From: a bacterium
GTDB lineage: Bacteria > Armatimonadota > UBA5829
Reading direction: 5' to 3'
Assembly (NCBI GenBank): GCA_021373255.1
Contig: JAJFTD010000072.1
Span: 1 to 36,379, forward strand
DNA length: 36,379 bases
Shown: positions 1 through 36,379 of the stretch, one piece after another
How positions within the stretch are numbered: position 1 is the stretch's first letter
Layout: each line of letters opens with the position of its first letter
The notes under the pieces: generated by a model
What the model saw: the letters and a program-made list of their open reading frames with translations, nothing else
What the model was told of the DNA's origin: nothing
The model's database searches: none
Program-made: the position numbers and the translations under genes

Positions 1-351
1 GACATCGCAATCAGTTTCATCGGCACCCCTTACAGATGGGGCGGAACAACCCCACAGGCGTTCGACTGTTCGGGTTTCACCCGCTACGTCTATAAGAAGA
101 TTGGGGTAAATCTGCCAAGAACCGCACGCCAGCAATACCGTAAAGGTGAGCCGGTTAAGAAGGGCCAGTGGGAGACGGGGGACCTTGTGTTCTTCGATAT
201 GCGCAAGGGATACGTGAGCCACGTCGGGCTCTACCTCAGCGCCAAGACATTTATCCACGCATCCACTCCCGCGACGGGAGTAAAACTGGACAACCTCAGT
301 GAACCTGTCTACAGAAAGCACTATGTAGGAGCCAGGCGCTACGAAATCTAG
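1..351 (+). CDS. NlpC/P60 family cell-wall peptidase, C-terminal part (5' end outside window)
   Basis: Frame 1 is open from the first base and ends at TAG 349-351, giving 116 residues of an NlpC/P60 cysteine peptidase domain. The catalytic Cys is seen in FDCSGF (about residue 23), the general-base His in SHVGLYL, and a third polar residue in FIHAST. The GTPYRWGG motif before the Cys is also typical. Family members cleave D-gamma-Glu-diaminopimelate or related bonds in peptidoglycan, outside the cytoplasmic membrane. The N-terminal part, which would carry the signal peptide and any SH3 or LysM targeting domains, is cut off by the window edge. A hairpin terminator follows 28 bases downstream, so this is the last gene of its transcript. 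Confidence 0.9.
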   Translation, partial: DIAISFIGTPYRWGGTTPQAFDCSGFTRYVYKKIGVNLPRTARQQYRKGEPVKKGQWETGDLVFFDMRKGYVSHVGLYLSAKTFIHASTPATGVKLDNLSEPVYRKHYVGARRYEI

Positions 352-378
352 TCATTATCGCTTGGCATAATTAATTTA

Positions 379-410
379 GGGGACGGCGGAAACGCTGCTC
401 CCCTTTTTTT
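379..410 (+). terminator. Intrinsic terminator after the NlpC/P60 gene
   Basis: GGGG at 379-382 pairs with CCCC at 400-403, enclosing an imperfect G/C-rich inner stem, and is followed by seven T residues (404-410). This is a standard rho-independent terminator on the plus strand. Confidence 0.75.
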
Positions 411-513
411 AGTGAGTCCCCATACGTTTCCCTTATCATCCATCTGGGTAATTCACTGATGAGATTGCATGGCTTGTGCGATCCGTAAATCACGCGGGAC
501 AGGGAGGCATAAA

Positions 514-834
514 ATGGCTCACAGAATTAAGAACCTCTTAGAGATGATCAATATGCCGGATGAAGGTATACTCAGCATCCCTATTGAGGATACCGACTAC
601 TACAAGGTGGTTTTATTCCTGATGCCCGCGGGGCAATATCTGTCACCCCACACCTCCACCATGCCTGCCACAGTATATGTGCTTCAGGGTAAGGCGGATT
701 TCACTTTGGGTGAGGACAAATATGAAGTCAACGCAGGCGACCACTTCTTCATGCCGCCCAACTACAACCACGCGATCCTGGCGAAAGAAGATTTCGTGTT
801 CCTGCTGAACCTTAACAGGGCTGCCAGTTCATAA
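514..834 (+). CDS. Small cupin-domain protein
   Basis: This 106-residue protein is a single cupin barrel. Motif 1 is approximated by SPHTSTMPATVYVLQGKADF and motif 2 by GDHFFMPPNYNHAIL. The start at 514 is chosen because AGGGAGG lies 7 bases upstream; the longer in-frame start at 469 has no ribosome site. Of the usual cupin metal ligands, one motif-1 His and the motif-2 His are visible, so metal binding is possible but not certain. Small single cupins of this kind have many roles (sugar isomerases, dioxygenases, sensors), and the sequence gives no specific substrate. The gene is bounded by a terminator on each side and looks monocistronic. The product is probably cytoplasmic, as no signal peptide is seen. 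Confidence 0.8.
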   Translation: MAHRIKNLLEMINMPDEGILSIPIEDTDYYKVVLFLMPAGQYLSPHTSTMPATVYVLQGKADFTLGEDKYEVNAGDHFFMPPNYNHAILAKEDFVFLLNLNRAASS

Positions 835-835
835 A

Positions 836-866
836 CAAAAACCCCTGCGGTTAAAACCGCAGGGGG
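836..866 (-). terminator. Intrinsic terminator for the Gfo/Idh gene
   Basis: CCCCTGCGGTT (842-852) and AACCGCAGGGG (855-865) form an 11-bp perfect stem. Read on the minus strand it is followed by a T-rich tract (841-836). It lies 15 bases past the stop of the leftward oxidoreductase and may also slow plus-strand transcription from the cupin gene. Confidence 0.8.
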
Positions 867-880
867 TACATTGCCTTAGT

Positions 881-1921
881 CTAGTCGATCAGGACTTCCT
901 TGCCCTCTTCGCTGGACTTGTAGATAGCATCCAGGATCTTCATAACATTGAGGGCCTGCTCGCCGGTTACAGGCGGCTCGGTATCGTTCAGGATAGCATC
1001 ATAGAAACCTCTGATTTCAACCTCATAGGAACTGACATTCGGGAGGTACTTCGGAGTCAGGTCGTAGACCATTTCTTTTTCCTCACCGAATATGCGAACC
1101 GGATGAGTCTCGGCGCCGCCCTTAGTTCCCAGGAGGCTGGATCTCATCACGTCCTCAGCAATGTTAGCTGCAAAGCTGGACTCGATGATCAACGATGCGC
1201 CGTTGTCCAACCGCACAAACCCGGCTGCGTAGTCCTCAACTGTGTAGTTCTGCCAGTTCCACGGCCCATACGCGCCGACGTGGCCCGGCGTGTTACCGAG
1301 CTTGGTGAAAGCCTGTCCGGATGCCGAGATCGGCTTGGGATGGCCCATCAGGTAAAGAGTAAGGTCCAGCACGTGGACGCCGATGTCGATCAGCGGACCA
1401 CCACCCTGCTTCTCTTTATCCGTAAACACGCCCCAGCTCGGAACGCCCCTGCGCCTCAGCGCCCACACGCGGCCGAAGTATATGTCTCCGAGATCACCGG
1501 CATCGATGTAACGCTTCAGAGCCTGAATATCTGATCCAAAGCGCACATTCTGCGCGACCATGAACTTCTTCTTGTTCTTTCGCGCTGCGTCGACCATCGG
1601 AGCACCCTCAACGGCGCTGCGAGCAAGTGGCTTTTCCACTATGACGTGCTTGCCAGCATTCAAAGCGTCGATCGCTGGCTGGGCATGCATAAAGTTTGGG
1701 GTGCAGATGTGCACCGCCTCAATCTCGTCCATCTCCAGGAGCTTCTTATAGTCTGTGAAGATGTGCGGAACGCTGAACCTTTCCGCCGCTCGTTTAGCCG
1801 ACTCTTCGTTCGTATCGCAAACTGCCATTATCTTAATATCAGGTTGCTTCTGAAGTGCCGGCATGTGCTGATTGCTGGCAATGCCGCCAGTGCCGATAAC
1901 ACCTACATTGATCGTTCTCAA
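881..1921 (-). CDS. Gfo/Idh/MocA family NAD(P)-dependent oxidoreductase
   Basis: The 346-residue protein has the usual family length and two-domain layout. The N-terminal Rossmann fold starts with GVIGTGGIASNQHMPAL (residues 7-23). The family EKP motif is in VEKPLARSA (about residue 95), and the C-terminal sheet domain carries GGGPLIDIGVHVLDL with the conserved D/H pair. Family members oxidise or reduce sugars, inositols and related polyols with NAD(P). The substrate cannot be read from sequence. Translation starts at TTG 1921 with AAGGA about 9 bases upstream; no ATG is better placed. A hairpin terminator follows. The gene is 52 bases downstream of rtcB on the same strand and could be co-transcribed, though no functional link is obvious. 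Confidence 0.88.
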   Translation of the reverse strand: MRTINVGVIGTGGIASNQHMPALQKQPDIKIMAVCDTNEESAKRAAERFSVPHIFTDYKKLLEMDEIEAVHICTPNFMHAQPAIDALNAGKHVIVEKPLARSAVEGAPMVDAARKNKKKFMVAQNVRFGSDIQALKRYIDAGDLGDIYFGRVWALRRRGVPSWGVFTDKEKQGGGPLIDIGVHVLDLTLYLMGHPKPISASGQAFTKLGNTPGHVGAYGPWNWQNYTVEDYAAGFVRLDNGASLIIESSFAANIAEDVMRSSLLGTKGGAETHPVRIFGEEKEMVYDLTPKYLPNVSSYEVEIRGFYDAILNDTEPPVTGEQALNVMKILDAIYKSSEEGKEVLID

Positions 1922-1973
1922 GAGTCAAATCCTTCTTTCATTTGATCTTCAATTGAGTACTAAACACTCAAGG

Positions 1974-3428
1974 TTAACCCTTCGCCACTCCCAGCGGACG
2001 CATCTTCGCTACCAGACGAGAGATGCCCGCGCCTTCGCAGGTGGCTACAACATCAGCCACATCTTTGTATGCATAAGATGCCTCTTCAGAGAGCGTATCG
2101 CGCCCTTTGGCCCGCACCAGGATTCCCCGCTGGGCGAGTTCCTCCTGGACATCTCTTCCACGCATCTTCTTTATAGCTTCATGCCGGCTCATTACACGAC
2201 CCGCGCCGTGGCACGTAGATCCCCAGGTCTGTTTCATCGCTCGTTCTGTACCGGCGAGAAGGAACGAATACCTGCCCATGTCCCCAGGCACGATCACCGG
2301 CTGACCGAATTCACGATACATCTCTGGAACGTGTACATTTCCAGGTCCGAACGCGCGAGTCGCACCCTTGCGGTGGACACAGAGTTTGGTCAACTTGCCA
2401 TCCACAGGATGTTCTTCGATTTTCGCCATATTATGAGCGACATCGTAGACCTGTCTCAAGCCCAACTTATGCGCTCCGGCTCCCATCACCTTCTCAAAAC
2501 TTTCTCTCACCCAGTGTGCAATTGCTTGTCTATTCGCCCAGGCGAAGTTCGCGGCACACGCCATTGCTCCCAGGTAACGCTGACCTTCCTCGGAAGTCAC
2601 CGGCGCGCATGCCAACTGCCTATCGGGAACGGGAATATTATACTTCTGCATGGCCTTTTGCATCACTCGCAGATTATCGTCACAGACCTGGTGACCAAAC
2701 CCACGGCTGCCTGTGTGTATCATAACCGTAATCTGTCCAACTTCCGTAATGCCAAACGCCGCTGCGGTTTTTTCATCGTAGATATAATCGACTGTCTGAA
2801 CCTCAAGGAAGTGGTTGCCGGCACCCAGCGTCCCGAGTTGCGGGCGGCCGCGTTTGATAGCCTCGCTGCTGATGGTCGTCGGATCAGCAATCGCCAGCGC
2901 ACCATGCTCCTCGCTTACTTCCAAATCCTCAGGCCAGCCAAAGCCGTGCTCAATCATCCACTTGGCACCTTTTTTCATCACCTGCTTGAGCTCGGCCTCA
3001 TCTACCCGGATGTTCCCCTCGCCGCCGACTCCTGAGGGAACGTTGAGGTATAGCTGGTCTATAAGATCACCAATCTTCCCTTTGACGTCCTTTAGGGTAA
3101 GATCGCTCCGCAGCAAGCGTACGCCACAGTTGATATCATAACCTACACCGCCCGGCGATACCACGCCATCGGAATAGTTCATAGCCGCCACGCCGCCTAT
3201 GGGAAAACCGTAGCCCCAATGGATGTCAGGCATCGCCATAGAGGGGCCTACAATGCCCGGCAAACACGCTACATTGGCAACTTGCTCCATAGACTCGTCC
3301 AGGTCACTTAGCATCTTCTCAGTGGCAAATATGATCCCCTCGGTCCGCATGCAGGATTTATATGATTGAGGGATTCTCCAGCGAAAGTCGTCTATTTTCT
3401 GCAGGACATGCGACCACTTCTCATTCAT
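1974..3428 (-). CDS. rtcB: RtcB family RNA-splicing ligase
   Basis: The 484 residues match the length of bacterial and archaeal RtcB. Recognisable motifs in order are MAMPDIHWGYGFPIGGV, SPGGVGYDINCGVRLL (metal-binding Asp and Cys), GAGNHFLEVQ, MIHTGSRGFGHQVCDD, and STCHGAGRVMSR, which contains the His that is guanylylated. RtcB joins RNA 2',3'-cyclic phosphate (or 3'-phosphate) ends to 5'-OH ends using GTP and Mn2+. It acts in RNA repair and, in archaea and animals, in tRNA splicing. No archease or RtcA gene is adjacent, so its partner, if any, is elsewhere. It follows the glycosyltransferase gene by 6 bases, so the two are co-transcribed. Confidence 0.95.
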   Translation of the reverse strand: MNEKWSHVLQKIDDFRWRIPQSYKSCMRTEGIIFATEKMLSDLDESMEQVANVACLPGIVGPSMAMPDIHWGYGFPIGGVAAMNYSDGVVSPGGVGYDINCGVRLLRSDLTLKDVKGKIGDLIDQLYLNVPSGVGGEGNIRVDEAELKQVMKKGAKWMIEHGFGWPEDLEVSEEHGALAIADPTTISSEAIKRGRPQLGTLGAGNHFLEVQTVDYIYDEKTAAAFGITEVGQITVMIHTGSRGFGHQVCDDNLRVMQKAMQKYNIPVPDRQLACAPVTSEEGQRYLGAMACAANFAWANRQAIAHWVRESFEKVMGAGAHKLGLRQVYDVAHNMAKIEEHPVDGKLTKLCVHRKGATRAFGPGNVHVPEMYREFGQPVIVPGDMGRYSFLLAGTERAMKQTWGSTCHGAGRVMSRHEAIKKMRGRDVQEELAQRGILVRAKGRDTLSEEASYAYKDVADVVATCEGAGISRLVAKMRPLGVAKG

Positions 3429-3434
3429 TGCGTG

Positions 3435-4631
3435 TCACTTCCAATCAGTGTTGGTGTATTCCGCCCAGGTCCTCTTGTAGACGGCTTCCGTCTGTTCGGC
3501 TATTTTATCCCAACTGAAAACAGTCGTAGCTTTCTCATAAGCAGCATCGACCATACGGGCCACCTGCAGCGGGGATTTCCTGAACGCTTCCAGTATTCCC
3601 CATGCAAGTGAATCCGAATTATCCGCCCATGTGACGATACCGTTGATGTCGTGATCCACAACTTCCCTGAGCCCACCGATATCCGATACCACCACCGGCA
3701 CCCTGGCGGCCATAGCCTCCAACGCCACAATGCCGAACGGTTCATAAAGGCTCGGGAAAACAGCTACATCAGACACTTTGTAAATCTTGAGCAAGGTGAG
3801 ATCGTCTACGAAGCCTGTGAAATATATCCTGTCACTTATGCCAAGCGCCTCTGCCTGGTCCTTAAGCCAACCCCTGTTTCCACCACCGGCGATGACTAAT
3901 TTGGAATTCGGCTGATCGCTTAGCAGCTTCTTAAATGCATTTATCAGTACCTGCCCGCCCTTTTCCCGCACGTTGCGGCCTACATGGAAGATAATCTTCT
4001 CATCAGGTGCGGCATAGAAAGCTCGGAATTCGTCTTTGTCAGGAAACGCGAAGTTGAACTTATCAGCCTTTACACCATTAGGCACCACATCCATTTTGTC
4101 CAATGGCGTCGCCAGGGCATGGTTCACTTCCTCGGTCATGAACTCACTGCACACGATCACCCGCCACGCTTCATAGCTCAGTTCCCATTCGACATGGCTT
4201 ATATATCGCTGCATGTCTGTGTGAATGCCATAATTGCGTCCGTGTTCGGTGGCGTGAATAGTAGCAACAAGCGGGATCTTGTGCTTGTTCTTCAGCGATG
4301 CAGCGGCGAACTCAGAGAGCCAGTCGTGCGCGTGGAGCAGTGTGGGAGTATCAGGCTCCGCAGCCAAAAGCTCATCAACCTTGCGTTCCGTGTAAGCGTT
4401 AAGGCTCTTTATCCACGGAACGAAATCCGCCGCCATATCCCCGTCCGCCGGAACCCTGTGAATAAAAACACCGTCGATGACTTCTTCTTCAGGCGCGCCA
4501 TCCACTTCACAAGTAATAACGTGTATTTCAAGATCTCTCCGCGCCAACGCATCGGCGAGTTCTTCAACGTGTCTGGAAATCCCACCTATAATCCTCGGCG
4601 GATATTCCCAGGAAAGCATCATAATTCGCAT
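3435..4631 (-). CDS. GT4 family glycosyltransferase
   Basis: This 398-residue GT-B glycosyltransferase opens with MLSWEYPPRIIGGISRHVEE, the N-terminal motif of glycogen-synthase-like GT4 enzymes. The C-terminal donor-site E-x7-E signature is seen as EPFGIVALE, followed by SDIGGLREVV and the usual GLLV-like INGIVT loop. Such enzymes transfer a sugar from a nucleotide donor with retention of configuration. The overall look is of starch/glycogen-synthase-type or bacterial GT4 enzymes acting on alpha-glucans or cell-surface glycans. The acceptor is not readable. It is cytoplasmic with no membrane segments. It is the first gene of a leftward unit with rtcB, and the REP/RAYT element begins just upstream. 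Confidence 0.88.
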   Translation of the reverse strand: MRIMMLSWEYPPRIIGGISRHVEELADALARRDLEIHVITCEVDGAPEEEVIDGVFIHRVPADGDMAADFVPWIKSLNAYTERKVDELLAAEPDTPTLLHAHDWLSEFAAASLKNKHKIPLVATIHATEHGRNYGIHTDMQRYISHVEWELSYEAWRVIVCSEFMTEEVNHALATPLDKMDVVPNGVKADKFNFAFPDKDEFRAFYAAPDEKIIFHVGRNVREKGGQVLINAFKKLLSDQPNSKLVIAGGGNRGWLKDQAEALGISDRIYFTGFVDDLTLLKIYKVSDVAVFPSLYEPFGIVALEAMAARVPVVVSDIGGLREVVDHDINGIVTWADNSDSLAWGILEAFRKSPLQVARMVDAAYEKATTVFSWDKIAEQTEAVYKRTWAEYTNTDWK

Positions 4632-4673
4632 TTGCCTACTGCCCCACTATAAAATCCATTTAAATAGCATGTT

Positions 4674-4733
4674 CTATGTTCGGGCAGATCTCTGATCTGG
4701 CCCGTAAGGAACCAAATGGGATCTCCGATCCCA
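4674..4733 (+). repeat. REP unit, left copy (two hairpins)
   Basis: Hairpin A spans 4681-4704. CGGGCAGATC and GATCTGGCCCG pair around the loop TCT with one bulged base. After a 12-base linker, hairpin B spans 4717-4733, where TGGGATC and GATCCCA pair around TCC. It is preceded by TATGTT. The same A-linker-B layout recurs inverted at 5377-5435 and directly at 23074-23125. Confidence 0.85.
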
Positions 4734-4764
4734 CCACGTTTCGGAACACTGGCTAACTTTTGGA

Positions 4765-5313
4765 CTAAAACTCGAATGCATCAAGTTCCAACAGACCACC
4801 CGAGCCATTCAAATATAATCCTGCGCTTGAATAACGCCAATGCTCCTGCTTTTCGATCAAACCCTTTCTTAAGGGATTATTGTGCATATACTCAAGTTTC
4901 TGCAATACAAACTTTTCAGACTCCAGCGTTTCCGGGTGGAAACCCGCTTGCCAGACCCTATAGCTGCCTTCCGGCCTGCCATCCTTGCGTGCTGCATCTC
5001 TAAAAACCCAATCATAAAGTACGTTGCCATCTTCTTTAAGCTGATTTACTATTTCTCTAGCAGTATACTTTCTCGAATCGCGTAAGATACTTGAAAGATC
5101 AGCGCTATCATTTGCTGATACTATTGCGTGCACGTGGGTAGGCATAATTACATAACCGTGCACAAGCAACTCCCTCTTCGCACGGCAGTAGGCAAGGCTC
5201 TGCACGATCATATCACAATACTTGCTGGATACAAAAAGCGGTAACCAAGCCGTAATAGTCCATGTTATGAAATGCGGCAATGTTCCGTTTTCGAAGATTT
5301 TATATCTGCGCAT
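4765..5313 (-). CDS. REP-associated tyrosine transposase (Y1 family)
   Basis: This 182-residue protein has the size and motifs of Y1_Tnp / RAYT single-strand transposases. The metal-binding HUH motif is HVH in MPTHVHAIV, and the catalytic Tyr is probably in RKYTAREI. The N-terminus, PHFITWTITAWLPLF, matches the family's phFvT...r.p.F pattern. The C-terminal region with YMHNNPLRKGLIEKQEHWRYSSA is highly typical of RAYTs. These enzymes nick and join single-stranded DNA at REP hairpins and are usually vertically inherited single copies. The reading frame looks intact, so the protein may be active. It stands alone between REP units and is not in an operon with its neighbours. Confidence 0.93.
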   Translation of the reverse strand: MRRYKIFENGTLPHFITWTITAWLPLFVSSKYCDMIVQSLAYCRAKRELLVHGYVIMPTHVHAIVSANDSADLSSILRDSRKYTAREIVNQLKEDGNVLYDWVFRDAARKDGRPEGSYRVWQAGFHPETLESEKFVLQKLEYMHNNPLRKGLIEKQEHWRYSSAGLYLNGSGGLLELDAFEF

Positions 5314-5376
5314 TATTTGCCTTGCATGCGAGATTTCCGATTATTAACAAGAAGTATGCTTATGAGCCTTACATGG

Positions 5377-5435
5377 TGGCATCGGAGATGCCATTTTGCC
5401 CCTTTCGGCGCAGATCAGAGATCTGCCCGAACATA
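5377..5435 (-). repeat. REP unit, right copy (inverted)
   Basis: Read on the minus strand this is the same unit as at 4674-4733. Hairpin A (5429-5406) has the core CAGATC-TCT-GATCTG. Hairpin B (5393-5377) has TGGCATC and GATGCCA around TCC. Relative to the left copy, hairpin B has changed GGG/CCC to GGC/GCC on both arms, a compensatory change that keeps the stem. Confidence 0.85.
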
Positions 5436-5469
5436 GATGATCCAACCGAACATCGTTTCCACAAAACCA

Positions 5470-5988
5470 CTACTTCGGCTCCTCGCGTTTGACCTTCTCC
5501 AGCCGCTTGCTTGCGAGTATAGCCTTTTGAATTTTATCAGCAAGCTCTGGTGCGGGGGCGATGGATGCCAGTTTTCCAGCCACCTCTGCTTCGTTCTCGT
5601 CTACTTTTACCGAGTCCAGCCCCTTTACTTTGGTGCTGTCACTATCCTTGCGCGCCTGTTGAACTGCCTTTCGGTAACCACGTGCTGAAAAGCGTATATC
5701 CGTGATGATTTTTTTGCCGGCGGTTTGGTTGAGCTTCTTCATCATATGCTCTTTATGAAAAGACAACTCATTCGCCCAGGTGCTGCTCTTGCAGCAGACA
5801 TAGAGCACGCCATCGCGGATCTTCTCGGCCATGCTCGATGCTGCTATCTGCGGGCCTACTACTTCATTCCACTTGGATATGGTCTGCTGCTCTATTACTT
5901 TTTGCCGGATGCCGAGGTCGTCCAGTGACGAGTTAAGCACCCCGCCAAGCCTGCTCAATCTTCCGCCTCTGAATAATGGTCTATTCAT
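5470..5988 (-). CDS. dciA: DciA-like (DUF721) replicative helicase loader
   Basis: The 172-residue protein carries the DUF721 domain in its first 110 residues: SRLGGVLNSSLDDLGI, then KWNEVVGPQIAASSMAEKIRDGVLYV, then STWANELSF, then the KKLNQTAGKKIITDIRF end. The C-terminal 60 residues are charged and probably disordered. DciA loads the replicative helicase DnaB in the many bacteria that lack DnaC or DnaI. The start codon overlaps the recF stop by 4 bases, so the two are translationally coupled. Placement next to recF and dnaA is a common arrangement for DUF721 genes and supports a replication role. Confidence 0.85.
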   Translation of the reverse strand: MNRPLFRGGRLSRLGGVLNSSLDDLGIRQKVIEQQTISKWNEVVGPQIAASSMAEKIRDGVLYVCCKSSTWANELSFHKEHMMKKLNQTAGKKIITDIRFSARGYRKAVQQARKDSDSTKVKGLDSVKVDENEAEVAGKLASIAPAPELADKIQKAILASKRLEKVKREEPK

Positions 5989-7103
5989 CTTGGAGTCACC
6001 TTGCCGGATTGTACATCGAAGATGCTTCCCACCGCAACCGCCGATGGGTCAATTTCTTCAAGACCAGTCACAGTGATAAACGTCTGGCATCTGCCGGTAG
6101 TAATTTCCAACACCCTAGCTCTTCTTGCCTCATCCAGCTCTGCCATCACATCATCCAATAACACAACAGGCGCTTCACCGGCAGATTCTTGCATAACATT
6201 AATCTCAGCCAGCTTCAAAGCAATAGCCGCGGACCTCTGCTGACCTTGCGAAGCGAACTCCCTCGCTGCAAGCCCGTTAATCGTGAGAACCAGGTCATCC
6301 CGATGAGGACCGATGGTAGTAGTTCCACGCATGATGTCCAGTCCTCTTCTTGTGGAGAGAAGTTTTGCAAAAGCAGCCGCTATCTCACTTTCCGGTGCAT
6401 GCAAGTCGATATCAACACTTTTCTTGTAGGTAACAGCCAGTTCTTCCGACCCACCAGCAAGTGAGGAGTATATTTTAGCAGCTTCTTCAGCGAGAAAATC
6501 TATGAACTTCATCCTGCGAGCGATAATGGTTGATCCATACTGCGCGAGTTGACTATCCCAAGCTCCGAGATCCCCGGTCTGGACTCCACTCGATTTTATC
6601 TCTCTGAGCAGATTGTTCCTCTGGTCCAATACTCTCTTATATCGCCCAAGCGCATACACATACTGAGGGCTTACCTGGGATATCTCCAGGTTTAAAAACC
6701 TTCTGCGAAGAGAAGGTTCGCCCCTAACCATATCAATATCCGAATTGCTGAATATCACCGCATTAAGCTGTCCCACGATATCACCTATCTTGGGATGTTT
6801 CACGGTGTTTATTTTTACTATCTTGTTCTCAGCTCTACTGAGGACAATCTCCAGTTCCACATCATTACGTTCGGACCTGTCTACATGCGCATTCACCCGT
6901 GCTATGCTTACTCCAACATGTATCAAGTCCATATCACGAGAAGTTCTATGAGATTTGCTCGTAGCCAGAAAATAAATAGCCTCAAGCACAGCACTTTTTC
7001 CCTGAGCATTCATTCCCACGAGTATGTTCAAGCCATTCGAGGGTATAAAGTTCAGGTCTACATAATTCCTAAAATTCGTCAGGCTAAGTGTCTGGATATC
7101 CAT
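5985..7103 (-). CDS. recF: DNA replication and repair protein RecF
   Basis: The 372 residues are the usual RecF length. The Walker A motif is in LVGMNAQGKSAVLEAIYFL (about residues 28-46), the ABC-type signature region is ASQGQQRSAAIALKLAE, and Walker B is VVLLDDVMAELDEARR. RecF is an SMC-like ATPase that, with RecO and RecR, loads RecA at single-strand gaps during replication repair. It lies downstream of dnaA on the same strand but separated by 352 bases, with no dnaN between, and it overlaps dciA at its 3' end. Two TATAAT hexamers lie at 7118-7113 and 7110-7105, immediately before the ATG, so a leaderless or very short leader transcript is possible. Confidence 0.95.
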   Translation of the reverse strand: MDIQTLSLTNFRNYVDLNFIPSNGLNILVGMNAQGKSAVLEAIYFLATSKSHRTSRDMDLIHVGVSIARVNAHVDRSERNDVELEIVLSRAENKIVKINTVKHPKIGDIVGQLNAVIFSNSDIDMVRGEPSLRRRFLNLEISQVSPQYVYALGRYKRVLDQRNNLLREIKSSGVQTGDLGAWDSQLAQYGSTIIARRMKFIDFLAEEAAKIYSSLAGGSEELAVTYKKSVDIDLHAPESEIAAAFAKLLSTRRGLDIMRGTTTIGPHRDDLVLTINGLAAREFASQGQQRSAAIALKLAEINVMQESAGEAPVVLLDDVMAELDEARRARVLEITTGRCQTFITVTGLEEIDPSAVAVGSIFDVQSGKVTPR

Positions 7104-7455
7104 GATTATATAATTATACTTTAAATAGTGGTTGTAGTATTAGTACCTGTGGATGCTGTGGAAAAACTGAGATTCCACGCTTAATCTATGCGTAGAGTAT
7201 GCTGTGGACAAAACTAGGTCAACCTTAGCAAGCAACCGTAATGTTGTTGGATAAAGCCTAGCCTTACCAACAGGGAAGAAGTCCACAAAACAATCAACAG
7301 CGATATCCACAGGTTTTATCCTGGTAAAACCCACAGGTTATCCAACACGAATTTTGTTGAAATGATAGCATGAGTCGGCACAAGGAATGGTGCGAATGGA
7401 GGGGTAGTGATGATTTGTAGATTGCATGCCACGCGGTGTAGTGATAAATGAATTG
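7104..7455. other. Candidate chromosomal origin (oriC) in the dnaA-recF spacer
   Basis: The spacer contains three sites that match the DnaA box (TGTGGATAA or its complement) at 8 of 9 bases: TGTGGAAAA 7157-7165, TGTGGACAA 7203-7211 and ATATCCACA 7303-7311. Weaker sites (6-7 of 9) are at 7148-7156, 7246-7254, 7279-7287 and 7338-7346. An AT-only stretch at about 7104-7125, next to the recF start, could serve as an unwinding element. Clusters of DnaA boxes beside dnaA mark the origin in many bacteria. A 64-codon open frame inside (7140-7334) has no ribosome site or recognisable domain and is not called. Confidence 0.65.
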
Positions 7456-8847
7456 CTAGCTTTTCCCGCCGCGAAGCAGTTTTTCCAGTTCCGCAATTGT
7501 GCCCGCTAACGACTTATCTTTCTCCAACTTCTGCTCTATCTTCTTGCATGCATGGAGCACAGTGGAGTGATCTCTTCCTCCCAAAGCTTTCCCGATGGAG
7601 GGAAGAGAGCCATCGGTAAGCTCCCTGCACAGATACATCGCAATCTGCCTCGGCATAACAATGTCAGCACTGCGACACTTGCCTTTCAGGTCGCTCATAT
7701 CCACATTGAACCGCTTAGATACCTCCAGCAGCACCTTTTGAGCGTCTATCACAGGATCAGCTCCCTCGCCAAAGTGTTTGCTAAGTACTTCTTCGGCCAG
7801 GGTAGGCGTAACAGATGTCTTCATCAACGAAGCATAAGCATGAAGCTGGATCAATGCACTCTCAAGACGACGGACATTAGAGGTTATCAGTTTGGCGATG
7901 TAGAGTATCACGTCGTTTGAAAGCGACATGTTCTCGTACTCAGCCTTTGTCTGCAGAATCGCCATTCGTGTTTCGAGGTCAGGCGGAGCAACATCTGCAA
8001 TCATCCCGCATTCGAACCTCGACAGCAACCGGGTATCTAATTGCAAATCTTTTGGTGCGCGGTCGCTGGTAAGGACTATCTGCTTACCCATATCGTAGAT
8101 AGCGTTGTAAGTGTGGAAAAATTCTTCTTCCGTGCGTTCCTTGCCGATAAGAAACTGGATATCATCCACCAACCACAAGTCTATGCTGCGATACTTTCGC
8201 CTGAACTCCCCGGTCCGATGCTCCCGCAGTGCCGTTATGTAGTGGTAGGTGAATGCTTCTCCTGAAACATACGCCACTCGCATCCCCGGAAAACTGATGA
8301 TTGCCTGCTGGCCTATGGCGTGCATAAGGTGAGTCTTGCCAAGTCCTGGGCCGCCGTAGACAAACAGGGGGTTATAAGTTTTTCCTGGGCTTTCAGCAAT
8401 TGCCAGCGCACATGCATGCGCTAATCGATTGGTGGGACCAACAACGAAGTTCTCAAAGTTATATTGATTATTCAGCGGCAACGAAATGGGCTCGTCATCC
8501 GACTTCGGCTGGGGTTTAGGCTTTTTAGGCAAAGTTTCAGAAAGAAGAACAGGTTCCTCTCCCTCTACCAACTCAACCCGCACTCTTATTTTGCACCCCA
8601 TGTGCTCTTCCAGAATTTCCTGGATAAGCCCGACGTGCTTGTTTTCAATCCAGTGCTTGGCAAATCTGCTGGTTGTGGATATTCTTACCAGACCATCTTC
8701 AAAGGCAATTGGGCGTGCCGTTTTGATCCAGCTCTCAAATGAGGGTTTATTAACATGCTCAGAAAGCACCTCTAGAGCGCGTTCCCAAGCGTTCTGAAGC
8801 GCTAGATAAGCGTCATCCTCTCCTAATTGAAGCTGCTTATCAGACAA
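7456..8847 (-). CDS. dnaA: Chromosomal replication initiator protein DnaA
   Basis: The 463-residue protein has all four DnaA domains. Domain I is AWERALEVLSEHVNKPSFESWI (residues 20-41), followed by a proline-rich linker (about 105-125). The AAA+ core has Walker A GGPGLGKT (165-172) and Walker B LVDDIQFL. The C-terminal box-binding domain has the signature GGRDHSTVLHACKKI. It binds DnaA boxes and melts the origin, then loads the helicase. The start is TTG 8847, with GGGTG about 9 bases upstream and no better ATG. A strong promoter lies 60-90 bases upstream. The usual downstream neighbour dnaN is missing; recF follows after a DnaA-box-rich spacer. Confidence 0.97.
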   Translation of the reverse strand: MSDKQLQLGEDDAYLALQNAWERALEVLSEHVNKPSFESWIKTARPIAFEDGLVRISTTSRFAKHWIENKHVGLIQEILEEHMGCKIRVRVELVEGEEPVLLSETLPKKPKPQPKSDDEPISLPLNNQYNFENFVVGPTNRLAHACALAIAESPGKTYNPLFVYGGPGLGKTHLMHAIGQQAIISFPGMRVAYVSGEAFTYHYITALREHRTGEFRRKYRSIDLWLVDDIQFLIGKERTEEEFFHTYNAIYDMGKQIVLTSDRAPKDLQLDTRLLSRFECGMIADVAPPDLETRMAILQTKAEYENMSLSNDVILYIAKLITSNVRRLESALIQLHAYASLMKTSVTPTLAEEVLSKHFGEGADPVIDAQKVLLEVSKRFNVDMSDLKGKCRSADIVMPRQIAMYLCRELTDGSLPSIGKALGGRDHSTVLHACKKIEQKLEKDKSLAGTIAELEKLLRGGKS

Positions 8848-8907
8848 AACTATTCACCCGCCCAAATGCGTCATTAGAGGTAATAATCGAGGGTTGTAGC
8901 ACCGGAG

Positions 8908-8937
8908 ATTATAACACTCGTTAGCCATTACTATCAA
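8908..8937 (-). promoter_or_regulatory. Sigma-70-type promoter for dnaA
   Basis: On the minus strand TTGATA (8937-8932) and a perfect TATAAT (8913-8908) are separated by 18 bases, which places the start of transcription near 8901 and gives a leader of about 54 bases. The 15 bases AACGAGTGTTATAAT that include the -10 box recur exactly upstream of the ABC transporter gene (15899-15885). Confidence 0.75.
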
Positions 8938-9027
8938 CAGCTTGCCCGGTAATTTAGGTGACCAAAGATTACCCAGTTCTATTTGTGAGCTTAAACGTCA
9001 GCGATAGAAGAATAAAGGACAGCCACA

Positions 9028-9195
9028 TTGTTCGGTTTAGGTGTCGGAGGGGTAGGGAACAAGAAAACGCAAGGTTTTGGGGCAAATCAGGTCAACCTCT
9101 CCACGTAGGCGAGAAAGATAGACATACCGAAGGAATCGCCGATGAACCTTCTCGCACCGCAGTAGCGACGCTGTCAGGCTCATCGCGAAGGGACG
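9028..9195 (+). promoter_or_regulatory. Structured 5' leader, possible riboswitch (c-di-AMP/ydaO-like?)
   Basis: The 168 bases before the barrel gene hold several paired elements. GGAGGGGT (9046-9053) pairs with ACCTCTCC (9095-9102); inside it is a small hairpin, AAAAC (9064-9068) with GTTTT (9074-9078), followed by GGGGCAAATC. Then GCGAGAA (9109-9115) pairs with TTCTCGC (9149-9155), and CTGTCAGGCTCATCGCGAAG (9171-9190) closes the leader. The order GGAGG, GGAACA, GGGGCAAATC, GTCAG, CGCGAAG loosely follows the ydaO/yuaA c-di-AMP riboswitch consensus. The identity is inferred from memory of that motif and is not firm; an unrelated leader RNA is possible. No ORF occupies the stretch. Confidence 0.4.
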
Positions 9196-9211
9196 AAAAT
9201 ATCCTATTTTC
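9195..9211 (+). other. Small hairpin before the ribosome site of the barrel gene
   Basis: GAAAATA (9195-9201) and TATTTTC (9205-9211) form a perfect 7-bp stem with a 3-base loop, directly before the GGAGGAAG ribosome site at about 9215-9222. It has no T-run, so it is more likely an RNA stability or translation element than a terminator. Confidence 0.5.
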
Positions 9212-9227
9212 AGAGGAGGAAGTGTAG

Positions 9228-10205
9228 ATGCGTCGCAGATCAGCTATTTTGACCACTCTGTTTCTTCTTCTCATTACTGCCTGCCTGCCTGTTCTTGCTG
9301 AACAGGTCACCGGGGAGTTGACCAGTGTAAGCAACGATGTCATCACAGCTAATTTTCCTGTCCCTATCCGATCTAAAGCGATGATGACTATTATGGCTGG
9401 AAGTGGTGAGTCCGTAGCAGGACTTGCCATTGCACAGAAATGCACAGGTGATAAGCCGCCATATCAGGTCACAGGCGCGCTTTACTTTTCCACTGATGCT
9501 GTGGCTATCACAGCAGGCAAGAGAGTAATGGTCAGCTCAGCAAATGCGAGCCCAGCCCCGAGCGTGATAAAGATTGAGACTGCGAAGAGCGCCCAAGCGC
9601 AGCCATCGCGCATTGCCAAAACTGATCAGGATTTGAAGTTTTACTACTATGCCGCTGGGCAGACTGTGGGATATGGTGCGTTTGGGTTAGGTTATGAGCG
9701 CACTATCAAGATATCGAGAGGTGTGGGAATCGAAGCAGATGCAGCAATTACCACTCTTGGCAATGTAAGCACCCAGGATAGCAGCGAGATCGACACCCAG
9801 CAGGTTATCAAAAACCTCACCGGTAAAGTGAAAATGGACTTTGGCCGGGGGTTTGGCGTTTACACCGGTTATCGCTGGAACCAGGGGCGGGGTGATGACG
9901 AGAAATGGAGCCAGCTTATCAGCGATCTTGATGGTCAAGTATTCACTTCGCCATCGAGTTCTGACACGAAGACAGTACTGCTAAAGGGACTTGAATACGG
10001 TCTCACGCTCCGTCCAATGAGCAAGATGTCCCTTTCGGTCGGTTATATACCAGAATACTTTACAGATTACGGTTCTGTAGGCGTTCTCAGCCAGCCTGCA
10101 TATACTGCAGAATTGAGACTTGGCGGTGGGAGCGGCAGCGTAAGGCTGAGAGGTATTAGCACGGAAGATTACTGGCTTGCTGATCTTGGCATTACTATTC
10201 GATGA
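9228..10205 (+). CDS. Secreted, probable outer-membrane beta-barrel protein (unknown family)
   Basis: This 325-residue protein has a clear signal peptide (MRRRSAILTTLFLLLITACLPVLA, cleavage near AEQ, residue 25). Residues 26-105 look like a small beta domain (VTGELTSVSNDVITANFP). From about residue 125 to the end there are repeated amphipathic strands rich in Gly and aromatic residues, such as YGAFGLGYERTI, GFGVYTGYRWNQG and MSLSVGYIPEYF, ending in WLADLGITIR. That pattern is typical of 8-12-strand outer-membrane barrels, so I infer a diderm envelope. No named family was recognised. The start ATG has a strong GGAGGAAG site, and the gene follows a structured leader that may regulate it. No enzymatic motif is visible. 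Confidence 0.7.
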   Translation: MRRRSAILTTLFLLLITACLPVLAEQVTGELTSVSNDVITANFPVPIRSKAMMTIMAGSGESVAGLAIAQKCTGDKPPYQVTGALYFSTDAVAITAGKRVMVSSANASPAPSVIKIETAKSAQAQPSRIAKTDQDLKFYYYAAGQTVGYGAFGLGYERTIKISRGVGIEADAAITTLGNVSTQDSSEIDTQQVIKNLTGKVKMDFGRGFGVYTGYRWNQGRGDDEKWSQLISDLDGQVFTSPSSSDTKTVLLKGLEYGLTLRPMSKMSLSVGYIPEYFTDYGSVGVLSQPAYTAELRLGGGSGSVRLRGISTEDYWLADLGITIR

Positions 10206-10220
10206 TCCGGTAGCCAGACT

Positions 10221-10270
10221 CATGGTCCGATACAATGCGAACCATGGGTAGAATTCATATGAGTGAATTC
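10221..10270 (+). other. Two inverted repeats before the DUF2267-BON gene
   Basis: CATGGT (10221-10226) pairs with ACCATG (10241-10246), and GAATTCA (10251-10257) pairs with TGAATTC (10264-10270). The second stem ends 1-2 bases before the GGAGG ribosome site. Neither has a T-run. They could be an operator or a translation-control structure, or they may only separate the two genes. Confidence 0.4.
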
Positions 10271-10284
10271 TGGAGGTAGCCAAC

Positions 10285-11397
10285 ATGCAAGCTGAAGAAT
10301 TCCTGAGGAAAGTACAAGACAGAGCAGGTTTGCCCGAAGACCCGAACCACGGACCAGCGCGGCGTGCCACGGAGGCAGTGTTCGAGACCCTTCGGGCCAG
10401 GATATCGCATCAGGGCGGTGATAATGTCGCCGCGCAGCTCCCTAAAGAGCTGAAAGATATGTGGGAAAGCGGGCTGCTGGAACATATCCAGCGTGCCATA
10501 AGTGGATTTGAGAGGATGGACCTGGGTGTGTTTGTGGCCCGGGTTTCTGAAAAGACTAATATAGACGACATGCAGAAGGTTGAGAATGTTACTCGGGCTG
10601 TGTTTGCTACTTTGCAGGAGCAAATTACACCCGGTGCTCGGGAAGCCGTGTCTCATCAACTTCCCCCGGATCTCCGAGAGTTCTGGGAGACAGCCCTGAG
10701 TACACAAGTAGGGCCACCTTATGAGATGGAGGCTCCCGTACAAGAAAGTTACATTTCCAGACAACATGCTGAAGAAGCAGCTGAACCAATGGCCGAAGAG
10801 GAAGTTGGAGCCAGGCCATGGGGACCAGAGACTGACCTGCCATCGGGTGCGGATGTTGAGATGGTAACCTCGGGTGCTGAGGCTCAAGTCCGTGATATAG
10901 GTGAAGGAACAGATGTTCGTGAACCTGGAGAAGAACCTCTTACGGAAGAAGCAGGTTTTGAGGCTGAAGGGGTGAGAACAGATATTCCCGAGGAAGCTAT
11001 GGGTATCCGTGGCGAAGAGCCCGAAGCCTACGAACTCGAAGAGGGCGCTCCCGAAGGTGAAGCTGTGATGAGCCATGTACCCGGTGAAGAAGAGGTTCAC
11101 CCGCCGTCGGAGGAAAGAGTCACGATGACCATGCCACCGGATGAGCTGGAAGGAAGAACCGGACCAGCCAGCGAGCACCAATATCGTCTGGACCCCGAGC
11201 TCACAAGAGAAATCGAAGAGATGCTGGAATCCAGCGATGAAGTCGACGCATCTAACATAGACGTCTTCGTACAAGCAGGCAATGTCACACTGCGGGGCCA
11301 CGTTAAAACAGCTCACGAGCGTGATACTGCAATTCACGTAGCATCAAAGGCACTCGGTATCGGAGAGATAAGAAGTGAACTTGATGTTCATGAATAA
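10285..11397 (+). CDS. DUF2267-like / BON domain fusion protein
   Basis: The 370-residue protein has three parts. Residues 1-150 contain two copies of a DUF2267-like helical unit: AEEFLRKVQDRAGL...ATEAVFETLRARI...VAAQLPKELKDMW, then a second with TRAVFATLQEQI...VSHQLPPDLREFW. Residues 150-295 are a very acidic Glu/Pro/Gly-rich linker with no predicted fold. The last 75 residues are a BON domain (LTREIEEMLESSDEVDASNIDVFVQAGNV, then LRGHVKTAHERDTA), a module that binds membranes or lipids and occurs in osmotic-stress proteins such as OsmY. There is no signal peptide. A stress or envelope-linked role is inference only. The start ATG has a GGAGG site 7-8 bases upstream; a terminator follows. Confidence 0.75.
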   Translation: MQAEEFLRKVQDRAGLPEDPNHGPARRATEAVFETLRARISHQGGDNVAAQLPKELKDMWESGLLEHIQRAISGFERMDLGVFVARVSEKTNIDDMQKVENVTRAVFATLQEQITPGAREAVSHQLPPDLREFWETALSTQVGPPYEMEAPVQESYISRQHAEEAAEPMAEEEVGARPWGPETDLPSGADVEMVTSGAEAQVRDIGEGTDVREPGEEPLTEEAGFEAEGVRTDIPEEAMGIRGEEPEAYELEEGAPEGEAVMSHVPGEEEVHPPSEERVTMTMPPDELEGRTGPASEHQYRLDPELTREIEEMLESSDEVDASNIDVFVQAGNVTLRGHVKTAHERDTAIHVASKALGIGEIRSELDVHE

Positions 11398-11427
11398 GAC
11401 TATATAGCCACCACCGACTGATCATCT

Positions 11428-11465
11428 AAACCCACTCGGGAGATATATCTCGGGTGGGTTTGTTA
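11428..11465 (+). terminator. Intrinsic terminator after the DUF2267-BON gene
   Basis: AACCCA (11429-11434) pairs with TGGGTT (11455-11460), enclosing the self-complementary GAGATATATCTC. A T-rich stretch (TTTGTTAT) follows. Confidence 0.7.
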
Positions 11466-11521
11466 TAACAGCCCACACTTCTCAAACTATTAACTTCTAC
11501 TCCATGAACTCTTACCCGCCG

Positions 11522-11550
11522 TTGACGTCGGCTTGTTGCTGAACTATAAT
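11522..11550 (+). promoter_or_regulatory. Sigma-70-type promoter for the CBM9-like gene
   Basis: TTGACG (11522-11527) and a perfect TATAAT (11545-11550) are separated by exactly 17 bases. Transcription would start near 11557, giving a leader of about 58 bases to the TTG start at 11615. Confidence 0.8.
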
Positions 11551-11614
11551 CATGCCAGACTCTACAGCAATATGGGTCAGTCGAAGCAAGTAAGCAGCAT
11601 TCGGGAGGAAAGAT

Positions 11615-12976
11615 TTGCGAACCAGAATTTGTGGACTCGTCACTATGTTGTTCATGACGTCGGCCATGCTTATTCCGGCGTGTTGTATGTATGGGCAAGA
11701 CACCGCTCCGGCTGAAGTTGCGCCTGCAGCAACACCAGTGGCTCCAGCACCGGTGTTCCAGGCTCCCGCAGTTACTCCAGACACAGAGATATTCAAGCGT
11801 ACACCAATTATCGATGGTGTAGTAGAAGATGGCGAGTGGGATGTATACTACTCGTTTAATACCGGCGACTGGCAGATTACAACTTATGCTGACTGGGACA
11901 AGGGAAATCTTTATGTGGCGGCGAAGTCAAACCGTCCCATTGATTTACTGACAATTCTGGATGCTGATAACGACGGCTGGTTCCACGGCGATGACAACTA
12001 TGACTTCCGTGCCATTCGCACATCGGGTGATTCGCTTTCTCTGGCTGTAGCCAGATATGAATCACGTAACACAAAATCTCCGGTTGCATCTCCTGTGTCA
12101 CCTCAGGAAGCCTCGCTGGTAGAGATCAAGAGCACGAGGTCGGAAGGTGCGTATATGATAGAAATGCGCATCCCCGGAGCACTGGTAAAAGATATGAAAC
12201 TCAACTCGGGAAGAAAGATCGGCTTCCAGATTGCAGTAAAAGCTATGGAGGGTGAATCCGGCTGGGTACCTAACGCCGAGTTAGGAGATACAAAGGAATG
12301 CAGGCTTACAAACATAAAAGTGGCTGCGCTCAAGCCATTAGAATTGGGTTTCGATCTTAGAACGAGCACAATAGCACGCGGGGACGAACTTGTAGGGAAA
12401 TTCCATATAACTAATGCAGGTAACGAGACTATAGATGTGCAGAGTTTTGTTGTTGCAGGCGAAGGAAAAGCCGGCGAGTATATGGGCAGCGAAAAAGTAA
12501 GAGTAGACAAAATCGACCCGAAAAAGCACATGTCACACGAAGTGAGATCAGTAATTCTTTCCAGCATGAGGACTGGAAGTTGGGCTATGGGGGCGGAGGT
12601 AAGGTCTGCAAGTGGCAGAATAGGTAGCGCCCTGGTAAGTTTTGATGTGGTCGAGCCATTTGAAGTAGAACTCAAGCTCCCGGAATGGCAAGTACGCACA
12701 GACGTGAAGGATGTTACCTTTGGAGTTGTGGTGATAAATAATCGCCGCGACAGCGTAAGAGGTAAAGCAAAGATAACCCTTCCTACAGGATGGGAACTGT
12801 GGAGAGGACACGACACGTTTGAGTTCATTGCTTCAGGAATGGGAAATATTGGCACCTGTTCGTTCAAGGCGAAGCCGCCCCTAGGCGCACTAGGGGATGT
12901 GCCGGTGAAGATAGACGTCACAGTTGATGGGATAACAAAGACGGTAGAAGGTAAGATCGTGCTAGTAAATCCATGA
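11615..12976 (+). CDS. Secreted protein with N-terminal CBM9-like domain and Ig-like repeats
   Basis: This 453-residue secreted protein starts at TTG 11615, supported by GGGAGG 6 bases upstream. The signal peptide is MRTRICGLVTMLFMTSAMLI and ends near PACC, which could be a poor lipobox. A Pro/Ala linker (about 30-50) leads to a CBM9/DOMON-like beta domain that begins TPIIDGVVEDGEWD and contains DADNDGWFHGDDNYDF, a run of acidic residues typical of calcium sites in that fold. Residues after about 235 look like two Ig-like or NPCBM-associated beta domains. The protein probably sits on the cell surface or in the periplasm and binds a polysaccharide. No catalytic domain is present. It has its own promoter and terminator. 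Confidence 0.72.
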   Translation: MRTRICGLVTMLFMTSAMLIPACCMYGQDTAPAEVAPAATPVAPAPVFQAPAVTPDTEIFKRTPIIDGVVEDGEWDVYYSFNTGDWQITTYADWDKGNLYVAAKSNRPIDLLTILDADNDGWFHGDDNYDFRAIRTSGDSLSLAVARYESRNTKSPVASPVSPQEASLVEIKSTRSEGAYMIEMRIPGALVKDMKLNSGRKIGFQIAVKAMEGESGWVPNAELGDTKECRLTNIKVAALKPLELGFDLRTSTIARGDELVGKFHITNAGNETIDVQSFVVAGEGKAGEYMGSEKVRVDKIDPKKHMSHEVRSVILSSMRTGSWAMGAEVRSASGRIGSALVSFDVVEPFEVELKLPEWQVRTDVKDVTFGVVVINNRRDSVRGKAKITLPTGWELWRGHDTFEFIASGMGNIGTCSFKAKPPLGALGDVPVKIDVTVDGITKTVEGKIVLVNP

Positions 12977-12991
12977 AGATAAAAATAATAA

Positions 12992-13025
12992 GGGGAATTG
13001 CAGAGTAAAATATGCAATTCCCTTT
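12992..13025. terminator. Bidirectional terminator between convergent genes
   Basis: GGGAATTGCA (12993-13002) and TGCAATTCCC (13013-13022) form a perfect 10-bp stem with a 10-base loop. It is followed by T residues on the plus strand and by an A/T-rich tract on the minus strand. It serves the CBM9-like gene and the DUF1854 gene. Confidence 0.85.
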
Positions 13026-13031
13026 ATGTTA

Positions 13032-13562
13032 CTATATCAGCTTATCCCACCAGATTTGGCTGCGGGAGTCAAGATTCTCAAGTTGGGGCACCTCAAAGCG
13101 GTTGCCATCCACATCAAGAACAAGATAACGCCCAGGTTCGATCTCATGGATGCTGTCCCGAATACCACGCATTATAAACTGCCGGCGGCCACGATCAGTA
13201 TCCACATCCCAATAGACAGTACCGAACTCTCTCTTTGCCTCGTGAATCCTACCGATCTTGGGGATGAAATACCTCTTATTAATCTGCTCCTGAACAAGCT
13301 GACGGGCTTGAGGATCTAGATCACGCAAGCTCCTGAGCAAACCAATGTCACGGCCGCTGATTGCATCTACTAAGCCGATGAAATCATTGAGTTCAGTAAG
13401 TGGGAACGCTCTCACAGCGTGGATCTTCAAATAGGACCGGTCCCCTTCAACTGTGACCCTCAATGCATCGCCCCGCTTGGCGAATTGCAACTTCTGTGGG
13501 TTCAGATATTCAGGCTGGTCCTCGGAATTCTGGTCTTTATAATCAAAAGTCCAATCAATCAT
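13032..13562 (-). CDS. DUF1854 protein, partner of the adjacent ABC transporter
   Basis: The 176-residue protein has the DUF1854 layout: a beta-rich N-terminal half (LRVTVEGDRSYLKIHAVRAFPLTELNDFIGLVD) and a C-terminal half with RYFIPKIGRIHEAKREFGTV, WDVDTDRGRRQFIMRG and the final GRYLVLDVDGNRFEVP. The start at ATG 13562 is preferred because it lies one base past the transporter stop; the longer frame would run back into the transporter gene. DUF1854 genes are known beside a large ABC exporter, including in cyanophycin clusters of proteobacteria. Their molecular role is unknown. No signal peptide or membrane segment is seen, so it is probably a cytoplasmic partner of the exporter. A terminator follows. 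Confidence 0.8.
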   Translation of the reverse strand: MIDWTFDYKDQNSEDQPEYLNPQKLQFAKRGDALRVTVEGDRSYLKIHAVRAFPLTELNDFIGLVDAISGRDIGLLRSLRDLDPQARQLVQEQINKRYFIPKIGRIHEAKREFGTVYWDVDTDRGRRQFIMRGIRDSIHEIEPGRYLVLDVDGNRFEVPQLENLDSRSQIWWDKLI

Positions 13563-13563
13563 A

Positions 13564-15834
13564 TTAACCTTCCACCGCCTTAATATTGGAGAGTTCCTTC
13601 TGAATTTCAACGAGGCGCCAATATACTCCATGGCGATCCATTAGTTCATCATGGGTGCCAATTTCAGCAATTTGACCGTCCTGAAGGACTATCAACCGGT
13701 CTGCCTGGCGGAGAGTCGAGAGCCTATGCGCGATAGCAATAGTAGTCCTGTTTTTAACGAGCCTTGCAAGGGCTTGCTGAATCTGACTCTCGGCTTGAGT
13801 ATCGACAGAAGAAGTTGCTTCATCGAGAATAAGAATCTTCGGGTCACAAAGAATAGCGCGAGCTATAGATATCCTCTGCCTCTCACCACCGGAGAGCCGC
13901 CCACCGCGTTCACCAACCTGAGAATCATAACCATCGGGGAGTTTTAATATAAACTCATGCGCATTTGCTGCCCGCGCTGCCCGTATGATCTGTTCGCGGG
14001 TCGCATCACGTTTGGCATAGGAGATGTTCTCGGAAATTGTGCCATTGAACAGGAAGGGTTCCTGGAGGACAACTCCGATCTGACTACGGAGGTCGCGCAT
14101 TGCTATCTTACGAACATCCACACCATCGACGAGTATCTGTCCCTCGGTAACATCATAAAACCGGCATATCATATTGATCAGCGTGGTTTTACCCGCGCCG
14201 CTGTGACCAACAAGTCCAATCATCTCACCCGGCTGGATGTGGATGCTGACGTCTTTAAGAACAGGATTTATAGGCTCATAGCCAAAGCAGACGTTGCGGA
14301 ACTCGATCTCGCCTTTGATATCTGAGAGATGAACAGGATTGGAATCATCGCCCACTTCGATTTCAGTATCGAGAACTTCAAAAATCCTCTCAGTAGCGGT
14401 AAGGCTGTTGGAGAGGAAGTCGGTGCTGCGGCACAGTGTCTGGAGCTGGGCATAAAACCCAGTGATGTAAGCAAGGAAAGCGACAAGTGTGCCTGGGCTG
14501 ATATTAGCATGGATGACAGCAATACCGCCGACTAGCCAGATCAAGCCCGTGCTGAACTGCGTAAGAAGAGAAATCGTAGGCCAGAATGTATTAGAAGCAG
14601 TAACAACACGTACCTCTGCATCGTAAACAGCATTTGTACGAAGATTAAAGCGAGATATCTCGTGCTCTTCCTGGGCAAATGCGCGGATTACACGAATGCC
14701 GGACAGAGCGTCGTGGAGCACAGCACCAATGCGCGACCATGTATGCCAATATCTCTGATGCTTACGAATTAATCGCTTGAAAAACAGAATAGAAAGAAAG
14801 GCAACGATCGGACTTGGTGCAACAACCCAGAGCGCCAGTTTCCAAGACATTGCGAACATCATAGCGCAAGAGCCGAGGATACAGAGTGTACTAACTACAT
14901 AGAACTGCAGGGTCTGGTTCATGAAGTTATTAAGTGCCCCTGTGTCCTGAGTGATGCGAGACATAATAGAGCCAATCTGGCGCTTATCGAAATAATTAAG
15001 ACTCAGACGCTGAAGAGTCTGGTAAAGCTGGACGCGAATATCGAGGGTGAGACGGCTGCCAAGCCATGCGGAAAGTCTACCCTGATATATAGCGACAGCC
15101 CAGGAAATGATCCAGACAGCGAGATATATAAGGACAATAGTGATAAGAACATTAGTCGCCGCAACTGTGGCACCCGCACCCTTGACGATTGAAAGGCGCC
15201 AGGAAACGTTGTAAGCTCCTTCGGGATGGAAGAAGTTGTCCATGAATGGCTTGTTAAGATACGGGAGAACCAGGCTGATGGCTGTAGACACAAGCATCAA
15301 ACCGGCAACCAGGAACATCTTTCCCCAATAGGGTCGAGTTAACCCGAGGAGTCGCTTGAGGACTTTAACCTTATTAAGACATGCGGGGCAGACTTTTGTA
15401 CCATCGGGGAGAAAGCGGCCGCATGTCTCGCAGCGGCGTGATTCCTCAGAATCGCCTTCTGGAAGCTCTTCGTTCTTGGAAATCGACTCAAGACGGCGAG
15501 CGACCTTGGTGAAACGTGGGGCTAGGCTTTGACTGTAATGGAGCAGGTCTATAACCTTACCCTCAGATTGAACCTCAAGGACGCCACTGCCCACAAGGAA
15601 CTCGGCAGTTACGCCGGAGATGTCTTTGAGCGGCACTGAGTGCAGCATCTGGGCACGCTCGCCGTCAGGGAGAAATACGTAGGCATGATCGCTGGTGACA
15701 ACCAACCATCTTTCGCCATACTGTCCCCCTCCATCTATGTCCGTGGACACAGCAAGCTGGGTAGCTTCATCTTGCCCTGCAACATTGAAGAGCTCGGAAC
15801 GGATACTGTCCGGTAGCGGTTCCACTAGAGCCAT
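13564..15834 (-). CDS. ABC exporter with N-terminal PH-like domain and zinc ribbon
   Basis: This 756-residue protein is a half-size ABC exporter with an unusual N-terminal extension. Residues 1-115 are a beta-rich domain (RWLVVTSDHAYVFLPDGE, VPLKDISGVTAEFLVGSGVLEV) resembling a PH-like fold. A zinc ribbon follows, with Cys at 135, 138, 149 and 152. Six membrane helices occupy about 170-460. The ATPase domain has Walker A GLVGHSGAGKTTL, the signature LSGGERQRISIARAIL, Walker B ILILDEATSSVD and the H-loop AHRLSTL. The layout matches the ABC transporter found with DUF1854 in cyanophycin loci. Substrate unknown. It is co-transcribed with the DUF1854 gene. The start ATG has GAGGAA about 7 bases upstream. 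Confidence 0.88.
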   Translation of the reverse strand: MALVEPLPDSIRSELFNVAGQDEATQLAVSTDIDGGGQYGERWLVVTSDHAYVFLPDGERAQMLHSVPLKDISGVTAEFLVGSGVLEVQSEGKVIDLLHYSQSLAPRFTKVARRLESISKNEELPEGDSEESRRCETCGRFLPDGTKVCPACLNKVKVLKRLLGLTRPYWGKMFLVAGLMLVSTAISLVLPYLNKPFMDNFFHPEGAYNVSWRLSIVKGAGATVAATNVLITIVLIYLAVWIISWAVAIYQGRLSAWLGSRLTLDIRVQLYQTLQRLSLNYFDKRQIGSIMSRITQDTGALNNFMNQTLQFYVVSTLCILGSCAMMFAMSWKLALWVVAPSPIVAFLSILFFKRLIRKHQRYWHTWSRIGAVLHDALSGIRVIRAFAQEEHEISRFNLRTNAVYDAEVRVVTASNTFWPTISLLTQFSTGLIWLVGGIAVIHANISPGTLVAFLAYITGFYAQLQTLCRSTDFLSNSLTATERIFEVLDTEIEVGDDSNPVHLSDIKGEIEFRNVCFGYEPINPVLKDVSIHIQPGEMIGLVGHSGAGKTTLINMICRFYDVTEGQILVDGVDVRKIAMRDLRSQIGVVLQEPFLFNGTISENISYAKRDATREQIIRAARAANAHEFILKLPDGYDSQVGERGGRLSGGERQRISIARAILCDPKILILDEATSSVDTQAESQIQQALARLVKNRTTIAIAHRLSTLRQADRLIVLQDGQIAEIGTHDELMDRHGVYWRLVEIQKELSNIKAVEG

Positions 15835-15884
15835 TATTAAATTCCTCTTACTCCGTCTGGCCGCTTTTGGGCCTCAACTTGTGC

Positions 15885-15899
15885 ATTATAACACTCGTT
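15885..15899 (-). promoter_or_regulatory. Probable -10 region of the ABC transporter promoter
   Basis: On the minus strand AACGAGTGTTATAAT reads into a perfect TATAAT (15890-15885), about 50 bases before the transporter start. The same 15 bases include the -10 box of the dnaA promoter. A TTGACA (15921-15916) is 25 bases upstream, too far for a standard -35 box, so recognition may depend on the shared sequence. Confidence 0.55.
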
Positions 15900-15924
15900 T
15901 ACCGCACAGTCTACCTGTCAAAAC

Positions 15925-16500
15925 AAATTTATATCTCAAGAATTCTTAAGCTATCGGGCATGACTAGATAGATGAAGAACACAGACAAAAGTCAACTATA
16001 ACAGGATAATAGGCGCGTATTGTTGAAGTGTATGGCAAATATGTAGAGAAGTATCTTGATCTCAATTATGAATAGATAAGTATCGGCAATGGAGAGCATA
16101 TGGGATATAGATATGAGGACAAAGGAAGATGGAAAAGATTAAAGCAGAAAAGATCGAAATGTAGCTTGGATAGATACAATGAAAAGAGAAATGGCGAAAA
16201 GAAATAGGTGGTAATAGTACAACAACAAATATTGGGGAGATGGAATGGCTGTACTCACATAAAGCAGATATCATTATTTAACTAAGAGAAAGGAAAGAGA
16301 TAAAATGCGATGTACACCAACACTCCGCATCTTCTATGCAGGATACTATTCTCCTTTAAAATTGAGTAGCTGCTTGCATTTATAAGTAAAGGAGAAACAT
16401 ATAGACAATCATGGTTTAGTTGTAGAAAGGAAAGCAGGGAAAGGTGCAGAAAGAGTGTAAGGAAATTGGGAGGGTAGTAATGTGGGCTTAATGATGCAGG
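15925..16500. other. Non-coding, purine-rich spacer between parB and the ABC transporter
   Basis: This roughly 580-base stretch is A+T-rich and strongly biased to A and G on the plus strand, unlike the flanking coding DNA. Short open frames exist (for example 16062-16274 minus) but none has a ribosome site, recognisable domain or coding-like composition. I see no tRNA, rRNA or known riboswitch. It may be a decayed gene or a structural or untranslated RNA region. Confidence 0.5.
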
Positions 16501-16509
16501 GATCTATTG

Positions 16510-16557
16510 AAAAAGCATCTGATGCAAAACTTTGATAAATTTGAGCATCAGATGCTT
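16510..16557 (-). terminator. Intrinsic terminator after parB
   Basis: GCATCAGATGCTT (16545-16557) and AAGCATCTGATGC (16513-16525) form a perfect 13-bp stem; the 19-base loop has further A/T pairing. On the minus strand the stem runs into TTTTT. It lies 45 bases past the parB stop. Confidence 0.85.
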
Positions 16558-16601
16558 GTAAGAAGATCTATAGGATTTGAAGATATAGAAGAATGTAGGA
16601 G

Positions 16602-17474
16602 TTAGCCACCTGTAAGGAGCATGAGTATACGGTCCAGGTCATCTTCTGTATAAAACTCAATCTCAAGACGACCGCGATCTTTGTTCTTGACAAGACGGAC
16701 CTTAGTGCCAAATACTTGACGAAGGCGAGCTTCGATATCGAGGATATTTGGATCTTCAAGCGCGGGAGTTGTTTCACGTGAAACATTCTGACGTATGGAA
16801 CGACTCGATTGTTCCTTTGACCAATCACGTGCAAGTTTTTCGGAATCACGCACAGAAAGCCCAGCGCCTACTATTCTTCTGCAACATTCAATCTGATTGC
16901 CTTCACCATCAACTGATAAGATAGCTCTAGCATGACCCTCGCTAATTCTACCTTGCTTTAGGTGATCACGTACTTCTTGAGGCAGATTAAGTAGTCTCAT
17001 GGTGTTGGCAACTGTGGAACGACTCTTCCCCAGGCCAAAGGCCATATCTTCTTGTGACATTCCAAACTCATCAGCTAATCGTTTATATGCGATGGCAGCG
17101 TCCAGTGGATTGATGTCTTCGCGCTGTATATTCTCGATTAGAGCGACTTGCAGGCTCTGTTCATTTGTGAGTTCACGAATTACTGCGGGTATTCTGCTTA
17201 ATCCGGCAGCCATAGCTGCACGAAGACGTCGCTCACCGGCAACTAGTTCGTAGTCACCATCACCCTTGGATCGCACAACAATGGGCTGTAGAACTCCGTG
17301 CACTCGGACTGAGTTGATGAGATCTTGAAGCTTCTCATCATTCATCGAGATACGCGGCTGGTAAGGGTTGAAGCTGACGCGCGCTACTTCGACCTCAGTG
17401 CCCTGCTGCTGCTCTACTTTCTCAACCCCGGGAATTAATGCACCGAGACCTCTACCGAGAGCTTTCTTCTCCAA
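16602..17474 (-). CDS. parB: Chromosome partitioning protein ParB (CTPase, parS-binding)
   Basis: The 290-residue protein has the ParB layout: LGRGLGALIPG at the N-terminus, the NPYQPR motif, the CTP-binding GERRLRAAMAAG, the helix-turn-helix SQEDMAFGLGKSRSTVANTMRLLNLP, and the C-terminal dimerisation segment (LRQVFGTKVRLVKN...RGRLEIEFYTEDDLDRIL). It clamps onto DNA at parS and spreads, acting with ParA to segregate the origin. Translation starts at TTG 17474, supported by GGAGGTGATC, an almost full complement to the 16S rRNA tail. It overlaps the parA 3' end by 23 bases, so the genes are coupled. A perfect parS lies inside the gene. Confidence 0.96.
   Translation of the reverse strand: MEKKALGRGLGALIPGVEKVEQQQGTEVEVARVSFNPYQPRISMNDEKLQDLINSVRVHGVLQPIVVRSKGDGDYELVAGERRLRAAMAAGLSRIPAVIRELTNEQSLQVALIENIQREDINPLDAAIAYKRLADEFGMSQEDMAFGLGKSRSTVANTMRLLNLPQEVRDHLKQGRISEGHARAILSVDGEGNQIECCRRIVGAGLSVRDSEKLARDWSKEQSSRSIRQNVSRETTPALEDPNILDIEARLRQVFGTKVRLVKNKDRGRLEIEFYTEDDLDRILMLLTGG
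16770..16785. promoter_or_regulatory. parS centromere site inside parB
   Basis: TGTTTCACGTGAAACA is a perfect 16-bp palindrome and matches the bacterial parS consensus. It lies in the parB coding region, where it encodes part of VSRET. parS sites normally cluster near oriC, which agrees with the candidate origin about 9.5 kb away. Confidence 0.95.
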
Positions 17475-18228
17475 ACTGGATCACCTCCGCCGCAAACTTT
17501 GAATATGCCTCAGCACCTTTAGACTTTTCGTCGTAGCTAATAATAGGCTTGCCATGACTTGGTGCCTCGCTAAGTCTTACATTTCTTGGCACCAGCACAG
17601 GGGATACTTTTTCCCCAAAGAATCTTCGGACTTCATCAACTACTTGCTGTGAGAGATTGGTCCTGTAATCAAACATAGTCAACAGCACCTTTGCAATCTC
17701 TAGATTGGGATTAAGGTGCTGCCTTACCAACTCAACTGTTCTCAAAAGTTGGCTAAGACCCTCTAAAGCATAATACTCACACTGAATTGGCAAGATTATG
17801 TAGCCGGCAGCAGCCAGTACATTTACAGTAAGTAGTCCAAGTGATGGAGGACAGTCGATGATAATGAAATCGTAGTTATCCTGAATGCGAGCTAATGCCT
17901 GCTTGAGTTTGGTTTCTCGGGACATCATAGACATCAATTCGATGTCTGCGCCCGCGAGGTCCAACTTTGCTGGTACCAAATCCAGTCCAGGTGTATTTGT
18001 TTTTACTATCACCTGCTCGATCGGCTCGTCATTTATCAGGACATCATAGATGCACTGGTCGAGATCGACTTTGACTACCCCAACACCACTGGTCGCATTT
18101 CCCTGTGGGTCGGTGTCCACGAGTAATACTCGTTTTCCAGCCACACCCAGGCATGCCGCCAGGTTAACTGCGGTAGTAGTTTTGCCAACTCCACCTTTTT
18201 GATTAACAACCGCTAGAATCTTTCCCAT
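17452..18228 (-). CDS. parA: Chromosome partitioning ATPase ParA (Soj)
   Basis: The 258-residue protein is a chromosomal-type ParA. The deviant Walker A is NQKGGVGKTTTAVNLAA (residues 9-25, with both signature lysines). The A' motif is VLLVDTDPQGNATSGVG and Walker B is FIIIDCPPSLGLLTVNVLAA. The start at ATG 18228 (MGKILAVVNQKGG) is preferred over the longer frame because it matches the family length and has GGGTGAG just upstream. ParA binds DNA non-specifically as an ATP dimer and is released by ParB, which moves origins apart. It is the first gene of the parA-parB unit, placed after the flgM terminator. Confidence 0.96.
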   Translation of the reverse strand: MGKILAVVNQKGGVGKTTTAVNLAACLGVAGKRVLLVDTDPQGNATSGVGVVKVDLDQCIYDVLINDEPIEQVIVKTNTPGLDLVPAKLDLAGADIELMSMMSRETKLKQALARIQDNYDFIIIDCPPSLGLLTVNVLAAAGYIILPIQCEYYALEGLSQLLRTVELVRQHLNPNLEIAKVLLTMFDYRTNLSQQVVDEVRRFFGEKVSPVLVPRNVRLSEAPSHGKPIISYDEKSKGAEAYSKFAAEVIQFGEESSR

Positions 18229-18299
18229 TCTCACCCGCCTGCTGATTTTACACGCATGAATTAGATGCAACCCGCCATAACTCCTTCGAGCAGGCGTGC

Positions 18300-18334
18300 A
18301 AAAAGCCAGGGCGCATTGGAACAGCGTCCTGGCT
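18300..18334 (-). terminator. Intrinsic terminator after flgM
   Basis: On the minus strand AGCCAGG-A-CGC and GCG-C-CCTGGCT form a 10-bp stem with one mismatch and a 9-base loop, followed by TTTT. It lies 22 bases past the flgM stop and isolates flgM from parA. Confidence 0.9.
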
Positions 18335-18355
18335 ATCTAACATACAGACACCAGT

Positions 18356-18658
18356 CTACCGTATTCTGTCGGCATTGAGTCGTCTGAGCATCATGTCGGC
18401 GACTTCTTTGCCATTAATCTTGTATTCGCCTTTGCTGATTCGTTCCTTGAGGTCGTTTACCACGTCCTCCCTGATATCAGGAACATCAGCCAATGCTGAT
18501 TCCGCCACAACCATCCCCTGTTCCAGCGGAGAAAGTTGTTTGCTTCCATTAGTCTTGGACGCAACTGATCCCCTGGGCCGGTTCTCTGGCAGTATCCTAC
18601 CTTGAGCGGCACCAGTGCCCATCGACGCTTTACCTGATTCCACGTGAGAGATCTTCAT
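18356..18658 (-). CDS. flgM: Flagellar anti-sigma-28 factor FlgM
   Basis: The 100-residue protein has the FlgM layout: the MKI N-terminus, a disordered Gly/Ser/Lys-rich first half, and a C-terminal sigma-binding half with LSPLEQGMVVAESALADVP, then DIREDVVNDLKERISKGEY, then KINGKEVADMMLRRL. FlgM binds and holds sigma-28 (FliA/SigD) until the flagellar hook is complete, then is usually exported. The ribosome site is GGGGG about 8 bases upstream of the ATG. No other flagellar gene lies in this window, so flgM is on its own transcript, ended by a strong terminator. Its 85-base 5' region is preceded by a canonical c-di-GMP-I riboswitch, so its expression is likely set by c-di-GMP. Confidence 0.88.
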   Translation of the reverse strand: MKISHVESGKASMGTGAAQGRILPENRPRGSVASKTNGSKQLSPLEQGMVVAESALADVPDIREDVVNDLKERISKGEYKINGKEVADMMLRRLNADRIR

Positions 18659-18744
18659 TTTTACATCCCCCTGTATCTTACCTTGCCCCGTGGGTATGCA
18701 TCAATAATAGCGCCAGACACGCAAAAAGGCAAACGCCACGAAGT

Positions 18745-18838
18745 TTGGAAACGGCAACCCAGCCGACTTGTTCCGACCATGCGGAATTTAGTCCTGTAGG
18801 CTTTGCGTCCCCCTCTTTCGAAGAGTTTGCCTTTATCT
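18745..18838 (-). promoter_or_regulatory. c-di-GMP-I (GEMM-I) riboswitch upstream of flgM
   Basis: On the minus strand the leader reads AAAGGCAAAC (18834-18825), TCTTCGAAAGAG (a stem capped by a GNRA-type loop), GGGGACGCAAAGCC, then ACAGGACUAAAUUCC, a second variable hairpin, and GGCTGGGTTGCCG (18762-18750). All the fixed blocks of the GEMM-I aptamer are present in the correct order: GGCAAA, the GAAA tetraloop, GACGCAAAGCC, the CUAA junction and the GGGUUGCCG 3' strand. It lies in the 5' leader of flgM on the same strand, about 90 bases before its start. GEMM-I aptamers bind cyclic di-GMP with very high affinity. Confidence 0.92.
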
Positions 18839-18860
18839 TTGACCTTATTGTCTATACTGA

Positions 18861-18889
18861 TTATTGGCGTGCTCCGGACTTGTCTTTAG
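18861..18889 (-). promoter_or_regulatory. Sigma-28-like promoter for the riboswitch-flgM transcript
   Basis: On the minus strand CTAAA (18889-18885) is followed after 16 bases by GCCAATAA (18868-18861), one mismatch from the flagellar sigma-28 -10 box GCCGATAA. The spacing is one base longer than the usual sigma-28 promoter. The start would fall near 18853, about 15 bases before the aptamer. A sigma-70-type TATAGA just downstream is an alternative. Confidence 0.45.
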
Positions 18890-18899
18890 GCCATGAGCA

Positions 18900-19177
18900 G
18901 AAAAAATAAAATATTTTTAGCTAGTGCTATGGATTGCGATTTTAGTAATCTGCACAATCTCACTGAAGAACGCGATGATCCCCTCCGATAATGATTTTGT
19001 CGGGGAAATGCTCCTCAAGCTCAGCAGAAATGCTGGGAGTGGTACTAATCTTGCAGGAATGTATCCCAGATGAAATTCTTTTTCTCCTTCCTTAAAGTGT
19101 TGTGGCTTATACCCGCTTAATGAGCGTTGAGCTCTAATTAGCGGCCCGCCGGCGAATATGCAGGCGGGGTTCTTTTT
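18900..19177 (+). ncRNA. Possible unannotated plus-strand RNA (terminator without a gene)
   Basis: No convincing gene occupies 18890-19195. The stretch contains a hairpin CAGCA-GAAA-TGCTG (19022-19035) and ends with an intrinsic terminator that points in the plus direction. An 88-codon minus-strand frame (18917-19183) has no ribosome site or recognisable domain and is not called. A small RNA diverging from flgM would explain the terminator. This is inference and no promoter is convincing. Confidence 0.25.
19145..19177 (+). terminator. Intrinsic terminator (plus strand) facing the gluzincin gene
   Basis: CCCGCC (19145-19150) and GGCGGG (19163-19168) form a 6-bp G/C stem, followed by TTCTTTTT (19170-19177). 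On the minus strand no T-run follows, so it is oriented to end a plus-strand transcript, though the nearest gene on the left of it is on the minus strand. Confidence 0.65.
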
Positions 19178-19195
19178 GTACATACCCTGCGGGGT

Positions 19196-19987
19196 TTACT
19201 GGTATTCTTGCTCACGCCGTGCGGCGTAGAACCCTGCAACGACTACTCCTATAATCACAACAGCAATAAATCCAGCGATCCATAAGGGGAACGGGCGCTT
19301 TTTAGCCACTGGCTTCATCGGCTCTTCAGAATCAATCCCAAGCAACGAACGCGGGTCTACTACCCCGGTCATCACAGCGTTTTTGTACCACTGGCTAAAC
19401 TTCTTGTTACCCACCTTCTCGATTAGGAAATGGAAGCTCTGAAGTTTTTGTTTGTAAGTGTCGCTGATTTCAACCGTCTTGCCGATCATGACACCCACCT
19501 GATCCTTCGAGGGCTGACCATAGAACTTTTTAGCTTTGTCCGTGGAAAAGTGGACAGCACTACCCTCCTGGAACCAAAAAGGTAGTGGACCGGGGGCTGC
19601 CATGCTTATATATGCATGTACCAGCTCGTGCTTGAGAACATCATCATACTCAGCACCAAACTCGGTATCGATGATTGCGATGTATTTGTTGCAGATAGTG
19701 ACTCCGCTGATTTGGGGATCTTCAAGATATGGTTTTAGCACATCCGGCAGCGCATTTCGTTTGAATATCTTTACGAACACTTGTTCGTTTGGGGCTGGGA
19801 TTTTTACTACATCTCGCAGTGAAACTACTGAGGAGACCTTACTAGTCCTCAGATCCACTATATTCGCGTCTTTGAATGCTTCCTGTAATGCTGCTTGATC
19901 TGCCTGGTATGGTAGGGGTTCCGCTAGGCAAGGCGAATAAGCGAGCACAGCCAATATCAACGTGATAATAGTCCGAATCCCGCTCAT
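19196..19987 (-). CDS. Secreted, membrane-anchored gluzincin-type peptidase (peptidase MA-like)
   Basis: The 263-residue protein has an N-terminal signal peptide (MSGIRTIITLILAVLAYSPC, cleavage near AEP). The zinc motif HELVH is at residues 120-124, and a likely third ligand Glu is in WFQEGSA (residue 141), the pattern of peptidase MA-family gluzincins. A C-terminal transmembrane helix (LWIAGFIAVVIIGVVVAGF, about 235-253) is followed by positive residues. The protein would sit on the outside of the inner membrane. The start at ATG 19987 is favoured by GAGGAGA 5-7 bases upstream; an in-frame GTG at 20014 has none. The substrate is unknown. It follows argJ by about 57 bases and may be co-transcribed, with no obvious functional link. 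Confidence 0.78.
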   Translation of the reverse strand: MSGIRTIITLILAVLAYSPCLAEPLPYQADQAALQEAFKDANIVDLRTSKVSSVVSLRDVVKIPAPNEQVFVKIFKRNALPDVLKPYLEDPQISGVTICNKYIAIIDTEFGAEYDDVLKHELVHAYISMAAPGPLPFWFQEGSAVHFSTDKAKKFYGQPSKDQVGVMIGKTVEISDTYKQKLQSFHFLIEKVGNKKFSQWYKNAVMTGVVDPRSLLGIDSEEPMKPVAKKRPFPLWIAGFIAVVIIGVVVAGFYAARREQEYQ

Positions 19988-20044
19988 AAAATTCTCCTCT
20001 GCTACCCTTCTCACTACGGACAGATAAGGCGGCCTGGTTCCATT

Positions 20045-21244
20045 CTACGTGTGATATTCGGCATTGATCTTCACGTATTCATAGGAAAAGTCGCAAGTAA
20101 ATGCGGTGGCGCTTTCCGAGCCTAATCCCAGGTCGATGGTGATGCGTAGATCTTTCTCCAGCATAGGCTTGCGCGCGACCTCAGGATCTAGTTTGATAGG
20201 CTCACCATTCTCGACTATCTTTACATCACCGAAATATAGGGATGTTTTCCCAGGAATAATGCTCGCTCCCGATCCTCCTGCGGCGCATAATACGCGGCCC
20301 CAGTTCGGGTCCTGGCCAAATATGGCGGTTTTTACAAGCGGCGAATTCGCCACTTTCATCGCGGCAGCTTTAGCGTCTTGATAACTGGCAGCGTTTACTA
20401 AGTGCACCTCTACATACTTGGTAGCGCCTTCACCGTCTCGTGCGATGGCTTGTGCAAGTTCCAGGCACACCTGAGCGAGCGCTTTTTCGAAAAGCAGGTG
20501 CTCAGGGGTATCTTCAATTATCTCCGGGCAGCCTGATTTTCCATTGGCTAGCATAATCACGGAGTCATTAGTGCTCATATCGCCGTCGATTGAAAGGCTG
20601 TTAAGGCTGCGGTCGACTGCAGCAGTCAAGCACTTTTGCATTAGTCCGGCGCTGATTTTAGCATCGGTGGTAATAAAACAAAGCATCGTGGCCATATTAG
20701 GGCAGATCATGCCTGCACCTTTGCACATTGCGCCGATTCGGACAGGTACGCCGCCGATCTCGAACTCATATGCCGAGGTCTTCGGCCGCGTGTCAGTGGT
20801 CATAATGGCTAATGAGGCCGCATCGCCACCGTTCTCGTCGAGCTCGGCTACCGCGTCCATTATTCCAACATCCATTTTGTCCATAGGCATCGGCTGGCCT
20901 ATGATGCCGGTGGAGGCGGTGAAAACCTGGTTTACAGGGATGTTTAGCAGATCTGCTGTGAACTTTCTGATATAATCAACATCTTTTAGACCCTTTTCGC
21001 CAGTACACGCGTTTGCGTTTCCGCTGTTTGCGATGATGGCACGCCCACGCCCAGCTTTTATGGTCTCTAAATTCTTAACGACAGATGCCGCCTTAAAGAC
21101 ATTTGTTGTAAATACAGCCGCGGCGGAGCATTCTACCTCGGAATATATTAGGGCTAGATCAGTGCCCTTTTCCTTGATTCCGCATCGTACTCCTGCTGCA
21201 GTGAATCCTTTTGCTGCCGTTACCGCTCCATATATCTGCTTCAT
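20045..21244 (-). CDS. argJ: Bifunctional ornithine acetyltransferase / N-acetylglutamate synthase ArgJ
   Basis: The 399-residue protein is a full-length ArgJ. The self-cleavage site and catalytic Thr are in NMATMLCFITTDA (Thr about residue 186). Other motifs are TTNVFKAASV, IIANSGNANACTG near residue 80, DGDMSTNDSV, and GQDPNWGRVLCAAG near the C-terminus. ArgJ moves the acetyl group from N-acetylornithine to glutamate (and in bifunctional forms uses acetyl-CoA), in the cyclic arginine pathway. It is a cytoplasmic Ntn-hydrolase that cleaves itself into alpha and beta chains. It lies 38 bases downstream of argC, so the two form an operon. argB, argD and argF are not in the window. Confidence 0.96.
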   Translation of the reverse strand: MKQIYGAVTAAKGFTAAGVRCGIKEKGTDLALIYSEVECSAAAVFTTNVFKAASVVKNLETIKAGRGRAIIANSGNANACTGEKGLKDVDYIRKFTADLLNIPVNQVFTASTGIIGQPMPMDKMDVGIMDAVAELDENGGDAASLAIMTTDTRPKTSAYEFEIGGVPVRIGAMCKGAGMICPNMATMLCFITTDAKISAGLMQKCLTAAVDRSLNSLSIDGDMSTNDSVIMLANGKSGCPEIIEDTPEHLLFEKALAQVCLELAQAIARDGEGATKYVEVHLVNAASYQDAKAAAMKVANSPLVKTAIFGQDPNWGRVLCAAGGSGASIIPGKTSLYFGDVKIVENGEPIKLDPEVARKPMLEKDLRITIDLGLGSESATAFTCDFSYEYVKINAEYHT

Positions 21245-21282
21245 CCCTGACTCCTCTTATTTAATTAAGGCAAATTTCCTTA

Positions 21283-22335
21283 CTAAGGGTAAACCGCCGG
21301 GCTCATAAGCCCTGTGGTCTCATCGAAACCTAACATGAGGTTCATATTTTGTACTGCCTGACCTGCAGCACCTTTTCCCATATTGTCGATTGCGCAAGTC
21401 ACGATTATTCTATTCGTGCGTTCGTCCACCACCACGCCGATGTGGCAGAAATTGGTGCCGAGCACATTTTTGGTACAGGGTTGCTTTCCGCAATCAAGCA
21501 CCTGCATGAATGGTTTGCCTGCGTAAAATTCTTTATAAAGCTCCACCATCTCGCTAGCCGACGGAAGTGTCTTCCCCTGCCCTGCGCTTGCGTAAGCCGT
21601 AGAGAGTATACCCCGGTTCATTGGGATCAGGTGAGGAGTGAAATTCAATGTCACTTGCTCACCGGCGAGGAGGGTAAGCTCCTGCTCTATCTCGGGTGTG
21701 TGCCTGTGAGTTGTAACGCCGTAGGCTTTTATACCCTCGTTAACTTCACAGAACAGACCGGACACTTCTAATTTGGAGCGTCCAGCTCCTGACACGCCCG
21801 ACTTGGAGTCCACGATCACTGATCCAAGACATATCTGCTTTTGCTTCATCAATGGCGCAAGGGCTAATATCGCACTGGTCGCGTAGCAACCGGGATTAGC
21901 AACTAATCGCGCTTTAGCGATCTCCTTGGGATGCAGTTCACTGATTGCATATACCGATTCTGCCACCAGTTCTGGCGCAGTATGGTTCATTGCGTAAAAC
22001 TTCTTGTGCTGGTTCAGGTCTTTGAGGCGGAAATCGGCCGGGATATCTATAAGTTTTCTGCCGTTGCTTATTAGTTCCGGTGCGACTTTCATTCCAATGC
22101 CGTTACCTTGCGCTTGGAAGAAGAAATCTGCCTTTTCCAGCGCATGTTTGGCGTCATATTTCTCGCAAAGCGGCAGGTTCTGCCCAAGAAAGCTTGGATA
22201 TGCGTCGGATAGAGGTCGTCCCTCATATGTTCCCGAAGCAAGATATGTGATCTCGACTTTTGGATGCATCAATAAATACCGTACAAGCTCGCCTCCTGCG
22301 TAACCTGAGGCACCAATAATCCCTACTCTGACCAT
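21283..22335 (-). CDS. argC: N-acetyl-gamma-glutamyl-phosphate reductase ArgC
   Basis: The 350-residue protein opens with VRVGIIGASGYAGGELVRYLL, the NADP-binding motif of ArgC. The catalytic Cys is in VANPGCYATSAILALAP, and VSGAGRSKLEVSGLFCEVNEG and YGVTTHRHTPEIEQEL are typical. ArgC reduces N-acetyl-glutamyl phosphate to the semialdehyde in arginine synthesis. The start is ATG 22335; the open frame runs 132 codons further upstream but that part has no homology and lies in the promoter region of the divergent FKBP gene. It heads the argC-argJ operon. Confidence 0.96.
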   Translation of the reverse strand: MVRVGIIGASGYAGGELVRYLLMHPKVEITYLASGTYEGRPLSDAYPSFLGQNLPLCEKYDAKHALEKADFFFQAQGNGIGMKVAPELISNGRKLIDIPADFRLKDLNQHKKFYAMNHTAPELVAESVYAISELHPKEIAKARLVANPGCYATSAILALAPLMKQKQICLGSVIVDSKSGVSGAGRSKLEVSGLFCEVNEGIKAYGVTTHRHTPEIEQELTLLAGEQVTLNFTPHLIPMNRGILSTAYASAGQGKTLPSASEMVELYKEFYAGKPFMQVLDCGKQPCTKNVLGTNFCHIGVVVDERTNRIIVTCAIDNMGKGAAGQAVQNMNLMLGFDETTGLMSPAVYP

Positions 22336-22486
22336 AACTCTCAAACCTTTCGCCGCCCAAAGCGGCTTATTACCTAAAAACACTCTTCTTTTGATTATAC
22401 CAATGCGCTCAAGCCCTTGGCAAACTTGACGCCAAGCATGGTGCGAGGTAACATGCTCTTCAAATATCCGAAAGGAAACTGAATTG

Positions 22487-23002
22487 ATGAGAACTTTCCT
22501 TGCTATACTTCTTTCTGCAGCCGTCCTGATTGTTATTGTAGGGTGTGCACGCACGAAGACTACTACAGCTGCAAAGTCTAAGCCGGTTTCTGCAGCAAAT
22601 GACAAGCCTGCTCCGGCAACGAGACCCGAAGTCACGACAAAGTCAGATAAGGGCTTTACGAAAACTGCTTCGGGTTTGCAATACAAAGATGAGAAAGTCG
22701 GCAAAGGTCCGGCTGTGAAGAAGGGTGACACTGTGACGGTCCATTACAAGGGCTGGCTGGATGATGGCACAGTGTTCGATACTTCAAAGAAGCCAGGCGC
22801 GGGACCATTCACGTTCGAAGTGGGAGCCGGAACGGTAATCAAGGGATGGGACGAAGGTCTGCAGGGTATGAAAGCTGGTGGTACTCGAGAGTTGATAATT
22901 CCTGCAAGTCTAGGTTATGGCGACCAGGATATGGGCACAATCCCGCCGAATTCCACGCTGCACTTCAAGGTAGAGCTTCTCAGCATAGCCGAGGAACTGT
23001 AA
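22487..23002 (+). CDS. FKBP-type peptidyl-prolyl isomerase, lipoprotein
   Basis: The 171-residue protein has a lipoprotein signal: MRTFLAILLSAAVLIVIVGC with the lipobox IVGC (Cys at residue 20). After a Lys/Ala/Pro-rich linker (to about 62) comes one FKBP domain: GLQYKDEKVGKGPAVKKGDTV, then VHYKGWLDDGTVFDTS, then GTVIKGWDEGLQGM, GGTRELIIPASLGYG and IPPNSTLHFKVELL. Most FK506-site residues are conserved, so it should be active in folding prolyl bonds of envelope proteins. The ATG start has AAAGGAAAC upstream; an in-frame TTG immediately before is less likely. No terminator hairpin follows; a tandem octamer repeat and REP hairpins occupy the next 170 bases. Confidence 0.93.
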   Translation: MRTFLAILLSAAVLIVIVGCARTKTTTAAKSKPVSAANDKPAPATRPEVTTKSDKGFTKTASGLQYKDEKVGKGPAVKKGDTVTVHYKGWLDDGTVFDTSKKPGAGPFTFEVGAGTVIKGWDEGLQGMKAGGTRELIIPASLGYGDQDMGTIPPNSTLHFKVELLSIAEEL

Positions 23003-23020
23003 TATAAGGCTAAAAAAGTC

Positions 23021-23052
23021 TGATAGTTTGATCGCTTGATGGTTTGATGGTT
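23021..23052 (+). repeat. Tandem octamer repeat (TGATGGTT-type), copy 1
   Basis: Four contiguous octamers: TGATAGTT, TGATCGCT, TGATGGTT, TGATGGTT. They start 18 bases after the FKBP stop. The same pattern recurs 19 bases after the... stop of the acyl-CoA dehydrogenase (29622-29653), followed in both cases by GGG. Confidence 0.75.
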
Positions 23053-23073
23053 GGGAAGAGATGGCATATAGTT

Positions 23074-23169
23074 CGGGCAGATCTCTGATCTGGCCCGCAT
23101 TGACCAAGTGGCATCTCTGATGCCATAACGTGTGCTCATGAGTAATAGGTGTGGGATCAGGAGATCCCA
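23074..23169 (+). repeat. Solitary REP cluster (three hairpins)
   Basis: Hairpin A (23074-23097) is identical in its 24 bases to the left REP copy at 4681-4704. Hairpin B (23109-23125) pairs TGGCATC and GATGCCA around TCT. A third hairpin (23152-23169) pairs TGGGATC and GATCCCA around AGGA. There is no transposase here. The unit lies between the FKBP gene and the next gene on the same strand, as REP elements commonly do. Confidence 0.85.
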
Positions 23170-23264
23170 TTTCCCAACCTTATAACCTTATGACTTTCAA
23201 ACCCTATAGCAACACCATTCGTTTAGGCCAATTGAACGGCATTTTAGCTAGGTCAACACTGCGT

Positions 23265-25475
23265 ATGTCAATAAAAACTGTTCTTTTATCTATGCTGGCG
23301 ATTCTGCTTTGTGCTACAGCTCGTGCATCAAGTGCGGACGGGAGGCGAGTGGTCCTTGTCATTGCAGGTGGGACAAGCATCAGAGACATTGCGGACCCTG
23401 ATCTTCCTAATCTTGCCAGGTTGTTGAAAACCGGATCAGCGGCGTTAGCGAATGTGCGTACTGGGCGACCTACTAAGGATATCGAGCCTGTTGAAGCCCC
23501 CGGTATGGAGCCGGGTTGTGTGACGATCGGTGCGGGCGCGCTTGCTATTGGTGGTGTCGAAACGCGCCGAGCGGCAGGTCATGCCTCTGAGTTCGAGGGA
23601 GTGCCGGCAGGGTCAGTTTATACATGCAGGACGGGTCACCTTGCGGACAAAGCCGAAGTGCTTCACATGGAGATCAGCAAGATGCAGCGGGCGAATGTCC
23701 AGGCATCATACCGAGCGGTACCGGGCTTGCTTGGGACAACACTGCATGGGGCTGGTATTCGAACTGCTATTATCGGTAACTCAGACATCCCCGGTTTACC
23801 ACATCGCGAAGCAGTGGCAATTGTTATGGATGCAAATGGGACGGTTGACTTCGGCGACGTGGACTCCAAAGAACTATCTGTGCCGGACCCTCAATCGGCC
23901 TATGGTCTGCGAGCTAACATTCCTGCAATTATGAGCCGGTTTGACCGTGTGTATGATCAGAGCATGTTCATAGTAATAGACTTTGGCGACACTTTGCGAG
24001 CAGATAATTATGCACAGTCCTGCAGTGATGATCAGGCCTTTATCATCAGGCACAGGGCAGCGCGTGGTCTGGATGACCTCATCGGCCGGCTATCAGGAAA
24101 ACTCGACTTTAATAAAGATGTTCTCATTGTTCTGTCTCCGAACCCCCGTTCGTTTAGTGAGATCGATGCCGAGCGAATGGCTCCTATAATCACTTGTGGG
24201 CCTGGGTTTGGCGAGGGTTTGCTTACATCGCCTTCCACGCGTCGTGCTGGGGTTGTCACAATCGCAGATGTCACACCCACTGTGCTTTCCCTTTTTAATG
24301 TAAAACAACCGCTGGAAATGATTGGCCGGCCAATGGCGCGGGTGCCGGGGTACGATGTTGCCGGGCGTTTGCTGGATTTGAATCTTCGAGCAAGCACACA
24401 GGGTCAGAGGCAGGTTGCCATGCGCGGGGCCAGCGTGGTGCAGTCGGTAATGGTTGCTTTGGTGACACTTATCGTGCTGCTGGCGGTTCCGAGATCGATC
24501 AAAACGCTTGCAGCTTGGGGTGCTTTGATCCCTGCCGCACTGCCTATGATAATGCTATACCTGCCACTTATCTATTCAGGTGGCTTGGTTGGCGCGGTGC
24601 TGCTGCTGATTACGCTTACGCTGCTGGTGTTGACAGTATGCAGGCTTGCTTTTGGCTCTCCACAGCGTGCGTTTGTTTGGTTGTGTGTACTCACGGTAGC
24701 CAGCCTTGTGGTTGATCTGCTGCGGGGCGCACCGCTGATCTCGTCCTCAATCGCAGGTTATGGGATTATCGAGGGAGCCAGGTATTATGGCATCGGCAAT
24801 GAGCTTATGGGCACAATGATCGGTGCCGCTCTTGCTGGTATGGGAGTGCTGCTGTCAGGAGGACGAATTCGGGGCTTGGCGGGAACGGTTATCGTGTTGA
24901 TGCTCTCGATAGTGGTGTTTTTCTCTATAGGTGCCCCTGCTCTCGGCGCCAACTTCGGTGGAGCGCTTTCGGCAGCTCCCGCGATGGCTGCGATGGTGCT
25001 GGCGATGCATGGTTGGCGGCCTAATGCTAAGAGTATATTGGTGATTGTGCTGCTCACGGCTCTGGTTGTCGGCGGATTGATGGGTGCGGATGTGTTGCGA
25101 GGGGGGGCTGGACAGTCGCACGTAGGTCGCGCAGCGGAAATGGCGGTGGGTGGTGACGCCGGTGGCCTGCTGGTCGTGGCTGAACGCAAGATCGCACTTA
25201 ATTTTATGCTGGTATCCACCAGCTTGTGGAGTCGGCTTCTTGGGCTGAGCGTGTTGGGTTCGGTGGTGCTCTGCTATTGGTCCCGGCGGCGTGTTGGTGG
25301 AAAGCTGTTATCCAGAGAAGAGACAGCGGCGGCGGCGGCGATATGCATAGGTTCGGTGGCAGCATTCGTTTTTAATGACTCCGGAGTGGTTGCGGCGGCT
25401 ACATGTGCTGTGTTCTTGTGGACGCTGCTTGCTCTGAAAGTTCTTGTAGCTACAATAAAAGAGCCGGAGAGCTGA
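23265..25475 (+). CDS. Alkaline-phosphatase-fold / polytopic membrane protein, family not named
   Basis: The 736-residue protein has a signal peptide (MSIKTVLLSMLAILLCATARA) and an outer domain to about residue 390 that resembles the alkaline-phosphatase/sulfatase fold (VVLVIAGGTSIRDI near the start, MFIVIDFGDTLRADNY, DVLIVLSPNP, GVVTIADVTPTVLSLF). The canonical metal-binding pattern is not clear, so activity is uncertain. The C-terminal half has about nine membrane helices (residues 395-730), with the conserved-looking GYGIIEGARYYGIGNELMG between helices. The start at ATG 23265 is chosen for the signal peptide; the frame extends upstream through a REP hairpin from GTG 23151. The protein sits in the inner membrane with the first domain outside. 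It ends at a strong hairpin. Confidence 0.7.
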   Translation: MSIKTVLLSMLAILLCATARASSADGRRVVLVIAGGTSIRDIADPDLPNLARLLKTGSAALANVRTGRPTKDIEPVEAPGMEPGCVTIGAGALAIGGVETRRAAGHASEFEGVPAGSVYTCRTGHLADKAEVLHMEISKMQRANVQASYRAVPGLLGTTLHGAGIRTAIIGNSDIPGLPHREAVAIVMDANGTVDFGDVDSKELSVPDPQSAYGLRANIPAIMSRFDRVYDQSMFIVIDFGDTLRADNYAQSCSDDQAFIIRHRAARGLDDLIGRLSGKLDFNKDVLIVLSPNPRSFSEIDAERMAPIITCGPGFGEGLLTSPSTRRAGVVTIADVTPTVLSLFNVKQPLEMIGRPMARVPGYDVAGRLLDLNLRASTQGQRQVAMRGASVVQSVMVALVTLIVLLAVPRSIKTLAAWGALIPAALPMIMLYLPLIYSGGLVGAVLLLITLTLLVLTVCRLAFGSPQRAFVWLCVLTVASLVVDLLRGAPLISSSIAGYGIIEGARYYGIGNELMGTMIGAALAGMGVLLSGGRIRGLAGTVIVLMLSIVVFFSIGAPALGANFGGALSAAPAMAAMVLAMHGWRPNAKSILVIVLLTALVVGGLMGADVLRGGAGQSHVGRAAEMAVGGDAGGLLVVAERKIALNFMLVSTSLWSRLLGLSVLGSVVLCYWSRRRVGGKLLSREETAAAAAICIGSVAAFVFNDSGVVAAATCAVFLWTLLALKVLVATIKEPES

Positions 25476-25494
25476 GCATTCTCGCTCTCCGGCT
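25462..25494. terminator. Bidirectional hairpin between convergent genes
   Basis: AGCCGGAGAG (25462-25471) and CTCTCCGGCT (25485-25494) form a perfect 10-bp stem that includes the end of the plus-strand gene. No long T-run flanks it on the plus side; A residues at 25455-25460 give a T-tract for the minus strand. Confidence 0.7.
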
Positions 25495-25505
25495 GCAGAT
25501 ATTTC

Positions 25506-26336
25506 TTATTGGTTCATAGTGCTATCGGGCATTGTCTGTATGGGGGCGGGTGTCATCATTGTTGGCGGAGGTGTGGTCGCCGGCACGTTAGTGGATACCG
25601 GAACCTGGTACCTCTCTATGGTCTGCATTCGCTGCTCCTGCGCACTGTCGGAATAGGTGCTCCTGCGCGGGAATGGGAATGTAGACAAGTTGAATGCCCG
25701 TGACGGTGGGACTGCCTGCCGCATAGCCAGTTCGCGCCAGGTTACCCCCCTCTGAATATCCATCAGTGCCATGCTGATCGGATACCCGCTTTCCCGGGAA
25801 ATGTTGGCGGCCACGGCAATGTCCATCCAGTCATAGCCTTGGGCGTAATATCTCTGTACCTCATCCCAAGTAAGTAGCACGTTGCCGTTGTAGTCATACA
25901 TTACCACCGGCATTGCTGGCCCAGCGCCGTATAGTGCCGACTGGGGTACAAAGCAACTGGTGGCAAGGACGTTTGCATCGGACAGAGAGACGTTGAACTG
26001 CTGCGATACACTGCTCCAGTTCGGGTTGCTCCTGTATGCGGCAGCGACCTCACCGACGGGGCGGTTGGACCTTTTTGCTATGGCTCCGATCATTGCAATA
26101 TCCGAGTCGGAAAAGCCCTGTGACCGGAGGTCCGCAATCTGGCTCGTCGAGAGGTTGAGATTGCTCCTCAAGCACGATTCGGAGACCTGCTGCCCAGCCG
26201 GTATCATCACAGGTGGAGAGACGGAGGGTCCGGCTCCCGATGGTGCAACGGTGCTGCCTGTTGGGCAAGGCTCGGCTGCTGTGGCGGCTGCCGCACATGC
26301 GAGAGTGAGTGCGAAAACCAACAATAAGAATCGCAT
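25506..26336 (-). CDS. Secreted protein with an internal duplication (unknown function)
   Basis: The 276-residue protein has a signal peptide (MRFLLLVFALTLACAAAATA, cleavage near AEP). ATG 26336 is the likelier start because GGAGG lies 7 bases upstream; the in-frame ATG two codons earlier is only one base from it. Two similar helical segments are visible: GFSDSDIAMIGAIAKRSNRP (about residue 76 on), followed by SNPNWSSVSQQFNVS, and GYDWMDIAVAANISRESGYP (about residue 167 on), followed by QRGVTWRELAMRQAV. The shared pattern is G-aromatic-x3-DIA, about 20 residues, then W. The tail is Pro/Thr/Met-rich and low complexity. I do not recognise the family. It is probably periplasmic or surface exposed. 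The gene shares a terminator with the convergent membrane protein. Confidence 0.65.
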   Translation of the reverse strand: MRFLLLVFALTLACAAAATAAEPCPTGSTVAPSGAGPSVSPPVMIPAGQQVSESCLRSNLNLSTSQIADLRSQGFSDSDIAMIGAIAKRSNRPVGEVAAAYRSNPNWSSVSQQFNVSLSDANVLATSCFVPQSALYGAGPAMPVVMYDYNGNVLLTWDEVQRYYAQGYDWMDIAVAANISRESGYPISMALMDIQRGVTWRELAMRQAVPPSRAFNLSTFPFPRRSTYSDSAQEQRMQTIERYQVPVSTNVPATTPPPTMMTPAPIQTMPDSTMNQ

Positions 26337-26508
26337 CTTCATGCCTCCTCAGAAAATGGGAAGTGAATCGGGCAGGAGACGAGAGAGAAAGGCTCTCCAC
26401 GCACTGCGTGCCCTCGCCATTGTTACCCAGGGGTGAATATGTGCAAACCTGGTGACCACCTGGCGACAACTGAGGATAGCAAGCGTCCTTAAGATGTCTG
26501 CTTGGTTC

Positions 26509-26537
26509 TTGACAACGGCTTTTCGCTACAGTAGACT
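26509..26537 (+). promoter_or_regulatory. Promoter of the SpoU methyltransferase gene
   Basis: TTGACA (26509-26514, perfect) and TAGACT (26532-26537, 4 of 6) are separated by exactly 17 bases. The predicted start near 26544 lies only about 4 bases before ATG 26548, so the mRNA would be nearly leaderless. Confidence 0.6.
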
Positions 26538-26547
26538 ACCTCTTGCT

Positions 26548-27345
26548 ATGCAGAAAATTACTGGACAAAAAGACCCCATTATAAAGCTCCTTAAAGAACT
26601 CACGGCTGAAGATGGCCGACGGCGTAACAGCCGGTTCTTTGCCGAAGGCGAAGAACTGGTAAGGCGCGCATTTGATTACGGCGGGAAAGTGGACTCGGTT
26701 ATCTTTACCGACAAGTTCGCGGCGTCACCAGCGGCGCAAGTCTTGCTGGAACGCGCAGCGGGGGCAGGGGTCGATGTGTTCATCTCCACGGAAGGTCTGC
26801 TGGCAAAAATGCTCGAAGCCAAGCCTACTCCTGAGTGCCTGGCAATAGTAGAGCGGCGGGTGGCGTCACTTCAAGATGCTATTTCGGGTATAACTCCACT
26901 TGTCCAGATGGTGGAGAGCTGTGAGAATGCTGATAACCTCGGTATGCTGCTTCGATCTACGGATGCTTCGGGAGTAACAGGGGTGGTGCTCACTGCAGAT
27001 ACAACCGACCCATTCAGCAGGCGTGTCGTCAGGGGCTCCCGGGGTGCTGTGTTTACGGTGCCGATATGCCCGTTCCGTGATTCCGGCAAGGCGATAGAAG
27101 AAGCACACGCGGCAGGGCTGCAGATAATTGCCACTTCCGCAAGGTCAGATACCTATTATACCCAAATCGATTTCACCAAGCCGACGATGATAATAGTCGG
27201 TAACGAGCACACTGGTATATCTGATACCGTGCGAAACCAGGCCGACTCTGTTGTGCGTATCCCCATGCTCGGCAAGATCAATTCACTGAATATAGCCGTA
27301 GCCGCGAGCGTGATTATGTATGAAGCTGTAAGGCAGAGAAGCTAA
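26548..27345 (+). CDS. SpoU/TrmH family RNA 2'-O-ribose methyltransferase
   Basis: The 265-residue protein is a SPOUT-fold 2'-O-methyltransferase with an N-terminal substrate-binding domain (SRFFAEGEELVRRAF, L30e-like, residues 25-100). The three SpoU motifs are visible: NADNLGMLLRSTDASGV (motif 1), MIIVGNEHTGIS (motif 2) and IPMLGKINSLNIAVAASVIM (motif 3), which form the knotted SAM site. The target (a 23S rRNA or tRNA ribose) is not readable. The start at ATG 26548 is preferred over the longer frame from 26452 because the promoter lies in between and homology begins here. No ribosome site precedes it, consistent with a leaderless transcript. Confidence 0.88.
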   Translation: MQKITGQKDPIIKLLKELTAEDGRRRNSRFFAEGEELVRRAFDYGGKVDSVIFTDKFAASPAAQVLLERAAGAGVDVFISTEGLLAKMLEAKPTPECLAIVERRVASLQDAISGITPLVQMVESCENADNLGMLLRSTDASGVTGVVLTADTTDPFSRRVVRGSRGAVFTVPICPFRDSGKAIEEAHAAGLQIIATSARSDTYYTQIDFTKPTMIIVGNEHTGISDTVRNQADSVVRIPMLGKINSLNIAVAASVIMYEAVRQRS

Positions 27346-27411
27346 AGTTCATTTAATCGCGACAGCGCGAAGGAGCGAAAATGCGAAAAGGGACGAAGAG
27401 ATAACGCAAGT

Positions 27412-27447
27412 TGGTGCGGCATCAGGATGTTGCATCCGCCGGATGCA
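27412..27447. repeat. REP-like hairpin pair, divergent from the main family
   Basis: TGCATCC (27431-27437) and GGATGCA (27441-27447) form a perfect 7-bp stem with loop GCC. Just before it GGCATC and GATGTT make a weaker stem. The small-loop layout resembles REP hairpin B but the core is not the same, so membership in the family is uncertain. It sits between convergent genes and may act as a terminator. Confidence 0.4.
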
Positions 27448-27504
27448 CAATGTGAACGGGATCAAGCAACGCGCAACGCAAAACACATTAACGCATAACT
27501 TGGC

Positions 27505-28239
27505 TTATTCCGCCTTCAACACTTTCGGATCAAACGATTCTGTTATCTTCTGCCCTGGCTCGATCTTGAGGAACGCATCATCTGCCCAGTCGCCATTTGC
27601 CAGTCGCTGCAGGAGCGACACATCTCCTTGTATCTCGGAGTATTCCCAGCCACGGTCATTGGCGAGATCCTGGGTGAATTTGCGATATGCAGCCACGTCG
27701 CCGAGGTCCATATTGATGAATGCAGCGCGGGTATAGTGTTGATACCACTGCTGCTCCTGTTCGATGAGAAACTTCGCATTGTCCTCGCCGTATTTTTCTA
27801 CGTATTCTCTATACTTGTCCTCATAGGCACGTGCCTGGACATCTTCTATGAGCCCCTGCTGTACATCGCCTTCTTTGCGTTCTATCCAGCCTGGGCTGTA
27901 GTAGTAAGTGCCGGGGTGGGTAGAGAACTCTTCGTCATAACGTGCGCGTGACCCGAGGAAGAATGTGATGCAGTCGTGGGCGCGAGGGATTACTATCGGA
28001 ATGGACCGCGCCTGGATATTAGCCGTGCCGCGGCTGCATAGACCGTACCCGAGAACGATGCAGTCATACCCCTGCCCTTCTGAAGCGTCGATTTTTTCCT
28101 GTATTGTCTTGCGAAGGTCGTCGGGTGTATTATGCAGTCCGAATGCGAGGTATTCGATGTCTATAACGTGCGGGCTTCTTGCGCTGGCCAGCCGAATCTC
28201 ACGAGTAAGGGCTTCGCAGGCAATTACTTTGATTTTCAT
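27505..28239 (-). CDS. DUF1638 family protein
   Basis: The 244-residue protein matches the DUF1638 pattern: KVIACEALTREI at the start, CIVLGYGLCSRGT in the middle, IVIPRAHDCITFFLGSRARY after it, then YYYSPGWIE. The GYGLC and HDCITFFLGS motifs with Cys and His suggest a metal or corrinoid site, but none is proven. DUF1638 genes occur often in anaerobes near corrinoid methyltransferase systems; no such gene is near here, and the two flanking genes are unrelated. Function unknown. No signal peptide, so cytoplasmic. It is a single gene, convergent with the SpoU gene and divergent from the acyl-CoA dehydrogenase. Confidence 0.8.
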   Translation of the reverse strand: MKIKVIACEALTREIRLASARSPHVIDIEYLAFGLHNTPDDLRKTIQEKIDASEGQGYDCIVLGYGLCSRGTANIQARSIPIVIPRAHDCITFFLGSRARYDEEFSTHPGTYYYSPGWIERKEGDVQQGLIEDVQARAYEDKYREYVEKYGEDNAKFLIEQEQQWYQHYTRAAFINMDLGDVAAYRKFTQDLANDRGWEYSEIQGDVSLLQRLANGDWADDAFLKIEPGQKITESFDPKVLKAE

Positions 28240-28447
28240 GACAGGTGATGCTATCCTTTCGGCATATGTCTATATGCATTTTAGACCAGCATCGGCTCAG
28301 CGGTCAACTTGGCTCAAGAAGGAACTCTGCGATTAGCTGTAGAATACTGAATTTGCACGCTGGCGCGGGCCGACAACCCGTGCCGTTATTGGCGTACGGA
28401 CTCAACAACTGGCCGTTCGGCCCCGCACGCAGGAGGGACAATACATA

Positions 28448-29614
28448 ATGGACTATTTTTTGACTGAAGAACAGATATTCATGAAAGACGTGGCGCGGGA
28501 GATCGCCCAGAAAAAGATCAAGCCCGTGAGCGCTCATCACGATGAAACAGGAGAGTTCCCATGGGAGATAGTCAAGGCTATAGCCGAGGCTGACCTATTC
28601 AGGGTGTTCATTCCTGATGAGTATGGCGGGATGGCTGGCGACAGCGCCATTATGAATATGTGTGTCGTCACCGAAGAGCTGTCGAAGGTTGACGGTGGTA
28701 TTTCGCTCGCGTTTGCTGCGACAGGGCTTGGAACGTTTCCGATCCTCGTATCTGCTTCACATGAACAGAAGCAGAGATGGCTGACCCGCATAGCAGACGG
28801 CACCGTAGCGGCGTTCGGTCTTACCGAAGCCAATGCTGGTTCCGACGTTGCCGGTATGCAGACCCGCGCGGTCGAAGATGGCGATTATTTTATTATCAAC
28901 GGCACCAAGCAGTGGATCACCAACGGTGGTGAGGCTGACATTTATTCCGTCTTTGCTGTGACCGATCCTGACAGGGGCCCGAGAGGCGTATCCTGCTTCG
29001 TAGTCGAGAAGGGTACCGAGGGGTTCACATTCGGCAAGAAGGAAAATAAGATGGGTATTCGCGCGTCCGCGACCAGCGAGCTGATCTTCCAGGACTGCCG
29101 TGTACCCAAGGAAAATATGATCGGCCGCCGAGGCACAGGGTTCTTCACTGCAATGAAAACTTTCGATCAATCCCGCCCGGGTGTAGCCGCCCAGGCCCTG
29201 GGTATTGCCGCAGGTGCTCTTGATCTTTCTATCAACTATTCACGCGAGCGCGTGCAGTTCGGTCAGCCGATATCCGCGTTCCAGGGACTGAGGTTCATGC
29301 TCGCCGATATGGCAATGAAGGTGGAAGCAGCCCGCGCGCTTGTATACAGCACGGCCCGCTGGATCGATTCCAAGCCGGACGAAAAGGTAACCGTTGCCTC
29401 GGCGATGTCCAAGTGCTTTGCATCCGACGTTGCGATGGAAGTTACCACCAACGCTGTGCAGGTCTTCGGCGGATACGGCTATATGAAGGAGTATCCGGTC
29501 GAGAAAATGATGCGTGACGCCAAGATCACCCAGATCTACGAAGGCACCAACCAGATCCAGCGCGACGAGATCGGCCGCGGACTTATCGCGGAGGCGGCTC
29601 GGAAGAAGGATTAG
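28448..29614 (+). CDS. Acyl-CoA dehydrogenase
   Basis: The 388-residue protein is a typical acyl-CoA dehydrogenase. The FAD-binding signature is FGLTEANAGSDVAGMQT, followed by FIINGTKQWITNGGEAD; the C-terminal part has QVFGGYGYMKEYPVEKMMRDAKITQIYEGTNQIQRDEIGR, where the Glu in YEGT is the catalytic base in the short-/medium-chain group. The enzyme makes the alpha-beta double bond in acyl-CoA and passes electrons to ETF. Chain length is not readable, though the short- or branched-chain group fits best. The start ATG has GGAGGGAC about 8 bases upstream. The 200-base leader is G/C-rich with a hairpin (GGCGCGGG to CCCGTGCC). No ETF or thiolase is adjacent. A strong terminator follows. Confidence 0.93.
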   Translation: MDYFLTEEQIFMKDVAREIAQKKIKPVSAHHDETGEFPWEIVKAIAEADLFRVFIPDEYGGMAGDSAIMNMCVVTEELSKVDGGISLAFAATGLGTFPILVSASHEQKQRWLTRIADGTVAAFGLTEANAGSDVAGMQTRAVEDGDYFIINGTKQWITNGGEADIYSVFAVTDPDRGPRGVSCFVVEKGTEGFTFGKKENKMGIRASATSELIFQDCRVPKENMIGRRGTGFFTAMKTFDQSRPGVAAQALGIAAGALDLSINYSRERVQFGQPISAFQGLRFMLADMAMKVEAARALVYSTARWIDSKPDEKVTVASAMSKCFASDVAMEVTTNAVQVFGGYGYMKEYPVEKMMRDAKITQIYEGTNQIQRDEIGRGLIAEAARKKD

Positions 29615-29621
29615 GCTGGTT

Positions 29622-29653
29622 TGATAGTCTGATAGTTGAATGGTTTGATGGTT
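29622..29653 (+). repeat. Tandem octamer repeat (TGATGGTT-type), copy 2
   Basis: Four octamers in the same phase as copy 1: TGATAGTC, TGATAGTT, GAATGGTT, TGATGGTT. They begin 8 bases after the stop codon of the acyl-CoA dehydrogenase and run into its terminator. Confidence 0.75.
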
Positions 29654-29690
29654 GGGGGCGTGGGGTGACTCGTGCCCCCAACGTCTTTTT
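29651..29690 (+). terminator. Intrinsic terminator after the acyl-CoA dehydrogenase gene
   Basis: GTTGGGGGC (29651-29659) and GCCCCCAAC (29674-29682) form a perfect 9-bp stem, followed by TCTTTTT (29684-29690). Confidence 0.9.
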
Positions 29691-29696
29691 GTGAGG

Positions 29697-29705
29697 TGGT
29701 ATAAT
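29697..29705 (+). promoter_or_regulatory. Extended -10 promoter for hicBA
   Basis: TG-G-TATAAT (29697-29705) is a perfect extended -10 box; no good -35 hexamer is seen at the expected place. It lies 70 bases before hicB and just after the preceding terminator. Confidence 0.6.
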
Positions 29706-29774
29706 AAACGTATGTGACGGTGCGCTTGGAGCGCGCGTTAAATATCGTGACAAAGATTGGAGGCAGGCTTTTCC

Positions 29775-29981
29775 ATGAAGTTCATAATAACATTGACCCA
29801 GGATGAGGATGGAATGGTCATTGCCGAGTGCCCCGCCATCCCCGGATGTGTGAGTCAGGGCAGAACTAAAGAGGAAGCTGAGTTGAATATCCGTGAAGCC
29901 ATTAAAGCTTGCCTTGAGGTTCGCGCAGAGAAAGGGCTTCCTCTCACTATAGAAACTCGCCAGATCGAGGTTGCCGCCTGA
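29775..29981 (+). CDS. hicB: HicB-like antitoxin
   Basis: The 68-residue protein has the HicB fold core: FIITLTQDEDGMVIAECPAI, PGCVSQGRTKEEAELNIREA and IKACLEVRAEKGLPL, a partial RNase H fold. It has no C-terminal DNA-binding domain, as in many short HicB proteins. It should bind and block the HicA toxin encoded next. The start at ATG 29775 has GGAGG 11 bases upstream; an in-frame TTG at 29757 is unlikely. Its stop overlaps the hicA start in TGATG. The order antitoxin-toxin is the reverse of classic hicAB, but occurs often. Confidence 0.88.
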   Translation: MKFIITLTQDEDGMVIAECPAIPGCVSQGRTKEEAELNIREAIKACLEVRAEKGLPLTIETRQIEVAA

Positions 29982-30202
29982 TGCCGCCGGTGCCGATTCT
30001 GAAGCCACGAGAAGTTATCAAGGCATTTGAGAGGCTTGGGTGGGAAGTAGCACGAAGGCAAGGTAGTCATATCATCCCCACAAAGCGAGGATCGATTGCC
30101 ACATTGTCTGTGCCGGACCATTCTGAGGTAGCCCGTGGCACTCTGCGAAGCCTTATTGCACGGGCTGAACTGACTATTGATGAATTCCTGAAGGCGTTAT
30201 AA
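29981..30202 (+). CDS. hicA: HicA-like mRNA interferase toxin
   Basis: The 73-residue protein is a full-length HicA (YcfA) double-stranded-RNA-binding-fold toxin: LKPREVIKAFERLGWEVARR, the GSHI motif with the catalytic His, and VPDHSEVARGTLRSLIARA in the C-terminal half. HicA cleaves mRNA during translation. The start overlaps the hicB stop (TGATG), so the pair is coupled. Its stop codon TAA lies within a TATAAT hexamer (30198-30203) seven bases before the next gene. Chromosomal HicBA pairs may stabilise a region or respond to stress; no mobile element is next to this one. Confidence 0.88.
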   Translation: MPPVPILKPREVIKAFERLGWEVARRQGSHIIPTKRGSIATLSVPDHSEVARGTLRSLIARAELTIDEFLKAL

Positions 30203-30209
30203 TATACCC

Positions 30210-31046
30210 GTGGCACTTGTAGTAAATTCACTCGCGAGCGGAAGCTCCGGCAATTGTATATTGGTTCGAGACGACAATACTGCGCTGCTTATAGACGCGG
30301 GCATTGGCATTCGGCGGATTGTGGCGGCGCTGGGTGATGTTGGAGTGGACCCGGCTGATCTCTCGGGTATTCTTATTACGCATGAGCATTCCGATCATAT
30401 CGCGGGTGCGGTGCGAATAGCGCGGCGGTATAGAGTGCCGCTGGTTGGAAATGCGCTTACGCTTCAGCGAATTAGTGATGCGGAAAACGTGCCGACGCGG
30501 GTGCTGGATGTGGACGAGGAGATGACCGTGGGAGAGCTGCTGGTCAGGCCGTTCCCGGTGTCGCACGACGCTGCTCAGCCAGTGGGATATGCGATATCTT
30601 CTAATTCTGCCACCGTTGTGAGCGCAACGGACACAGGGATACTCACCCCGAGGATACGAGATGAAGCAGCCGCGGCCGATTTACTGATATTGGAATCTAA
30701 TCACGATGAGGAGATGCTGCTCAAGGGACCCTACCCCTGGTATCTAAAGAAGCGCATCGCAGGCGAGAGAGGTCATATCTCCAACGATACTGCTTCCGGG
30801 CTGCTATTGGACCTTGCGGACTCAGGCAAGCTCATTTCTGTGTGGCTGGCGCACCTTAGCAAGACAAATAACAGCCCCAAAATGGCGCTAACTACTGCTC
30901 AATATCTTTTGTGGAGCTGTTTGGGGACGACTATGGATATAGATGTGGCTCTGCGTGATGTGCCGAGTCTCTGTTGGCGGCAGGCTGATCATGCTGCACA
31001 ATTGGGCTTGTTCACGCACGAATCTAAACTTTCTTGCGGCGTTTGA
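30210..31046 (+). CDS. Metallo-beta-lactamase-fold hydrolase, WalJ/YycJ-like
   Basis: The 278-residue protein starts at GTG 30210 and has the MBL-fold motifs: LASGSSGNCILVRDDNTALL at the N-terminus, ITHEHSDHIAG (metal ligands), PVSHDA (His), VVSATDTG (bridging Asp), and LILESNHDEEML; it ends near the ISVWLAHLSKTNN motif that is typical of the YycJ/WalJ group. Members of this group are probable exonucleases linked to DNA repair or cell-wall control. No ribosome site precedes the GTG, while TATAAT lies at 30198-30203, so the transcript may be leaderless. Its 3' end overlaps the convergent phosphatase gene by 23 bases. Confidence 0.85.
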   Translation: MALVVNSLASGSSGNCILVRDDNTALLIDAGIGIRRIVAALGDVGVDPADLSGILITHEHSDHIAGAVRIARRYRVPLVGNALTLQRISDAENVPTRVLDVDEEMTVGELLVRPFPVSHDAAQPVGYAISSNSATVVSATDTGILTPRIRDEAAAADLLILESNHDEEMLLKGPYPWYLKKRIAGERGHISNDTASGLLLDLADSGKLISVWLAHLSKTNNSPKMALTTAQYLLWSCLGTTMDIDVALRDVPSLCWRQADHAAQLGLFTHESKLSCGV

Positions 31047-32214
31047 TCACAAGCACGGCTACGTCATCGGCAAACTTTCCTCCGGCGTGACGCAGGGACT
31101 TGTCCACCAGATGCTCAACGATTGAGCGAGCTGAGGTATTTTGAGCTTCCGTTACCGCTTCCAGCGCCCTTGCTTCACCAAACTGCTCACCCCGTCCTTT
31201 TCGAGCCTCTATCAATCCGTCTGTATATGCTACCAGCACACCTCCCGGCTTGAGTTCACACTCCGTTGAGCTATAGCTGGTCTGCTCATCCACCGCAAGT
31301 GCCATTCCGCTTGCTGCCACCAACCGGCACCCCGTATCGCCAAGGATCGGATAAGGGTGACCGGCACTTACCAGTTCTACTTTCCCCGAATGGTCGTAGT
31401 GCAGCGCAAGGGCAGTGGCGAACTGGCCGGGCTTGAGTTCAGCCGCAAGCACACGGTTCACACGAGCCATCGCGTCGGTAAGGTCGGGGTTTTCACGCAT
31501 GAAGCCCCTGAAAAGGGAACGCAGCATCACCGAGTCAGCCACTGCTTCCAGCCCATGCCCTGAGAGATCACCGATTACGAACGCCGCGCTGTTGCCATCG
31601 AGTGTAAAGAAGTCGAGGAAATCTCCACCCAATTGAGCTCTTTCGCGCGCCGATATGTAGACGTGGGCAATATCAAGATCAACGGCACGTTTGGGTATAT
31701 CTGCAAGCAGACCCTCCTGCACAACTCTCCCGACTTCCGCCTGATCCAGGAGTTCTTTTCGATATGCCTCGAAATATGAAGTCGCGACAGCAGCTAGGGC
31801 AGCGTGCAGAAATTCGTCCATTGCAATGAACCAGCTCTGAGTTCGGGGAGACGGCGGATTGATGAGCAGCGGCAGGTAGCTCTCTTCAAGATAATGAATG
31901 CTTACAATCAGTGCTTCAAATGGATATTGTCTGTCTGCAAGCCTGCTTCCTGCATCTCCGAGCTCAGCCATGCACTGTTCGATGTCGCGCATACCGAGGC
32001 AGCGCAAGATGCTATCCAGCATTTCGGCAAAGATATGGCGTAAAGCCTTACGGGTAAGTCCCGGAGGTTCCCAAGCGTTACACTGGAGATCGACCCAATT
32101 GTCCAATATGCTCGTTTTGTGGGGAGAAAGCCGTTCGGCTATCTCTCGAAGAGCTTCCTTGTTATCCTCTGGAAACTCTATCATCCGGTATCCGGCGAAA
32201 CGGTATCCGTCCAC
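31024..32214 (-). CDS. PP2C-type (SpoIIE/RsbU-like) serine phosphatase
   Basis: The 396-residue protein has an N-terminal helical sensor-like region (residues 1-165) resembling RsbRD-type partner-switch domains, including LSPHKTSILDNWVDL and YPFEALIVSIHYLEES. The C-terminal SpoIIE phosphatase domain has the metal-binding Asp motifs AQLGGDFLDFF, VIGDLSGHGLEAVADS, LVAYTDGLIEAR and FADDVAVLVIK. Such enzymes dephosphorylate an anti-anti-sigma or STAS-domain protein in a partner-switching cascade. No STAS or anti-sigma gene is adjacent. The start is GTG 32214 with GGAG about 10 bases upstream; ATG 32184 is an alternative. Cytoplasmic, no membrane helix. It overlaps the convergent metallo-hydrolase gene. 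Confidence 0.88.
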   Translation of the reverse strand: MDGYRFAGYRMIEFPEDNKEALREIAERLSPHKTSILDNWVDLQCNAWEPPGLTRKALRHIFAEMLDSILRCLGMRDIEQCMAELGDAGSRLADRQYPFEALIVSIHYLEESYLPLLINPPSPRTQSWFIAMDEFLHAALAAVATSYFEAYRKELLDQAEVGRVVQEGLLADIPKRAVDLDIAHVYISARERAQLGGDFLDFFTLDGNSAAFVIGDLSGHGLEAVADSVMLRSLFRGFMRENPDLTDAMARVNRVLAAELKPGQFATALALHYDHSGKVELVSAGHPYPILGDTGCRLVAASGMALAVDEQTSYSSTECELKPGGVLVAYTDGLIEARKGRGEQFGEARALEAVTEAQNTSARSIVEHLVDKSLRHAGGKFADDVAVLVIKRRKKV

Positions 32215-32299
32215 GTCAAAACACTCCAGCTTGCCTTTGCTATTTGATTAATAACATAATAACACGTTTGGAGAATTTCGCCGAATCACTTTATACTTA

Positions 32300-33589
32300 T
32301 TATGCAATGCTGATTACGGCTTTAGCGGCGGTGTGGCCTGATCTTACGGCACTTTCGATAGTGGCAGGCCAATGGGTGTCGGTCCAATCACCCGCCAGGA
32401 ATAAATTGCCTAAATGAGTTTTGCTGGTGGGGCGAATGGCGTCGGTTCCTGGCGTGGTTGAGAATGTCGCCCGCCTGGCTGTGTACAGCACGGCGCGTTT
32501 TAGCGCAGGCTTTCTTCGTCCTGCCACTTTAGTCACAGCCTTGTCCGCGAGGTGTATGATCTCATTCGCGCTGAAGCCGATTAAGTTGTCGGCGGCGCTA
32601 GCTACTGTTTGCACATAGTTGAACTTCTGTCCGAACCCACCGGACTTGTTGAACACCCACTGGAACGGCTCGCCCATCACGCATGCCTGGTCGAAATCGA
32701 GATTGCCATCTTCATAGAACAGATGTGCGCTGATTATCGGGTGCCACGTCATCTCTTCCGCAGCCGGGGTCTGAAACCCCATTTCCGTGAGTGACCACGG
32801 CGGCACTGCGCATACATAATAGTCATAAGCCAGCTCTTCTCCACCCGCGAGGGTTATTGAGCGTATGTGATCGCCCTCGATATTAAGTCTCTCGACTCTG
32901 GCGCACGTTCTCACTTCCCTACCCCGCTTACAGAGGTATCTCAGCGCGGGCCCCTCGATTACTTGCATGAGTGGAGCCTTGGGTACGCCGAGTTTGCAAC
33001 TGTTCCGGCTTCCCATCAGGATTTTAGTTAGCACCATTCTGGCATATCTGGCAGATGCCTGGTGAAGTTCTTCGTTCAAAGCGGAGATCAACACAGGCTC
33101 AATAACACGTTCGACCAGCACTCGTGGGCAGCGAAGCGATTGTAGATAATCAAGAGCAGTCTGCTCCTTGCCGGGGTTCCTGCGGGCGATGCCGGCCATC
33201 ACGCGCGCGAGGCTGATCTTGTCGCGTGTGGAGATAAACCTGGTGCCGATGATTGACGGCGCTAAATGCAATGGTGCGGGCAGCAGCGAAGCCTTCACCG
33301 ACAGCGCCTCCCCCGATTCATCCACAATCCGCACTTCGTCCTTGAAATCTACCAGCGCAGAGGAGCCCAGTTTGGCCAGGAACTTTTTAGCAGCCGAGCA
33401 GCAGCCCAGAAGCACGTGCTGGCAGTTGTCTATAGTAGCTCCGGATTCCTTCTCACGAAAAGAGTGTGCTCTTCCACCGAGGTAATTCTTCGCTTCGAGG
33501 ACAACTACATCCAGCCCGGCATCAACAAGTTCGCATGCGCATGCAAGACCAGCGATGCCCCCACCTATAACCGCAACTGTGGCAGATAT
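32300..33589 (-). CDS. hpnE: Squalene-synthesis FAD oxidoreductase HpnE, apparent AUA start
   Basis: The full reading frame encodes 429 residues. The FAD-binding fold VAVIGGGIAGLACACEL is at residues 5-21, followed by VVVLEAKNYLGGRAHSF; the C-terminal FAD motif is LFLAGDWTDTHWPATIESAVRSG. HpnE reduces hydroxysqualene to squalene. The Rossmann fold lies upstream of the first GTG (33415), so that start is too late. No ATG, GTG or TTG is present between the upstream in-frame stop and the fold. ATA at 33589-33587 sits 6 bases after GGGGAGG, exactly where a start should be. The gene overlaps hpnD by 25 bases. A sequencing error is possible. Confidence 0.88.
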   Translation of the reverse strand: MSATVAVIGGGIAGLACACELVDAGLDVVVLEAKNYLGGRAHSFREKESGATIDNCQHVLLGCCSAAKKFLAKLGSSALVDFKDEVRIVDESGEALSVKASLLPAPLHLAPSIIGTRFISTRDKISLARVMAGIARRNPGKEQTALDYLQSLRCPRVLVERVIEPVLISALNEELHQASARYARMVLTKILMGSRNSCKLGVPKAPLMQVIEGPALRYLCKRGREVRTCARVERLNIEGDHIRSITLAGGEELAYDYYVCAVPPWSLTEMGFQTPAAEEMTWHPIISAHLFYEDGNLDFDQACVMGEPFQWVFNKSGGFGQKFNYVQTVASAADNLIGFSANEIIHLADKAVTKVAGRRKPALKRAVLYTARRATFSTTPGTDAIRPTSKTHLGNLFLAGDWTDTHWPATIESAVRSGHTAAKAVISIA

Positions 33590-34470
33590 GGCCGACCTCC
33601 CCTGATTTTAGACATTAGTAGTGCCTTTGCCGCAATAGAGAGCTTCTGTGCTTTTGGGAGCGACACGTGGCCCGTGAATACATCACCCGGGTTCTCATCT
33701 ATCCGGTTAAGCAAACTTGAGTAAATCTCGATCATCGCGCACAGCCCTGGCCTGCCCGACCCGTTGATCATCGGTACCAGCGGTAGGGCGGCATTGTAGT
33801 AATCGTATGCGCGTTGTGTCTCAAACTTCATCAACCTGAAAAACCTGTCGTCGCGCACTCCGTTGGAAAGATCCTCCGCGCTGTATTGAAATGCCCATAG
33901 ATCTTCCTCAGGAATATAGATGCGCCCCCGCTCGGCATCTTCTTTGACATCGCGCAGTATGTTTGTCAACTGGAACGCTATCCCGCAGTATTCCGCATAA
34001 CGCCTGGCATTAGGGCTGTCGAATCCGAATATGTGTATGCACACAAGGCCCACCACCGATGCCACCTTGTAGCAATAGCTGTAGAGATCTTCGAATGTCT
34101 TATAGGTATCTACGGTCAAGTCCATTGCTGCGCCGTCGATGAGCTGGTGAAAATAATCCAGTGGAATGCCGTACTTCTTGATTGTGTCATGGAATGCGGG
34201 GAGTATGAGGCTGCTGCTGTAGTCACCATGTATACTCATATTTAGTGACGATCGCCACTTTTCCAGCATAGCCTGCCGATCCCGGCCTACATCAGGATCA
34301 TCGGCGATGTCGTCGCAATAACGCATAAATGCGTACACGGCGCACATTGCATCGCTTTTCTCGCGTGGAAGCACAATGAATGAGTAATAAAAATTGCCTG
34401 CACGCTTTTTTGCCACATCGCGGCAGTATTTATATGATAGGTGGAGTTCACCCTGGGAAGCCATCTTCAT
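33565..34470 (-). CDS. hpnD: Presqualene diphosphate synthase HpnD
   Basis: The 301-residue protein is a trans-isoprenyl diphosphate synthase of the squalene/phytoene synthase family. The two Asp-rich motifs are YCDDIADDPD (residues 51-60) and NILRDVKEDAERGRIYIPEEDL. Other typical segments are YFHQLIDGAAMDLTVDTY and YCYKVASVVGLVCIHIFG. HpnD joins two farnesyl diphosphates head to head to give presqualene diphosphate, which HpnC and HpnE take on to squalene. It is eight bases downstream of hpnC and overlaps hpnE. The AAAGGA at the end of hpnC serves as its ribosome site. Neighbour order rather than sequence alone separates HpnD from HpnC. Confidence 0.92.
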   Translation of the reverse strand: MKMASQGELHLSYKYCRDVAKKRAGNFYYSFIVLPREKSDAMCAVYAFMRYCDDIADDPDVGRDRQAMLEKWRSSLNMSIHGDYSSSLILPAFHDTIKKYGIPLDYFHQLIDGAAMDLTVDTYKTFEDLYSYCYKVASVVGLVCIHIFGFDSPNARRYAEYCGIAFQLTNILRDVKEDAERGRIYIPEEDLWAFQYSAEDLSNGVRDDRFFRLMKFETQRAYDYYNAALPLVPMINGSGRPGLCAMIEIYSSLLNRIDENPGDVFTGHVSLPKAQKLSIAAKALLMSKIRGGRPYLPQLRL

Positions 34471-34478
34471 TCAGAGAA

Positions 34479-35396
34479 TTATCCTTTCACGCGAACTACG
34501 TTTGCCAGTCGCCTGGCGCCCCAACTCATCATCAGCCATATCTTCTGCGACCGGGGCACTGTGATGTGTTTGCGGAACACGTTGCAACTATGCAGCTCGA
34601 TAGAGCGCAGGAGAGCCATTCCGCCTCTGGTGAACAGCTCTACATCTGCAGCCCCGATTCCTGTGATCAGTTGTGGGAGGCGTGAACCACGCTCAAAGAG
34701 TTCCCGCGTCCTTGCTATCTCAAACCGCATCATTCGCACGAAGCTCGCATTCACAATTCCATTTTTAAGCTCTGCCTCTGAATAGCCGAACCGCTTCATG
34801 TCTTCCTGAGGGATGTAGATGCGCCCTTTGGAGTAGTCAACAGCGATGTCTTGCCAGAAGTTAGCGAGTTGAAGGGCTGTACAGGTAGAATCGGATAGTT
34901 GCTGCCTGTGCTCGTCCCTGTATCCGAGCAAGTGCAGCATGATTCTTCCGACGGGGTTAGCTGATCGCGTGCAGTAGTCCAAGAGCTGATCAAAAGTCTC
35001 GTAGCGGTTAACGCTCTGATCTTGTATGAACGCGCTGATCAAATCATCGAAAGGCTGCATAGGCAGATCATATGCCTTAACAGTCTCCGACAACGCCCGA
35101 AAAACAGGATGCCCAGGCACTCCTTCAAAACATTTATGAAGTTCCCCTCGCCACCATTCCAGCAGTCGCAGCGATAGAGCTGGATCGCCTGTTTCGTCCG
35201 CAAGGTCGTCGCATACCCGGCAGTAGGCGTAGATATTGTAAAAGTGCTGCTTGATCTTGCGCGGTAGGAACACCGAGCCTACAGTGAAGTTCTCGTAATG
35301 GCTCCGCGACAGCCTCGCGCACAAATCTTCCGGCACTGTTACCGCGGGGTCCAACCCCTCGAACATTTGTAGTGTCCGGGTACTCATCAAATTCAT
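34479..35396 (-). CDS. hpnC: Hydroxysqualene synthase HpnC
   Basis: The 305-residue protein is the second squalene/phytoene-synthase-family member of the operon. Its Asp-rich motifs are CDDLADETGD (residues 62-71) and NFWQDIAVDYSKGRIYIPQEDM; the first half has SHYENFTVGSVFLPRKIKQH, which is typical of HpnC. HpnC converts presqualene diphosphate to hydroxysqualene. It is first of three genes (hpnC-hpnD-hpnE) that together replace eukaryotic-type squalene synthase and feed hopanoid or other triterpene synthesis. The start may be ATG 35396 or 35387; GATAGAG lies upstream and the promoter region is shared with dxs. Confidence 0.92.
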   Translation of the reverse strand: MNLMSTRTLQMFEGLDPAVTVPEDLCARLSRSHYENFTVGSVFLPRKIKQHFYNIYAYCRVCDDLADETGDPALSLRLLEWWRGELHKCFEGVPGHPVFRALSETVKAYDLPMQPFDDLISAFIQDQSVNRYETFDQLLDYCTRSANPVGRIMLHLLGYRDEHRQQLSDSTCTALQLANFWQDIAVDYSKGRIYIPQEDMKRFGYSEAELKNGIVNASFVRMMRFEIARTRELFERGSRLPQLITGIGAADVELFTRGGMALLRSIELHSCNVFRKHITVPRSQKIWLMMSWGARRLANVVRVKG

Positions 35397-35887
35397 CTCT
35401 ATCTATAAAATCAGCCCGCATAGCTTCTCTATGGTGAATAACGTGTGTGTGAGATCATTATCCTACTTCAGATAATGCCCCTTATTTAATGGTAAGTCGC
35501 CTGCGGATGTTTGTCAACGTTTCACCAGAGCTCGCTTGCTCCCATCAGATCGATCGCCAGCAGCATTATATGCGAACCAGAAGCCGAATGTTGCGCAATT
35601 AATGACTTTTCTTCTTCTCCAAAACCTGGTATTCTTTATTTGCTGGTAGCTTGCTTCTTCGCGTTTTGAGACTGATCAGCCCGATCTTGCCAGGATCGGG
35701 CGGAGCCAGGCCATCAGATCAGCTTCCGGCTGTCTGAGGGATTTTACCCCGGTTGGTCTAAGGAACCTCCCTGTCCCAAACACTCCGCCCACACGCATAT
35801 GTTATTGCCCATAAGCCGGGGTAATTAACCTTCCGCATGCGGGTGGTTTGCATGCGGCATGGCCCTGGGAACAAGCTATTACGGCTT
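35397..35887. other. Intergenic region between hpnC and dxs with structured elements
   Basis: This 491-base divergent spacer has no convincing ORF or tRNA. It contains a local hairpin CCCGATC/GATCGGG (35680-35700) and a long-range match GGGCGGAG (35698-35705) with CTCCGCCC (35783-35790). There is also a stem at 35715-35736 (CAGA/TCTG stacked on CAGC/GCTG), the pair TTACCCCGG (35744-35752) with CCGGGGTAA (35816-35824), and CCGCATGC/GCATGCGG (35833-35857) just before dxs. The two long pairs are interleaved, as in a pseudoknot or a switch. I did not recognise a known riboswitch class. The elements lie on the dxs side of the spacer and would be in its 5' leader. Confidence 0.5.
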
Positions 35888-36379
35888 ATGAAGAACAATA
35901 ATGGAAATCTATTAAACTCGCTAAATCTGCCCGACGACCTGAAATGCCTGTCAAATGCACAGATGAAGATATTGGCGGAAGAGGTCAGGGGCTTTATACT
36001 CGATGTAGTGAGCTCGAATGGCGGCCATCTAGCGGCTTCGCTGGGGGTTGTGGAACTGACGCTGGGCCTGCTGTCAGTGATGGATCTGCCGCACGACAGG
36101 ATAGTGTGGGACGTTGGTCACCAGAGCTACGCTCATAAAATCCTGACCGATAGACGCGACGCTTTTCCATCACTGAGAAAATCCGGTGGAATCAGTGGGT
36201 TCCCGAAACCATCCGAGAGTCTCTACGATGCCTTTGCTACGGGTCATGCCAGCACGGCTATATCTGCGGCGTTGGGGATAGCGCGCGGCAGGGACCTTTC
36301 CGGTGAACACTACAAGGTGGCTGCGGTAGTGGGTGACGGATCGATGGGTGGTGGGATGGCGTGGGAAGCCATCAATGAC
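35888..36379 (+). CDS. dxs: 1-deoxy-D-xylulose-5-phosphate synthase, N-terminal part (runs off window)
   Basis: An open frame from ATG 35888 reaches the window end (164 codons). It shows the DXS N-terminus: [23 protein letters not shown], then [19 protein letters not shown], then [22 protein letters not shown], then [34 protein letters not shown], and the TPP/Mg2+ motif [18 protein letters not shown] condenses pyruvate and glyceraldehyde-3-phosphate to DXP, the entry to the MEP pathway for isoprenoids. The usual GDGALTGG is GDGSMGGG here. It is divergent from hpnCDE, which consume the farnesyl diphosphate that the pathway yields. No clear ribosome site is seen before ATG 35888. Confidence 0.93.

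Follow-up and report, generated by a model that had tools for sequence, protein, structure and literature searches.

Protein effectors and early flagellar operons are the usual routes by which cyclic di-GMP (c-di-GMP) acts on flagella, and in Salmonella one of the promoters of flgM (class 3) is used by sigma-28, the same sigma factor that FlgM inhibits. Several c-di-GMP-I (GEMM-I) riboswitches have been described, among them Bc2, of the cap gene of Bacillus thuringiensis, an ON switch in which the ligand prevents the formation of an intrinsic terminator (PMC4933901). The GEMM-Ib riboswitch of pilM from Geobacter metallireducens is also an ON switch, with mutually exclusive aptamer and terminator and a binding window of about 25 nt (PMC9262584), and Cdi-1-3 (Cd1), of the flgB operon of C. 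difficile, is a c-di-GMP-I OFF switch (PMC6200980). An A at position 20 of the aptamer is the mark of the cGAMP switches, and the A20G change shifts selectivity to c-di-GMP (PMC6456294). The aptamer class, terminator switches of the ON type and the control of flagella by c-di-GMP through riboswitches are already known.

The window (the whole stretch of 36,379 nt that was analysed) contains an aptamer of this class in the leader of flgM, with the following features:

18861-18888, minus strand: putative sigma-28-type promoter TAAA-N16-GCCAATAA, upstream of the aptamer, assigned by consensus
18750-18841, minus strand: c-di-GMP-I (GEMM-I) aptamer (RF01051, 74 bits, E 6.9e-13, full length)
18825-18831, minus strand: aptamer 5' core GGCAAAC, predicted by folding to be the terminator 5' arm in the ligand-free fold
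18736-18743, minus strand: element X (CUUCGUGG), whose UUCG would pair with the P2-loop CGAA in the OFF fold, or which would pair with X' in run-through RNA
18723-18734, minus strand: terminator 3' arm T, GUUUGCC and then UUUUU, complementary to the aptamer 5' core and conserved in five families of the class
18704-18732, minus strand: possible secondary sigma-A promoter TTGCCT-N17-TATTAT inside the platform (bypass), a feature of family f1 leaders
18686-18693, minus strand: element X' (CCACGGGG), predicted to pair with X, near the ribosome site
18664-18672, minus strand: Shine-Dalgarno (SD) region AGGGGGAUG, which precedes the flgM start codon and is purine-rich in relatives
18356-18658, minus strand: flgM, anti-sigma-28 factor of 100 aa (PF04316, TIGR03824)
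18300-18334, minus strand: terminator-like hairpin AGCCAGG...CCUGGCUUUUU, end of the flgM transcript (-18.9 kcal/mol, z -3.74)

An initial annotation had proposed a GEMM-I aptamer directly before flgM, and the Rfam search that it called for bears this out: the RF01051 match (18841-18750, minus strand) scores 74.0 bits, where the gathering threshold is 35 bits, covers model positions 1-87 of 87 without any non-standard pair marked in the alignment, ends 91 bases upstream of the gene and is the only above-threshold Rfam match in the window. All the fixed blocks listed in that annotation are found on the minus strand (GGCAAAC at 18831-18825, CGAAAG, GGGGACGCAAAGCC, CUAA and GGGUUGCCG). In what we take to be the equivalent of Vc2 numbering, G20, A47 and C92 fall at 18831, 18804 and 18754, respectively. 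Position 20 is a G (in AAAGGCAAAC), as in c-di-GMP rather than cGAMP aptamers. The leader is thus confirmed as a member of the c-di-GMP-I class, which it resembles in its full-length match and in the c-di-GMP-selecting G, and it would be expected to bind c-di-GMP; it differs from the described members in having flgM as its target and a predicted terminator built on the aptamer 5' half.

The ORF at 18658-18356 (minus strand) was identified as FlgM by PF04316 (51.5 bits, cut-off 25) and by TIGR03824 (42.0 bits, just above the cut-off of 40.75). Its stop codon is followed by a hairpin with a U tract (18334-18300), so flgM is monocistronic, as had been annotated; the genes that come next on this strand, parA and parB, are not flagellar. 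The interval originally given for the element (18356-18840) covers the aptamer and the gene almost exactly and leaves out the promoter at 18888-18861. As for the partner of FlgM, two loci of the genome score above the TIGR02479 cut-off for FliA (252 and 229 bits). Another FlgM-like protein of this genome, with a weaker match (32.5 bits; G000:C59:38584-38745, L067 and L098), lacks a c-di-GMP-I aptamer. Elsewhere in the window, the ORFs at 23151-25475 (plus strand, 774 aa) and 25506-26342 (minus strand, 278 aa) have no Pfam or NCBIfam match.

The association between aptamer and gene was followed in 61 genomes, sampled from genus to phylum level and spanning 27 families. FlgM was matched at E 1e-3 or better in 39 of them, and in 33 of these flgM has an RF01051 match just upstream, in the same orientation (the places were compared by hand, and G038 was counted at 34 bits, slightly below the cut-off), while G023, G028, G035, G042, G043 and G049, which also bear FlgM, gave no RF01051 match even at E 0.5. 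Because each sampled genome holds only 0-6 aptamers, this linkage is not due to chance, and the pairing of aptamer and gene is conserved in the Armatimonadota. The presence of the aptamer in most of the FlgM-bearing genomes makes the riboswitch on flgM look ancestral in the phylum. A dedicated riboswitch on flgM had been described as unusual, which holds for the open-access literature, where searches yielded no report of such a riboswitch on flgM, or of any c-di-GMP riboswitch in Armatimonadota, but within this phylum it is the rule. The relatives of the window FlgM in named genomes are metagenome-assembled genomes of Armatimonadetes/Armatimonadota, plus a few titled only "bacterium", and a search of FlgM against plasmids gave no match. 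In family f16 (G038 and G051), the flgM leaders carry divergent aptamers (L085:310-393 and L086:435-510; GGCACGA...UCACGCAAAG); the model that fits L086 best is the c-di-GMP-I-UAU variant, at 43 bits, short of its cut-off of 65.9, and UC replaces the usual CC near the 3' end.

The promoter-like box upstream of the aptamer agrees with a TAAA-N15/16-GCCGATAA-like sigma-28 box at 7 of 8 positions of the -10 element, with a spacing of 16; the consensus spacing of sigma-28 in E. coli is 15. Boxes of the form TAAA-N15/16-[G/T/A]CC[G/A]ATAA, or near matches to it, were looked for in 27 leaders, and 21 of them have one at a nearly constant spacing from the aptamer core, some 60-72 bases upstream of it; there is one more match, in L023, at a different distance. 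A related box, TAAA-N16-GTCGATA, lies upstream of 10 of the 29 flagellin genes (0.16 would be expected by shuffling), one of them in the window's own genome, and an exact match was found before a CheW-like gene in two genomes. The box that flgM shares with late flagellar or chemotaxis genes is a related rather than an identical one. A strict scan of G000 for CTAAAG-N14-16-CCGATAAT returned no match, as its flgM box reads CCAATAAT. The relaxed pattern recovers this box, with 6 other matches compared to 7 in the reversed control, and a weight matrix built on the flgM promoters did not score the flagellin upstream regions highly, although the shorter shared core did. These boxes suggest that flgM would be transcribed by sigma-28, which would make it subject to the same self-inhibited sigma factor as the class 3 flgM promoter of Salmonella, where there is no riboswitch.

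The expression platform gives the direction of control, about which the initial annotation had made no statement. The GUUUGCC of the T arm is the exact complement of the GGCAAAC of the aptamer. Across five families of the class, the leaders have in common UUCG-N-GUUUGCC with at least 4 U directly behind it, or close variants of this; the f4 and f5 leaders extend the complementarity to the aptamer to some 14 bases, interrupted by a bulge or a single mismatch. When the RNA was folded up to the U tract, the aptamer core was predicted to pair with the T arm in all 17 class-level leaders (mean probability 0.76-1.0), with P2 opened and a local pairing probability of the T arm of 0.0. When the window leader was folded at increasing transcript lengths, P2 stood at 0.99 with the aptamer just completed (18753) and was lost once 18730-18728 had been made, the terminator reaching 1.0 at 18728, about 26 nt past C92; the fold of 18845-18722 has a z of -3.38. 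Dinucleotide-shuffled platforms exceeded P>0.5 in 308 of 1700 cases (~18%, mean ~0.27), so single leaders are weak evidence for the predicted OFF fold, whose strength comes from the agreement over many, related, leaders. Compensating changes are suggestive in two genomes: in G005, with an altered P2 strand, the native platform pairs this strand at -17.9 kcal/mol, versus -15.6 for the consensus strand, and in G020 the platform has drifted to GGGAGAGUCGGCC+U6 and still pairs with the ACUCUUC of its aptamer. The ligand-free fold is favoured in the window by about -16 kcal/mol, a gap so large that control must be kinetic, and the terminator arms lie ~90 nt apart, a compact hairpin being more usual; all these energies are predicted, with neither ligand nor tertiary contacts in the model. 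The other RF01051 sites of G000 (L001, L003, L004 and L005/L006) showed no GUUUGCC+U platform by eye.

In these models, aptamer and terminator are mutually exclusive and the terminator arm is followed by a U tract, as in an ON-type switch, so ligand binding should raise read-through. We consider, with a probability of roughly 0.7, that the c-di-GMP-I riboswitch is a transcriptional ON switch for flgM, embedded in a feedback loop of sigma-28. Transcription by the sigma-28 holoenzyme would begin just upstream of the aptamer and, in the absence of c-di-GMP, the emerging GUUUGCC and the upstream UUCG would invade the aptamer 5' half (GGCAAACUCUUCGAA), forming a long hairpin followed by UUUUU that would end transcription before flgM. 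Bound c-di-GMP would keep the 5' half within the aptamer, preventing the terminator and allowing flgM transcription. More FlgM would leave more sigma-28 bound and would lower late flagellar expression, including that of flgM itself, and c-di-GMP would in this way set the gain of the sigma-28/FlgM loop. Since the terminator fold excludes the aptamer, c-di-GMP would be an ON signal for flgM and would result in fewer late flagellar genes being expressed. The regulatory logic put forward by the initial annotation, with c-di-GMP acting on the anti-sigma factor through RNA, holds up as a reading of the sequence.

Bc2 shares the predicted ON logic, although its target is an adhesin gene and not a regulator of a sigma factor. 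The ~25-nt window of pilM is close to the distance between C92 and terminator formation found here, whereas pilM senses cGAMP and its terminator takes the 3' strand of the aptamer (with the ligand-pairing C75) instead of the 5' strand. Cd1 and the window leader would have a common outcome, lower flagellar expression at high c-di-GMP; Cd1 gets there by turning early flagellar genes off, and the window leader, as predicted, by turning on the inhibitor of the late ones.

The opposite polarity, an OFF switch by which c-di-GMP would lower FlgM and raise sigma-28 activity, is improbable. The class I riboswitches of C. difficile are uniformly OFF, including one before flgB (PMC6200980), and some leaders allow a weak local hairpin (CAAAC/GUUUG) beside the U tract, but as a terminator this hairpin was ruled out by its pairing probability of 0.0: the T arm is predicted to pair with the aptamer in 17 of 17 leaders, making aptamer and terminator mutually exclusive. 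An OFF switch would also have c-di-GMP favour late flagellar genes, contrary to its usual role. A little less probable is that the aptamer is real and flgM is mostly transcribed from the sigma-A promoter of the platform, the conserved GUUUGCCUUUUU being in part a -35 box and c-di-GMP control being minor. TTGCCT-N17-TATNAT, overlapping the T arm, was found in 5 of the 11 leaders of f1, the family of the window (shuffle frequency ~0.01-0.03 each), and the copy at 18732-18704 may bypass the switch; however, it is absent from all 9 leaders outside f1 (f2-f5), which lack a -10 element and have an equally conserved T arm, so it does not explain the conservation of this arm, whose complementarity to the aptamer, moreover, runs on into X. 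Control of the window clade by SD masking instead of termination is the least probable reading, as the SD-masking folds of L030, L034 and L036 and the partial complementarity between X' and the SD (permutation p 0.034) are outweighed by the strong U tract immediately 3' of the T arm and by a modelled SD accessibility that is alike between states in 17 leaders.

Under the ON-switch reading, X would have a further role in the RNA that has escaped termination. X' is made after the U tract, so the X:X' helix is possible in run-through RNA only, where it would perhaps lock the ON state. Matched species pair at -18.5 kcal/mol versus -14.4 for mismatched ones, none of 20000 permutations being as good, and shuffling X' makes its pairing with X poorer (native X' has a mean z of -2.4, the effect being weak in f3 and f4). 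We propose that the helix stops X and T from re-invading the aptamer. A release of the SD by X:X' pairing was also considered and rejected (accessibility 0.33 vs 0.32 between the modelled states, Wilcoxon p 0.89, 17 leaders), and the models do not support a translational layer in the window-class leaders.

Leaders beyond the class have no U tract. In the minimum-energy folds of L030, L034 and L036, the UUGCC of the aptamer 3' side pairs with GGCAA at the SD, an arrangement that would be ON by translation, and in three leaders of family f8 it is a second CUGCC, lying outside the aptamer, that masks the SD. The evidence tips slightly towards a circuit common to the whole of Armatimonadota, in which the gene for the sigma-28 inhibitor would be transcribed by sigma-28 itself, under a c-di-GMP ON riboswitch, and the messenger would adjust the feedback set-point at the RNA level, by a terminator on the aptamer 5' half in the window clade and by SD masking of the same polarity in the distant families.

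Other GEMM-I aptamers of G000 differ from that of flgM. L003:1501-1590 (G000:C33:21751-21840), upstream of an HD-GYP-like (HD_5) gene, and L004:1501-1624 (G000:C127:4285-4408) have A in place of G at position 20 (AUAGCAAAC), as is characteristic of the cGAMP-sensing GEMM-Ib; this makes 3',3'-cGAMP signalling a possibility in Armatimonadota. L005:1501-1636 and L006 (G000:C2:10212-10424) are tandem GEMM-I matches, the second one partial, upstream of a gene of the BadF/BadG ATPase family.

No study on motility control in Armatimonadota was found in the open-access literature, nor was any riboswitch dedicated to flgM, built on the aptamer 5' half and extended over a phylum; as far as this literature shows, flgM as a target, the platform on the aptamer 5' half and the conservation over the phylum are new. 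The model predicts a clear sign (ON) on one leader RNA, which can be tested in vitro. If it is true, a riboswitch on an anti-sigma factor would couple c-di-GMP directly to the checkpoint that releases the late flagellar genes.
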